NCBI GenBank assembly: GCA_009760855.2
Contig: WPIO01000069.1
Location: forward strand, 1,326,501-1,390,500
From: Cristatella mucedo
Taxonomy: Eukaryota > Bryozoa > Phylactolaemata > Cristatellidae
DNA length: 64,000 bases
Reading direction: 5' to 3'
The position numbers were made by a program, and so were the translations under genes. Positions 1 through 64,000 of this stretch are shown piece by piece. How positions within the stretch are numbered: the first letter of the stretch is position 1; each line of letters begins with the position of its first letter. Below the pieces are notes generated by a model. The model searched no databases. It had not been told where the DNA came from and saw only the letters and a list, made by a program, of their open reading frames with translations.

Positions 1-264
1 TTACTAGTCGCCCAGTATTAGTTTAACTATTACTATACCTAGCTCATGCCAATACCGTCGTGCTAATACGCCGAGTGTTTTCAACTCTAAAAAGAAAATG
101 TTTATAGTTGTTAATAATGTCCATCAATTACTATTGAGCAGACATTAAGAAATGGAAACATGGAAATAAAAATTGAAACTAGTGGTATTAGGTGAATTTT
201 GGTTAGTAAAGTAAAAATTAGGAAGGATATTAATAATAACAAGAATAATTGTAGCAACGTTCGT
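1..264. other. AT-rich sequence, nothing recognised
   Basis: No convincing reading frame, repeat match to other parts of the window, or RNA gene is visible. Confidence 0.5.
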
Positions 265-380
265 TACAGAGCCCTTAGAGAAATAAATTTCTTTCTGGAC
301 ACTTTCCAGTTACTGCAAAAGAAGCAAGGTCTAATGGTACGTGGCAGCATGCTCAATGAAAACTAACATAGTTAGAGATG
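265..380 (-). mobile_element. LINE family B, 3' UTR fragment
   Basis: The stretch is a diverged reverse complement of the family B 3' end: the hairpin region (GCCCTTAGAGAAATAAATTT) comes first, then a form of the GCTGCAAAGG block, then the subfamily word GGCAGCATGCTCAATGAAAAC, which also occurs near 32.1 kb and 53.25 kb. It stops where a family A fragment begins in the opposite orientation. Confidence 0.6.
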
Positions 381-790
381 ACACCTTGCTGAAATGCTGC
401 ACCAGTTTCTGCTTCTTCGTGCCCTCAGGCCCTGCATGAATAATAAATTAGCTGCTATATCGTTCGCTTAAAGGCCTTTGACGACAGACTGTGGAACTCG
501 CTTCCTCAATTCTCACAAAACAACCTTTACTCTCCTACTGCCGAATATAGCTCATCCTTTTCAGCGGTCCTTAACTGTTACGCCCATACTACTCACTACC
601 TCAACTGCTCTCCTGAACTATGCTTCCCACTTCCTCTTTTTAGCCTGAGATGAAGTCTGTTGGCTACCGAATGCCTACCCAAAGCGGCTAGGCTGTCAAT
701 GTGCTATACAAAACTCGCCCGTGTAACATCCACTTAGTCTGTATCGCTATGTGGAGTTACAGACGGAGATAAAGCAACATCAACAGCATG
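381..790 (+). mobile_element. LINE family A, 3' fragment
   Basis: Plus-strand translation in broken frames matches the C-terminal ORF2 of family A: a form of LWNSLPQF, then SPTAEY, then the C-rich end and GCEC. It is followed by the 3' UTR with GTGTAACATCCAC and a TGTGGAGTTACAGACGGAGA tail. Several frameshifts show it is dead. Confidence 0.75.
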
Positions 791-1099
791 TAAAGTAGCA
801 GCCTGCACAGTGCCGGAACGCATGAAGATGCTAAGGAAGAAGCATACGGAGCCTCGTAAGGCTGTGATATATATATTCGTTTTCTGTAGTTTGAAGTGTG
901 GAAAAGTTAGAAGATGTCGTGACCCAGTCAGAAGTGAGTTCCCGGGTGTGGGAATTTACGAACTACAGGCAAGATTTCCTAAAGTTTGTAAGTGCATACT
1001 TGATATCGGCAAGCCATTACATTCCGAAAAGTGGATGGCACGATTCTGAGCTTGATGGAAAAGTAGGTATGACAGGCATGATATAGTCAAAGAACGTAT
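791..1099. other. no recognised feature
   Basis: Short overlapping open frames are present but have no splice context or family resemblance. Nothing else is seen. Confidence 0.4.
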
Positions 1100-1345
1100 G
1101 GACCGAAACGTTTTTTGGTATAACTCTTAAGTCGATGAGCCTATTGACTGGGAGGCAGTGCAGGTTGGCGAGAAGAGATGTGACATGGACACTGCGACGC
1201 CCACGACAGCAGAGCATACCTGCAGAAGATGGCAACATCTGTATGAGCCTAATTGCACAGGCACACAAAACAGCAAGCAATCGATTACAAAGGTCGAGAC
1301 AGAATGTCACAAGTGCAACGACCATATTGGTTATAGTATCTCCGT
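1100..1345 (-). mobile_element. LINE family B, ORF2 C-terminal fragment
   Basis: The minus-strand frame contains LDLCNRLLAVLCACAIRLIQ followed by TSLLANLHCLPVN, the diverged family B block whose other copies read LDFCNSLLAG, CAIRRLQLVQN and HWLPVKQRIDFKV. There is no intact frame and no 3' UTR. Confidence 0.65.
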
Positions 1346-3120
1346 CTATGTAAAACCAAATTCAACAAAATTCTAGATGTGAAACAAGGTAAAAACCTGA
1401 CCATGGAACGATTGTGATTGTCTAATGAAAGGAATATAGAGCCGGGTAAGTAGATTACGTGCCGATTGGAACAGGAGTTATGCTGACTGCAATTACGCCA
1501 AATCTATTTATATGTATTTCAGTAGACTTTTTTATTTTGGTTTGATTGGAAATTGAAAGATTCAAACGCATGGGTAAATGCTAATAGCAAGAGTTTGGTT
1601 TTAAGTTTTGTTAAGATGTCTTTTAGTCATACATCATCGTTGTCTCAGTCGATAGGGATTTTAATTTTTGGGACGTTTAAATAATTGAGTTATTATGTGC
1701 TGCTAAGGGATGCTTGCTAACGTTACGTCCCCCTTTATTAAAATTGCGATATCAGTGTTTTTACCATCAATATAGCGATTTAATGAAGCAGTTCCTGAAA
1801 CACAAGTTACAATTTCATAAACTATTTTGTTTTTCAAGATTAAGGCCAAATTAAGGAACCTAATGAAACTTATCAGCTAGCTTGCATACTTTCGCGTGTT
1901 GCCGCATTTTAACAAGTTTAACGATTGAAAGAAAAACTAAATTGTTTATAGATATAATTTTAGTAACAGCGTATCAGGTACAGTCCGCGACAGACAGATT
2001 AGGAAAGCCAAAGTAAACCAAGATAAATAGAGTAAGTCCCGAACAGACTCCTGTCAAACCTTGCTGATTTGCCCCACACGGGCAAAACTATTATTTTAAA
2101 AATATACATCATAGCGGGATGTTTTCTAGTCTGGTTAGATAGCTCATCCCTCCACATAGTCAGTAGTATGCTTGCATTACTTACTACCTGATGTAGAATT
2201 CAGAATGAAAGTCTTACCATTTATCTCACTCAATGTTTGGGCAGAGTTTGATACTAGTGATCTCTAAGTCCTTCTCCATCACCTCGTTGTTAAGGGGCTT
2301 TAACTGTGCTATGATTGAGGTCTTATCTCAGTTGGAGAAACCAGTGTACAGATATCAACGATCTAGGGTTATCCGAGGGACTAATAGAGGAGGGAGCGAC
2401 TTTTGTCTCTGTTCTTGGTCCACTAATAATTTAACTGCTTACCCTCTTGGCATCGTGATAGCTATGTGCTGTCTAGGCGTTTACATCTATGCACACGACA
2501 ACCAGTTGTACTATTGGTTGATCCATACTACTTCTTCGAGAGGAAACTTCTTTGCTGTACATTTTTGCTGTGGTTGCTACTTTTATTTGACTGCTAGCTT
2601 TCTCAAAGTGAATGGGGGATGACTAACTTTAAATGCACTGTTGAAGCAAGTATCACTTAAAGATTTGAATGCTTCCTTTTCAAAATAGGCTTTGCTAGGT
2701 CACGAAATGACGAGCTACATGCCCGTTCAATATGGAACTCAAGAGTTGTTGCGAAAATCTTCAGCTAGACATGGCTGTCGTCACATTTAAAGTTGCTAAG
2801 TTCAACCACTTGTCGCCAACATGATATACCTCTCAAATGAAATGGCATTTGAATTTCGTGATTCGGTCACTCACATCATTCTCTGGCTCTAGCCGAACTA
2901 CCAGAACGATCCACTCGTTCAGCAATATGTCGTAAGAAGCTTATATCTTTGTCTAAACTTTGCCGAAAGTTTATAAGTTTAAAAAAATGCAACTCACTTG
3001 ACAGATGTCATTATATAATCTGAATCAAAGGAATTTAAAAAGAAGCTGAGACGACTTATAAACCGCAGCATCAAGTCGATCCATGCTATTCGTCCTCATG
3101 CCATCATGTTTTATATGTAA
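1346..3120. other. unassigned, AT-rich
   Basis: A 129-codon plus-strand frame at 2233-2622 is hydrophobic in patches but lacks splice signals or recognisable domains. The remainder shows no repeat or gene. Confidence 0.4.
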
Positions 3121-3124
3121 TGTA

Positions 3125-3775
3125 ATGTATCTCCTTCAGTAACTCCACAAAGTTATAAAGACCATGTGGGTGTTACGCAGGAGAGTTTTGCATAGCGAAC
3201 TCACAGCCTAAGCGGCTTTCGGTACGCATTCAGTAGCCCAGAGACTTCGTCTCACGCAACAAAGAGATAATGGGAAGCATAGCAGAGTCAGGAGAGCAGT
3301 TGAGGTAGTGAGTAGCATAGCAGTAGCAGTTCAGGACCGCTGAAAAAGATGTGCCATAGTCGGCAGTTGGAGAGTAGTTTTCGCTGCGTAAGAATTGAGG
3401 AAGCGAGTTCCACAGTCTAGGACCCGCAGAGCTAAAGCTTCTGTCGCCAACTGTCTTTAAGCGGAGGAATGGGACACCTAATTTATTGTCCACACAGGAC
3501 CTGAGGGCGCGAACAGGCTGAAACTGATGCAGCAGTTCAGCTAGGCACGAAGGAGCCAAGCCGTGGCGGGCCTTGTGGGTCAGCGTAAGAACTTTGCTCT
3601 CTATCCTTTGCTCAACCGGCAACCATCGTAGCTCTTCCAGCAGAGTTGACACGTGCTCAAACCGCTGGGACTTGAAGACCAGCCTTGCAGCCATATTCAA
3701 AGTCAGCTGTAGTGGCATAATAGCTTTCTTTGGCAGCCCAGCCAAAAAGGAATTACAATAATTCTGACATTGAAC
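3125..3775 (-). mobile_element. LINE family A, 3' truncated copy
   Basis: A 171-codon minus-strand frame is one of the best-preserved family A C-termini. It contains KAIMPLQLTLNMAARLVFKS, EELRWLPVEQRI, HKARHGLAPS, RLWNSLPQF and NCSPDSAMLP. Its 3' UTR (toward lower coordinates) has the CCACATGG...CCACAAAG hairpin and the TACATTACATTA tail near 3120. This is the end of ORF2 downstream of the reverse transcriptase, so it has no catalytic motif of its own. Confidence 0.85.
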
Positions 3776-3779
3776 ATGC

Positions 3780-4779
3780 AGCCACTAACAGCATGGGATT
3801 TTAAACGTTTGAATGTCACATTTAATCACGTTGAGCTAGTTTACGTTGCAAACGACTAAGAAAGCCACATGACCCTGTTCCCTGTACATCCTAAGCAAGT
3901 TCTCCAAGTGGACAGTGCAAATGTCGTGATAAAAAGTATTGCTACCTACTGGGGGATTAAGCAGGTCTTTGTTCGTGTGATATAATTGCACGATAAAGTT
4001 GCGTTCGTGAATAAATACAGTGCAGTTGAGCTTACATTTTACTACACTAATCATATTTGCCTGAAAGTATCGCCTTTTCAAGAGTGATTGGTCGTATTCC
4101 GAAATATGACGGCTGTTATATTTCAAATTTCTTAAATTGAATGCGGATGGTTCTAACTCTTGCATATCATTCACTTAGCATACTTGATATGATTGTTAAA
4201 TTTCGCAATAGATTTGATATTTTTCGTATCCAGGAACAATTATTGAGCTTTCTAGATATTAGTAACATTAAACTTGGAATTTCACGAGTTTTGAGTTGAG
4301 AGTAGTTCCTCAGAATGCAAAAGCTTGAGCACTGCTAAGAGCTTACCAGGATCCAGATTCTTGTATGTTGTTTTGTTGTTATAGTTTTTATCTGTAATGA
4401 ACATAAAAGTCATTGAGAAAACCAAATCTCTCAGTACTGCTAACTTTATAACAGATACAATTTTTTCAATGTCGCTTAGATCACGTTGCAGGTTGGCACA
4501 TAACTGCAAGCAGGCCAATAGTTATGCGTAGGCAGAATTGAGAATAATTCATCAACAAGGTCGTAGCATATAATGGCAAAAACAATTTGTTACCCAGTCA
4601 TAACTATAATAAATATTTACTCAAAATCACTTATAAACGTTGCATTAGATATCGCTGAAACCATTTAAGGTAATTTAACTCGTGTATGTCTCTTATATGT
4701 ATGTTAGTATGCCACACCTCCAAGCCTCAACAATTGTTCAGGTGCCAAGCCTAAGTTTTGTAGTGCCCACTCTCTACCC
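3780..4779. other. unassigned; one weak exon-like frame
   Basis: On the minus strand, 4347-4503 is open between a good acceptor (CTGCTTGCAG) and a GTAAGC donor, phase 0 to 1. It begins LCANLQRDLSDIEKIVSVIK. No domain is recognised and it may be chance. Confidence 0.2.
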
Positions 4780-4925
4780 ATGTGACTTCCGGTACGCATT
4801 CAGTAAACAATAATCTTCATCTCACGCAACAAAGAGGAAGCGAGAAGTAGAGCTGAGTCAAAAGAGCAGTCCAGTTGGTAATTAGCATGGAAGTAGCCGC
4901 TCAAGACAGCTAGAGTAGCGACGAC
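4780..4925 (-). mobile_element. LINE family A, 3' fragment
   Basis: The reverse complement holds decayed forms of the family A 3' coding block. It shows CTTCCGGTACGCATTCAGTA, CATCTCACGCAACAAAGAGG and GTAATTAGCATGGAAGTAGC in the order seen in the other minus-strand copies. Confidence 0.65.
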
Positions 4926-5159
4926 GGTTGCGAAGTCCTATTACGTGATGAAATTTGAGAGAAGCTTAAAACGTACCTTTTGATTGCAGTATTGTGAGGG
5001 TATTTATGACTAATCTTCGTCTGCCTTTACATTTTAACTTGCTCTAGCCTGATGGCTGGCGTACCTGCTGCTTCAGGATTGCTGTCACCAAATAGTTGGT
5101 AATGCTTTGAACTTATCAACAGTAATGTTCCCAACGAAAGATTCAGTTCTCCGGCGGAG

Positions 5160-5275
5160 CTATTTTATTATTATTATTACTAGTTATTACTTAGTTACTT
5201 AGTTAGTTATTACTTAGTTATTAGTTATTACTTATTACTATTATTACTAGTATTTTATTACTATATATCAGTAAT
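5160..5275. repeat. TTA/ATT-rich simple repeat
   Basis: Imperfect runs of TTATTATTAT, TAGTTATTACT and ACTTAGTTA alternate over about 115 bases. This may be the remnant of a LINE B (ATT)n tail, but no LINE hairpin is visible next to it. Confidence 0.6.
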
Positions 5276-6285
5276 ATTTCATTCAAAAGTACTTGATAAA
5301 ACTATAGCATAAATACAGTTATTTCTATCGTATTCAGGATTACCTATAAAAAAACTCATATAATACGTTCAGCGGAAAATTGTATCAGCAAAGTTAGAGT
5401 TCAATAATAGCGACTGACAAGAAATAAACTGGTCTCTGTAATGCTACTAGCAAGTTTATAGACACAGACGGTAGCAGGAATTTAATGGTCTGGAAATTCC
5501 TGCTATGTAAGTTTTTTGGCTCTACTGATCACGAAACTAACTAGCTAAATTCAGAACTGCAATTAGAATAGCAGTCCAAGGAATGGCACCGTTTAATTAA
5601 AAAATAATGCAACAATACATTTTTGGTGTCCTGCTTTGGTCAGGGGTTTCATCAACCAGGTGAATCGCTAGCTGAATTTTGAAGATGCTCAGCTACTTGA
5701 ATTTTTGATTTATTCCCTTGCCAAGCTTCCAGTGTAAGTGACGCTCAGCGATCATATAGGTTATAACATCTATGGTGAAGCCACTTAATCACAATTTTCA
5801 CATTAACCCCCTGCATCCGATGCGGCGACTTATTAGGTGAAAATTCACAGGTCTGACGTTATAACACAAAATGCCAGCTTATTTAACAGCCTATTTTTGT
5901 ATAGTGACAGAAGAGCCTTTAGGGCTATCACCACCGTTTGCAGTGGCGATGAAGGATCCAATACTGCAAAATTAAAACTAACAATCTCGGGCCGAGGTTG
6001 TGTAAAGCAACCACCTTTCTTAGTGAGCCATTAGGCTCACAACAACGGTAGCTTATACCATTTAACTCAACAAAAGAGCAAAGAAACCGAACTGTTACTT
6101 GCAAGGCAACGTGAGCTTGCTGCTGGCTAGATTTTTTAATTTGCATATTGACTTTCTGGCATTCCGATCGTCGATGTATAAACATGTTTGCTTGGTAACT
6201 TGGTAAGGTTTGAACATTTGTTTACAACGTTAAACTCAAAGCTATAACTCATGATAGGTACTTGCGTAAATGGTACTGGTTATCT
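5276..6285. other. unassigned
   Basis: No supported feature. Overlapping short frames near 5837-6185 on both strands show no conserved domain and poor splice context. Confidence 0.4.
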
Positions 6286-6288
6286 TAC

Positions 6289-6479
6289 AACAATAAAATA
6301 GTTGCTTGAACCTTGAAGGCCTTCGGGTGAACGAGCAATTTGCTCTGCATTTCCTAGATTGAGGAGCTCTCTTCTAGATTTCTTGATCAATGCTAAATAA
6401 TCACCAGCTTCTGACTTGGGCAATTCATTTTCGCAGTCACTGGATATTGTTAGTATTTTACCACAGCACACCTGGCACT
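6289..6479 (-). CDS. possible exon, unknown protein
   Basis: The frame is open from an acceptor (TTTCTAGGTCAG) to a GTAAGA donor at 6288. It enters in phase 1 if the second AG is used and leaves in phase 0. The encoded stretch includes NELPKSEAGDYLALIKKSRR and ends in GSSNYFIVV, which looks like a beta strand; SEAGDY loosely resembles the SxDxGxYxC region of Ig folds. It lies about 820 bases downstream of the exon at 7302-7802 on the same strand, which ends in phase 1, so the two could be spliced together. No family is recognised and the alternative is a chance open frame. Confidence 0.33.
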
Positions 6480-6489
6480 CTGACCTAGA

Positions 6490-7295
6490 AAGTCTACTTA
6501 CTTTCTCTAGTTTTCATACTTTTATTTTGTGGGGAGATGAAATAGTTTGGTGACAGTGAGACCATCGATGGCTAGATAGGCTTTTACCGTGCCATAGAGA
6601 ACTCCTGTGTTGCCATAACTTAGCTGTAGATGCTTGTGGCGATGTTTAAAGGCGTTTATGAGATATATAAGCCGGTTGTGCAATAGCTACAGAAGGAGAA
6701 CGTTATGGGAGCTAAAAGAGCATACTATTGGGCTAATAAATGAAAGTCACGGTAGTTCCAAGCAGGCAGATTTTTTTAAGAGATTAAATTTTGAGATTTA
6801 AGTTTTTTACAAATTCAACGAAAATAGCTAGGGATTTATTTCTTTTTCAAGGAGCTGTTCTTTTGTCTAATTGTTGTTAGATTTAATAGAAATATGCACA
6901 ACTCTCAACCCCTAGAACTTCTCCGATGCCAGGCATCAAAGCCTGATTCGGTTGTTTTCATTCAGTATATAGCTTGTTTCAGTCACTTTTAATTGTTTAC
7001 GCAAGTATTGAGTTCTTTGTGGGTGCTATATACATGTATTAGTACTAAAATTATTGTTTGTATTATTATTATTATTACCTACAATTCATAAAAATTATCG
7101 GCATACGAGCAGTCTAAAGAATTTATTAGAAACTGACTGCTTCACCATATGTGATCAATTTCGCATCATGTTTTAACAAACATAGATTACTTAAGAGGCA
7201 GACGGACGTGCAAGCTAACGAGCCTTATTGCTATCAACAGATTACGCATCGAGATTTGTAAGTTATTGATAAATTTAGGTATTCTTGGTAAATTT
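6490..7295. other. unassigned, probably intron or intergenic
   Basis: AT-rich sequence with a short TTATTATTATTATTA run near 7061. No gene or LINE fragment is identified. Confidence 0.4.
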
Positions 7296-7301
7296 ACTTA
7301 C

Positions 7302-7802
7302 GATCATGTACCAGGAGGTAATACGCTTCTCTCAAACCAGAACAATATGATGTAACATGGCATAGGTCTCGATGCGATGAAACGTTGACCTCGTAGTTGC
7401 CTTCATTAGCAAACGTTAGTGGGTAGGTGATAAACGTGATCATGATGTCATATGAGCCAACATTTTTGGTAGGTTCAAGTAAAGGTGCTCGATCGAGATT
7501 AACTATGAACTGAGGAACTCTGCTACAGACGAAGCGAGTTCGCACAAAGATTAGTAACCTAGGTACATCTGGGCTGCAAACACACACAGTATTGTCTAAA
7601 ACTTCATCTAGCTCGACTAAATAGCAGAAGTGGATTCGTGATGGAGGAGCGTATCTTGAAAATCGCATGACTTCCAATCCAGCAGGTAAAACAACCTCTT
7701 TGAAATTAATTTTTATGTCCGTCCTGTGACCGCTGATGGTATATTCAGCTCGTTCACCTGCCCATTCTATAAAAAAGCCGAAATTAGTTGAGTAAATCTT
7801 TC
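7302..7802 (-). CDS. probable internal exon, extracellular beta-rich (Ig-like?) segment
   Basis: A 167-codon frame runs from a good acceptor (TTTGTTTAGTCTATCAG) to a consensus donor (GTAAGT at 7301-7296). It is phase 1 on both sides, the usual phase of extracellular domain exons in animals. The translation begins GKIYSTNFGFFIEWAGERAE. It contains several Cys pairs (NTVCVC, RFVCSR, HRDLCHVTSYC) and an ANEGNYEV stretch resembling the DxGxYxC loop of Ig domains, with Val where the Cys should be. An acceptor at 7828 (TTCTCAG) or an ATG at 7837-7839 would add a few residues; no signal peptide follows that ATG. It may belong to a second gene downstream of the Ig-type membrane protein at 52-61 kb, on the same strand. 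Its function is not recognised. Confidence 0.55.
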
Positions 7803-7839
7803 CTGATAGACTAAACAAAGTTGTGGACTGAGAACTCAT

Positions 7840-8040
7840 GTTAATATGTAATGCAATGTCAAATGTAAGGAGAAGCGCATTTTTTATCGCAGCCTTATTG
7901 GTATTTTATGAGCAGGTTAAACATCCATTCTAATAAAATGTTTGAAAACGATCAATATTAATTGCAAATATCGAACGCTTAAATAAGCACTTAATGGGTC
8001 GAAAGAATGTTAACTTCTTGAAAGCAGTCAGCTGATTCAA
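7840..8040. other. unassigned, likely intron
   Basis: Upstream of the exon on the minus strand. It contains the pyrimidine-rich CTTCTCCTTAC stretch that could serve the exon's acceptors; otherwise nothing is seen. Confidence 0.4.
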
Positions 8041-8044
8041 ATAA

Positions 8045-8605
8045 ATGTATCTTCATCTGCAACTCCACAAAAATCATGTGGGTGTTATGCAGGAGATTTT
8101 TGTATAGCACACTTGCAACCTAAGCGGCTTTTAGCAACCATTCCGTAGCCAACAGACTTCATATCACGCACCACGGAGGAAGTGAGAAGCATAGCTGAGT
8201 CGGGAGAGTAATTGAAGAAGTAAGTAGCATGGAAGTAGCACCACTGAAGGGATGTGCCATATTCGGCAGTGGGAGAATATTTGTCGTTGAAAAACAATTG
8301 TGGAAGTCAGTTCTACATTTTAGGACCTACAGTGAAAAAGCTTCTGTAGCCAACGGTCTTTAAGTGAAGGAATGAATCAGTTCATTGATCGTCCATACAG
8401 GACCTGAGGGCACAAGGAGGCTGAAACTGGTGCAGCAGCTCAGCTTGGTAAGGAGGAGCCAAGCCGTGCCGGGCCTCGTGATTCAAAGTAAGAGCTTTGC
8501 ATGGTATTCATTGATCCACCGGCAGCCATACTAGCTCTTTTTGTAAAGGAGGCTCGTGGTCAAACTTCCTAAAAAGGTCAGTGATGGAGTCATAATACTA
8601 ACGAT
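8045..8605 (-). mobile_element. LINE family A, 3' truncated copy
   Basis: Going up the minus strand, the order is 3' UTR hairpin (CCACAAAAATCATGTGG), NYSPDSAMLLTSSVVRDMKS, SPTAEYGTS, then decayed forms of RLWNSLPQF, HKARHGLAPS and LPVDQ. Frames are broken by indels. The 3' tail resembles ATACATTTATTTG rather than the usual ACATTACATTA. Confidence 0.75.
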
Positions 8606-10748
8606 ATGTTTCAATCTTTCAAATCGAGGAGTGCCTTATTATAAAGTTATTTTAAATGTGTCTAGTTTATCATTATTTGAGTAGATTGAATGGAAATGTT
8701 AACCATGTAACGTCAAGGATTTTATATTCAATGATTAGCTTGCAAAATTTATGAGGACAATGAGTGAAATCGCTACGTTGGCCGTGCCTGTCAGGACAGC
8801 TTTAAAACCCTTATGGAAATTCAGGGAGCGGCCCAATAGCACAAACCGTTATTAGAACAAGTCAACTGCTAGTGCAGGCATATTAATGCACTTCCTGAGA
8901 GTAGGGATGACGATTTTCACAGGCCACCTTCAGACTAGCGTGCTTTGATAAGTTTACTTCACAAAACTGTGAAGCGTTGGAATAGCCAAATCGCCAGATC
9001 CGACTTCAGCTACTTAGATCGCTAGCCAAATTTTATTTCCAGCTGTTATAATTGCATTCCATAAGCTCCTATGATTATATTGTAATTTATTTCTTCACAT
9101 TGGCGCATATAGAACTTAATATATTTCTAAACACTTTAAATATGCTCCAAAGGAAGAATGCTGCAATCGTTTGCGTGGAGCATCAGCAGGTCAACAAGCT
9201 TGGCAAGGTTTGAGGTAACATACGGCAGCATCAACATGCACATATAGCAAGTAGTAGCCCGAGAGCTGCCAGCATGCATTAGGAACTTAACGGCAAAGTA
9301 CAAGGATCCACCGAATACTATGAGAAACAGGTGTGCTTTTAACATATTTTAGAGTTTAGATCTTAGTTGAAAGACGTAACATCTCCTAGGACTAAGTTGT
9401 TACTGTTGCAAGATTTATGAACATACGAACTGAAAGAACAGTGCTAGCAGAATTTGTTGGTTGCGAGAGGTACAGCAAAGGGATTTAAGTAAGTAAAGTT
9501 ATATTTAGGATACTTTTCCTGTGGGGAAGAAAGTGTGATTGAGATAGTTAAGCTGAAGCCGGACAATGAAAGTATGAAGGTACCTAAACGATAGCAACAG
9601 TCAAAGAAAGCAAAAACTAAAGGTCCTCTGATTCGAAAAAATAATTCAAATAGAGGCTCCATTTCTACTTGTTAGATTGAATTGGTTGGCAGTGATGTGA
9701 CCTGTTTAGACCTCTCACCCTGAACCACGGTCTGACAGACCAATATCGAACCACTAGGCATGCGAAACAATTCAATGACATTCCAATTAGTCTCACTCTA
9801 ATATTATATATTATATTATATTTTTTCCAACAAAAACGTCGATACACAGTAACTCAGCAATAATCCTCGGGCTAGCCAGAGTTCTGAAAGATATCCGCTC
9901 TGTGAACTCTCTGTGACTTCAACGTCAGGAAATAATTTAAGTTCAGTTCAACCAACTCTTACGAACTTTAAAGCATCCGATGTCTAAGAATGGTTTTGCA
10001 ATTGTATGGAATATTGTATTAGGAGTCAAGAAATATACAAGATCAAACACACAACAAAACAATAAAAATATAAAACGATTAACACACAATCAAAACAAGA
10101 TGTGAAAGTCTTCACATGAGTAAGTTTTGGTACTTGCTTTTAGACATCACGAAAATGCTCCTTTACGTTTAGCCTAAAGGTGTGTTGCTTGCACTTGAAC
10201 CCAGTTCATGAGTGCAAGTGACAGCTCCTGGGTTCAATTCCAGAAGGAGGGAATTCCTTCGTGTTCCTTGTTACGACGTGTGATAGCCACAATATCGAAT
10301 TCAAAACATTAAAAATTTAAGATAGTAAATTAAGAATTTTCTCGAAATTATTTTTATTTTCATCTTTGATTCCTCAGCCGCGGGCAATTAAATGAGCATT
10401 AGTATACTAACCTGTAATGATTTTGGATGTATTGTAAGGCATAGTGCATGTTTATCAAACCAAGCAAAAATTCTGTAAACTTCGAGCTAATATAAATTTG
10501 AAGGTTGAATAAAACAAGGTCGTTGATATATTTGCATCACGACTTCTTATGTGCTATTGAACATGAAGTGGGAACCACCTCGAATCTACAGCGATTAGCT
10601 CCAACAAGACTCTGTCAGTATGCTATATTTAGCTCATGCAATTTAACTTGTGCAATGCATTTTAATGTTGCATTAGATTAAGGAGATGAGGTTGTGTTGA
10701 AAAAGTAAGTGGTTCAGTAAAGCTGATGAGCCTTACCCTCTCTTTCAG
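8606..10748. other. unassigned; two tRNA-like fragments
   Basis: No gene is seen. At 9695-9765 (minus) the words GCCTAGTGGTTCGATATTGG and GTGGTTCAGGGTGAG could be Pol III A and B boxes. At 10160-10250 (plus) a strong B-box-like GGGTTCAATTCC follows an 8-bp stem (CTTGCACT...AGTGCAAG). Both may be decayed SINE heads; neither folds as a clear tRNA. Confidence 0.3.
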
Positions 10749-10800
10749 GCAAGGACAAAACACCCCACCTGGGTCGTAGAGTGCTCTAGTTTGAACTTCA
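10749..10800 (+). CDS. possible 52-nt mini-exon
   Basis: A strong acceptor (TACCCTCTCTTTCAG) and a perfect GTAAGTATT donor enclose 52 bases. Only one of three frames is open through it, phase 0 in and phase 1 out, encoding ARTKHPTWVVECSSLNF. TWVVEC faintly recalls the WxxxC core of BRCT domains, but 17 residues cannot establish a family. The next plus-strand candidate exon, at 13500, enters in phase 0, so at least one exon would have to lie between them. Confidence 0.4.
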
Positions 10801-10859
10801 GTAAGTATTTTTTAGGCCATTTTAATTGTCAAGCATTTGGTTAACTTCAAAAGCTGCTT

Positions 10860-11029
10860 AGCTGGTTCGGATCAGGGATTAAGTTTCTCATCCTACAGTG
10901 GTCAAGGTGCATGCATTTGATGATCGATATCGTGGAATCAAGCCCCGAGGAATGTGGTTGGCGAAAAGCCTCAGTAGATATTAAGCTTCATCAGGCCGTC
11001 ATTCAAATGAATTACATATTTAAATAGTT
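10860..11029. other. unassigned; possible tRNA-like piece
   Basis: TGGAATCAAGCCC at about 10935 resembles a Pol III B box, but no A box or tail is identifiable. Confidence 0.25.
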
Positions 11030-11290
11030 CACTCACAGCCGGGCCGCTTTTGGTACCAAAACAATAGCCAAAATAATTATTAAATAGCCAAAATCTCAGG
11101 CAACTATAATAATTTGGTACATTTTATGATAAACCGGAACCTACAGGGCTCCTTCAGCAAAAGAAATATGTGGCCTAACTTTTGTGGCAGTTTAACTAGC
11201 CTTACAGCCATGTTCATAGCTAATTGCAGTTGCTTAGCGACGTTTTGGTAACAAAACCAAAATGAAATTGCAATAATCTATAACAGACTA
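11030..11290 (-). mobile_element. LINE family A, very decayed fragment
   Basis: Matches the minus-strand family A order: TCACAGCC, GCCGCTTTTGGTACC, CTCAGGCAAC, TTACAGCCATGTTCATAGCT, CAGTTGCTTAGCGACGTTTT and ATGAAATTGCAATAATC. It aligns to the AARLVFKS/MPLQ block and the 3' end with large deletions. Confidence 0.55.
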
Positions 11291-13005
11291 AATTTGGGAG
11301 CTTTATACAGATTTTGTCATTCTTCAGTCATTTGCTGTCATGTAGGTTAGATCTTTGAGATGCTGGTTTTGTACTGTTGGTATTGTAGCCCTGAATAGCT
11401 GATACAGGTAAAGTCCTATCTCGCCACGTCGCTTTTTGACTTTCACGGCTTCAGTGTATAGTGGTTTTATGAAATACGTGTTTATTAATTAAACAGTTGA
11501 TCAAGACAGTGAAAACGATATAGGAAGCTTTCATTTGTTTAAGCCAATTATACACTACAGCATTACAGTTACAATTAAAGTTACTGTCCGTATGGAATGC
11601 GGAAGAAGACGATGCACCTTTTTAAGATAGTGTATCACATGACGTCTCTCTTACTGAAGTCGTGCCATCGGATGAGCCTTAACCTTACTTCTCTTTGCTG
11701 TGCTGTACACCACATCACCTTAGTCGCTTCATCACCAGATGCACTATTTTTATTCTTGGTGTTTGTGCATAAGGCGTCTGTGTGTGTTTGCGTGCAAATA
11801 AATGTAATATAACCATAATACGATGTTGTAACATCTGATACGCCTTATCTCCTTTTAGTGCTTCTAATATACTTGGTAGTACGAATGTAATGGTGATTAC
11901 CGGATTGCAATTTTACGTTCAGGGATTCTAATTGTGCTTACAATCGTATTTAGAGAGTAATTAATAGGTCTTCTATGCTCCAACTACGAAAATATTTGAT
12001 TTAAAAATAAGAATTCTACTTGATGGATATTCTCATTTTGCGGCCGAGTCTGAAACCAATTAACCACGATATTTGATGGGTAACTGAATTTGTATTTCCC
12101 GTTTCCCATGGTATGCTTTTATTCGGCTTTGCTACTTCTTTCTAACATTTAGCCAGGTTAAAGTGGCGTGCAGAAACCACACAAACCTTATGAGAATTTC
12201 CCTGGGTCCATGAAAAGTCAAGGCAAAATCCAAATTTATTTCACTACAGGGGTTGTGTATTCGCGACCTCATTGGTGAGCAGGCCTCTCTAACTACCAAG
12301 CTTTAAGCTCCTGGACAAATGTCAATAGGGTCGAACAATTTTTAACTTACTTCTAAATATTCTTTTTATGATTTTATTACAAAATTGACATAACTATTTC
12401 CTTAAATTAAGTCCGGTTGAAATCTGCATGCAGTTGGGCTTGCAGAGCCTAATGTTGTGCTGAACCTCCATTAACCCATCACCCAAACAGTTCCCTGATA
12501 GGTTCCGCAAACAGTTTCTACTTATGCATTCTTAATGCGTAGCAAACGTATATCTAGCTACGCTCATCAGTTTCAAAAGTAACCACTGACTTGGCAGCTA
12601 GGCAGGTTTTATCATTACTCTTCTGTAACTCGTAAATCTCAAATAACTAAACCTAAATCTTACCCTCGTAACCAAAGCTGCTGCAACTCACTTAGATTTG
12701 CTACTGGTACAACCAAGCTAAATCAATTTGAGCTGCTGCCTTAAAAGGTTGCTAACAGTATATATTTTGGCAACGGAAATCTAGACATTGTTATGCTATG
12801 CTAAATACAAGTAGCAAATCTTTTACCCATTCTGAATGCTCTCAAATAATTCAACCACGCAATGGGAGTGTATTGCTTACCTAACCATATCTTTGATTTT
12901 CAACAGCATTTTTTAAGTATCCCACTCCAACCGCAGTATAACAACGTTTGAGCTCAATGCAATCATGAAGCCATGCTTTATCTGTATAATCCCTGGTAAG
13001 TTGAT
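11291..13005. other. unassigned
   Basis: No supported gene. On the minus strand around 12235-12310 a faint tRNA-like arrangement (TGGTAGTTAGAGAGGC, GGTCGCGAATAC) is too weak to call. Confidence 0.35.
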
Positions 13006-13009
13006 ATCC

Positions 13010-13035
13010 TCTCTTTCTCTTTCACTCTTCCTCTC

Positions 13036-13086
<51 letters not shown>

Positions 13087-13118
13087 TCCCCTCTGTATGT
13101 CTCCTTCTCTGTCTCTTG

Positions 13119-13149
<31 letters not shown>

Positions 13150-13160
13150 GCTCTCTCTAG
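13010..13160. repeat. (CT)n microsatellite
   Basis: A long, nearly pure CT run at about 13033-13079 and a second at about 13120-13146 are joined by interrupted CT-rich sequence. Ser/Leu-rich or Arg/Glu-rich frames across it are artefacts of the repeat. Confidence 0.95.
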
Positions 13161-13499
13161 TGGGATTATAGTTTTATATCTCATTGAGTATTGAATTGCC
13201 GATAATGCTATAAATACACTGTTTTGATCAAGAGGTTTCTCACATGAAGATACAATTACGTGTTTAGTATTTCCAGGCATCTGAGAAAAGTCCAAATGGG
13301 CTTTTAAACTCGCCACTGTTAGTTAAATTGCAATAGCTGGTAACTACTTCATGGACACGAGGCTACGTTCGGAAAAAATAAAGCTTGGTGAGACACTATT
13401 AAATCAAATCTATTGATGATAGAAGCTTAAACGTAACGGTTTGTGATATATCAACTTCCTCTCTTTATATTTCAATGTAACTTATTTATCTCCTTTCAG

Positions 13500-13578
13500 C
13501 GCTATAGAGCGGCCTTGGGAGACTCGAAGGACAGTGTCGACATTTACCTAACCAGAGGCTTACAAAAATATTTCAACG
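13500..13578 (+). CDS. possible 79-nt mini-exon
   Basis: A classic acceptor (TTATCTCCTTTCAG) and a GTGAGG donor bound 79 bases, with only one open frame (phase 0 in, phase 1 out). The frame reads RYRAALGDSKDSVDIYLTRG and then LQKYFN, an amphipathic, ordinary-looking protein stretch, locally richer in GC than its flanks. No family is recognised. It may belong to the same plus-strand gene as 10749-10800; phases require an intervening exon. Confidence 0.4.
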
Positions 13579-15060
13579 GTGAGGGACAAACATACAAAGT
13601 ATGCCCCATCACCTTGTCACAAATTGCTGCAAAATAAACCACCACAGAAAAATGCAGAAACGACGTGCCAACAGGAACATCGAGTCGGGAAAGTTGTATT
13701 ATTTGCAGTACGAATACTAGATAGGTATCACAACTTTAAATTGAACTTGAATTTTAACAGAGTTTTTCTGGCCTTGAATTATTAAACGGGAATTTTACAG
13801 TCTTAAAAATCAATATTTTCTAGCGTTTCTTTCTCTAAGCCTAACAAGGCCTAATCAGAGAGCTGATCTTACTCTTTTGATGCTTTCAAATACGACAGGG
13901 CAATCTCTATCTTGCTAAAAGAAGTTCACAACTGCCTACTGATGCAAACTTTTTGAAAAGAACGTGCAAGGCAACTCTCCAATTAAGAAACACATCTCCA
14001 TAACCGACATAGGAAGATATGAATTCTACTGATTTCATCCGAGCTGGGTCATGACATGTGGCGAGAGGCATTATAAACCACATAGTCAGTTTAACTTTTT
14101 TCCATCAACATTAGAGCAATATAAGCCTAAAAAATCTAGAAATGTCTGGCGATCAAGAGTTTCAAAGAGCTCCTTCACGTTCAACAGTAAACTAAGCTAT
14201 ATATCAAGATCTATGAGCAGGGAAGACCTAATTACAGTTTCTTGCCAGCAACACTTAATGCTGCCCTTCTAAATTAATAAAATTAACTCCAATGCAACGA
14301 GCCGAAAATCCTGGTAGAGATCCCTTGTCATCTATGTCCTTCGGTTTACTCTTCTCTCAACTGCAACTCCCAACTGTTTACATCTCCTTTTCGCAAAGAA
14401 TAGAGATTCCTTGCACGTGTCCTTACAAAGTCACGAAAATTAAATCTCAAGAGATTGAAGATCGTAGGATACGTTTTTGAAGAAAACATTTGGATCCTGA
14501 AGTCTTTTCGAAGCTATGTGCATATTTCTTAAGAAGCTGTATAAAAATGACTATAGGGCCAACAATTTAAAGGTAGAAACTCAACGTAGGACAGTTCTAG
14601 CTTCCCTTCTAGTTTTGTGTATTACAAGTGTGGTAAACAGTAAGACCGAAAGACCTTCAGTGCTATTCAGTCTATCATTGATAGCTTTCACATTCTCACT
14701 CTTGAGCTCCATCTTGCTACCGAAAGTGATAGCTCAGAGTTTTATTAGTTATTACCGTTAATGATGTGATGTTGCTAAAAACGAGTAGGTAGTCTCTATT
14801 ATTCCACAAACGTAAAACGCAACTTAATCTTGACTTTCGGCATAAACCGATGCCAGTTTGAAGCAGTGATGATCGCAGTTTACAAATATTACCTTCTAAT
14901 TTATGGACGGTATTCTTTTTTGGAGTCACCACAATCATAGTAACTATATATTCAATATACCCCAGTTTGAGAACCCAATTTCTTACTCTGCAGTTTACGT
15001 TGACTGCAAAGGGAGCAAGATTGAATGACTTAATGGTTGGATACTTCACGAAAAAAAAGA
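13579..15060. other. unassigned
   Basis: Several short open frames on both strands lack splice context or domains. No repeat from elsewhere in the window is recognised. Confidence 0.35.
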
Positions 15061-15064
15061 AATG

Positions 15065-16540
15065 ACATAATCGGGGATTATATTCACCTGGTCAGCATGC
15101 AAGTATAGTGGTTTGCTGTGTGTGCAGTAGCAGCCCACATAAGAACATATGAGTAAAATCACAGGGAATCAATAAATGCAGTGATAAATAGGTGAATTTT
15201 TAGTTTCATTTTAAATTCGATCAAGTCAGGTGATTTCGTGGCTCAAGTAAAGAGTAATTTCCAGGTTTGTGGCGGAAAACCTGAAAGCACGTCTCAAAAG
15301 AATTTGAGATTTGAATGATGTATAAGTAAACAGCTCCATTCAGAAAAGCTGGTCATACTTTGCTTAGAATGGTTACGGAATAGATCTCGTACGTGGGATG
15401 GAGCCAAAGAATGAAGGAACCTAAAAGTGATTGACTAAACCTTGAAGTCAATGTGTTACCTTACTGGAAATCAGTACCGGTTGACAATAAGCCATGTTTG
15501 GTTGCAACTGCGAGGCTGATCACAGAAAAAAAAACCAAGCCCCAAAGTTTTGGACCAGCAGTAAGTTGACAATTTCACAAGCCGGTTGACCAACAAGCAG
15601 TGAGTTACATAAGTTGGTACGAGATTTCACAAATGCATGGACCAATTTAGTGCGGTATCCATATTTAACAGAGCATGAGTTTTTGCTATGTTATGTATCT
15701 AAAAGTAGGCTGACTTGAGTATGGAGTAGGTTCCATCGTCTAGTGATGGGTCGCAACAGAGCACTACATCCAAGCTGCTCAATGTTTCAACTGAAGATAT
15801 GCTGGTATAGCAAATTGTAAGGGACAGCATTTCCAATTTTCGAATCACTCTCGGTTTGGCCGTAACTATTAGGCCGGTTTTATCATCATTCAATTTAATA
15901 AAGTCAGTTGCTATCGAAGTGTGGATATCCTCAATACATACAGCAAGGGAGCTGAGATAATTGCTTGCTTGAGGGCTGGCAGAGATCAAAGCAAGGATAC
16001 AACTTAGTGTCATCTGAAAAGAAATAAAAGACCAGATCAGTGGTTCCTTACCTGTGGGTCGTGATGTCTGCGGGTTTGAACGACCCTTTCACAGGGGTCG
16101 AGTAAAATCATCCGACTAGACGCATTTCTAAACTCTGCAAGCAATACTGTTATGGTTTGGGGTCGTCAGAACATGAATAACTGTATTAAAAGATGGCGAT
16201 GTTAAGAAGGTTGAGAACCACTCACCTAGATTGGCCAGACAATCATATCGGCAATAGTGAGAACTTAAAAAGAGAAAATAACCAGACCCAGCAAAGATCC
16301 CTTACTCACCCAATATTTCAGAGATTTTTCGTATGGTTCTCGTCCATACACATCTAAAATCTGGAGTACCCCGCCGAGATAGGATCTGAGCAGCTCCAAT
16401 ACAATGCTGGTGATGCCCTGGCTAGATAAGAGGCTATCAAGTAGGATTGAGGGATCGATGGTATCACAAGCTGCCGAAAAAATGAGCAAAACATGCAATG
16501 AAACTTAACTTCAGGCTGCTCTGTTGAGTATGCCAGTTGA
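15065..16540 (-). mobile_element. LINE family B, long decayed copy interrupted by a MITE
   Basis: Reading down from 16540 on the minus strand: a reverse transcriptase core with FSAACDTIDPSILLDSLLSS (others: LSAAFDTIDHSILLDRLL), then VSKGSLLGLVIFSF (the GVPQGSVLGPLLFSLY block). The hAT MITE follows. Then FSDDTKLY stands for the catalytic YADDTQLY, followed by DFIKLNDDKTGLIVTAKPRV. A decayed TKLVHAFV...NSLL block and the 3' UTR come next. Stops and frameshifts occur throughout. This is the most complete family B reverse transcriptase in the window. Confidence 0.8.
16038..16223 (+). mobile_element. SPIN-like hAT MITE (non-autonomous)
   Basis: About 186 bp starts with CAGTGGTTCC...CCTGTGGGTCG and ends with AAGGTTGAGAACCACTC, which are terminal inverted repeats of hAT type. 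Inside are ACGACCCTTTCACAGGGGTC near the left end, and a GGTTTGGGGTCGTCAGAACATG block plus AACTGTATTAAA near the right end. This order, as I remember it, is that of the SPIN (SPACE INVADERS) non-autonomous hAT elements. The flanks GACCAGAT and ACCTAGAT look like a decayed 8-bp target duplication. It codes for no protein. A related hAT MITE family such as OC1 is the main alternative. Confidence 0.78.
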
Positions 16541-17099
16541 GTAATCCAGACTGGGATTTACTTGTAAGGTTTACGGTTTCAGTTTGTGAGTTTTCCTGGT
16601 CAGCCAGGAGTCATGCCCCAGTATCATTAAAGGAACACGATAGGGAAGATTAGGTGAGTGGCCCGGCATATCTGCTGAGTTGTCTTAGCACAGCTAGTTA
16701 AGTAAGCCAATTTGGTTTTGTCTAACAGTTTGTCGTTGCTCAGCCACCTTATGCTTGCTCGCCCGTATGGCACGACTGCGTACGATGATCAACTTTAGCC
16801 AGTGGCAGTTAGGATGACCGAAAGGGCAGCTGGAACGCCAACTATGGGTAAGAGGGCGGCCTTTTTGCTTGTAGTCTGGCAGGGCCTGCCGAATACATGG
16901 CCAAGGCTTCCTCGATATTCCCTATTCGGCGTGTGCCTGCCGTCAGAGAGTCCAGATAAAGCTTAATTAAAATCTGTAAACATGATTAAGAAGTCCGCGA
17001 CTAGAAATGGTTAACAATATTGAGAGAATAATTTGCTTGATATCAAGACTAATATTCTCCTAGGAAAAGGTTTGTAAGATTAGCACAATCCAATGTGCT
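16541..17099. other. unassigned, possibly LINE 5' region
   Basis: GC-richer than its surroundings, no open frame. It lies between a family B copy reading left and a family A copy reading right, and may hold 5' sequence of either. Confidence 0.3.
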
Positions 17100-18190
17100 G
17101 GTGGCGCCACTTTGCCCCTGTGCTTGTGGCTCCCACACATTGCTATGCCACAGTACTTAACATGGAATTGAACAATGTCGGTAGTCAGCTGATATCTTTA
17201 CTTTAACTGCAAAAGCCCAGTCCTCAGACTTGTCAGTCTAAAATAGACCTTATTGGAAAGGTGTGGTGTTGTCTATATCCACGAGGCAGCATTCTTCGGC
17301 GGTTCAGCAAGAACGTCTGCAAATCCAGAGTTCGCCTAGTAAACAGCTCTTACATCCACCCTACCTAGGTTTAAGGCACTGATAAGCACCCCTTGCAATA
17401 AGAGCTTAATTGCTGGGTGTCAGCATGTTGTGAAAGTTTACCGAGACCGTTACTAAGGTCCAATTTCAAATCCAACTTGTAGGTTCAGCGGGTGGGTTAA
17501 GTGCCGATCATTATGCAGACTGCTTAATCAGCTTCGCAAAGTTATTAGACAACCCTTAATGTTCAAAACTTCAAATTTGTACTCAGTAAACGAAGGGGTA
17601 ACTAATAATTGATCAGGCTGTCCTTAAGTAGCTAGATGCATTTCTGCTTACTGAAACGTGATGACGCCTTGCCTATTTAGGTGTATGTCTGAATACACAC
17701 CATTCATGGTTGCCATGCTTTCCATTGTTGCGACCCGACAGGGTATATGGATGGGTTCCCATTATATTTCGCCAATGGTTCGAATTTAAGACGAGCGGTT
17801 TTCTTCGTAAGCAATCGTCTGTATAGTAGCAATCAGGTCTTCATCTGAGATGCTGCAGTACTATTCCCACCTTCTTTTGGCTGTCAAAACTTGCTTGAAG
17901 AAGCGTCTTTGGAGTTCCTTACTAAAGTATTTGTATGGAACAGGCAATTACAGACTGCAAGGGAAGCCATTATTCACGTTGAAAAACCTTGCAGCAGCCA
18001 GGTCCGCTCATTTTCTGTCAGTGTAGGCAATGTTAGTGTGGTCCAAAACATTTATCATACCACTGACATCGGTGGCCATTTCCTGAATCTTGTGTCTACT
18101 AAGGATATCAGCCCAACGAACATTTTTGTGCAACCAGTGACCATCTCAGACCGTTGTTTAGTGTTAGTCAATCTCATTCGTGTTTAGTGT
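17100..18190 (+). mobile_element. LINE family A, 5' UTR and endonuclease part
   Basis: Matches the near-complete family A copy at 41.2 kb: GTTACTAAGGTCCAATTTCA at about 17450 pairs with the same words near 41405. GATGCATTTCTGCTTACTGA at about 17637 encodes LDAFLLTE of the endonuclease N-terminal part. Near 17965 decayed codons give IIHVEKPCSSQVRSF (others: NIHVDNPSN.QV.SFLD), and later ISPTNIFVQPVTISDRCLVL, the C-terminal SDH motif region with His replaced. These belong to an APE-type endonuclease. No reverse transcriptase follows. Confidence 0.7.
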
Positions 18191-19290
18191 TCCTGGTTAA
18201 TTTTACATGCATGGTAAATTTACGTTTGTCCAGTGACGTGACTTCTAGAACGTGGACAAAGACAAACTGTTTAAATATGCATTTGCTTAATGTCGCGTTG
18301 ATCTGCATACTGTCTCGACGGAAAGATCTGACAACTTAACTGTTCATTGAGCTTGACAATTAGTAGAGTTCTTTTTAAAATGCTCCAATTCGTACTGTCA
18401 GTGTAGAGATTCGTTAAGATTCTCTTTAATTTACAGAAAAACTGAAGAAAGGTGCACCGTATTATGCTAAGGCTTGAGTGCAATTCGAAGAGAGGTCTTG
18501 GTTTAAAGAAGAAAAGGTAAATTTTAGAGGCTTCCTTCGAGTCTACACCCAAAAGCTTAGGAAGTGAATTTTAAATTTTTCACTCAAAAGCCGAAATCTT
18601 GCCAGTCAGACGGTACATGCCTTCATATGAAGGTAAATTTTCTCGGCCAATGTTGAGAAGTCTCATTACTCAGATATTAACGGTTGAACCGAAATGTTTG
18701 CAGCCTCCTCCTCTGAAACATTGTGTGCAATCTAGCTTCAGCAAAAACCCCTTTAACTCAAAGAAATCCTGAGTCACACCCCGTGACCTGCCTGATGTAG
18801 TTTTCTAAGATTTCTGCATGCGAGAAACCATCTGATTTAAAATCAAGATTATAAGCTGGTGCATATTTAAAAAAGCCAAGTAGAATGAACAGCTAGCCAA
18901 CTTAGTCATGAGAGACGACGTGCAGCTGAGGAATTTAGGCAAAAGCTTGTGCTGTGCATACAACAAACGCGACTTTAAGTATTTCAAGATTTTCAACAAA
19001 AGATTTTACGTTTCTGCGTTTTCTTTTTACTTAATACTTATATAATTTGCTCCTCCGTTTTTCCAGCGATTGATATTCTATGCAACTCTTCTTTTCACCC
19101 CTCAGAAGCAGAGATGCTGTATAACATCAATGGTGCCATAACTTTACTGGTTACTATAAATTGTCAGAGACTAGTCGCGATATCCTCTCTGCACTTTATT
19201 TATTTACTCAGTACCTTTGCTTTACTAGCTTTAATTCTCACTACTTCTTACTACCTTTGCACCATTGATACATGGCATGCCGACAAAAAA
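18191..19290. other. unassigned
   Basis: AT-rich, no domain or repeat recognised. Confidence 0.35.
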
Positions 19291-20120
19291 ACACCCTTTC
19301 TGTCTGTGGCGGCCAGTGATGAAGCATCTTTACATAGAGTCCACACAGCCAGCAAGGCCTAATTGCACGGCAAACGAGAACTGCTCGGCACAGAAAAATT
19401 GTTCCCTGACAGTGAGCCGGATGAGAGCCGAAGTTTGGTGGGATAAAAATGCTTAAAACCCAGGAGAGGAAGATGCAGGACCAGTGGCGGTAATTCCCTT
19501 TTATCTGTTGGTCTGACATCCACAGGTCGTGCGATTACTGCCGGTCGGGCTATCGATCTCGGCATCAACATTAATTTTCTCGGCACTTACACTGGACGAG
19601 GCTGCTCATCCAGCGGTCGGAAAACGCTAGTAATTCCTTACGGTAATGCCACCCCCCTTCTTCTGGGCCCTGTACCACTAAGCTCTTGCCATTTACACAG
19701 TGGCCGTTGCTTCGCTGTCATCCTTGCTAGGGACTCGTGTTTAGTTAGAACGATGGAGAAGATCGCCCCTTCTTGCCACTAATCGATGAGACTGAGAAAG
19801 TTAGCTGCAGGAGAATTTAGTGGAAGCCTCTGAGTATGGTCGCATAGTGTCTACAGCGTCTATCAGCAATTTAGCATTAGTCTCTTGTTGTGTATTTGTG
19901 TGTGGTCCCGGCCTAAGGATTTGCCTGCTGCCAACTACAGTTTATCCGGCGAAGTGGAAGAAGGGGTTTCCGTCATCGGAAAGGGCCCTAAGTTTTTGTC
20001 CCTTTGGAAAAGGTGCAAGTGGAGGCCTAGTTTTCTGGTCATGAGTTACGGTCCTAGGTGTTCCCCCTTTGTGAAGTTGCTAGCGGTTCCTTTTCCTCCG
20101 GTCTGGGATTAGGTTTCCGT
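19291..20120. other. GC-richer block, unidentified
   Basis: Base composition rises here against AT-rich flanks and short frames overlap on both strands, as often seen in decayed transposon coding sequence. No motif could be assigned. Confidence 0.3.
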
Positions 20121-21929
20121 TGTTCAGGCACATCCGTATTTTTGAGTCGTTCCGCAAGATAGACGTATGTATCCTAAGAGCGGATGTAATATCTGCGCAA
20201 GAGTACTTGTTTTGTTGATAACCTGCTAGAAGTGTGCTCACGAAACTTAATTAGATGATAAGCAACGTTTTGCTTTGCACATAAAGTAATGTAAACTCCC
20301 CTACCTTTTTCAATTCGCACTACGAGCTCACAAATCCCTAGGGACATTGAGGAAGTTGGCACCAGAATCGCTCGTACAACATGCCACCGCTTATACCACA
20401 TGGATGTGCACTGAATCGCAATCGGCGGTAGACTATGCCACTTGGTAAGCCGCAGGTTACACATCCTCCTACGAGCCTTTGGCTTTACAATAGATTTAGT
20501 TAGCCTATAACTCCACACCAATGACCTCTTTTTTATTATTATCCGACGATGGTATTTCCACGTTCAACTACACTGATGTGAAACAATGTATACATATTCA
20601 TACATATATTTGATATATATATATATAACAATATTACTATAACTATAACAATCTGATTTTACACTTTAGTTGACATAGCGACAGATGCAAAGCTTATCTT
20701 TTTAGCAAACACAAAATTAACATTTCGAAATTGATAGCGACTAGAAAAATTCTGTAAGTGACATAGAATCATTAACACAGATCAGTTTGAAAGCCTAGCC
20801 CAAGGGAAAATCAATGGCCTTGGGTGCAAGTTGGTACGGCCAGCTAGTCAATTGGTCAGGCCTGACCTATTGAGTCAAGGCAAGGTTGAGGCTTAATTAG
20901 TTGGTCAGTTTAATCTGGGTAGTTGGCTGGAAGAAGTTTGTCGCTAGCGATACAAAATCAGGCACAGGGTGTCCAATTCGCACACTATCCAAGTGCCGAA
21001 GAATGCAGAGCTAACTTACCTTGACCAGGAGGTCAACCATAAAAGGCCCAGAAGACCAAGCAAACTAGCATTGCCGGGATTAGAGAGCTGGTGATTGAGA
21101 CCTATATATTTCGCATTACCCTGCAGTCGGCTATCCCTAGATTCCACTCAAAGCGAACGGGAGCCCTGTTTGAACTGATATGTTCCCGATTGTGAATGTC
21201 CTTTCCTAAGTCCCTCCTACCCCTGGCCTCACGAATCGCATTTGCGCCTCGTTTAAGATCGCTCAAGTTCACAGCTTTATGAAGAATTGTTGTTACTGAG
21301 CTTACCCACCAAAAATGTGGTTTCTAGGCCCCCACAGCTTGGGCCATTTGAGAACTGATATGGCCCCCCTGACAAGTGAATCTCCATTACCGAGTTACAA
21401 CTCATATTTGTTTCTTGAGGTTTGGTTCTTGTAAGATAACAGCACTCGCATTCTAGATTGCTTTGATTTGAGAGCACCCGTCCGTCATTAACAAGCTTTT
21501 CACAAATGGTCTTCCTGTATTCCTCTAAATCAAGTTCCATCAGTAGTACTGTTTCTTTTCCTTAATATTTTAAGCACAGGTGAAAAAGTTATACTGGTCT
21601 ACGGGACTTATAATGTTACCAATACCTAAGGTTTATTGTAACTGTCGCTGGTCTTTTTTATATCCCTGCCGTTGTGATGTGGCCCAGAGCAGTAAAGCTG
21701 GGACATGTGATGGTCAGGGAGGAAGTAGGCTGCCTCCTAGTTTTTATTTAGAGTTAGGCATAACATTTTCGGTGAAGCAGAATTTTTCTACAAATACTCA
21801 CCGAACCTGTGTTGAGCCTCGGTTAATTCATACCAGATGGTAATAAAAGCGATCAATTTAGAACGGATTAACATTTGACGTTAGGCCAAACAATAATAGC
21901 ATTGTGTCATAATGGTTTTATGTTTCAGC
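20121..21929. other. unassigned; a 14-bp palindrome and a TA run
   Basis: GGTCAGGCCTGACC at 20854-20867 is a perfect palindrome in a stretch where TTGGTCAG recurs. A short (TA)n lies near 20613. Short frames at 21277-21843 have no supported exon structure. Confidence 0.35.
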
Positions 21930-23016
21930 AGCATGTAAAACAGTTTTGGCATTCTGTTCTATTATTTCAAGATTAAAACCCTCAAAATTGGTCTGCCAGC
22001 ATATCCTTTGTTGAATCACCTCGAAATCAAAGTGTCAGGTTCCAAAGTGAAATCTCTTTCGAGACCACATCAGCTCCACAGTCAAGTCTGCCTACTTTCA
22101 GCTCAAATATAAATATAATTCATTTATATAGAGCCCCAATAGAACTTAATCTCTATTCAGGCGCTTCACATATGCCTCGGGCTTGAGCCCACAACCTCAG
22201 TCAGACCTTGGTCGGGGCGAGCACCTTAACCACTAGACAAACAAGCTACATAAGATTGCTAAAATTCGGGCTTGTTTAGATATGGGTACCACGTCTAAGT
22301 TGGTCCATGCATTTGTGACGTCCCGTCTTGACTTCTGTAACTCATTGCTTGCTGGAAAACCGACATGTGCAATCAGGCGATTGCAGCTGGTGCAAAACCC
22401 AGCAGTACGGTTCGTCTGCCGTGAGCTTTGCAGTTGCCACCTCACACCACTTCTTGGCGACCTGCACTGGCTACCAGTCAAGCAACGGATCGACTTCAAG
22501 GTTTCGTTGCTCACTTTTAGGTCACTTAATTCTTTCGCTCCAGCGTATCTCTCAGATCTACTCTCCACAAGGCTAGCATCGTACCACCGGCTTTTCGGAA
22601 TCGAACAGTTTACCAACACCTCTTACATACCTCAAATCCTCTGGAGACCATGCATTTACTTCGTATGCTCCCAAAGCCTGGAACTCCCTCCCGACCTGCG
22701 TCAGAACATCCCCTGACTTGACCAATTTTAAAAGGAACTCAAAACCACACCTGTTTATGACAGAATTTAGTGGGTCCCTGTGATTTTTCATTCACGTGCT
22801 TATGCATGCTGACACTGTGCATGCTGCCAATAACCATTTTTGCATGCTGACCCTCTGCATGTCACCCCTAACCATGATATCCATGTTGATTATCAAGCAT
22901 GCTATTACTCACCATTCAATTGAGTTTCCCCTTGCAGCAAATGCGAAATGCCAAGAAAGAGATTGAGTTCTCGGAGGGCACTGTATCAAGTGCATTAAAA
23001 ATAATATTATTATTAA
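21930..23016 (+). mobile_element. LINE family B, 3' truncated copy with SINE inside
   Basis: Coding remains begin with an IGSASIS-like segment, then STVKSAYFQL, are split by a SINE (22104-22247), and resume with a decayed NIAKIRACLD, then SRLDFCNSLLAGKPTCAIRR, HLTPLLGDLHWLPVKQRIDF and LTFRSLNSFAPAYLSDLL. The stop is followed by TTTAGTGGGTCC, two GCATGCTGAC units, the terminal hairpin and an ATTATTATT tail. The frame is broken after the SDLL block. Confidence 0.85.
22104..22247 (-). mobile_element. tRNA-derived SINE, family 2
   Basis: Read on the minus strand it begins TCTAGTGGTTAAGGTGCTCG (A box) and has GTGGGCTCAAGCCC (B box) 40 bases on. It ends in GAAGCGCCTGAATAGAGATT...TTCTATTGGGGCTC followed by an AT-rich tail. 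The tail copies the LINE family B 3' hairpin. It interrupts family B coding sequence between STVKSAYFQL and NIAKIRA, so it inserted later. AGCT words at both edges may be the remains of a target duplication. Confidence 0.8.
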
Positions 23017-25084
23017 AATCTCTAAAATTGGCGTATTATCAATAATGAAGTTTTATAATAAATGGGTAATGCGATTACAATATGCATCTGCTATTGGTCT
23101 CTTATTTCTTTTACAGGCAAGATCTGGTAAACGAGTAGCCTCAGACTAGTAAAGAAAGTCTTTAAATACTCTAATCACTAGCTATGTAGTTACAATAATA
23201 CTTTAGTACTAAAATGCTTACACAACCTATTTTTACACAAGGATAAATAGCGAGATTCTCGTTTATGCTGAATTAGCTAGTTTGTGTGCTAGCTCTGCCA
23301 CAGCCGTCTTCAGCTTGTCGACATTACCCAAACCCAAAATATCTTTTAGTGCCTCTATTTTGGCTTTAGGGTCAAACGCTTGGCGCTGAAATGCTTAGCT
23401 TGAGAACCGATATCGATTGCAGAATGCAGAGATAGACGAAAATCATAATTAGTCATCACGTGATCTGTGGAAGTTCTGATTGCCACAAGAATTTGCTCAA
23501 AACTTCAAATATTGTAGCGGAAAGGTGTACTTGGTCAATTTCCAATACAACTAATGTTAGTCTTTCCGTGGAACTCAATATAATACTCTTAAGGCGCCCA
23601 TTTTAATTAAAATTACAATACTTCTTGATTTCTCTCGGAATTTATTCCTGGGTAAAAGCACCTTTATAGAATTGCCTTTTTCGTGCCAGCATAACGTGAC
23701 CTATATATTAAAACCACCAACTATCCAAGAACCTTTGGATAACATTGTATCATGCAGTTCGAAATATGCTTGGAAGCAGGATGCCGTATCAAAACTATGT
23801 CTTTGATAGCTGGACAAACGACGGAAATATGTAGGACTGTGTTCTTTTATTTAGATTCAGCTGCAAATTCTGGTGCTGGCGGTGCAAGTAAAATTGCCAA
23901 GTGTTAAAAGAAATAATGAGATCTTGGTGAGTGCATTTTAAAATATAACCTGTAGATAACCGTAATTTCTTGTTCTCACCATAAAGCGACTGTTTTTTGA
24001 AGTATCAGCTACTACCTTTAGCCTAATTGCAGTTTGTAAGTGAATTCTTTTTTCTATAGAGCTTAACATAAATTAATATCGCTGCAGGTTTTTTACATAC
24101 AATGTCGCAAAGCTCTACCTAACTACTGCAGTTGTCAAGACCAAGCACCACACAAATGGAATATTTTCTGTATTGGGCTATATCAAGCAGCATTAATAAC
24201 AGTAGGATTCTTCCACCCAAGCTGTAGGTCTCTTGTCGTCCCTACCTGCCTGGCATGTTTTCTCCTCTTCGACGATTTTCGCCCGTTCTTTAGAATCCGC
24301 TTCGCGTCCCTTTTTTGGGAACTATTTCCCAGTCCGAGTAACTAATTGCATTCAGTTACCGGTGCCACACTGCTTGGAACTCTCTAACGACTGATTTCAA
24401 GTCGTCAAGTTATTTGAAATAATTTCCTAACAACCCCAAACCATCACGTCCACTCAACTTTGATCTATTGCAAAATGTTGGCCTCCATTAATAATCGTAA
24501 TGAAAAATTTTAGTTTATGGCATGCCATCTGACACGCTGTTTCAATCATGCTAAATTTTTTAGAACTACTTTGCTAAGTTCAAAATACTTTCGTAAATCT
24601 TTAATCGCTTTGTAAATCCTTTATAGCTCTATTGCTATTTCATCCATGTCATGTAATAAAATACAATTTAATTATGGGGTTGTTTTTCCATTAGTTTTTT
24701 AAAATATCCCGTATTTCCTTCGCAGCAACTAGCGTCGCTTGAAAGCTTCGTTTAAACCACTACTCTCGCGAAGCCAATTCAACGGTACAGGACAAATCTG
24801 ATATAATTTCCTTATCTGTATGTGTTGTGATATAATTTCCTTACACGACTGTGTACCCGCGACATGTACTCTCACAGCTCAATTGCATATTGACTTCTAC
24901 CTCATGGCAGCCACCATAAGTGACCACTCACAATCCGTGAAGTTCCCAAACAGCACTTGGGCCCGTAGGTATTGCCTTACAGTTAGCAGCAACAGAGTCA
25001 CCACAAGTCGTACTGCTCCGGTGTTAGGTCAGGGTTAACATGCATGCAAATTATATGCCGTTAGTATTTACTGAAGAAAATTTT
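23017..25084. other. unassigned
   Basis: No gene or window repeat is recognised over 2 kb. GATATAATTTCCTTA occurs twice in tandem near 24800-24845. Confidence 0.4.
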
Positions 25085-25350
25085 AATAATAATAAAAATA
25101 ATAATGCACTTGATAAAGCGCCCTCAGAGAACTCAATCTCTCTTCAGGCGCTTTACATTTGCTGCAAAGGGAAATGCATTTGAATGGTGAGTAATATCAT
25201 GCTTGATAAGCAAACAAAAGAATAGCATGGTCAGGGGTACCGTGCACAGGGTCAGCATGCAAATGTGGTTTAGTGGCAGCATGCACAGTGTCAGCACGCA
25301 TAAGCGCATGTAGGACGAATCAAAGGGACCCACTAAATGTTGTCGTTACA
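25085..25350 (-). mobile_element. LINE family B, 3' UTR copy
   Basis: Plus-strand order is (AAT)n, TGCACTTGATAAAGCGCCCT, the hairpin, TTTGCTGCAAAGGGAAATGC, GATAAGCAAAC, CATGCACAGTGTCAGC and GACCCACTAAAT, the complete 3' UTR in reverse. Little coding sequence remains. Confidence 0.85.
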
Positions 25351-25522
25351 TTTAAGATACGTTTTAAAATAATCGGCCACGTGCCTGCGTTTATTACTCA
25401 CGCTTCGGGCTGACAGGCTACATGAGAATAACTAGCTTGACATCTAAAGCTATTAATTATTCGCAAGTCAATCACCTTTGCTGCTTCTGTCATGTTCGTA
25501 TCCTTTTTAGGTATTTCTCATC

Positions 25523-25650
25523 GTGAGCCGTGACGGCTCACTACGTATGGAGGTTCCTTTCCTCGACTTTGAATCCGAGGTCGATGATTCGGATCCAGTG
25601 GTGAGCGATTCATTATTAGCACTGCATGCCGTGATGCTAGCCACGGAGAT
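25523..25650 (+). mobile_element. tRNA-derived SINE, family 1 (diverged head)
   Basis: GTGAGCCGTGACGGCTCACT aligns with the heads of the SINEs at 39.7 and 40.8 kb. TCCTTTCCTCGACTTTGAAT and GATTCGGATCC then match their middle and B-box regions, and GTGGTGAGCGATTC matches the following segment. The body beyond the GATTC word is not conserved. Confidence 0.55.
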
Positions 25651-26320
25651 TAGTCTCTCGTTATGCAAACAAAGGCTGTATATTAGGAACTTTTTCTCCC
25701 GCGGGAATTTTGCACGGTCAGCTACTTTGAAGTCTCGCCAACTACTTGCTGCACCCTCTAGAGATCTTAAGCGAGTTCCTTTAGCACAAACTAAAAACAA
25801 TTGGTACTCAATTTCGCATCTCCCAATGAAGTTCTTCCTGCTAAGATTGCCAGATTGAGCCGCCTAACTGAGTTAACATTCGCATTTGAAAGCCTTGCGA
25901 CGCGCTATTCGTGCACAGTAAACTGGACTCTCGTGCCTCAACGAATAGACGATTCCATCGGCCGCTTCGCGCGCCCAGCTTTTCAAAGGCTTGGCTAGGG
26001 CTTAGCCTGGACGGTGTCATAGGCTCATAATATATATTAGGCTCATAGTTTGTTTTGGACCTAGTCGATGCGTAACGACTCGGTACTCATTAGGCCTCTG
26101 TGAACAGTTTTGAGCAGTTAATTTCTGCCTCAAATGTAGGCGAGCCTAGCTTTAGGAGACTCTCAATTAAAATTCAAGAAAAAAATTATCCTCAACAGAA
26201 CTCACTAGGTCTGTGCGTTCAGACTAAAAGTTAGCAACAGTGCAGCATGCGGCTAATCGTAGCGGAGAGAGAGATTTAAGAGCAGCCGATAATTATATAA
26301 TAATAGAGATTTAAGCCCTG
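25651..26320. other. unassigned, GC-richer
   Basis: Frames here are open for up to about 100 codons but show no domain; some overlap the SINE head. TTTGCACGGTCAGCTACTTT and nearby text match nothing else in the window. Confidence 0.3.
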
Positions 26321-26329
26321 GGAGATGGC

Positions 26330-26653
26330 ATGGTTCAGTCTTCTGAATTTAACAAGCTGGCAAAGAGCGAATTGAATGAGTATGCATTGTTGGAGATTTA
26401 GGAATTTGGATATGTTTCGGAGGGAACCAGGGGAAGCGTAAGGGATGACATGGTCGGGCTGCAGCCGGTTATAGTAGCTGGCGATGAGCCCGACGAAGCT
26501 TCGGTGACGGAACGCCTGAAGAATTCAGTGGCGGTCACTCTGCTGAAAGCTCTAGGGAAAGCGCACGCTCCCAAGCAGCTTTCCTTATGTAGCTGCTATC
26601 AGGAAGTCAGGTTCCCTCGGCATTTCTTCCTGAAGCCGACTAGGATTTGCTGA
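26330..26653 (+). pseudogene. decayed ORF with SAP-like N-terminus
   Basis: From ATG at 26330 the frame reads MVQSSEFNKLAKSELNEYAL, then LEI, an in-frame TAG at 26399, then EFGYVSEGTRGSVRDDMVGL. It continues with a charged stretch (PDEASVTERLKNSVAVTL) to a stop at 26651. The KSELxxYA...GYVSEGTRxxVRDDM pattern resembles a SAP motif, a short helical DNA-binding module also found at the start of some retroelement and transposon proteins. One internal stop in about 108 codons suggests a recently dead copy. The downstream region shows no matching protein, so its family is not known. Confidence 0.45.
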
Positions 26654-28559
26654 GAGCACTGAGCAGCGTTTCTGTGGTTAAATTTGAAAATCTTTCACTT
26701 GGTAGCCCATGGTCAACAGATCTCAGGCAGAAAGCCTAGGGAGGGATGAAACAATTAAAAACAGTTCTGTTTGCGGATTAAATGTTCCATCAAGACGAGG
26801 AAGAAAACGCAGCACTCTTAACGATGCTAGCCTCAGCGAAAGTACGACGAATAATAATGATGCCTTAACCTTGTAGCATGGCTACTTACTTGTAGGGGCA
26901 ATATACGTTAATTGTTTTGTTAAAGGTGCAATTACTAAAGCACGCTGATATTCCGAAGGTAGCACACGGAAGTCTGTATCCATATTGGAGACAAGTCAGT
27001 TTAACAGCAGCTGACGGTAACAGACGTACTCCTATGCCAATGTGGCCTAGAGCTCACGTCGGCTCTAATGCCCGAATCTCGAATCCTCGTTTCGCAATTG
27101 CAGAGTGTTGGCCTCGTCAATAATCGGTTGCATAATCGGATTGTCGAACACCTTTGGCACTGCCTCTTCCTTAAAAGGCCGTCGTCGGCCAGAAACAACC
27201 TTAAACAGCAATTTTGGTTAGCAACGCTTGGCTTCGCCACATCGTAAGGCTCGAACTCAAGGTGCTGCCGAATATTTTAGGGTTGCCTCTATTTACTCTG
27301 ACTCAGTGGCTGCCTCGACTTCGTCTTCCTCGCCAAAAGTTCACCCATCAACTGGCTGTATTTCAAAGCGTATCCTCCAAAGCTTTTCAAAAGTTCAGAT
27401 CGTCAGCACTTAACTTTGGTTGAGACAGAAGAGCACCTTGAGCCGTCATGATATCTCAAAATACCTGGAATTGTCTCATACGTAAACTAATTAATACCCG
27501 AAACACCGAGAGTAGCTCTAATCCATGCATCGTATATCTAGCAATTCGGACGTCGTCATGCCATGCTTAGCCCAGCGTTTTGTGACAATCCAACCCATTC
27601 TGCCCGTAATTCAGTTAGTTTTAGGGTTATGGTACACAACATCCGACGTTCAACGTCTCCTAGAAGCAAACAATATTTGGCTTACTCTCGAAGCGCATTG
27701 CAAGTTAAATTACAATGAATCGGAACGTAAAGTCAAATGCATTTGCTTTTTTGATAAGCCGATTCAACACCAGTAGCACGGTCGTAACCTATCAACGTTA
27801 GTTGCCGTTCCCGTAAACGAAGACGGTGAAAACGCATTCTCTATGCTAGAAAGACGCTGTAAAATTGCAGAGGAAGTAACACAGATATTAGTAGAAATAC
27901 ACAAGAGAAGAAGTTTCCTCAATTAGGAAAGCAAGCAAAAAGTAGTCGCCATTTAAAAAAGATCTTTCAACGTAAAAATAGAATCCTCACCATCATTATT
28001 TAGCATCGGCATGCAACATGTCACATTGTAACAGCACCAAACATTTCCACTCCCCAGTTCTCGTCTTTTAAAAGGAGTAGCTTATCAACGGTCACGTTCC
28101 GTGTAGTTCAAACGTCATTTGTTTGTAAGCTCGCAGTCAGAGAAAACCAACTGTTCAGCAGCCAAGAAGTACTACGTAACTTAAAATTAGGCACAATAGG
28201 CATCCCGAAGCAAGTTGTAGCAGTCAGAGGCTCCAAAGTGGCTAAAACAGGCTCATTAAAACGATCACTTCTGAACTCAAACGTCAGTCAAGGCTAAGGT
28301 ACTGGACAACGCAAGTTAGAAGCTTCAGTTTCTCTACTCTCGTGTAAAATCACATTATCGGCTTTTCAAGCAGCAGATCGGGCTTCTGATTTCAACACAT
28401 GAATCTTCAACTACGGCTCACACCGGTGCAAAATTGGTTACTATGTCTGCTTGACATCTTCCAGGTTAAACGCAGTAAGTTCTAGCCTTCAGTGATCATT
28501 GGAACATCCAATTTGCAGCCACTTACCAGTCATAGCATTAACCTCAGCTGAATCTCGTT
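26654..28559 (+). other. decayed, GC-richer transposon-like region
   Basis: Short plus-strand frames hint at coding history: after 27525 a frame contains LEAHCKLNYNESERKVKCIC. After a shift, about 27780-27920 reads STLVAVPVNEDGENAFSMLE and RRCKIAEEVTQILVEIHKRR, which look protein-like. The subregion 26800-27130 is repeated at 29200-29850. I cannot assign a class. Confidence 0.35.
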
Positions 28560-28564
28560 TCATC

Positions 28565-28713
28565 TTGATATAAATAATAATAATATAATTCATTTGTATA
28601 GCTCCCCAAGAGAACTTAATATCTATTCAGGCGCTTCACATATGCCACGGGGATTGAGCCCATGACATCAGCCAGACCATGGTCGGGGCGAGCACTTTAA
28701 CCGCTGGACCAAG
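28565..28713 (-). mobile_element. tRNA-derived SINE, family 2
   Basis: Second copy of the SINE at 22.1 kb. On the minus strand it has GGTCCAGCGGTTAAAGTGCT (A box), CATGGGCTCAATCCCC (B box), and the tail GAAGCGCCTGAATAGATATT...TTCTCTTGGGGAGC ending in (ATT)n. Its stem-side bases differ from the first copy. Confidence 0.8.
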
Positions 28714-29199
28714 CCTTGACTTTTTCAGTAGTATTGGATAATGGAATGGTCTCCAGACGTCTGTATACCTCTCCGTTAAGAGTACCAGCAATCTCTAAAC
28801 ACGCTCGTCTAAATGCTGGGCTATGCTGCTCCGCTGCCCGTAATGCCTCGTTATTTCCAAGAGTAGACAATATTTTCGTGTCAGGCAAGATCTGAACTAT
28901 CGTCTTAACTGATTATTCTAATATCGGCTGGGAAGAGGATTTGAGTTCGCAAAAGTTCATCTGGAGATTTTTCTCACCCACAAGGTGGCTGCAGCAGCTT
29001 GTTGTTTCAAGGTTCAAAGACTCAAAAAGGCGTTCGCTTCGTAACGTCAGCACGCCAATATAGAAATGCATCATTCAAATTCAACATCCACAAATTAAGT
29101 TACGAGCAATGAGACTTGAACACCGTGGTTTCTAATATTCCTCATAAACTACCCCACGCATCCTAAGCCACACGTTACAAACTTGGTGTACGGCTTCCG
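28714..29199. other. unassigned
   Basis: Minus-strand frame 28697-28888 overlaps the SINE head and is not convincing. Nothing else is identified. Confidence 0.35.
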
Positions 29200-29850
29200 C
29201 GTCCGGTCAAGACTAAAATACGATCGCAGCACTTGTAATAGTGCTAACCTCAGCCGACGCTTGAAAAATACCAGTGGCGCCTCAATCTTAAAGCACGGCT
29301 GGTTACTTATAGGTGGTGCACTAATTTACGCCGGCTTATGTATGTATGTATCTCCGTCAGTAGCTCCACAAAGTCATAAAGACCATGTGGGTGTTACGGA
29401 GGAGAGTTTTGTATAGCACACTCACAGCCTAAGCGGCTTTCGGTACGCATTCGGTACCCAAAAGACTTCGTCTCACGCAACAAAGAGAAAGTGGGAAGCA
29501 TAGCAGAGTTAGAAGAGCAGTTGAGGTAGTGAGTAGCGTAGAAGTAACAGTTCAGGACCGCTGAAAAAGATGTGCCATAGTCGGCAGTTGGAGAGTAGAT
29601 GTGGCTTGCCAAAAGTAGAAGAAATAGGGCAGCGACGAAAGCGCTCCTACGTTAGGGTATCAAGTCTGTATCCATTACGCAGACATCTATTTAACTGCAG
29701 CGTGTTGTTACAAGCGCTCGCCAGCGGCCATGACGAACGCAAACGGTGGCGTGGCCTAGAGCTTGAATACGCTCGAATGCCAATTCCTCGAGTCTCATAT
29801 TCGAGCTCTCGCCTAGCTCGGGGCTCCCGTCTTTATTACGGCCTCGGCAA
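29200..29850 (+). repeat. dispersed repeat, second copy of 26.8-27.1 kb, split by a LINE
   Basis: GTGCTAACCTCAGCC, AAGTCTGTATCCATTACGCA, GTGGCCTAGAGCTTGAATAC, GCTCGAATGCC and GGCCTCGGCAATA align in order with words between 26815 and 27125. A family A LINE fragment (29345-29612) interrupts it. The class of the repeat is unknown. Confidence 0.5.
29345..29612 (-). mobile_element. LINE family A, 3' fragment
   Basis: The minus-strand frame reads YSPTADYGTSFSAVLNCYFY, NSAMLPTFSLLRETKSFGYR and GCECAIQNSPP, then the 3' UTR hairpin (CCACATGG...CCACAAAG) and TGTATGTATGTAT. Coding sequence is well kept, suggesting a young insertion into the older repeat. Confidence 0.85.
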
Positions 29851-29924
29851 TAGACTGTCCCATTGTCGCCTAGATGTGAATGATATAATTATATCAGTCA
29901 CGACAATTATACACATTACTGATA

Positions 29925-30150
29925 CTTACTTATAATTATAATTATAATTATATATAATAATAATGTATACTTATAATTATATATATTAATAGTAATATTA
30001 AATATATATATGTATATATACACACACATATATATATGTATATATATATATTATATATATATTAATATATTAATATATAATTATAATTACTTAATTATAT
30101 TAAGTAATATACTTATACTGATATAATTGCCGAATTATAATTATAATGGC
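29925..30150. repeat. (TA)/(TAATTA)n low-complexity tract
   Basis: Over 200 bases consist almost only of A and T, with TATATATATA runs, a short CACACACA island and many TAATTATAAT units. It could form cruciforms, and is a likely assembly trouble spot. Confidence 0.9.
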
Positions 30151-30319
30151 AGCCGATATAATTCGGCGGGTTTTGCTCGCGGCGCTTACATGCCACTAAG
30201 CGCCACCACTTATACCAACAATCTGGTAAGCCGTGATGCACACAATCTTTCGGAGGAGGCGCAGCGAGTGGCTGGCGCCGAATTGTCCTGTACGTAAGTA
30301 GCTACCCTTTAAATTCCGC

Positions 30320-30625
30320 ACAGAGCACGTGGGTGTTAACGCAAGTGAATTTTGAACAGCGTGCTCAAACTAAGCTGCACGTGGTACCCATTTGGTAACT
30401 CGCCAACTTCATCTCACCTTATTGAATAGCTTGGCTGGCTGAGTTTAACAGTTGAGGTACTGATCAGCATGAAAGTAGCAGGTCAGGGGGCTGAAAATGA
30501 TAAGGCGTAGTTGGCGGTCCGAGAGTAGACGAAGTTTCGCAAGAATTTAAGAACTGATTGATGCGATTGCGCACCTGCAGAGCAAAGGCTTTTGTCGCCA
30601 ACGCCAAGGAATGGGACAACTAATC
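30320..30625 (-). mobile_element. LINE family A, decayed 3' fragment
   Basis: Reverse complement follows the family A order: AGCACGTGGGTGTTAACGCA, GGTACCCATTTGGTAACTCG, GTACTGATCAGCATGAAAGT, GGGGGCTGAAAATGATAAGG and CAGAGCAAAGGCTTTTGTCG. Indels destroy all frames. Confidence 0.6.
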
Positions 30626-32035
30626 ATCCTCCGCGTAGTACCTTCTGGCACGATTATGCTGAATATAAACTGAAATATCCTACAGAAAGCCTATTTAATC
30701 AGGAGGTACTATCTGCAGGCTGTTAATGACTTTCTATAAGCTAAAACCGATTTCCCTGTTTTAATTGTGCATGCATTTGCAGACATACAAATAATTTTTG
30801 CGAGTAAATTAAAATTAGGAATAAAACTGCTTGTGCTGCATATTTCTGTGGCTTATTGCTTGCGAACGCTTGAACCCAAATTGTAAAGTTGGATAGCACT
30901 TGTTCACATGCAACTCGGGAGACATTCTACTCTATCAAAGAAATTCGAAGCATAGCCATACCTGGAGATCGAATAGTTACTACTCAATCTTTTGCATGCA
31001 TGTTTTAGGATGTATAGTTATGACAACAATGATTTTACTAATGAAAGCAATGCAATCTTTATCTACCCTTAATTTGCTGATTGCTATTATAACTATGAAA
31101 ATTTTGTCCCGAAGCGTAGCAAGGTCCTGGGGTCAGTGACATGACATCAATACGCAGCCTTAAGTCACAGAGGCGAGGCTAGACTAGCCTTGGCAAACAT
31201 GCTAAAACAAAGAGGAACACACTCATGACCTCCAGAAATTTTAGTGCTGAAAAATCACCATACAATCCATTGGAGACTATTCCGAATGCAAGCTGCATAT
31301 AAATTAATATATCATCCCTTTTCAGAGAAGCGGGAAAGCTAACAAGAAAAAATTTACCATTAGCCCATACTCGAAGAAGACAGATCATTCCAAGAACCGA
31401 AATTATCCGAAACTGATGTACTGACTTTTCTAAATGCGAACTGCACGATGGCTTACTAAACGATAACAAGTTAGTGAAAACGTCAGCTAGAAGACCGCAT
31501 GAAAAACGGAATTAGCTTGACACTTTTCTCGGCACAAAGAAGTGCTCAGATAGCCAGACGACTCGTATCATTCACATGGAAATTAAGCGATAAGTGAGCC
31601 ATTCGGACGGGGATGCTGTCAGTTTATTGCTACACCGAACCCACTGAAACTCAGACCAATACAACCTATAGTAGCAACGACTGTACACTAAACATATGAA
31701 ACGAGCTTCTAAGTTGTCATATAAATGTTAACAATTTTTATTTTGGTTTGAAGTACTTACTATCTACACAAATATGTCATAAAACCAGTCGGAAATTTAG
31801 AAAATCATAAGACTAGATTGGTGGTTATCGTAACATCAAACCATTCAAATTCGTGGTTATGCTACTTGCTGGACGTAATCATACTTGGAAAATGACATCG
31901 ATATTTAATAAGAAAACCTATTAGAACCTAACTAATATATGGTGAAACAAGTGAGCCATTTTGTTCTTTCGGTATAAACCTAGACAATTTATTGCAAACA
32001 TGTATAACTTTCACTAGAGATCGTATTAGTATATG
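30626..32035. other. unassigned
   Basis: Short frames at 30900-31139 (plus) and 31179-31469 (minus) are hydrophobic but lack any supporting context. Confidence 0.35.
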
Positions 32036-32039
32036 CCAT

Positions 32040-32620
32040 TTTAGTAGTTTTTTTAGAGGAATCAATCTCGTTCTATGCATTTCACATTTTTTGTAAAGGA
32101 AGCATGGTTGAATGGTTAGTGGCAATATGCTCAATGAAACTAGCATACCAAAGTTAAAGGTGACATGCATAGGATCACCATGCAAATATAGTTTGTGGCA
32201 CCATGGAAATTGGCAGTACTCAAAAAGCACACAAAGGACAAACCATATATAACTCATGAAATTACTTCATACATATATGCATTTTTGGTTTCCCATTAAA
32301 TGTGGTGATGTCAGGAGATGGCTGGATGCAAGTCGCAAGCAACCCTTGGACTTTAGGAGTATACGAGCTAAAGGCGCTATTCCAAAGGACGTGAGATTCG
32401 TGTGAGGTATAAGTTGCGACGGGATTTCGAAAAGTGAAAACAGGCTTAGCTTATTCTTAGTGTAGGACAATTACACTGGTGGTGGAAAAGGTCTGGTAGG
32501 AAGAATGGAGCCTAAGAATGACTGTACTTATAAGTGAGTGACAAAACCTTGAGGTCGATTAGCAGCTTGACTGGAGGCCAGTGATGGATATGCATTATCG
32601 GCTTAAAATCGATTACTTAT
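32040..32620 (-). mobile_element. LINE family B, 3' decayed copy
   Basis: The reverse 3' UTR has GTAAAGGAAGCATGGTTGAA, GTGGCAATATGCTCAATGAA and GTGACATGCATAGGATCACC. Decayed ORF2 follows (GCAAGTCGCAAGCAACCCTT, GAGTATACGAGCTAAAGGCG), the NSLPT/SYAPKAW region of other copies. Belongs to the GGCAATATGCTCAATGAA subfamily. Confidence 0.7.
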
Positions 32621-33785
32621 GTAAAGATGACAATATCTCAATTAAAAGGTTATCTACCCTTTCCCTGCATACACAGCAGCATACGAGCAGGCTTAGATGA
32701 AGTTGCTTTTAATCATTGCCTTGAGGGTGCATCTCCGTAATTCATACTTAGATCATATACTTTAGGCTTGCCAGTACAATTCAGCCAGCTTGCAACCCCT
32801 AAAACATCGCTAGTCCGATAAATATAGTTTCCTCATTTAGATAACTCGCTTCACAAATTATACTTTGCCAGAAATTTAGTGTGCAAACACGAGCAGAGGT
32901 TAAACTGAGTACAACCAAAGGTGCATGAACGATCAATTGACTTAAATAAGACTTCTTTTGCAGCCTAAGTGGCAGACTTCCGGATAAAAATTCCCTGTGT
33001 AAATTTAAATATGCCCAACACAAACATGCCGAACACATGGCTATGCTAAAGAGTAACTATTGAAATAGATGCGCAATAATCAGTTCACTTCTAGGTCTTT
33101 ACTTCTATGCTGGGAATACAGTCAATGAACATAATATGTACTCTTGACGTGGCAAAGCAATACAAAAATACGTTAAGCTGCAACGAGGGACAATCCCTGT
33201 ACTTGAATCTGTAATTGCTGGCATACACTGGCAGCTAAAATCTGAAAAAGCGGCTGCTAATTACCGCCCAGGTAATCTTATGCTGGCTACTTGTAGTTAG
33301 CCTAATTTATCCAGGTGCATTTATATTTGTCATATTAATTGCTCTGTTAAAAGCATCAACTGCCCAATCTGATCTTCCGCTCTGTCAAGGCTAAATGCAG
33401 AGGAAATGGAGAAATGGTTGAGTGGGGTTAAAGTGGCTTGCAACAAATGAATTGCTCTGCACAAGGAGAGTTTTGAGAGGGAGCTATTGGTAGCGACACA
33501 GTATGCCTACACGTACGCGAAGAGTCATATATTAAGGATAGGAAAATACTTATAGACTGCAGCAAATGTATCGGTTAGGAATAGTATCGTGACTTACAAA
33601 GGAAAGTTGAGATGACCGGGATATTATTAACTGAGCTGAACGCGAAAATGACTGTCCGAAGAAGTAACTTCATGGTGGTGTTTATCACTAATCAATATTA
33701 GAGATTTCTTGAAATGGAAGTGCAGGCTAAAAACACACCCGTCAAAGTCCTCCATACAGAATATTTTTGCTTGTCATCAATATTA
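32621..33785. other. unassigned
   Basis: No supported gene, RNA or repeat. Confidence 0.35.
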
Positions 33786-33789
33786 TTTG

Positions 33790-34550
33790 GAAAGACAGAC
33801 GATTACATAACTTCAGACTTGTTTAGACCGGGCTAAAACGTCGAAATTAGTCTTTGACTTTGTGGCACATCGTCTGGATAACTAATAACTCATTGCTTGC
33901 TTGTCTACCGGCCCGTACACTCAGGCAAATCCAGCTGGTGCAGAACTCAACAGCCAGACTTGTCTGCCACGAGCATCCCCGTGGCTGCATTACACCACTT
34001 CTTACCCACCTGCCCAGTCAACCAAGGCTTCGCATTTCAGGGTTTGTCACTCACTTATAGGTCACTCCAGTCTTTGGCTCTAACCTACCTATTAAAACTA
34101 ATCTCCAACAGCTTAAGCATAGTACCAGACGTTTTTCTAAATATAATGGTTTACCCGCACCTTGCCAAAATCTAACATTTTACAGGGATCGTGCCTTTAG
34201 TTCGCATGCTCTCAAAGCCTGGAACTCACTCTCGGCGTGCATTACGAAATTGCTTTACTTGACTGAATTTAAAAAGAAACTAAAAATGCATATGTTTATT
34301 ACAGCATTTAGTGGGTCCTTTTAATTTGACCTTTATGAGCTTATGATTGCTGATACTTTGCATGCCGCCATTGACAATACTTGCATGCCGACCTGTTATT
34401 GTCACCTCTAACCACATTATTCTTGTTTTTGATATAGCATACTATTACTGACTACTGGATATTTGTTCCTTCGCAGCAGCTGTAAAGAGCCAAGAAAGAC
34501 ACGCCGGTCTCTGACGGTGCTTTATAAAATGTATTTGCAGTAATATAAAA
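33790..34550 (+). mobile_element. LINE family B, 3' truncated copy
   Basis: Broken plus-strand frames give LLACLPARTLRQIQLVQNST, ARLVCHEHPRGCITPLL and FRVCHSLIGHSSLWL, then FKKKLKMHMFI, TTTAGTGGGTCC and two weak GCATGC units. The hairpin is degraded (AAAGAGCCAAGAAAGACACG). Confidence 0.75.
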
Positions 34551-34869
34551 GCCGCCGGTCAAGGTAAAAGTTTCAATGGTGGGGAATAATCTGGCAGGTG
34601 TACAACACCGTAAGACCTAAGTAGCTCATAAAGTAGGGGAAGTCATGAAATCAATCTGGGACCATTTTCTTTACCAGCTTAAAGCTTATTTTTCTATGTA
34701 AGCTACATGAATAGTTAGCATTGCCTGACCTTTGCTCAATTACTTCGAAAAACTTAGCTCGTGCGAATTTAATGAGCATCGCGAAACTTATTGCTAGTAA
34801 AAGCTTATCTGTTTGGTGTTTGAACACTGCTCATAAGAAATTGCGTGCCTATGGACACCATAATATTGA

Positions 34870-35240
34870 AAATAGTAATAATGCACTTAAAGAAGCGCCC
34901 TCAGAGAACTTAATCTCTTTCTAGGCGCTTTACACTTGCTGTAAAGGGAAATGCAATTGAATGGTAAGTAAAATCATGCTTGAAAAACAAGAAAAATGAA
35001 TAATATGGTTAGGGATGATATGCACAGGGTCACCATGCAAATGTGGTTAGTGGCAGCATGCACAGTGTCAGCACGCATAAGCACGTGAAGGACAAATCAC
35101 AAGGACCAACTAAATGCTGTCCTAAATAGGGGTGTTTTTAAGTTCCTTTTAAATGTGGTCAGGTCAGGGGATGTTCTGACGCAAGTCGGGAGGCAGTTCC
35201 AGGCTTTGGGAGCATACGAACTAAATGCACGGTCTTAGTT
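34870..35240 (-). mobile_element. LINE family B, 3' truncated copy
   Basis: Plus-strand order: AATAATGCACTTAAAGAAGC, hairpin, GTAAAGGGAAATGCAATTGA, CATGCACAGTGTCAGC, GACCAACTAAATGC, then coding for a TSPDLTT-like segment (GGTCAGGTCAGGGGATGTTC) and GGAGCATACGAAC. It ends abruptly near 35240, a normal 5' truncation. Confidence 0.85.
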
Positions 35241-35690
35241 ACCACTTACCCCCAACCCCTACCAGCTATCCTTTTAACTTAGTGGTCATAACGCCTGCTG
35301 TAACACCGGCGGCCGAACTAGAGGCCTGTCGGCGGAATCCTCACTCAATGTGCAATAAGCTCTGCTATAAGAAGCCCAATTTTTGAAAAAGGTCTCAACC
35401 TTTCTTGCATACAGTCAGTAAACCACCCGAAAAATAAAGAATATACCCCGACAGGTTTCTCCTTCTTTCACTCACCTAGTAAAATCAAATGTAGAGGCGA
35501 AGTTACTTTTTACGTACAATCAAACGTTGAACTAAAGCTATTTGCAGTAGCCTAGATTCGGTATTTCGAATCAATCATCTAAATTTGACTTAACAACAAG
35601 CTATCAACGTTTGAAGTGGTCAATTGCCTAACAGGTACCAAATCGCCATTTCTCCCAGAGTTCTGTGATCTCATTTAGGTTTTATTTGCA
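35241..35690. other. unassigned
   Basis: Nothing recognised. It would be intron if the exon at 35701-36006 is real. Confidence 0.35.
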
Positions 35691-35700
35691 AGAACGTTAC

Positions 35701-36006
35701 CTTTCCTCATTCTCAGGAATTTCCGCATTCATTTTGACAACTTCTCCAATGCTTTCAGCACTGATTTTGGTTCGGTGACGGACTTTTAGTCTCATCTGGC
35801 TCATATGCATAGTCCTATTCACATCTATCGTCAAATACTCGGTAAAATCTTTCTTTTGAGACTGTAGTGTATCATCACCAATTATTACCGAATACGGATA
35901 ATCGGACCACGTGAAAATGTCATTCAGTCTACGAGTCGTGGCCTCCTCATCCTCGTCTAAAGTCACACGGGAATCGCCGCACCTCAAGACTCTCGACTTC
36001 GATGCT
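35701..36006 (-). CDS. probable internal exon, unknown protein
   Basis: A 102-codon frame is open from a pyrimidine-rich acceptor (TTATTTTCTTGCACGAG) to a GTAACG donor, phase 2 on both sides. The product is charged and soluble-looking: CGDSRVTLDEDEEATTRRLN, DIFTWSDYPYSVIIGDD, then DFTEYLTIDVNRTMHMSQM and a C-terminal acidic PENEE. It lacks Cys pairs and membrane segments. Codon use and composition are more protein-like than neighbouring frames. The donor is not a perfect consensus and a nearby AG could shift the start by a few bases. No family is recognised. It sits in gene-poor sequence between LINE B pieces and the foldback array. Confidence 0.5.
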
Positions 36007-36009
36007 CTC

Positions 36010-36905
36010 GTGCAAGAAAATAACCTTCGCCTCTGAGGCTCAGTGTTTCTTCCGACCTGTCATACTTGGGCGATTGGTACAATCCGACACTAGCTGAAAT
36101 GCTAGACGAGCTTACACCTCTCACTAAGCACACGTGCAACCTTCGCAAGATAGCCTATCATTTACAATTGACAAAGCTAGCTAGGTCTACAAAGCACGAG
36201 CTTAAACAAAATAAAGAAGATCAGGACTGACTGTATACTGACAGGCATGCGAGGACTTTTGTTGATCACACCGATTGATCCAAGCACAGAAGAAAACACT
36301 AGCTTCTGTAAAACATGTTTTTTCACGGCAGATGCAAGATTTAAAAGTGCTTGTGTGGACGATTAACCATCTCCTCAATCGCGCCTACACAATCGCATTG
36401 CCTAGTTAACTCTGTGATTATTTTTAACTAATCGCTTCTCTAGCTTTTTTGTCTAATAGATAGACAGGATCTAAGGGTTCTGTTCCTAAGATGGCAGCAT
36501 CCCCCAGGAATCGGCCTCTAAATAACAAAATATCTCGTTGCATGTAATTTCGTTCCCCAGTCAATTGTCTTATAACGTAAGGTGGCTAGGGAGCGCACGG
36601 TAATTAATTTTGATGGACTAGTTGTGTAAGCCTTAAAAAAGACTGACATGCGTCGAATATTTCGCCTATGTTGGCCATAACGTTGAGCTGTGGCATTTCG
36701 ATCTGGCCCAAGATACACATTACGGCTTTTGGTTAGCTGCAATTGTTTTTGAGGCACTGTACGTGTGTTGACTGATTCCTGCAGCATGAAACCATCACTA
36801 TTCTGTAATTAATTCTCTTAAAAAAGGGTATGAACTTGTAATAATTAGACATCAGTGTTGTCGGTGCTTTATGCTCACTATCTATCAAGGTAGCATTTTA
36901 GTATT
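36010..36905. other. unassigned
   Basis: The minus-strand frame at 36518-36787 has no splice context or recognisable domain. Nothing else is seen. Confidence 0.35.
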
Positions 36906-36909
36906 TGAC

Positions 36910-38745
36910 TACTTCAAAAGAAAGACGAAATAGATCGGTTCGTTATTAGGTTTTAATGCACACTAAAGAGCACAGTGCCTTGAGCTCAGCAACGTAAATA
37001 AGAAAAATTGGACACACTAACACCATGGTAATGGATGGCAAATGCCTAAAATGATCTGAAAAACTACCAGAATTCACTCCATTCCCCTGCAATTCATCCT
37101 CAAATTGTCACCGCAAAGCTCTAATTGACATCACGCATAAATTATACTCAGTTCAAAGTGTTCCCAACAAATTTTACTACATTGTGCACACCAGTTCTCA
37201 TGCACTGAATTGCAATTGATTGCAACTGCCAGGTCCCATAAATCAAACCGCCTCAAACCTAGGAATGCATCTGCAATCCGCCACACAGAGACCAGAAGGC
37301 ATACACTAGATGCTCTAATTGTGATTGCACGTTGATATAATCTTTGGTTATTTCCCACTCACATAAGTTCACTGTAATTGGCTCGACCATTCGACAGCCA
37401 AGCACTGCAATCACCTGCAACTGCCCGGGCCAATGGTCAATTCACCACAACCCGCCTAAAAGCAAACAGAATAAGTACACTTTAAGCTCAAATAGTGATT
37501 TATTGCTGCTATTATCTTGGTTAAGGTGTGGTGGAAAAATGCCACTACAATTGCCTTGACCATGCAACATCTATATACTAAAATTCACTGCTATTTCCCA
37601 GGCCAACGTGGCAATCTAAAGCAATATGATGCAAAATGCCTAAACATGGTTATGCAATGTTCCAAGTTTGAATGAATGTTGTGAATCACAATGGTTAAGG
37701 TTAACCACATCATTTTGACCAATTTAACTACTGCAATATCAAGTAATGCCTGGCAACCAATGGCAACGGCTAGGCTCGAAGCAGCCGTCCACTGCGAGCC
37801 CTCGCAAGACCACCCCGTTTTTTCTACACGAAGTGCCAGTTGTCATCGCATTTCACATTTCTTTGTGCTGAATACAAAATATCAGGACTTTCAAGCTACT
37901 TTTCGCGTTTATTGTCAACAGTGCACCTCAATCGACTGCAACGGCAGGGGGCTATATTGTAGTCCATGGCAAATCGAGAAGAAATCGGGTGCACCAAGCT
38001 CAAATTCTTATTCTACGTAACGTCTCACTGCATGCACACACACTTTAAACCAGCACTGATCTCTCAGTCTTGGTCAATGTATGGCAATCGAAAGCTATGA
38101 CCCGGAAAAAGGCAGCAAATCCATTATGATCCATCGCAAATCACTGCAAAGTGAGTGGGGCAAGGTCAAATATACCTTTCTTCCTTAGCCCACTGGGTTG
38201 AAATAGCAATTAAGTCCTTTCAACCAATCACACATCTACAATGGCGAGCAATGAATTGCAATCGACAGCAATGCCACAGGCCAATATCACAATTCCCGGC
38301 AATCTGGAGAAAAATCAGCATTGCCGAAGCCTCAATTGTTCATATACATAATATTCCACAGTGTCTCAAGTATAACCTTGGCAGTTTAAAGATCCAAAGC
38401 TCGTTAACTGTTAGCAGTGCAAAGCAGTTCACAGCAATAGTAGTGAACGATTGAGAAACAATTGGCAGATTTGGCTGCAATAAACTGCAGCTCTCATTTG
38501 AGGTACAGTGTACCTGTGTGCTCCAATTTAGAGCTTTATGATATTGATTTGAGGATGACTTGCAGTGGAGTAAAGTGGATTGCAGTGTTTTCCATGTAAT
38601 TTCAGGTGATTTCCGACTATTGCCAAAGTTCGTGGATGAGATGTTTTTTATTGTATGTGGTTGTGCACATCGCACTGTGCACTTTGATATGAAATACGAA
38701 CTTGAGCTCGGCATTATCTATTTCGAATTTTCGACTGTAGACTCG
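36910..38745. repeat. long imperfect foldback of degenerate tandem units
   Basis: The two ends pair with each other: ATTCCCCTGCAATTCATCCT at 37081 is nearly the complement of TTTGAGGATGACTTGCAGTG at 38548. The outer edges GACGAAATAG (36924) and CTATTTCG (38718) also pair. Paired positions sum to about 75650, giving a centre near 37826. Within the arms, units with GCAATTGATTGCAACTGCC and GGCCAAT recur roughly every 150-200 bases (about 37210, 37405, 37600, 37750, 37930, 38085, 38250). No long frame or known terminal motif is present. Confidence 0.65.
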
Positions 38746-39490
38746 GTGTATTAGAGTGAACTGGCGTATTGGCCCGAGCTACGACAGTCCGTTGCAGCAC
38801 ATTGCAACAAGAATGAGTGTGCTAATGCAAGCGAAAATTTTCAAGTGCTATTTTTACTGTTTCATGTCATATGCAATCAAAGAAGAATTTTTTTAATAGG
38901 ACTTTTTTTGATGCTCGGCGGAGTGCAGTGGATTAGAGTGGCTCTCAAATACTCTCCTGACACAGCTACGCTTCCCACTTCCTCTTTGTAGCCCAGACGA
39001 AGTCTGTCGGCTACCGAATGCGTACCAAAAGCCACTTAGGCTGTGAGTGCACTATACAAAACTCTAATGTGCAACATCCACATTTTCTTTATGGCTTTTA
39101 TAGAGTTACAAACGGAGATGCATTACATTAAAGTGGATTTTGTATTGGCCTGAACCACTGCAATGTAATTTCAGTGGAGTTTGTGAGAAAGCATAGGTGG
39201 AATTGCGAGAAGGTTTCTGGTTATATTTTAAATTTATATTTATAAATTTATATTTAATTATTTGTAGCCTAGTTTGATATTAAACATTTGTTAATGTGTT
39301 CAAAGATGATTTGTGGTGGAATAGACGGGAACTAAAATGCATCGTAATGGATTGCAGCACAGGCATCCGGCATCAAAGCTAATTTGCATTTGTGCAATTT
39401 CGGGCAGCAACATAAAACATGGTTGATTTAAAGAACCAATCGTGTGCCTCAATATCAGCTCAATATTTGAGCTGTGCAATGCTAAAGTCT
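38746..39490. repeat. inverted units continuing the foldback array
   Basis: GTATTGGCCCGAGC near 38770 and GTATTGGCCTGAACCACTGC near 39148 are complements of the GGCCAAT words to the left, and GTGGATTGCAG-like words recur (AGTGCAGTGGATTAG, AATGGATTGCAGC). A LINE A fragment sits inside at 38948-39133. Confidence 0.5.
38948..39133 (+). mobile_element. LINE family A, 3' end inserted in the array
   Basis: ACTCTCCTGACACAGCTACG to CAACATCCACATTTTCTTTA and GAGATGCATTACATTA match the last 190 bases of family A, including the hairpin. GATTAGAGTGG to its left and ATTAAAGTGG to its right may be a short target duplication. Confidence 0.75.
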
Positions 39491-39725
39491 GGTCTATGTT
39501 AGCCTAAAGAGAGTAAAGGTCGTGAATTGTGAGAATTCATTGAATCTGCTCAACACTGCCAAGGCCGTGTTTTGCATTCTTCATTGTGATCTCAACAATT
39601 CTTACAATCAGTTCAAGCACTTGGCTTTTTAGGAAACTAGTTTTCTCAAGATAGGGCCGTAGAAACAATTTCTAATAAGTATTAGTAAAAAATGATGATA
39701 TAACGATAAGCACTGTATACTTTTG
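39491..39725. other. unassigned
   Basis: Spacer between the array and the SINE cluster with no visible feature. Confidence 0.3.
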
Positions 39726-39890
39726 GTGAGCCGTGATGGCACGCTAGGTAGGTGGTTGCTTTCAGGACCTCGGTTCCGAATTCGTGGTTTTGATCCCTGC
39801 AGTGGGCGATTCTTTATGGCCACTGGAAGCAGTGGTGATAGCCCTAAAGGCTCTTCTGTCGTTATTCAAAAGAGGCTTTTTAATCAGCTA
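39726..39890 (+). mobile_element. tRNA-derived SINE, family 1, copy a
   Basis: GTGAGCCGTGATGGCACGCT with GTAGGTGGTTGCTTTC (A-box region) is followed by TTCGTGGTTTTGATCCCTGC (B-box region). The tail AAAAGAGGC...TTTAATCAGCT matches the other two copies. It codes for no protein. Confidence 0.75.
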
Positions 39891-40815
39891 GAAGATTTTC
39901 CTTTATACTGGAGGCCAATTGAGCCTAATCTAAATTGTGTTCCTTTGACCGAATTGCCGAGAAAACATTATCAGAGTCGTAGATGGTATAAACTTAGGTA
40001 GAAAGGAAAGAGTACACAGAAGTGTCTCAGAGCAGAATGTTGGTATATCAATTGCTGATTTATATATTACCAATCAATATTTGCGACGGCCAAGTCTAGC
40101 TTTAATAAAAACATTGGTGAATTACAGATGCAAAATCCTAAAATTCTGATGTATACAGTCAAAAGTCTCCAGAATCGCTCCAAGGTGAGTAGCTTACCCG
40201 ATGATCCTTGTGATAGTCTAGCTGATCGCTTCTCTAGCATCTTTTTTAATAAGATAGACAGTATCAGGGAGTTCGTACCTATAATGGTTGCTGTCCCATT
40301 GGAATGTTGTTACACATATGCAGCACTTAAACGTTTATGTTCAAGGAGATCAAACGTGACCTCGATCTACACTTCATTTACCAATTGAACCAGACAAGTA
40401 ATCCCTAACACCATATTCCATCGACCTGCTACTATGTTGCATCAATCTGATGTTGCCGTGCATAACAAACGTAAAGATATGTCAGAAGCCTCAGGTCATG
40501 TCCCAACATCCTTCAAATAAGCAAGAGTCATGTATCTACTCAAGAAAGCGACCCTAGAGCTTTAGAAGCTAAGTAACCTTTCCCATTTCTCTTTCCATAG
40601 ATCATGTCAAAGACACCGGGCTGATTGTTGGCTGACCAGCAAACCAAATAAATTGGGAACCCAAAATTTTCTAGTAAATTCCTTTCTAGTTTTCGAGCTA
40701 GTCACTAAACCGAGTCAGCACTGCTTTGGGCGTACAACGACCTACTTAAGAAAGCTAACATATGCTGAGTATTACGGCTGGTTTTGCTCGATCTTTCGTC
40801 AGCTTGTGATACTAT
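39891..40815. other. unassigned; possibly an old LINE piece
   Basis: A plus-strand frame at 40128-40388 includes ADRFSSIFFNKIDSIREFVP, which recalls LINE text around the start of the reverse transcriptase (FSAFFTEKI). Near 40720-40800 TTAAGAAAGCTAACATATGC and a TTTTGCTCGATCTTTCGTCA block resemble LLDLSSAFDT. This may be a decayed LINE between two SINEs. Confidence 0.4.
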
Positions 40816-40818
40816 ATG

Positions 40819-40989
40819 GTGAGCCGTTTTGACACACTAGGTAAGGTAATCACTTTTCAGGCCCTAGGTCCAGAGATAGTATACTCGAATCCTCTGGTGG
40901 ACATTCCTTTATGGCAGCTGCAAGCAGTGGCGATAGCTGTAAAAGCTATTATGTCGCCATAAAAAGACGCTGTTAAATCAGCTTGTATT
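40819..40989 (+). mobile_element. tRNA-derived SINE, family 1, copy b
   Basis: Aligns with copy a from GTGAGCCGTTTTGACACACT to CTGTTAAATCAGCTTGTATT. The B-box region is decayed (TATACTCGAATCC). Confidence 0.75.
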
Positions 40990-40996
40990 TATTTTT

Positions 40997-41170
40997 GGTG
41001 ACCCTCGATAGCAATTTAGGAAAGGCGGTTCCTTTACATGACCTCGGTCCTGAGGTTGTGGGTTCAAATCACGTGGTGAGTGATTCTTGATCGCTGCCTC
41101 AAGCAGTGCTGATTTCCGTAAAAGCTGTTTTGTTTCTACACAAAAGAGGCTGTTAAATCGGCTAGTATTG
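40997..41170 (+). mobile_element. tRNA-derived SINE, family 1, copy c
   Basis: Best B box of the family (GTGGGTTCAAATCACG). Head and tail match copies a and b, ending GAGGCTGTTAAATCGGCTAG. It begins 7 bases after copy b ends, so b and c look like a head-to-tail dimer. Confidence 0.78.
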
Positions 41171-41199
41171 CTAATATTTTGTATTGATCACCGTATAGA

Positions 41200-44100
41200 G
41201 ACTTTTTAGAGAGTCTTTGTAATGTTGTAATAAAAATATCCTTCTCTGGCGGGTCAGTGAGAACCTTCCTGCATCCTGCTCTCGCCCTATCAACAGCTCG
41301 GCTATCAAGCCTACGACTCGTAAGTTTAAAGTGCTGAATAGTACTTGTTGCAGTAGTAGCCCACCCGGCAAAGCCCAGCACACTGTGAAACGTCGTCCGA
41401 CGGCCGTTACCAAGGTCCAATTCGAATTCGAAGAGCCAGCGTCCCTGGGGCCGGATGCAAACGGAGGAGAATACAAGCCACTTCGTCTCTGTCGCCAAAT
41501 GTTGGGCTGCCTCTTAAATTCCGCCTACTAAATGACCACTCCCTAAAAATCAAGGGGTTACTTATCTGCGATCAGATGGTCTATCAGAAGCTAGATGCAT
41601 TTCTGCTTACCGAAACCTGGATGATGCCTTGTTCCAGTAGCTGTATTACGAGACCACTCCACCTGGGTTCTCATTCTATAAGTCCCTGTGTTCTGACAAG
41701 GTTGGTTTCGGGTTGCAATTGTTGTTCGCAAATCGTTAGGATATAAAATGTGCAGTTTCTCGCATGGGTCATCGTTTAAATAGGTTGCTTCATCAAAGAC
41801 AATGCCTCTCACTGTTGTGATATACCGGCCACCGTCTGGCTGTCTAAACTTATTTGTTGAGGAGTTTTCAGAATTACTCGCTAAAATAGTTGCGTGTGGT
41901 AAGCCGTTATTGATTGTAGAAGACTTGAATATTCACGTTGACAACCCTAGCAACATCCAGGTCTGCTCATTTCTTGACTATCTGGAGAATTTAGGTGTTT
42001 ACTGTTCCTGCTCCCTCGTACATACAGGGAAATGTTGAATTTGCCAAACGACGTAACTTACAAAGCATTGACATAGACAAGTTTTTGAAATCTGTTTGTA
42101 ATTCAGGTCTTCTTGATCAGCATTCAGGCTCGACCGGCAGTCTCGATAACCTAACTGATGCGACGAACATGATACTCAGGAATGCTCTTGACAAGCACGC
42201 TCCCGTTCTCTTTATCCACAGCATTCAAAGTCGTAGAGAATCCTTTCAATTTACAAAAAAATCCTTAAGAGATGCCTGGTTAAGTGCAGGCTTGAACTTC
42301 GTTTCTAGAAATCGGGGTCTGAGGCAGATCTAATCAATTTTAAAGACTTCTTGTTAGTTCACACCCGAAATCTTAAAAAAGGGCTTCTTTGTTATTAGAA
42401 AGCTGAATTTCTGCTGTTTGACACTAAGCAGATTTATAAGACAGTAAAACTTTTAGTGGCCAGTGCTGTGAGGTCTGACTCCCCAGATATTAAGGGCTCA
42501 GCCGAAAAGTTTTCAGCCTTCTTTACCGAAAAATTGTGCACATTCGTGCCTCCATTAAGCCCCCTCCGACCAAAACAATCGCCCTTCCTCAACCTGTGAC
42601 CTTCCATAAAAAGTTCTCCGACGTTTCTGCAAGCGATGTGGCTGCCTTAATAAGGTCTAGCAAAAACAGCTCGTCTTCTGAAGACCCTATACCATCATCT
42701 CTGTGGTCTTCACTAGCAGACCAACTTAGCCCTCCCATAAAAAATATTTTTAATGCTTCTTTGGGAAAAAAGGTCGTCCCCAATTCCTTCAAATCGGCGA
42801 TCGTTAGACTTATTCATAAAAAGCCTGGATTAGGCTCACAGGTTTTAGCAAACTATTGCCCAGTTTCCCTTCTTTCGTTCTTATCAAAGATTCCTGAAAA
42901 ATTGTTGTTAAGCAGCTGGTTGAACATATTGAAAATAATGGATTGTCAGAAACATTTCAATCAGGGTTCAAGAGGCAGCAATCCACTAAAACTGCTCTCC
43001 TCCGTCTTAAAAATGACATTCTACGTGGCAACGACTATGGGAATGTCACTTCCCTAGCTCTGCTAGATCTGTCTGCTGCCTTCGACACCAGTGGTCATGA
43101 AGTTCTGCTTGAACAATTGAGAACTACGATCGGTAGGGCCGACGAAGCACTGGCGTGGTTTAAATTACACTTGTCCGATCGTGTTCAATCCGTGTCGTGT
43201 GGGGGTCAGGTCCCAGACACGAGAAGGGTCACCTGTGGAGTCCCTCAACGGCCTGTACTTGGTCTCTTCCTGTTCTCTATGTATACACAACCTCTGGGAA
43301 AAGTGATTAAGGCACAGGGAATAGGATATCACTTCTGACATCAATTCTGACAATACTCAGTTTAATTTGCAATTCAGACCGTCGGAATCTGCTGGGGCAA
43401 CTGAGAAACTGATTGCTTGCCTTCCCAATATTCGATCCTGCATGTCGGAAAACTTACGGAAATTTAATGATAATTAAACCCAACTGCTGCTCATAGGACA
43501 CCCTAAGCGTGTCGCTGGATTAAAAAGCTTTACTGTTCTAATAGGTGATGCTATTGCGCGACCATCACCATGTGGTCAAAATTTAGCTGTCGTGTTCGAC
43601 AGCTGCCTCAATGACAAAAGCTTAATTCAGATTATTGCCTCTACAGCTAGCCTTTACATCCGAACCCTATCCAAGAATATGAGCTGTCTCACGCAGTGGC
43701 TTCTAATAAATTAAACTAGCTCTTTAGTTTTGTCTCGGCTTGATTATTGTATTTCCCTTTTGGCTGAGCTGCCAGAGAAAGCTATTATGCCACTACAGTG
43801 GACAATGAATATGGCTGCAAGGCTGGTCTTCAAGTCCTAGCGGTCTGAGCACGTGTCTCCTTTGCTGAAAGAGCTAGGATGGTTGCCGGTTGAGCAAAGG
43901 ATACAGAGCAAAGTTCTTACGCTGACCCACAAGGCCCGCCACGGCTTGGCTCCTTCGTATCTAGCTGAACTGCTACATCAGTTTCAGCCTGTTCGCGCCC
44001 TCAGGCTGTATGTGGAGAATAAATTAGCTGTCCCATTCCTCTGCTTAAAGACAGTTGGCGACAGAAGCTTTAGCTTTGCAGTTCCTAGACTGTGGAACTC

Positions 44101-44395
44101 GCTTCCACAATTCTTAAGCAACGATGGCTACTCTCCTACTGCCGAGTATGGCACATCGTTTTCAGCGGTCCTGAGCTGCTACTTCTATGCTACTCACTAC
44201 CTCAACTGCTCTCCTGACTCTGCTATGCTTCCCACTTTCTCTTTGTTGCGTGAGACAAAGTCTGTTGGCTACCGAATGTGTAATGAAAGCCACTTAGGCT
44301 GTGATTGTGCTATCCAAAACTCTTCTGCATACACCCACATGGCCTTTAAGACTTTGTGGAGTGACAGACGGAAATACAAAAAAAAAGGACTCGGC
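41200..44395 (+). mobile_element. LINE family A, near full-length, inactive
   Basis: In order: 5' UTR-like text (GTTACCAAGGTCCAATTCGA), an APE endonuclease (LDAFLLTETW, then VVIYRPPSG and LIVEDLNIHVDNPSN), a linker, and the reverse transcriptase (KFSDVSASDVAALIRSS, FKSAIVRLIHKK, FQSGFKRQQSTKTALLRL, LLDLSAAFDTSGHEVLLEQL, GVPQRPVLGLFLFSMYTQPL). The C-terminal part follows from ELGWLPVEQRI to NCSPDSAMLP and CAIQNS. The YADD box is degraded to NSDN-like after a frameshift, and there are stops and several frame changes, so it cannot make active enzyme. The 3' hairpin remains, but the terminal tail is replaced by AAATACAAAAAAAAAGG. It belongs to the CR1/L2/Jockey-like clade. Confidence 0.85.
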
Positions 44396-44396
44396 A

Positions 44397-45035
44397 GTTA
44401 CAGTTGGCGGTAAACTTTGTAACTGGACTTGCATGTTCTCAGCTTTGCATTATCCACATCTCACTACGTCTTACTGACCTGCACCAGCTCCGAGTCAAGC
44501 GATTTATCAACTTAAAGGTTTTTCCACTCACTTTCAGGCCACTTCATTGTTTGGCTCCAGCCTACCTCTCTGATCTAATCCATCATCAGGATAAGCAAAA
44601 TAGCACTCGTATTTCGGAATCTAGTTGCTCACATATACCTCGTGCAGGCCTTAATTCCTGTGGAAATCGTGCTGCTAGTTCATACACCCCTAAAGCCTAA
44701 AACTCACTCCTGACTTCAGTGGCATCTTCTGTTTGACCTTTAAAAAAAATCAACAATAAACGAACCACTTTACTTCTAAATTTAGTGGGTCCATGCGATT
44801 CGGCCATTAATTTCGACCTATGCTTATTGGTGCTGGTACTATGCATGCTGCCACCAACCATACTTACATGCTGACCCTATCTATATCAAGCCTCCCCATG
44901 TTGATCTAGACGCTTTTTTAAGATTGATACCACTAACCATTCGATCGTGCTTTCTTTGCAGCTTATGTCAAGCTTCTAGAAAAGATTGAGTTCTCCAATG
45001 AAACCTTTTAATCGCATTTTATTGTTATTGTTATT
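44397..45035 (+). mobile_element. LINE family B, 3' truncated copy
   Basis: Plus-strand text has LHQLRVKRFINLKVFPLTFR, PLHCLAPAYLSDLI, SSCSHIP and YTPKA, then TTTAGTGGGTCCATGCGATT, a GCATGCTGCC unit, and a (TTATTG)n tail. It begins right where the family A copy ends. Confidence 0.75.
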
Positions 45036-48000
45036 AGGCTTTTCATGCAGCAGTGCTGAAGTATCTACACCATTTTGCTCGGCGTATCAACTAATATCTA
45101 AGATTCTTTGTTTACTATTAATCAGTAGTCAATAATTAAAAGCGACTACATTTCTGGCACACTTGGTATCTGCTAAGGTCATCACAGTGAGAATGACAAA
45201 AACATAGCTGCAATGGCTTGTCAGTGCGACATGATTGGCACATGTTCTCGGAAGCTCGAAGAGATGCTGTAATTGCATGTGGAAAATCGCATAAAATCGT
45301 GCCAACAAAGTGAAAGGCTGATCCAGTCGATGCCGCCTGGTATTTGCAGCTCAGATTAATAAAAAATTAACGATCATCGACTCTGGGATCCAGTTTTTGC
45401 TGTCACCTCAATTACACCTGCTTCTCTTTGTTCAGAAGTAATCTAAAGAAAAGAAGAATTCCCTAAAAGTATATCACGATATGCACCCAGTATCTTAAGG
45501 ATATTCAAAATAGCAATACTATTTAACGTCAATGATCTCTTTCGAAAATAATTTCATAGCTGTAATTTTAAGCAAACTGCGTGAGCATTCTCTCTCTCTA
45601 TATAAATAAATATATGTATATATATATATTTATATGTAATACTTAAACTTCTAAGCGCTTATAAAATTTAAGCATAAGGCATGACCTTTTTTGTTATTCC
45701 TATTAGACAAGAAAGTAGATGTGGTGTCGGTTGCTAATTACCTTAAAAATGCTTGCCTAACAGGCGGCTTTCTACTTGGATAGCCAATCGGTTGCATTCG
45801 TTAAATTATTTTAAAAGTAACCACTTTGAGACTGTGTGGAGATAAAACTAAGCTACATGCACAGCGACTTTGGGCGCTTGCAAATAAAGCTCAGTAAAAT
45901 CCCCAAATTTGTGTGTCTCGTTTTCCAATTCAGTCTGCAGACTCACGACCCCCTTTAGTAATGGTAAGCAGGTTAGGGCCAGAAACTCGTTTCGTGGCGG
46001 CCAGCTTATTGAACGTAGGTGCTAGGCTACGCCTCTAGGTAAGCAGCAGGTCAAGCCTACTCCACCGAGCGATCGGCTTCATATTTTGGCGCCCGAACAT
46101 GGACTTGTGATATTGCAGGTAGGATCCTACGACGAGAAATTCCGCAGGAGGCGTCTTGCTTGAGTAGGTCTCCTAAATTAGACGTGTAGGCAAGTAAATT
46201 GGATTGAGCAAACGAGTAAAGGCGGAGGTTGACAGCCCAGCCATAATCAATCAGCAGCTACCTCGGGTATCGGACCAATTCTAAAGGCCGAATAGCCACC
46301 ACTGGTCTCAGAGTTTCCTGGCTTGCTCATAAGCTCTTGCTCTCAAACCACAATGAAGCTCCTCTCAGGCTTACTGCTCCAGGACTAAAGAGTTCTAGCC
46401 AGCCTCCGATCAGCTCTCGTTCGTGCTAAAATTCAGCCAAAGCCAGCAAAGTGCTACAACATTTAGCAATCACAAAGCATGTTCTGGATCACAGTTATCA
46501 CAGTTTTGATTACTGCTCATTTATGAGGGTTTACATGCTCAGCCATGATGGCAACAACCAAGAGGCTTACCAAAATACAGACATGGGTTTCTAACATGTA
46601 TCTTTCAGTCGCACATTGCTACGGATCTATAATAATTAAAATCCAGAAAACTTTTGCAATCATAAATATACTTTTAATATCGATGATAATAAATTATTCC
46701 ACTTAGTCTTTGAGATTTGTATGTAGGCTTTTAGTTTTTCTTTGTTCGGGAATCTTGTAATGGAATCGCAAGTGTTCTCATCGTTGAATTGTAGTTATGA
46801 TGAATAAAAAGATTAGAAGTCAATCCGAGTTTTTTAGGTATAAAAATAATAACAATGTTTCACTTGTATTTATGGAAGCATTACAGGAGGACAATAGAAT
46901 ACTTGATTAATCAAGCATGTTTTTTACAAATTCGCTTTTTAGGAATGCAAAAGCAAATATCCCTTCGTACTGACAGCGGTGCTGTAAACCATGCCTTCGA
47001 ATTCTAATGCGTCTTGCAAGTGACAAGCTTAGCTGAAATGCTGCAGCTCTGTGATAACTAAGGGTCCTATCAGCTGAAAGCTACATACACATGCAAAGCT
47101 TTGGCTACCATGGTTGATAGATCACCAGCAATGTTTTTGTCAAACGAAGGCTTGATTCGAGGGCTTGGAAAATACGATAAGAAACGGAACTCAAAATAAG
47201 ATCTATTACTGCTTTTAGTGTCTGATAGCTGCTCAAACAGAAATCTGTGCCAGTAGAATAGGTAATAACTCATTTTTCCTTTCAATAGTACATAAATTTC
47301 CTAATCACCATAACAAGTTGATAATTATTTTGAAGTTTGCTAACACACGTACATTAAAATAAAACAAAAGTCACCATTCTGAAGTATAATGTGTTAAGAC
47401 TGCATAATCTCATTTCGCAATTTAAGTATTCCATGAGTTGGAAAAAATGGAAATGGTCTTTAAAAAAGTTCAGCCATACCTTGAACAAGTACAGCAAGTT
47501 AACCACAGGAACTAAAGAGTGGGACACTCATTTGTTTACTTTTTTCGGAATAACATATCTATATAAAGGAAATTTTTCAGGAGAATATTTATAGCCGAAA
47601 GCATCTTAAGAAGAAGATTTTTTGATATTCAATTTAGTTACAAAAAAGATTTGGTAACAATTTAGTTAAATCAAATTTTTATCGAAAATATTTGCAGTTT
47701 GCCAAAATCTTATTCAAGTTAACCTGAAGCATCTTAAGACCTGTAAACTGTGAGCCTATACATATATTTTAGATGATTACCTCAATTAATGATTTAATTT
47801 TGAAAATTTTGATCCTCGATCCAGCCAATTTATTTTTAACTCTCGGCTAAGAGTACCTAAAACGTAGAAATAGAGGTAAAATATTGGTGCGAAATAAAAT
47901 TCTTGTAGCTAAGAACATATTTTGGTTTGTTAACCTACCAAAAAAAATTCTTATTTGGAAATAAAGATAGAAAAAGGCAGATATGTGGTCTCCTGGCGCA

Positions 48001-48590
48001 ACAAACTCAAGCGTTCAACAGCGAAACGAGCTCCTAACTTTAGGTATAGATGCAGGGCTCACACGATAATTGCTGTGCTATGGAAACATGATTGCCTGGC
48101 ACTTTCTCATTTGGAAAATTTGATGCTAATTGTGATAGCCTATAACCATACCAGTCAATATCATAATCCAGTAAAGCATTGAGTTTTTTCATTCACTGCT
48201 GAAACATGTTTCCATTCGAGTGAAGAGAGGCTGACAGAACCGTCTAGATACGTCTAGAGCTAATGATTGTAAAGGCCACATCTACATTACAAGAGTTTTC
48301 TCGTAACCAGGGCTAGCTCAGGATCATGAACCACAGTTAGTTTAAGACTTTTTAGAAAGCATTCTTAGGCCCTATCTTTTATATATTTTGCCATTTATTC
48401 CTAAGCATTTGTAGTTTTGCTTCATTTTCGTTTGATTAGCAGGTCGGCAATGATGCCTTTGCTTATATTCTTCATATTTATATTCTTCATTATAACTTCA
48501 TTGCCGATAGACAGGGCCACCTGTTTTGGATTAAAGACGACCTACGGACTTACATGCAGTTTTCATCATTCGCTTGTTTCGCATAGATTA
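45036..48590. other. 3.5 kb without recognised features
   Basis: A short (TA)n lies at about 45600-45640. The stretch around 45950-46400 is GC-richer, with GCTTACTGCTCC and AGCCTCCGATCAGC words, but gave no domain. Short frames at 47070-47594 and 47955-48182 have no supporting context. Confidence 0.4.
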
Positions 48591-48599
48591 ATTGTAGTA

Positions 48600-49198
48600 T
48601 AATGTGTGCTTACAGTCTGTAGGTGTAACATCACACCACTTCTCCCAATATTGCACCAGATGGCGATTAAGCAAGGTATCGACTTCAAGGTTTTTTCACT
48701 CAATTTTAGTTCCCTTCGGTCTTTGGCTCCAGCCTATGTATCAGATCAACTCCAACGACAGGCAAAGTATGGTACCACCAGGTTTTTTGGAATCTACCTG
48801 TCTTTCCGCACCCAGTAAAAGCTCCAATCCATTGGAGACATGAAGTTTAGTTCGTACGTGCCCAAAGCGTTTAACTAACTCCCGACTTCGGTCACGACAT
48901 CTCCTGAATTTTCCTGCTTAAAAAAAACTAAAAACGCATCTTAATATGAAAGCATCTAGTGGGTCCATGCGATTCATCTTTTATATGGTTATGTGTGCTG
49001 GTAATATGCATGCTGGTTTACCAAACTGCCATGCTAACCCTGTGCATGTCACCAAGAACCATGTAATTACTCTGTTTTTTTTTAATTTCACCTACCAATC
49101 AATCATGCTTCCTTGGCGGTAAATATAAAAAAATTACAAAAATATTGAGTTATCTGAGAGTGTTGCAATAATGCAATGCAATAATATTATTATTACTA
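48600..49198 (+). mobile_element. LINE family B, 3' truncated copy
   Basis: CRCNITPLLPILHQMAIKQG and FSSLRSLAPAYVSDQLQR give the C-terminal block. Then come GTGGGTCCATGCGATTC, GCATGCTGG and GTGCATGTCACC, and an imperfect hairpin with an ATTATTATT tail. Decayed frames throughout. Confidence 0.8.
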
Positions 49199-49249
49199 GT
49201 ATCCCATTTTAGTCAAAATGGGGCCGTAGTGATCAAATATTAACAATGT

Positions 49250-50285
49250 TTCACTTGCATTTGTACTTGCTGCATTTATTGATGACATCCTCACAGGGAT
49301 GGCAGCAAATTTTCTAAAACTAAACGATGATACAACTAACTTACTAGTTATGGGCAAACCCAGTGTGATTCAGAAATTGAAAAGGCTGACGCTCAAAATT
49401 GGCTCTGCCAGCATATCACCTGTTGAATGTGCTTGATATCTAGGTGTCATGCTCCAAAGTGACCTCTAGTTAGATGATCACATCACTTCCACAGTCAAGT
49501 CTGCCTACCTTTAGCTACGTAACGTTGTTAAAATTCGGGCTTGTTTAGATAAGGATACCACATCTATGTTGGTCCATGCATTCGCAACATCCCGTCTCGA
49601 CTTCTGCAGCTCACTGCTTGCTGGCCTACGGGCATGTGCGATCTGGCGATTGCAGCTGGTGGAAAACATCTCAGCTAGGCTTGTCCGGCGTGAGCTTCGC
49701 TGCCGCCTGATCACACCACTTCTTGACGACCTGCACTGGCTACCAGTCAATCAACGGATTGACTTCAAGGTTTTGTCGCTCACTTTTAGGTCATTTCATT
49801 GTGTGGCTCCAGCCTCTCTCTCAGATCTAGTCCCCCATCCGGCCAAGCATCTTATCATCCACTCTTCCGAATCTAACAGTATACCAATATTTCTTACAAA
49901 CCTTAAATCCTTTGGAGACCGTGCATTCAGTTTGTATGCTCCCACAGCCTGGAACATACTCCCTACTGGAATGACAATATTCTCAGACTTGAGTACGTTT
50001 ACAAAAAAAATTAACAAGACCCTAGTTTAGGACTGCATTTAGTGGGTCCTGGTGATTCGTATTTCATGTGCTTATTAGTGCCGATACTCTGCATGCTGCA
50101 ACTGACCACACTCGTATGCTTACCCTGTGCATGTCAACCCTAAACATGTAACTCGTGCCCTTTAGCAAACATTTTTATACTCAGCGTTCCATCGCGTTTC
50201 ACTTTGCAGCAAATGTGAACACATCGAAAAAGATTAAGTTCAGTGGGGGCACTTTATCAAGTGCATAATTATTATTACGTCATCA
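49250..50285 (+). mobile_element. LINE family B, longest 3' plus-strand copy
   Basis: Starts after the YADD box with IDDILTGMAANFLKLNDD, LLVMGKPSVIQKLKRLTL and IGSASIS, and continues with HAFATSRLDFCSSLLAGLRA, LVEN, DDLHWLPVNQRIDFKVLSLT and FGDRAFSLYAPTAWNILPTG. The 3' UTR has the GCATGCTGC units and ends AAGTGCATAATTATTATTA. One frame is open for 154 codons (49566-50030), the least damaged family B segment here. Confidence 0.88.
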
Positions 50286-50489
50286 CTAGCTTGATTTTTC
50301 TTTCGGTTCATCGAGTATGTCGTTGCTAACCGTATGATTAGGCTTCATTTGCACCTAATGTAAAGTGTCTACAAAAAGATTGAATTATGTAAAGGCTCTA
50401 ACTAAATGTATTCATTCTAGTATGTCTACACTACAATATGCAGTAGTTGATAAAAGAAAAAATACCTCTTTTAGTGTTGGACTTGTGAG

Positions 50490-50865
50490 TTTAACATAGC
50501 TGTCCCATTCCTCCACTTAAAGACAGTTGGCGACAGAAGCTTTAGCTCTGCTGGTCCTAGACTGTGGAACTCGCTTCCACATTTCTTACGCAACGACATC
50601 TACTCTCCAACTGCCGACTATGGCACCTTTTTTCAGCAGTCCTGAACTGCTACTTCTATGCTACTCACTACCTCAACTGCTCTCCTGACTCTGCTATGCT
50701 TCCCAATTTCTCTTTGTTGAGTGAGACGAAGTCTGTTGGCTACCGAATGCGTACCGAAAGCCGCCTAGGCTGTGAGTGTGCTATACAAAATTCTCCTGCG
50801 TAAGACCCACATGGTCTTTATGACTTTGTGGAGTTACTGACGGAGATACATTACATTACAACAGG
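50490..50865 (+). mobile_element. LINE family A, 3' fragment
   Basis: Coding from LSCPIPPLK-like text through RLWNSLPHFLR (partly frame-shifted) and NCSPDSAMLPNFSLLSETKS, CECAIQNSPA and stop, then the hairpin CCACATGGTC...TTGTGGAG and ACATTACATTACA. Well preserved, so likely one of the younger insertions. Confidence 0.85.
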
Positions 50866-51339
50866 CTTTTTAACAGGTCAATGTTTTTCACTCCGTCAGA
50901 GATGAGATCGCTTCGTTATAGCAGGTTTTGGTAAATCACAAGTACAATTGTTTTTGTCTGTGTTGTAATCAGTTACAATTAAATACTACTAGTCTATAAA
51001 CAATTAATGCAGTTTGTGAAACTATGAACCCTATATCATTCCTATGTTGTTTTTGTTGAATCGTTCAAGGTAGATTTTTATATACGTTCGTTTTAGTGCT
51101 AAGGATGGGTTACTTCATTATTATAATTATTATCCTCAGCTTCTGTAGCAATTTGTTGCTTCGTGATTGTATTTAGGGAGCTAAAACAATAATATTATAA
51201 TATGCAACTTTATTTCTGCTGTGTCTAAGAAAGATACATCTTATATCCGGAGATATCACATTGATAATGCACGGTCTTCTGCCTTTCCTAGTTACTATCA
51301 TTTTTGTTATCGATCTCAGCAAGCCTTGCTCTCGGAGTG

Positions 51340-51570
51340 CTCTTTACTCTTACAGGCCTTGTGGTTATAAGTAAAGCAAGTGCTTCTCAGATATTGGAAA
51401 GTTTAACGATCACAATAGGCTCTGCGAACAAATCTTCTGTTGAATTGCAAAACAATTTAGGCTAGCCGTTTTGCTCGCCTGTCAAGTATGCATACTTCCA
51501 GCTTCTTCAAATTTGTAACTTTGGGGCTCATATAGACATTATATAGATATAGACAAAAATTGCCAGTTCG
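51340..51570 (+). mobile_element. LINE family B, short decayed fragment
   Basis: LVISKASASQILESLTITIG followed by SANKSSVELQNNLG matches LLVMGKPSVIQKLKRLTLKI and GSASISPVE of the copy at 49.3 kb. No 3' end is attached. Confidence 0.6.
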
Positions 51571-51754
51571 TTGTCTACAAATCAAACCATTGTCTAAAGC
51601 TTCCTGCACATCATATGTGGCGGCCATGTTTCACCACAATCTCCCAGCTTGCAAACAAAGTAGGCTTGATAAGACTCGTGATAACTGTAATAGTCGGCAA
51701 CAACACTTTCTGTTAAGAATCTAATTTATATGAAGCTTAGTACAATTGGAGAAA

Positions 51755-51965
51755 TCTAATAATATTAATTATAATGCACTTGATAAACCACCCTCAGATA
51801 ACTCAATCTCTTTATAGGAGCTTTACATTTGCTGCAACGGGAAACTCGCTTGAATGGTGAGTAATATCATGCTTGATAAACAACATGAATAACATGGTTA
51901 TGGGTGACATGCACAGGGTAGGTATGCTAATGTGGTTAGTGGCATCATTTACAATCTTGGGTCTA
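51755..51965 (-). mobile_element. LINE family B, 3' UTR fragment
   Basis: TAATGCACTTGATAAACCAC, the hairpin, TTTGCTGCAACGGGAAACTC, GATAAACAACATGAATAAC and GTGACATGCACAGGG in minus orientation. Confidence 0.8.
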
Positions 51966-52019
51966 GCTTCTCTTTGGTAAATCTAGCACCACTTCGGGGC
52001 TAAATATCACTAGCATATG

Positions 52020-52025
52020 TTTATT
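52020..52025 (-). promoter_or_regulatory. possible polyadenylation signal of the Ig-type gene
   Basis: AATAAA on the minus strand, about 425 bases beyond the stop codon. It is the nearest canonical hexamer I found downstream of the stop, so the assignment is a guess. Confidence 0.3.
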
Positions 52026-52448
52026 TAAACTACCTTGGTAATCGATACAATGATACATTTTTATATATCAATTACAGCTAAATTTATAATATATTTAGTC
52101 ACTTGAAATCAAACCAAATCATATATAGTGTAGTTATACTTAATTTATAATATTAAATTGAAAAGAAAATTGATTAACATAATTCATCACACTCGGAATT
52201 CCCATGTGAACTAAAATTAGCCATGCATCGTCATTAGTGATGCACATTTGAGAAATTATAGCAAATATAAGAAAACTGATATACATAACACCTGTGCAAT
52301 ATGAGCAAAAAATTGACATACATCTGTGCAAGAGTGCTCAAATTAAGATTACATTAACAGTGTTTTTAAATTAATAATGTATTTCAAATTGCCAATATTG
52401 TTATTAAAACTGACTTAATAAACTGAGCTATGCAAAATACAGTGATAC

Positions 52449-52780
52449 TTATGTCACTGGTATCAAGCTCACCTTGCTTCCCTTTGGAGGTCTCTGCGAT
52501 TGCCCACTGCTTACTGATCGCGTTTCTGCAAGGGATAGTTGATCTGCTGCAGTCTCCTCATTCGAAAGCACCAGAGATGCAGTGTCTGAATTCGATTCTG
52601 TTTGAGGATAGTCTGATAGCTTAAGTCGCGTGCTATTAAACTCGGACAGTTCCATTTTTTGAAGACTTCGCTTGGTGGTAAGGTACACACCAGCAATGGC
52701 AATTATAACCAGCACAACTAGAGCAATAAGTATTGCCGAATTAAAAACCAGGCCCAATGGTGTTTGGTTTCCAGTGGCTC
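52449..52780 (-). CDS. terminal exon: transmembrane helix and cytoplasmic tail of an Ig-type membrane protein
   Basis: The exon begins after a strong acceptor (CAAATTTATTTTTAG) in phase 1 and runs 110 codons to TAA. It encodes a short extracellular stalk with an N-glycosylation site (ATGNQTPLG), a hydrophobic helix starting LVFNSAILIALVVLVIIAIA, a basic stop-transfer segment (TTKRSLQK), and a Ser-rich, acidic tail (SNSDTASLVLSNEETAADQL). The end is KGSKVSLIPVT with no Tyr-based signalling motif. The phase matches the Ig-like exon at 60601-60873. The splice would create Gly and give YINWQG joined to ATGNQT. A type I plasma membrane receptor or adhesion protein is inferred; the family is not identified. 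Confidence 0.75.
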
Positions 52781-53154
52781 CTAAAAATAAATTTGAGTCT
52801 ACTGCATCAGTGAAAGAAGTGTTTTTAGAATAAATGGTAATATAATGCATGAATAATTATTTCTTCTCCCGAATAAAGTGCCAAAATCACAGTAGACAAA
52901 ATTTAATTTCCTTGAGAAGCCATAATGAATTACACAGTACTAGAATTTTAGTAGACTGCATGTAAATGTCATGCATCGCAGCCGTTTTTATCTTGGACTA
53001 CTTGCATATGCAGAGAGAACAGTCGCTTATGATGTTGATGTATATTAATGGAAATCTATTTGTGAGGAACGTTTTGGCCGAACATAAGTAACCAAAAGTA
53101 GCAAATTACTCATGACGTGTGATTACAATATCTACATGGGACCGTATGAATCTT

Positions 53155-53425
53155 ACATTAATAATACTTATATATTTTCTATAGCACCCTCAGAGTACTC
53201 GTTCTATTTCAAGGCACTTTACATTTCGCGAAAAGAAAGAAAGATATAATTGTTAGTGGCAATATGCTGAATGAACGTCGAGAATAACTGGTTAGGGGCG
53301 ATATGCACGATATCATTATAAAAGTATGGTTAGTGGCAGCCTGCATAGTGTCTGCTTGTATAAGTATGTAGAAAGCAAATCACAGGGACCCAACTAAATG
53401 CTGCCTTAAATCGGTGTGTATTCTA
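53155..53425 (-). mobile_element. LINE family B, 3' UTR copy
   Basis: AGCACCCTCAGAGTACTCG (decayed hairpin), TTACATTTCGCGAAAAGAAA, TGGCAATATGCTGAATGAAC, GGGGCGATATGCACGATATC and GGGACCCAACTAAATGCTGC. Member of the GGCAATATGCTCAATGAA subfamily. Confidence 0.8.
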
Positions 53426-54279
53426 TATTAGCGAAATTCAAAGCAAAACAATACCTGGAATGTATAGCTGTTTTCTCACATTTATTTGAAAAGGTTTTTC
53501 TGCAAGGCAAGGATGACTACGATTAATATAAAAATAATAACAGCGATAGTGAATAGTAACGTGTCCAAATAAATAATGCTTTTCGTCACTAACCTGAAAA
53601 CTCCTGCTGAGGACATCAATATAAAATGGTCAATTACCTGACTACATTAGGTATCCACAAGTGATTGAGCCTAGACGTAAATTGAAGTGCTCAAGCACTC
53701 AACAAATGATTCAGGCCACCATTTATTTGCACTTCGGAATACTAATACGTGCTCAAGCCTAGAATGATACGAATGCAAAAACCAGAAGTGAAGCCTAAAA
53801 ATAAGGCAAAGCTGACGGTTGACATGTAGATTTGTTGTTTGCGTCGGTAATACCTACTAACCTGGTTCAAGAAGGCATTATCCCAAGCAGGAAGAGATCA
53901 TATGAGCTGTTGTAAACAATTGACACTGTATTAGTAATGTGTTCCCTTATAACTCTTTGCTAGATTTTGTGAATGCATCAGGGCTTGAGAAGTCATTTTT
54001 AGTGAATAAACATCTAACCAGGGCCGTGTCATCGTACTTACTCAGCGGCATATACCGGAATATTGCAACTTAAATAGTGGTCGAACATAAATCTGTATGC
54101 TGTGGCTCTGGAAATACTGGCTGTTGCTGTGTGTGAGTTTTTTCACTGGTTACAGAAATTGTCTGTATTCCTGCTATCTATTTGTGCCACACCTGAAACT
54201 TACTAGACCTGGTCAAAATATTCTGGTATGTACATATATTTGCAGTAGAGAACAGGCTTGTTTATGACGATTGTGTGTG

Positions 54280-54303
54280 CACGTTTGTGTGTGTGTGTGT
54301 GTG
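54280..54303. repeat. (TG)n microsatellite
   Basis: Short TG run within intron sequence. Confidence 0.85.
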
Positions 54304-54509
54304 CTGCCTACATCATTTTAAATCAGACAGATATTGCTCTTTTATTTGAAGTAATAGACATTTATAGCACAGATATTTAAGCATGACTAAGAGTTTCAAC
54401 AGTTTCAATTATATGTCTGCAGGAATGACTGAATGCGATCTCTATAGCATGCAGGGAAAATAGAAAATTGCCAGCTGCAGAGGTCAGACCAATAATTTTA
54501 GATACATAC

Positions 54510-54511
54510 AC

Positions 54512-54567
<56 letters not shown>

Positions 54568-54838
54568 GTGTGTATATGTTTGTGTGTGGGTGTGTGTATT
54601 TGTGTATATGTGTATATCTTTAGAGATAGTAAGAAAGAGAGAGAAGGAGAACTAGATAAATAGAGAGTGAGAAACGGAGGAGGGGGAGAGAATGAGACAG
54701 CACACGACTGTACCACTAAGACCGGGGTTATCGTTGCAGCCTACAGTGTGGTGCCACAAATCGTTGATGGATTGATTACCAGCTGTTGTGGTGACAAGTT
54801 GAACATGTATATTAACACACACACACGCACACACGCAT

Positions 54839-54869
<31 letters not shown>

Positions 54870-54920
54870 CACACACAAACACACACACTCACACACACAA
54901 ACAAACACACACATATATGT
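54510..54920. repeat. (TA)n, (TG)n, GA-rich and (CA)n compound microsatellite
   Basis: (TA)n at about 54516-54562 leads into TG-rich text (to about 54620), a GA-rich stretch (54625-54700) and, after 100 bases of unique sequence, (CA)n at about 54812-54914. The TG and CA runs are complementary and could pair. Frames crossing it are repeat artefacts. Confidence 0.92.
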
Positions 54921-55599
54921 ATATATTTATACATCCAATGATTTACATGCGTAGAAAAATAATATAAGATTTATTGAATTACACCCAACAAGAGTAAATC
55001 ACCCAATCATCACCATACAAATCAAGATATAAGACTAAGGAGTCAGTGAAAAATAACGAAAACTAGTTAGTTAATTTGTTCGCAGTGTCCAGCTACAATA
55101 TATTTTTGCGTCTTGCTAACTATAATGTTGTGCTTTAAATTAACTAATCTTGAATAACTCTGTGATTTAAAGTTGGCAAAGGTAATGTGAAAGGGCTCTA
55201 ATACGTTAAGATTACTCATGGCGGAGAGATCCGAAGCCGAAATATCGATATTGTCAATAATACTCTTGCAGACATCATAGCTTACTCTGTAGGGTGACTG
55301 AAATAGGAAGAAGGTTCCTCCCACAACCAGTTGCATTTATCGGGAACTTTGTAAAGCTAAATGGTGAACGTATGAGGCATACATGTGTCGTATGGTCCGG
55401 GTAGTCTTATATTACAAAGTAAACGGTAGCAAAATTTTGTAACTGCATTCACATTTTTCTGTTTCTATCTAACATAAATATGACCTAATAATTAGCTTGA
55501 CCATAGCATAAATACCTAAAGATATGCATCGTTGAAGCAGTAGCCACCACTTAATAGCAATAGATCTAAAGCAAAAAATGTTATTCAGACATAGCTTTA

Positions 55600-56200
55600 C
55601 GAATTCGCAGAGAGGCCTTTCAGCCATGAGTGTTGAAGTTGCCACATCAAGCTCTCACCGATCTGTGCTAGCTACTAGTCAAGAAACAGATCGACTTCAA
55701 GGTTTTCTGGCTCACTTTTATTTTTCTTCATTGTTGGCTCCAGATAAGACCTACTCCCACACTAGTCTAAGCGTCGTACCACCCACGTTTTGCAATATTT
55801 TTACATATACTTCGAAGAAACCTTAAAATATTTGGAGGCCATGCTTTTGGTTCGTATGCTTCCAAAGCCCAGAGTTTTCTACAGACTTAATTAATGACAC
55901 AATCATACATGACGACATTTAAAAAATTTAAAAACACACCTATTGAGGACAGCATTTAGTGGGTCCCTGTGAATCCTCCTGTATGTGCTTATGCCTGCTG
56001 ACACGGTGCATGCGGCCACAAGCCATGCTTGCATGCTGACAATCTGCACGTCATTCCTTACCATGTATACCTGTTGTTTATCGAGCATGCTAGCAGTCAC
56101 CTTTCGATCGTGTTTCCTTATCAGCAAATGTAAAACACATAGACAGAGATTGAGTTCTCTGAGGGCACGCTAACAAGTGTGTTATTAGTATAATACAACT
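55600..56200 (+). mobile_element. LINE family B, 3' decayed copy
   Basis: Text resembling SCHITDLC...LATSQETDRLQGFLAHF stands for PLLADLHWLPVKQRIDFKVL. Then TTTAGTGGGTCCCTGTGAAT, GCATGCGGCC and TTGCATGCTGAC units, and a hairpin with GAGTTCTCTGAGGGCACGCT. Confidence 0.78.
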
Positions 56201-56284
56201 GCTGTTATTGAAAGCGTATCACTTCTATGAGTCAGGTGCTTTTGGTTTATAACATTGGGTTTAGGAGCTAAAGCTGGGATAATA

Positions 56285-56465
56285 ATAATCATAATAATAA
56301 TAATAATTCACTTGATAAAGCGCCCTCAGAGAACTTAATCTCTCTCTAGGCGCTTTACATTTGCTGCAAAGTGAAATGCAATTGAATGGTAAGTAAAATC
56401 ATGCTTGAAAAACAAACAAAATGAATAATATGGTTAGGGGTGACATGCACAGGGTCAGCATGAGA
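56285..56465 (-). mobile_element. LINE family B, 3' UTR fragment
   Basis: (ATA)n, CACTTGATAAAGCGCCCTCA, a near-perfect hairpin, GGCGCTTTACATTTGCTGCA and GGTGACATGCACAGGGTCAG. It ends within the 3' UTR, so it is a very short 5'-truncated insertion. Confidence 0.85.
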
Positions 56466-56519
56466 TAAATATATCCTCTTGTGTTGTTTGAATAATTGCA
56501 TTAGGTTGATATAGTAGGC

Positions 56520-56640
56520 AACCAAGTCTCTCTAGAGAGCTCTTCATCTCGCCTGGGCATCACAACCACCTCGCTACCACGGTTCGATTCCAATCACAGT
56601 TGGAGACTTTCGAGCATTGTTATGAACGGCCTAAGATGAA
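56520..56640 (+). other. possible tRNA-derived SINE fragment
   Basis: CGGTTCGATTCCAATCACAG is a good B box, but no convincing A box precedes it and no family 1 or 2 tail follows. Confidence 0.3.
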
Positions 56641-57049
56641 ATGATGAACTGCTGACCCATGTTTTACCAAACAGATCCTGCCTTGGTCTGCTTTTTACAA
56701 CATTATATGCTCGCCCTGCGTCCTCAGTGACTGCTATGTAACATCATTGCTTTTAATTTCACATCAGTGACACTCAGACCTACCACTGATTTGATATCTC
56801 CAAGCAGTTCCAGCCTGCGAAACTCCTTAACTTGATAACTGCAAGTGTTGCAGAAGTCATCACTTTGATTGCAAACATTTTTCTTAAAAAGTAGACGACG
56901 ATATAACCTCCTTTCAGTTTCTTTGCTAACCAAGTGTGACTCTGAACTTGGAAATCAAGCAGTCAAGCTTGCTGAAACCAGTAAGACTGCTGCATCAGCA
57001 TGAAAAATACGTCCTGTTCTAAAGTGGGTTTTCACAAGACTGTGACATC

Positions 57050-57445
57050 AATCCATACTTAAGTTTACCTAATTGTAGCTACATAGAACGGCGAGAATTA
57101 GGACTTGCTAAGACATGATGAAGCGAACAATTTGGTCACTGTGTTCGTCACATTATGTACCGTCATCTTTGACCTGCGGCTTTTTTCAAACGACTGCCAA
57201 ATCAGGTGCTTCAAGTTGGTGCAAAACTCTGCAGAAAGGAATAGGTTTAGCACTCATCTCAGTATCCAGATTGCTCGACCTTAAGGCCACCTGTAATACC
57301 TAAAATTCAAGCCTCTCATCGATTTCAAGCTTTAGTCACTCGTCACTTGTTCCCTTCATTCTCTGGCTCCAAACTACTTATTTGAGCTTTTATTCCACAT
57401 GGCTAAACAGCCTTGCACTGGATTTTAAATTCAATTGTGGATCCA
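57050..57445 (+). mobile_element. LINE family B, older decayed fragment
   Basis: GAATTAGGACTTGCTAAGAC, CAAGTTGGTGCAAAACTCTG, CATCGATTTCAAGCTTTAGT and TTCATTCTCTGGCTCCAAAC follow the order of KIRTCLD, LQLVQNSA, RIDFKVLSL and SLHCLAPAYL. Far more damaged than the copy directly downstream. Confidence 0.65.
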
Positions 57446-57489
57446 CATCTCGAATGAAACTCAAATGGTTGGGAAAACTGTTGCCTACG

Positions 57490-58530
57490 TACAGATGCTT
57501 GCTCACTTGCTGCATGTATTGATGACATACCCACATGAATGGCAGCAAATTTTCTATAACTAAACGATGAAAAAACTAACTAACTAGATATGGGCAAACC
57601 CAGTGTGATTCAGAGATTGGAAATGCTGATTCTCAAAATTGGCTCTGCCAGCATATCTCAAATTGAATCAGCTCGAAATCTAGGAGTCATATTCCAAAGC
57701 GGGCTCTCGTTAGACAACCATATCAGCTCAACAGTGAAATCTGCCTATTTTTAGTCTCATAACATTGCTAAAATTTGGACTTGTTTAGAAAAGGATACTA
57801 CGTCCAAGTTGGTCCATGCATTCGTGACATCCCGTCTCGACTTCTGCAACTCACTGCTTACTGGCCTACTAGCATGTGCGATCAGGCGATTGCAGCTAGT
57901 GCAAAACTCTGCAGCTCTGGTTATCTGTCGTGAGCATCGCAGTTGCCACATTACTCCACTTCTCGCCGACCAGCACTGGCTACCAGTCAAGGAACGGATC
58001 GACTTCAAGGTCTTGTCGCTCACTTTTAGATCCCTTCATTATATGGCTCTAGCCTATCTTTCAGATATACTACCCCAACAGGCCAAGCATCGTACCACCA
58101 GCTTTTCGGAATCCAACAGTCTACAAAAACCTTGTAGAAACGTCAAATTCTTTGGACACCGTGAATTCAGTTCGTATGCTTCCTAAGCCAGGAAGTCCTT
58201 CCCGACCTGCTTCAGAACATCCCCTGATCTGACCACATTTAAAAGGAACTTAAAAACACACCTATTTAGGACAGCATTTGGTGGGTCCCTGTAATTCGTC
58301 CTTCATGTGCTTGTGCATGCTGACACTGTGCATGCAGCCACTAACCACATTTGCATGCTGACCCTGTGCATGTCACCCCTAACCATAATATTCATGGTTT
58401 TTGGTTTTCAAGCATGATTTTACTTACCATTCAATTGCATGTTCCTTTGCAGCAAATGCAAAGTGCCTAGAAAGAGATTCTGTTCTCTGAGGGCGCTTTA
58501 TCGAGTACATTATTATTATTATTATCAATA
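57490..58530 (+). mobile_element. LINE family B, 3' copy
   Basis: Begins with CIDDIPT-like text, LNDEKTN, MGKPSVIQRLEMLILKIGSA and IEFQ-like variants. The 57809-58186 frame reads MVHAFVTSRLDFCNSLLTGL, CAIRRLQLVQNSA, HITPLLADQHWLPVKERIDF and YMALAYLSDILPQQAKHRTT. Next come FKRNLKTHLFRTAF, the TTTGGTGGGTCC junction, two clear GCATGCTGAC units, the hairpin and ATTATTATTATTAT. A good example of the complete family 3' UTR. Confidence 0.88.
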
Positions 58531-58800
58531 TATGCTCCTAAAGCCTATAAACCACTATCTCCAAAATCAATTGCATTCGAAGAGAAGCAAAACACCAATA
58601 GATTTTTGGCAGTTAGGGGATACCCAAAATTCACTGTTTTTGCCTTTCGGTGTGGACACCAACCTTACTGCTACTTACTATGTTTACATGTTGACCTTGT
58701 GCATTTCCTTACTAACATCAGCCATATCATCCTTATTGACACTTTATATATATATATATATTAGAAGTAATTTGTTCGCCCTACATTTACAAAATTCGAA
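58531..58800 (+). mobile_element. LINE family B, short fragment joined to previous tail
   Basis: ATGCTCCTAAAGCCTATAAA matches the SYAPKAWN block and GTTTACATGTTGACCTTGTG the 3' UTR unit, so a second piece follows the ATT tail directly. (TA)n at 58743-58762. Confidence 0.5.
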
Positions 58801-60600
58801 AATGAGAGAGAAATGATATTATATGTGTTATAATGATCACAGCATAGCCATGTTGTAAACTCAAAATGAAATAGTAAGACACATTTATATAAATATTGTT
58901 ATAAATAAATAAATAAATATATATACATTATTCTTTTGTTTTGCACCATAAGGGAAGGTAATCTTTGTCCAGGTGCTCCACTTGCCTCGCTCTCATACTC
59001 CCAACTTTGACAAGAACTTGGTCCCGAGCACCTCAATTATTGGGATACAATGTAAGCAGCTGATTGTTAAAAAGTATTCCGGCAAATTAGCCATCTCTCT
59101 TGGTTTTTAGTAGCTGAAAAAACACTGCTTTCCATGATGCATAAGCTAGCTCGCACTGTGCACATTATCACTAGCTGTAATAATAAATACTCATTCCTGA
59201 ATCGATGGAGTTTGGCCATCCCAATACAGTGTTCTCAGATAGTTCAAATGAAAATGCACCAATACGATTTTTTTAACTATAATGCTATTGATCCCAGGGT
59301 TTAATTACATATTTTTTTAAAGATCGGTGGCATGTGGAAAACATTTAAGGCACTATGATGCAATATTAGGTGCCAAATTGTCAAAATATATGTCTTTATT
59401 TAAATTTGACCGTAATGTAAACAATAAGTAATCATTCGCCGAAATATTGCCACTGCTAATTCTTTTATCTGGTCACAAAACCCTCGAAATATCATAATAA
59501 GCTCTATTTTAACGTGGTCTCTCGATTTCATGGCACATACCATCTATTATTTTGCTTTGATAGTGAACACCATACATATTAATAGGTCTTCTCTTAGTGA
59601 GCTACCAAGTGCATTATTATTATTAATATAAGTGTAAGACCAACTTGCTCTATACTACTTCGACTATTGACAGACGGTTTTGAAAATCCAGGCGACTAAT
59701 TTCGAACTCAAGTCCACCTGTTCAAGGTGGCCCTGATTATAAGGGCTATCCATTAAACGAGCTTCGTCGCGAGCAGACTTGTGTTGCGCAATTCGAAATT
59801 ATGCATGGTGTTGAAAACTTTAGATTTGCTGGTAAATTATATTAAAATTGTTTTAAATTCTTCACCACAACTAGATAAGCACAGCAATTTTATAGATCCC
59901 TAAAATATAGTTACCGGATCCTTACTTTTCGGGCAACTTTCACGCTGTCTTCATACTGACCCTCATACATCCATGCAACTACGTACTGAAATTAGTCACA
60001 TATTTGCTTTTAATTGGTCTATCGATTATATCACTGCAGTTATTTCTTTAGAAAAGCTAATGAGAGTGATCGAATAAATATGATGCTTTACTGCACAAAA
60101 AAGTTGCTTTCTAAGTTTTCAGGTCGCGTGTGCTACTAGGGTAGTCATTTTTTTAAACGAACAAGGTTGTAAGTGGATTCATCATTTTAAATAAGCCTAA
60201 ATTAAATGGAAAAAATACGTAAGTTGCCTAATTATTTAGATCTTTTCTTTGCACTTAAGTTAATTTAGAGCACACAAAATTGTATGCTTTTTCAACTCTG
60301 AAGAGCAAATAAATACAAACAAACTATTTGCACGGCAAAATTTAAAGAACTATTGTTCCAATTCCGGCTTTGCTATTCGTATTTGATAAATGAACTTTCT
60401 TGCGGTCGGCAGCCTAAGGTCTTCAAAGTTCACTGCTAATAAATAAAAAGTTTTCACCTGACATTAAAAAAAAGTTGGCCTTTTCGAATGTCTCTTAACA
60501 AAATGCGCTACAAAAAACACTCGAAATAGAAATAAAGCCTCTAAGAAATGTCAGCTAAAGATTAACTGTCGTCTTTAAAATAAAGCCACGTATTATTTAC

Positions 60601-60873
60601 CTTGCCAATTTATGTACAGAGTACCGGTCACTGTGGCGCTTCTTCCAAAATACTCGTAATGACAGCGGCAGTAGATGCCAGCAGCCATGTTTTCGGGAAC
60701 AACGAGATACTCCATTTTTACTCGTGTTCTAAAGGAGACACCTCCGGCAGCACTAAGGGTATACAACTCGCACTCCGTTGGTCGTAACGGTGGGTTGCTA
60801 TCAAATATATTGCAAGAAGCATTGAATGACTCCTCGGTAGTCAAATATTCGTCTCCAACATCACTTGGGAGAT
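60601..60873 (-). CDS. Ig-like domain exon of a membrane protein
   Basis: The exon spans 91 codons from CAGCTGCTTTTAG to a good donor (AAG/GTAAAT), phase 1 on both sides, the classic size and phase of a single Ig domain. Residues include LPSDVGDEYLTTEESFNASC (first Cys), then PPLRPTECELYTLSAAGG, FRTRVKMEYLVVPENMAAG, and IYCRCHYEY matching the (D)xGxYxC strand F motif (AAGIYC). It ends with VTGTLYINWQG, a G strand. An upstream AG would add about 10 residues (YFRTEFQLLL). Spliced to 52780-52449 it places the domain next to a stalk and transmembrane helix. Further N-terminal domains and the signal peptide presumably lie to the right. A fast-evolving recognition or adhesion receptor is plausible but not shown. 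Confidence 0.7.
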
Positions 60874-60909
60874 CTAAAAGCAGCTGAAATTCAGTTCGAA
60901 AGTACTGCG

Positions 60910-61800
60910 AAGTATATAATTACCTGCAAAACACTTTCAGCCTTAGTAAAGCATTAGTGGCAAGACGTCTCCGCCCGTCATTACACCAGAGTTTCAGATA
61001 CATTTGCATAAGAACATGAAGCTGAGACGGTAATAATGGTTAACGGTTTCCTGAAATATTGGTATGCGTTTAAATAAGGACCACCACAAGCTTTATTTAG
61101 GATACGACTACGAATACCCTACGGATCATGACTTTGTTCTTGATTCCATTAACCACTACGTAGCTTTAGCTCTGACATTATGTTAGCCACAATTTCAATA
61201 GATGGCACACGTTGCACATATACTGCGGCATAATTATTGTGGATTTTAACGACTGATCTATATCTAAACCGCTCGCACTCTATGTAAAGAAAACTAAAAC
61301 TAGTTTTTTTTAGCTGTGTCCACTCTAAAATAATGCTTCTCTGGGAAATTGAGTTTCGTTGTGCTCTAATAAACTTAAAGGGATTTTAGCGTATCTATTC
61401 TTAGCTGGGAAAGGAAAGATCAGTAAATTTTGCTAATAGGCTTGCTTCAATATTATTTTGAATGAAATTCAAATCCAAATCATTGCTTACAGGCACAGTG
61501 GTACTATTACCGCTAAGATTGCATGACGTTTTTTGCAACTTCAATGTATCATTAAAATGGTTGTTTCTACTCGTCGTGGAATACTTAATCTGAATTACTA
61601 TTACAGCTACTGCGATTCAGTGCGAGTATACAATTGCTACTGAGATCGTTTCTTACTCGTTCACCAACTCTTAGTATAACACTGTGGGTTTGGCCCTGAG
61701 GACAAAAGGGTCAGCCATGGATCGTGCTTCCTGCATTTCTGCAATGCAAGGAGCTTTTTGCATTTCTGCAAGAGCTTTTTCGCTAACTAGAAAGCTTTAA
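60910..61800. other. unassigned, probably intron
   Basis: No further exon with supported splice sites could be found on the minus strand, and no repeat is recognised. Confidence 0.35.
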
Positions 61801-61804
61801 GGTG

Positions 61805-62800
61805 TGTCAAAATCTCCGTTTGTCTCTGTATCTCTGTCTGTAACTCCACGCAACTATAATGACTATGTGGGTACCACGAGGGAGAGTTTCGCATAGCGTA
61901 CTCGCAGCCTAAGTAGCTTTCGGTACACGTTCGGTGGCCGATAAACTTCGTCTTACCAAATAAAGAGAACATGGGAAGCGTAGCCGAGTCAGGAGAGCAG
62001 TTAAGGTTATGAGTAGCATGGAAGTAGCAGCCCAGGACCATTAAAAAGGATGAGCAATAGTCGGCAGCAAAGAGTATTTGTCGTCGTGTGAGACTTGTGG
62101 AAGCAAGTTCTACATTCTAGGAATTGCAGAGCTAAAGCTTCTGTCATCAACGGTCTTTAAGCGGAGGAATTGAGCTGCTTATTTATTGTCCGCAGACGAC
62201 CTGAGGGCACAAAGATTCAGAAATCGGTGCAGCAGTTCAGCTAGGTACGAAAGAGCCAAGCCGTGGCGGGCCTTGTGGGTCAGCGTAAGAGCTTTGCTCT
62301 GTATCCGTTGCTCAACCGGCATCCATCCTAGCTCTTTTAGCAAAGGAAACACGTGCTCAAACCTCTGGGATTTGAAGACTAGCATCGCAGCCATACTCAG
62401 AGTCAGCTGCAGTGGCCTAGTTGCTTTGTTTGGTAGCCCAGCCGAAACGGAATTACAATAATCAAGCCGAGACAGAACTAAGAAGCTAGTTAAATTCTTT
62501 ACAAGGCACTGTGGATGGCCGCTCCTAATCTTGGAAAGGTATCGGACCTTATGGCTAGATGCAAAAGCAGTCTAGTGAATGAAGCGTTACAAATTGAGGC
62601 AGCTGTCGAAACCGACACTTAAATTTCGAGCACGTGGTGATGGTCGCACAACAACAACCCCTATTAGAAGAGTAAAGCCTTTTAATCCAGTCACATGCAT
62701 TGGGTGTCGTAAAGGCAGCAGTTCCGTTTTATCATCATTTATTTTTTTAAGAAGTTTTCCGATATCCATGATCGAATGCCAGCAAGGCAAGCATTCATTT
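61805..62800 (-). mobile_element. LINE family A, 3' half including post-RT region
   Basis: From 62790 downward: KKINDDKTELLPLRHPMHVT, GFTLLIG and RPSPRARNLSVGFDSCLNL lie downstream of the YADD box. A nearly continuous AAMLVFKSQRFEHVFPLLKE, LGWMPVEQRIQSKALTLTHK and ARHGLALSYLAELLHR block follows, then VLGCYFHATHNLNCSPDSAT and the 3' UTR. The INDDKTELL word matches FNDNxTQLLLIG in the near-complete copy. Broken into several frames. Confidence 0.85.
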
Positions 62801-63219
62801 TCTCAGTTGCTCTAAGAGATTCTGATGGTTTGATTGAAAAGTACAGCTGATTAAAAACTGGTGTTCTCATTGAACTCATGAGTTCAAACTTTATGGTTTA
62901 CCAATAATCAGTAAAATGCCTCTCCAGGCTATAGAGATTAGATACGATAGCACATTATTTAATATGTAATGTATCTCAGACGGTCCTGCTGAATTGCTTT
63001 CAAATAGTAGGGCAGTTCTTTTCATTTCGAAGGTAGACCCAGCTGTAGGTACTATGCCGAAATGATTTAGGGTTCAATAGTAATCGTCGATAAGCTTCAT
63101 TTAAATTTTGGCTCTATGATAAAAGTGTGTGCTTGTTTAATAATAACAGTGATATGTTTTATATTAGCCCTCTCACATAACTCAACCTATTTCTAGTCAG
63201 TTTATGTTAAGGTAATGTT
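62801..63219. other. unassigned
   Basis: AT-rich, no feature. Confidence 0.35.
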
Positions 63220-63620
63220 ATGTATCTCCATCTGTAGCTCCGCAAAGCGATAAATACTATGTGAGTGTTATGCAGGAAAACCTTGTATAGCGAAATAACA
63301 GCCTAGGCGGCTTTCGGTACGCATTCGGTAGCCATCAGACTTTGTCTCATGCAACAAAGAGAAATTGGGAAGCAAGTCGAGTCATGAGAGCAGTTGAGGT
63401 GATCACTAGAATGGAAGCAGCAGCTCAGGACCATTGAAAAGGATGAGCCATAGTCGGCAGCAGCAGAGTAACTGTCATTGAGTAAGACTTATGGAAGCGA
63501 GTTTCACAGTCTAGTTCCAGCAGAGTTAAATTTTCTGTCCCTAACGTTTTTAATGGAGGAATGAAATCGATAATTTATTGTCCACGCTGGACCTGAGGGT
63601 ACGAAAGGCATAGATAGTAT
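63220..63620 (-). mobile_element. LINE family A, decayed 3' copy
   Basis: TGTATCTCCATCTGTAGCTC, GCAAAGCGATAAATACTATG (hairpin), GCGGCTTTCGGTACGCATTC, TTTGTCTCATGCAACAAAGA, CATAGTCGGCAGCAGCAG and CACGCTGGACCTGAGGGTAC in family A order. Several frameshifts. Confidence 0.8.
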
Positions 63621-64000
63621 CATCATAAAAGGACGTCTAAAGTAGGAAACGGTGTTCTATTTTATAGTTTGTAGTTCTGTCAGCTTTTAGCTCCCTGATG
63701 CAGAATTCGTAGCTCATGAAATTTGCATTAAGGTGCAGTATAATCCTAAAAGCCATAGCAATTGAATGAATTAAACCAAAAAGTATCACCCTTGACATGC
63801 TCAGATGACATTAAATTTTAGAAATTTCCTGTAGAGAAAATTATGCATACTTGCATTTCAGAATGTAGCAAGGCAAATAATTTCTACTTCAAACCAAAAT
63901 TTGAGAATTTAGCGATCAACCACAATCTTTAGTAGTGACCATTGCAAACCGATATTAGTATTGTCCTGTACTAAAAATGCAGAAAAGAGGGTGTATAATT
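63621..64000. other. unassigned
   Basis: AT-rich end of the window without recognised features. Confidence 0.35.

Follow-up and report, generated by a model that had tools for sequence, protein, structure and literature searches.

Positions 16038-16223 of the window, i.e., of the whole 64,000-nucleotide stretch of DNA that was analyzed, are best explained as an old copy, probably no longer mobile, of an abundant Buster-group hAT MITE family that is close to SPIN and OposCharlie1 (OC1), a reading to which we assign a probability of about 0.92. The segment is a single, non-coding 186-bp copy of a MITE of ~187 bp, and its terminal repeats are imperfect (CAG[C/T]GGTTCTCAACC). The MITE is of a known kind, and its annotation is well supported but ordinary. 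The hAT ends, the internal word, the word near the right end and the decayed 8-bp duplication that had been described in the initial annotation are all present in the window at the positions given there:

16038..16223, plus strand: copy of a hAT MITE (Buster group, SPIN/OC1-type), 186 bp, non-coding, assigned from its ends, its relatives and the consensus alignment.
16031..16037, plus strand: left copy of the target site duplication, ACCAGAT, from which one base has probably been lost.
16038..16052, plus strand: left terminal inverted repeat, decayed, CAGTGGTTCCTTACC; the family consensus reads CAGCGGTTCTCAACC.
16038-16047: left-end word CAGTGGTTCC, read in the letters of the window.
16080-16099, plus strand: subterminal ACGACCCTTTCACAGGGGTC, found also in the family consensus.
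16179-16190: word near the right end, AACTGTATTAAA, read in the letters of the window.
16209..16223, minus strand: right terminal inverted repeat, GGTTGAGAACCACTC; the consensus end is CACTG, and the outermost base is altered here.
16224..16231, plus strand: right copy of the target site duplication, ACCTAGAT, of the form nnnTAnnn.

Compared without gaps, ACCAGAT and ACCTAGAT are equal at 5 of 8 bases, and the agreement is full if one base was lost from the left copy. Per 4-kb stretch, the window has a G+C content of 36-43%. It yielded no match in Rfam and tRNA scans, and a Pfam search with four window ORFs returned nothing at 0.001.

The initial annotation had pointed to the rest of the genome as the place to look for further copies, and these are abundant. 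In a 572-Mb assembly of 688 contigs, the 186-bp query yielded 40 scored matches from 1,428 candidates, i.e., the window copy and 39 relatives, with E values from 7.6e-91 (the query itself) to 2.5e-27 and a closest non-self match that is 80% identical. The right-end 22-mer, allowing up to three mismatches, is found at 1,224 places across the whole genome (618+606) vs 1+0 for the reversed word. The consensus is 187 bp in length and is the same whether derived from 28 or from 62 copies; the window copy is identical to it at 146 of 185 aligned bases (79%), with an alignment score of 163 vs a best score of -93 among 200 base shuffles of the window copy. The number of genome matches, the count of right-end places relative to the control and this alignment score together put the resemblance far beyond chance. 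It is therefore extremely improbable that the segment resembles a hAT element by chance or has no more than a generic hAT end, as the 79% identity of the window copy, taken by itself, could suggest; such an explanation is refuted by the copy number, the consensus and the duplications.

The two consensus ends are inverted repeats of each other over 16 bp, a single mismatch included, a length within the 10-25 bp given for the short terminal inverted repeats of the hAT superfamily (excerpted text of PMC3942097). The family also has the properties that define a MITE, i.e., it is short (187 bp), non-coding and flanked by terminal repeats, and has a high copy number (1,224 right-end places). Folded as single-stranded DNA, the consensus forms a strong structure (z -4.67, 0/200 shuffles), as expected from the inverted ends and subterminal palindromes. 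Exact consensus words gave 0 matches in viral contigs and 0 in bacterial and archaeal contigs, the latter being genomes that say little on an animal MITE.

The target sites were read from a sample of 62 copies, composed of the window copy, the 27 best matches to it and 34 copies found by a near-exact right-end word; the longer form L058, which is part of L059, was excluded, and L063 is a duplicate of the window copy. In 39 of the 62 copies the flanking 8-mers differ at no more than one base, and in 18 they are identical, while the remaining 23, the window copy included, are mostly without a clean ungapped duplication. An 8-bp target site duplication is a hAT feature (according to part of PMC3942097) and is displayed by these copies. 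All 18 exact duplications carry TA at positions 4-5 (nnnTAnnn), with T (10) and C (12) favored before TA and G (11) and A (10) after it. This pattern is the target preference of TcBuster, and SPIN has been placed in the Buster family (as stated in the excerpt of PMC3499496); the exact duplications thus agree in 18 of 18 cases with the preference of the Buster group.

The same sample offers a measure of age. For the 61 copies other than the window copy, the K2P distance to the consensus is 0.034-0.176, with means of 0.062 for the 27 best matches to the window copy and 0.090 for the 34 copies picked by the right-end word. Both sampling routes favor young copies, and old copies are therefore under-represented in these values. 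No other member of the sample is as diverged as the window copy (K2P 0.258; 21 transitions, 19 transversions), which is consequently a poor witness of the family; its best genome match is about as near to it (80%) as is the consensus (79%). This copy may stand alone in its divergence or belong to an older layer of which the sample has too few copies. It is old and presumably inert.

The order of events at the insertion site is indicated by the flanking DNA, in which two further features were recognized by eye:

15702..16037, minus strand: relic of a non-LTR retrotransposon reverse transcriptase (RT), part downstream of the insertion (SDDTKLY...LNDDKT).
16232..16480, far end approximate, minus strand: the same RT relic, part upstream of the insertion (DTIDPSILLD...LRSYL...EKSLKY).

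When the flanks are joined with one duplication removed, the two RT halves meet, although no single open frame spans them. Read in minus-strand orientation, the right flank precedes the left, which we take to be the motif order of a non-LTR reverse transcriptase. Since the halves are split by the MITE and stand in order, the retroelement was in place first and the MITE came second. Other decayed non-LTR RT fragments were noted by eye in the window at 3233-3784, 22237-22713, 42494-44410, 49515-50027, 57755-58183 and 62182-62571; three of these six were given to Pfam, which found nothing in them at 0.001. Also by eye, two minus-strand open frames, at 60596-60919 and 52452-52856, resemble host-gene exons, one being an immunoglobulin-like stretch and the other having a transmembrane segment and a polar tail.

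Longer forms of the element are present in the genome. A 331-bp stretch containing a longer relative, used as a DNA query, retrieved 41 rows (its own among them) out of 2,116 candidates. In six longer copies (L059, L119, L123-L126) the two ends are 283-482 bp apart and enclose additional interior sequence, which at this length leaves no room for a transposase. An interior word of L119, lying 75-115 bp inward of the right end, was matched at 18 places with up to three mismatches vs 0 in the control, and L119 itself is flanked by an exact TTTTAGTG duplication. The 187-bp form and the longer copies have the first ~93 bp and the last ~81 bp in common, from which we infer that the short and the longer forms are several internal-deletion derivatives of one parent. 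Two places (G000:C653:7589747-7589980 and G000:C468:10001-10234) match the long MITE over query positions 50-284 only, both at 84%, and are without both MITE ends; they possibly belong to another repeat that bears the interior. Beside one of the longer relatives, at L124:3-962 (plus strand), an open frame of 320 aa that belongs to the DIE2/ALG10 glucosyltransferase family (262.7 bits, profile positions 109-391) lies ~1.2 kb upstream of the MITE.

An autonomous transposase was the other element that the initial annotation had proposed to look for in this genome, and here the outcome was negative for the loci inspected: a transposase with the MITE ends was absent from the six long copies, from 20 weaker Dimer_Tnp_hAT loci and from three DUF4371 loci. 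The strongest hAT transposase family, which makes up 63 of the 138 Dimer_Tnp_hAT rows at scores of at least 69 bits, was rejected as a partner, its ends being TAGGGCTGTACCGGA and 33 of its loci (L009-L038, L060-L062) not matching the MITE consensus. This family is ~3.2 kb in length and very young, the best stretches of 29 loci being 98.8-99.8% identical to L015, and at L061:1674-4861 it contains a 640-aa frame with BED and dimerization (Dimer_Tnp_hAT) domains; six of the 14 left flanks printed are AT repeats. None of the 20 weaker Dimer_Tnp_hAT loci (L079-L098) matches the consensus or the longer form, and three of them (L082, L086 and L087) are broken fragments of the strong family. Loci L120-L122, from three of the 46 DUF4371 rows, were likewise dismissed, since their ends, CAGGGGTGTCCAAC, are unlike those of the MITE. 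They define a second hAT family of Buster type, ~2.7 kb in length; all three loci have nnnTAnnn duplications, the frames reach 563 aa, and L121 and L122 are 93.8 and 94.8% identical to L120. In L121 a zf-C2H2_12 match is accompanied by a DUF4371 match below its cut-off, and its DUF4371-type transposase gave no PDB relative at E 0.1.

These observations are consistent with a simple history of the family. The MITEs would have arisen as internal-deletion derivatives of an autonomous element, retained both of its ends and multiplied by cut-and-paste transposition, the transposase acting in trans. The flanks of the copies show that insertion was into nnnTAnnn sites and duplicated 8 bp. As its own flanks show, the window copy landed in the non-LTR RT relic recognized there by eye; it then decayed, and with the outermost right base and part of the left repeat altered it would probably no longer be recognized.

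The relation to SPIN and OC1 was approached with two provisional strings, i.e., the left 122 bp of SPIN and a 225-bp OC1-type MITE, rather than with Repbase/Dfam records. Over its first 93 bp the consensus is 97.8% identical to the provisional SPIN left end. The right part of the provisional OC1 fits the longer copies, at 90.8% over 152 bp (L119), 93.3% over 135 bp (L123), 89.2% over 148 bp (L059) and 91.0% over 133 bp (L124). The provisional left ends fit the longer copies at 76-86% for SPIN (four copies) and 71-80% for OC1; the provisional OC1 as a whole is 76% identical to the consensus over 225 columns with 4 gaps, and the window copy is 75-81% identical to the provisional SPIN/OC1 strings over pieces of 77-92 bp. 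As sequence matches to provisional strings, these figures may serve as leads as to membership. The designation of the element as a SPIN-like hAT MITE, proposed in the initial annotation, holds insofar as the ends, the nnnTAnnn sites, the copy number and the similarity to the provisional strings indicate a Buster-group hAT MITE with SPIN/OC1-type ends, but judged by these strings the element is neither plain SPIN nor plain OC1, because its first 93 bp fit the provisional SPIN and its right part the provisional OC1. Words of the MITE ends occur in none of the transposon papers searched, and their occurrences were confined to three papers with unrelated titles.

SPIN/OC1-kind elements are known to jump between distant animals. 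OC1 was reported from twelve animal lineages, including a triatomine bug and a planarian with 1,286 and 46 copies, respectively (Table 1), and across hosts its copies are on average 2.2-10.5% from the consensus (excerpts of PMC3621081); Rhodnius also carries SPIN (part of PMC11614815). There is about an even chance that the family entered this genome horizontally, as part of the wave that brought SPIN/OC1 to tetrapods, Rhodnius and planaria, and then underwent a burst. The best stretches against the provisional SPIN/OC1 strings (89-98% over 93-152 bp) point in this direction, as does the fact that the similarity to these strings extends to ~150 bp from the right end, which is high for non-coding DNA. 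Furthermore, the sampled K2P values of 0.034-0.176 overlap the averages of the OC1 hosts (PMC3621081, as excerpted), suggesting a comparable age, and the hAT element of Biomphalaria glabrata, present in ~1,000 copies, is also SPIN-like (excerpt of PMC5440852). However, the SPIN/OC1 identity was measured on provisional strings, the window copy is much farther from the consensus than most of the sample, and termini make up nearly the whole of a 187-bp MITE. Buster elements have about 106 bp of termini in common (part of PMC4298943), and a likeness at the ends can therefore come from constraint.

Such constraint is central to a second explanation, plausible at somewhat under even odds, in which the family is a vertically inherited Buster lineage with ends that stay SPIN/OC1-like through binding of the transposase. 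It draws on the published conservation of the Buster termini (PMC4298943, as far as excerpted) and on the second nnnTAnnn family with long open frames (L120-L122), from which it follows that the genome hosts such elements generally. It is countered by L119 and L059, in which the similarity to the provisional OC1 string continues to about 150 bp from the right end, i.e., past the ~106 bp that Buster elements share.

A more specific possibility, less likely than not, is that a composite Buster element, SPIN-like at its left end and OC1-like at its right, invaded an invertebrate that is not among the published hosts. If real, this invasion would add one more independent arrival to the SPIN/OC1 transfer wave, and the element would be a recombinant or an intermediate lineage between SPIN and OC1. 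With transfer confirmed, the combination of the two ends would bear on how SPIN and OC1 relate, and a new host lineage together with a coding region that confirms transfer would extend the known case of DNA moving between animal phyla.

The preferred assignment, a Buster-group hAT MITE close to SPIN and OC1, can be compared with the known members of this group. Like the SPIN non-autonomous elements, the MITE is a short, non-coding Buster-family hAT, and its left 93 bp are 97.8% identical to the provisional SPIN string; unlike SPIN, it has a right part that fits the provisional OC1 string. The likeness to OC1 includes its length and probable internal-deletion origin (187 bp vs 192 bp for OC1_Das_NA), a copy number of the same order as that of OC1 in Rhodnius (1,286 copies; both from excerpts of PMC3621081) and the right ~133-152 bp of the longer copies, which are 89-93% identical to the provisional OC1 string. 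The left end fits that string less well (71-80% in the longer copies), and the breakpoints differ: the deletion behind OC1_Das_NA has its breakpoints at positions 36 and 2337 of the 2,571-bp parent, and the OC1_Das transposase is 602 aa in length (PMC3621081, as excerpted), whereas the 187-bp form keeps ~93 + 81 bp. With Buster1 and Buster2 of invertebrates and bats the family has in common the Buster group, the presence of MITEs and invertebrate hosts, and the subterminal word reported for Buster1 (part of PMC4298943), TGGGTCGCG, occurs once in the MITE consensus; the terminal repeat of the MITE, CAGCGGTTCTCAACC, is unlike the repeats given in PMC4298943 for Buster1 (CAGGGCTTCTTAAAC) and for bat Buster2 (CAGGGGTGGCCAACCT). 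In host type and copy number the family also resembles the SPIN-like hAT of Biomphalaria glabrata, which is likewise found in an invertebrate and has ~1,000 copies with significant identity to SPIN (excerpt of PMC5440852).
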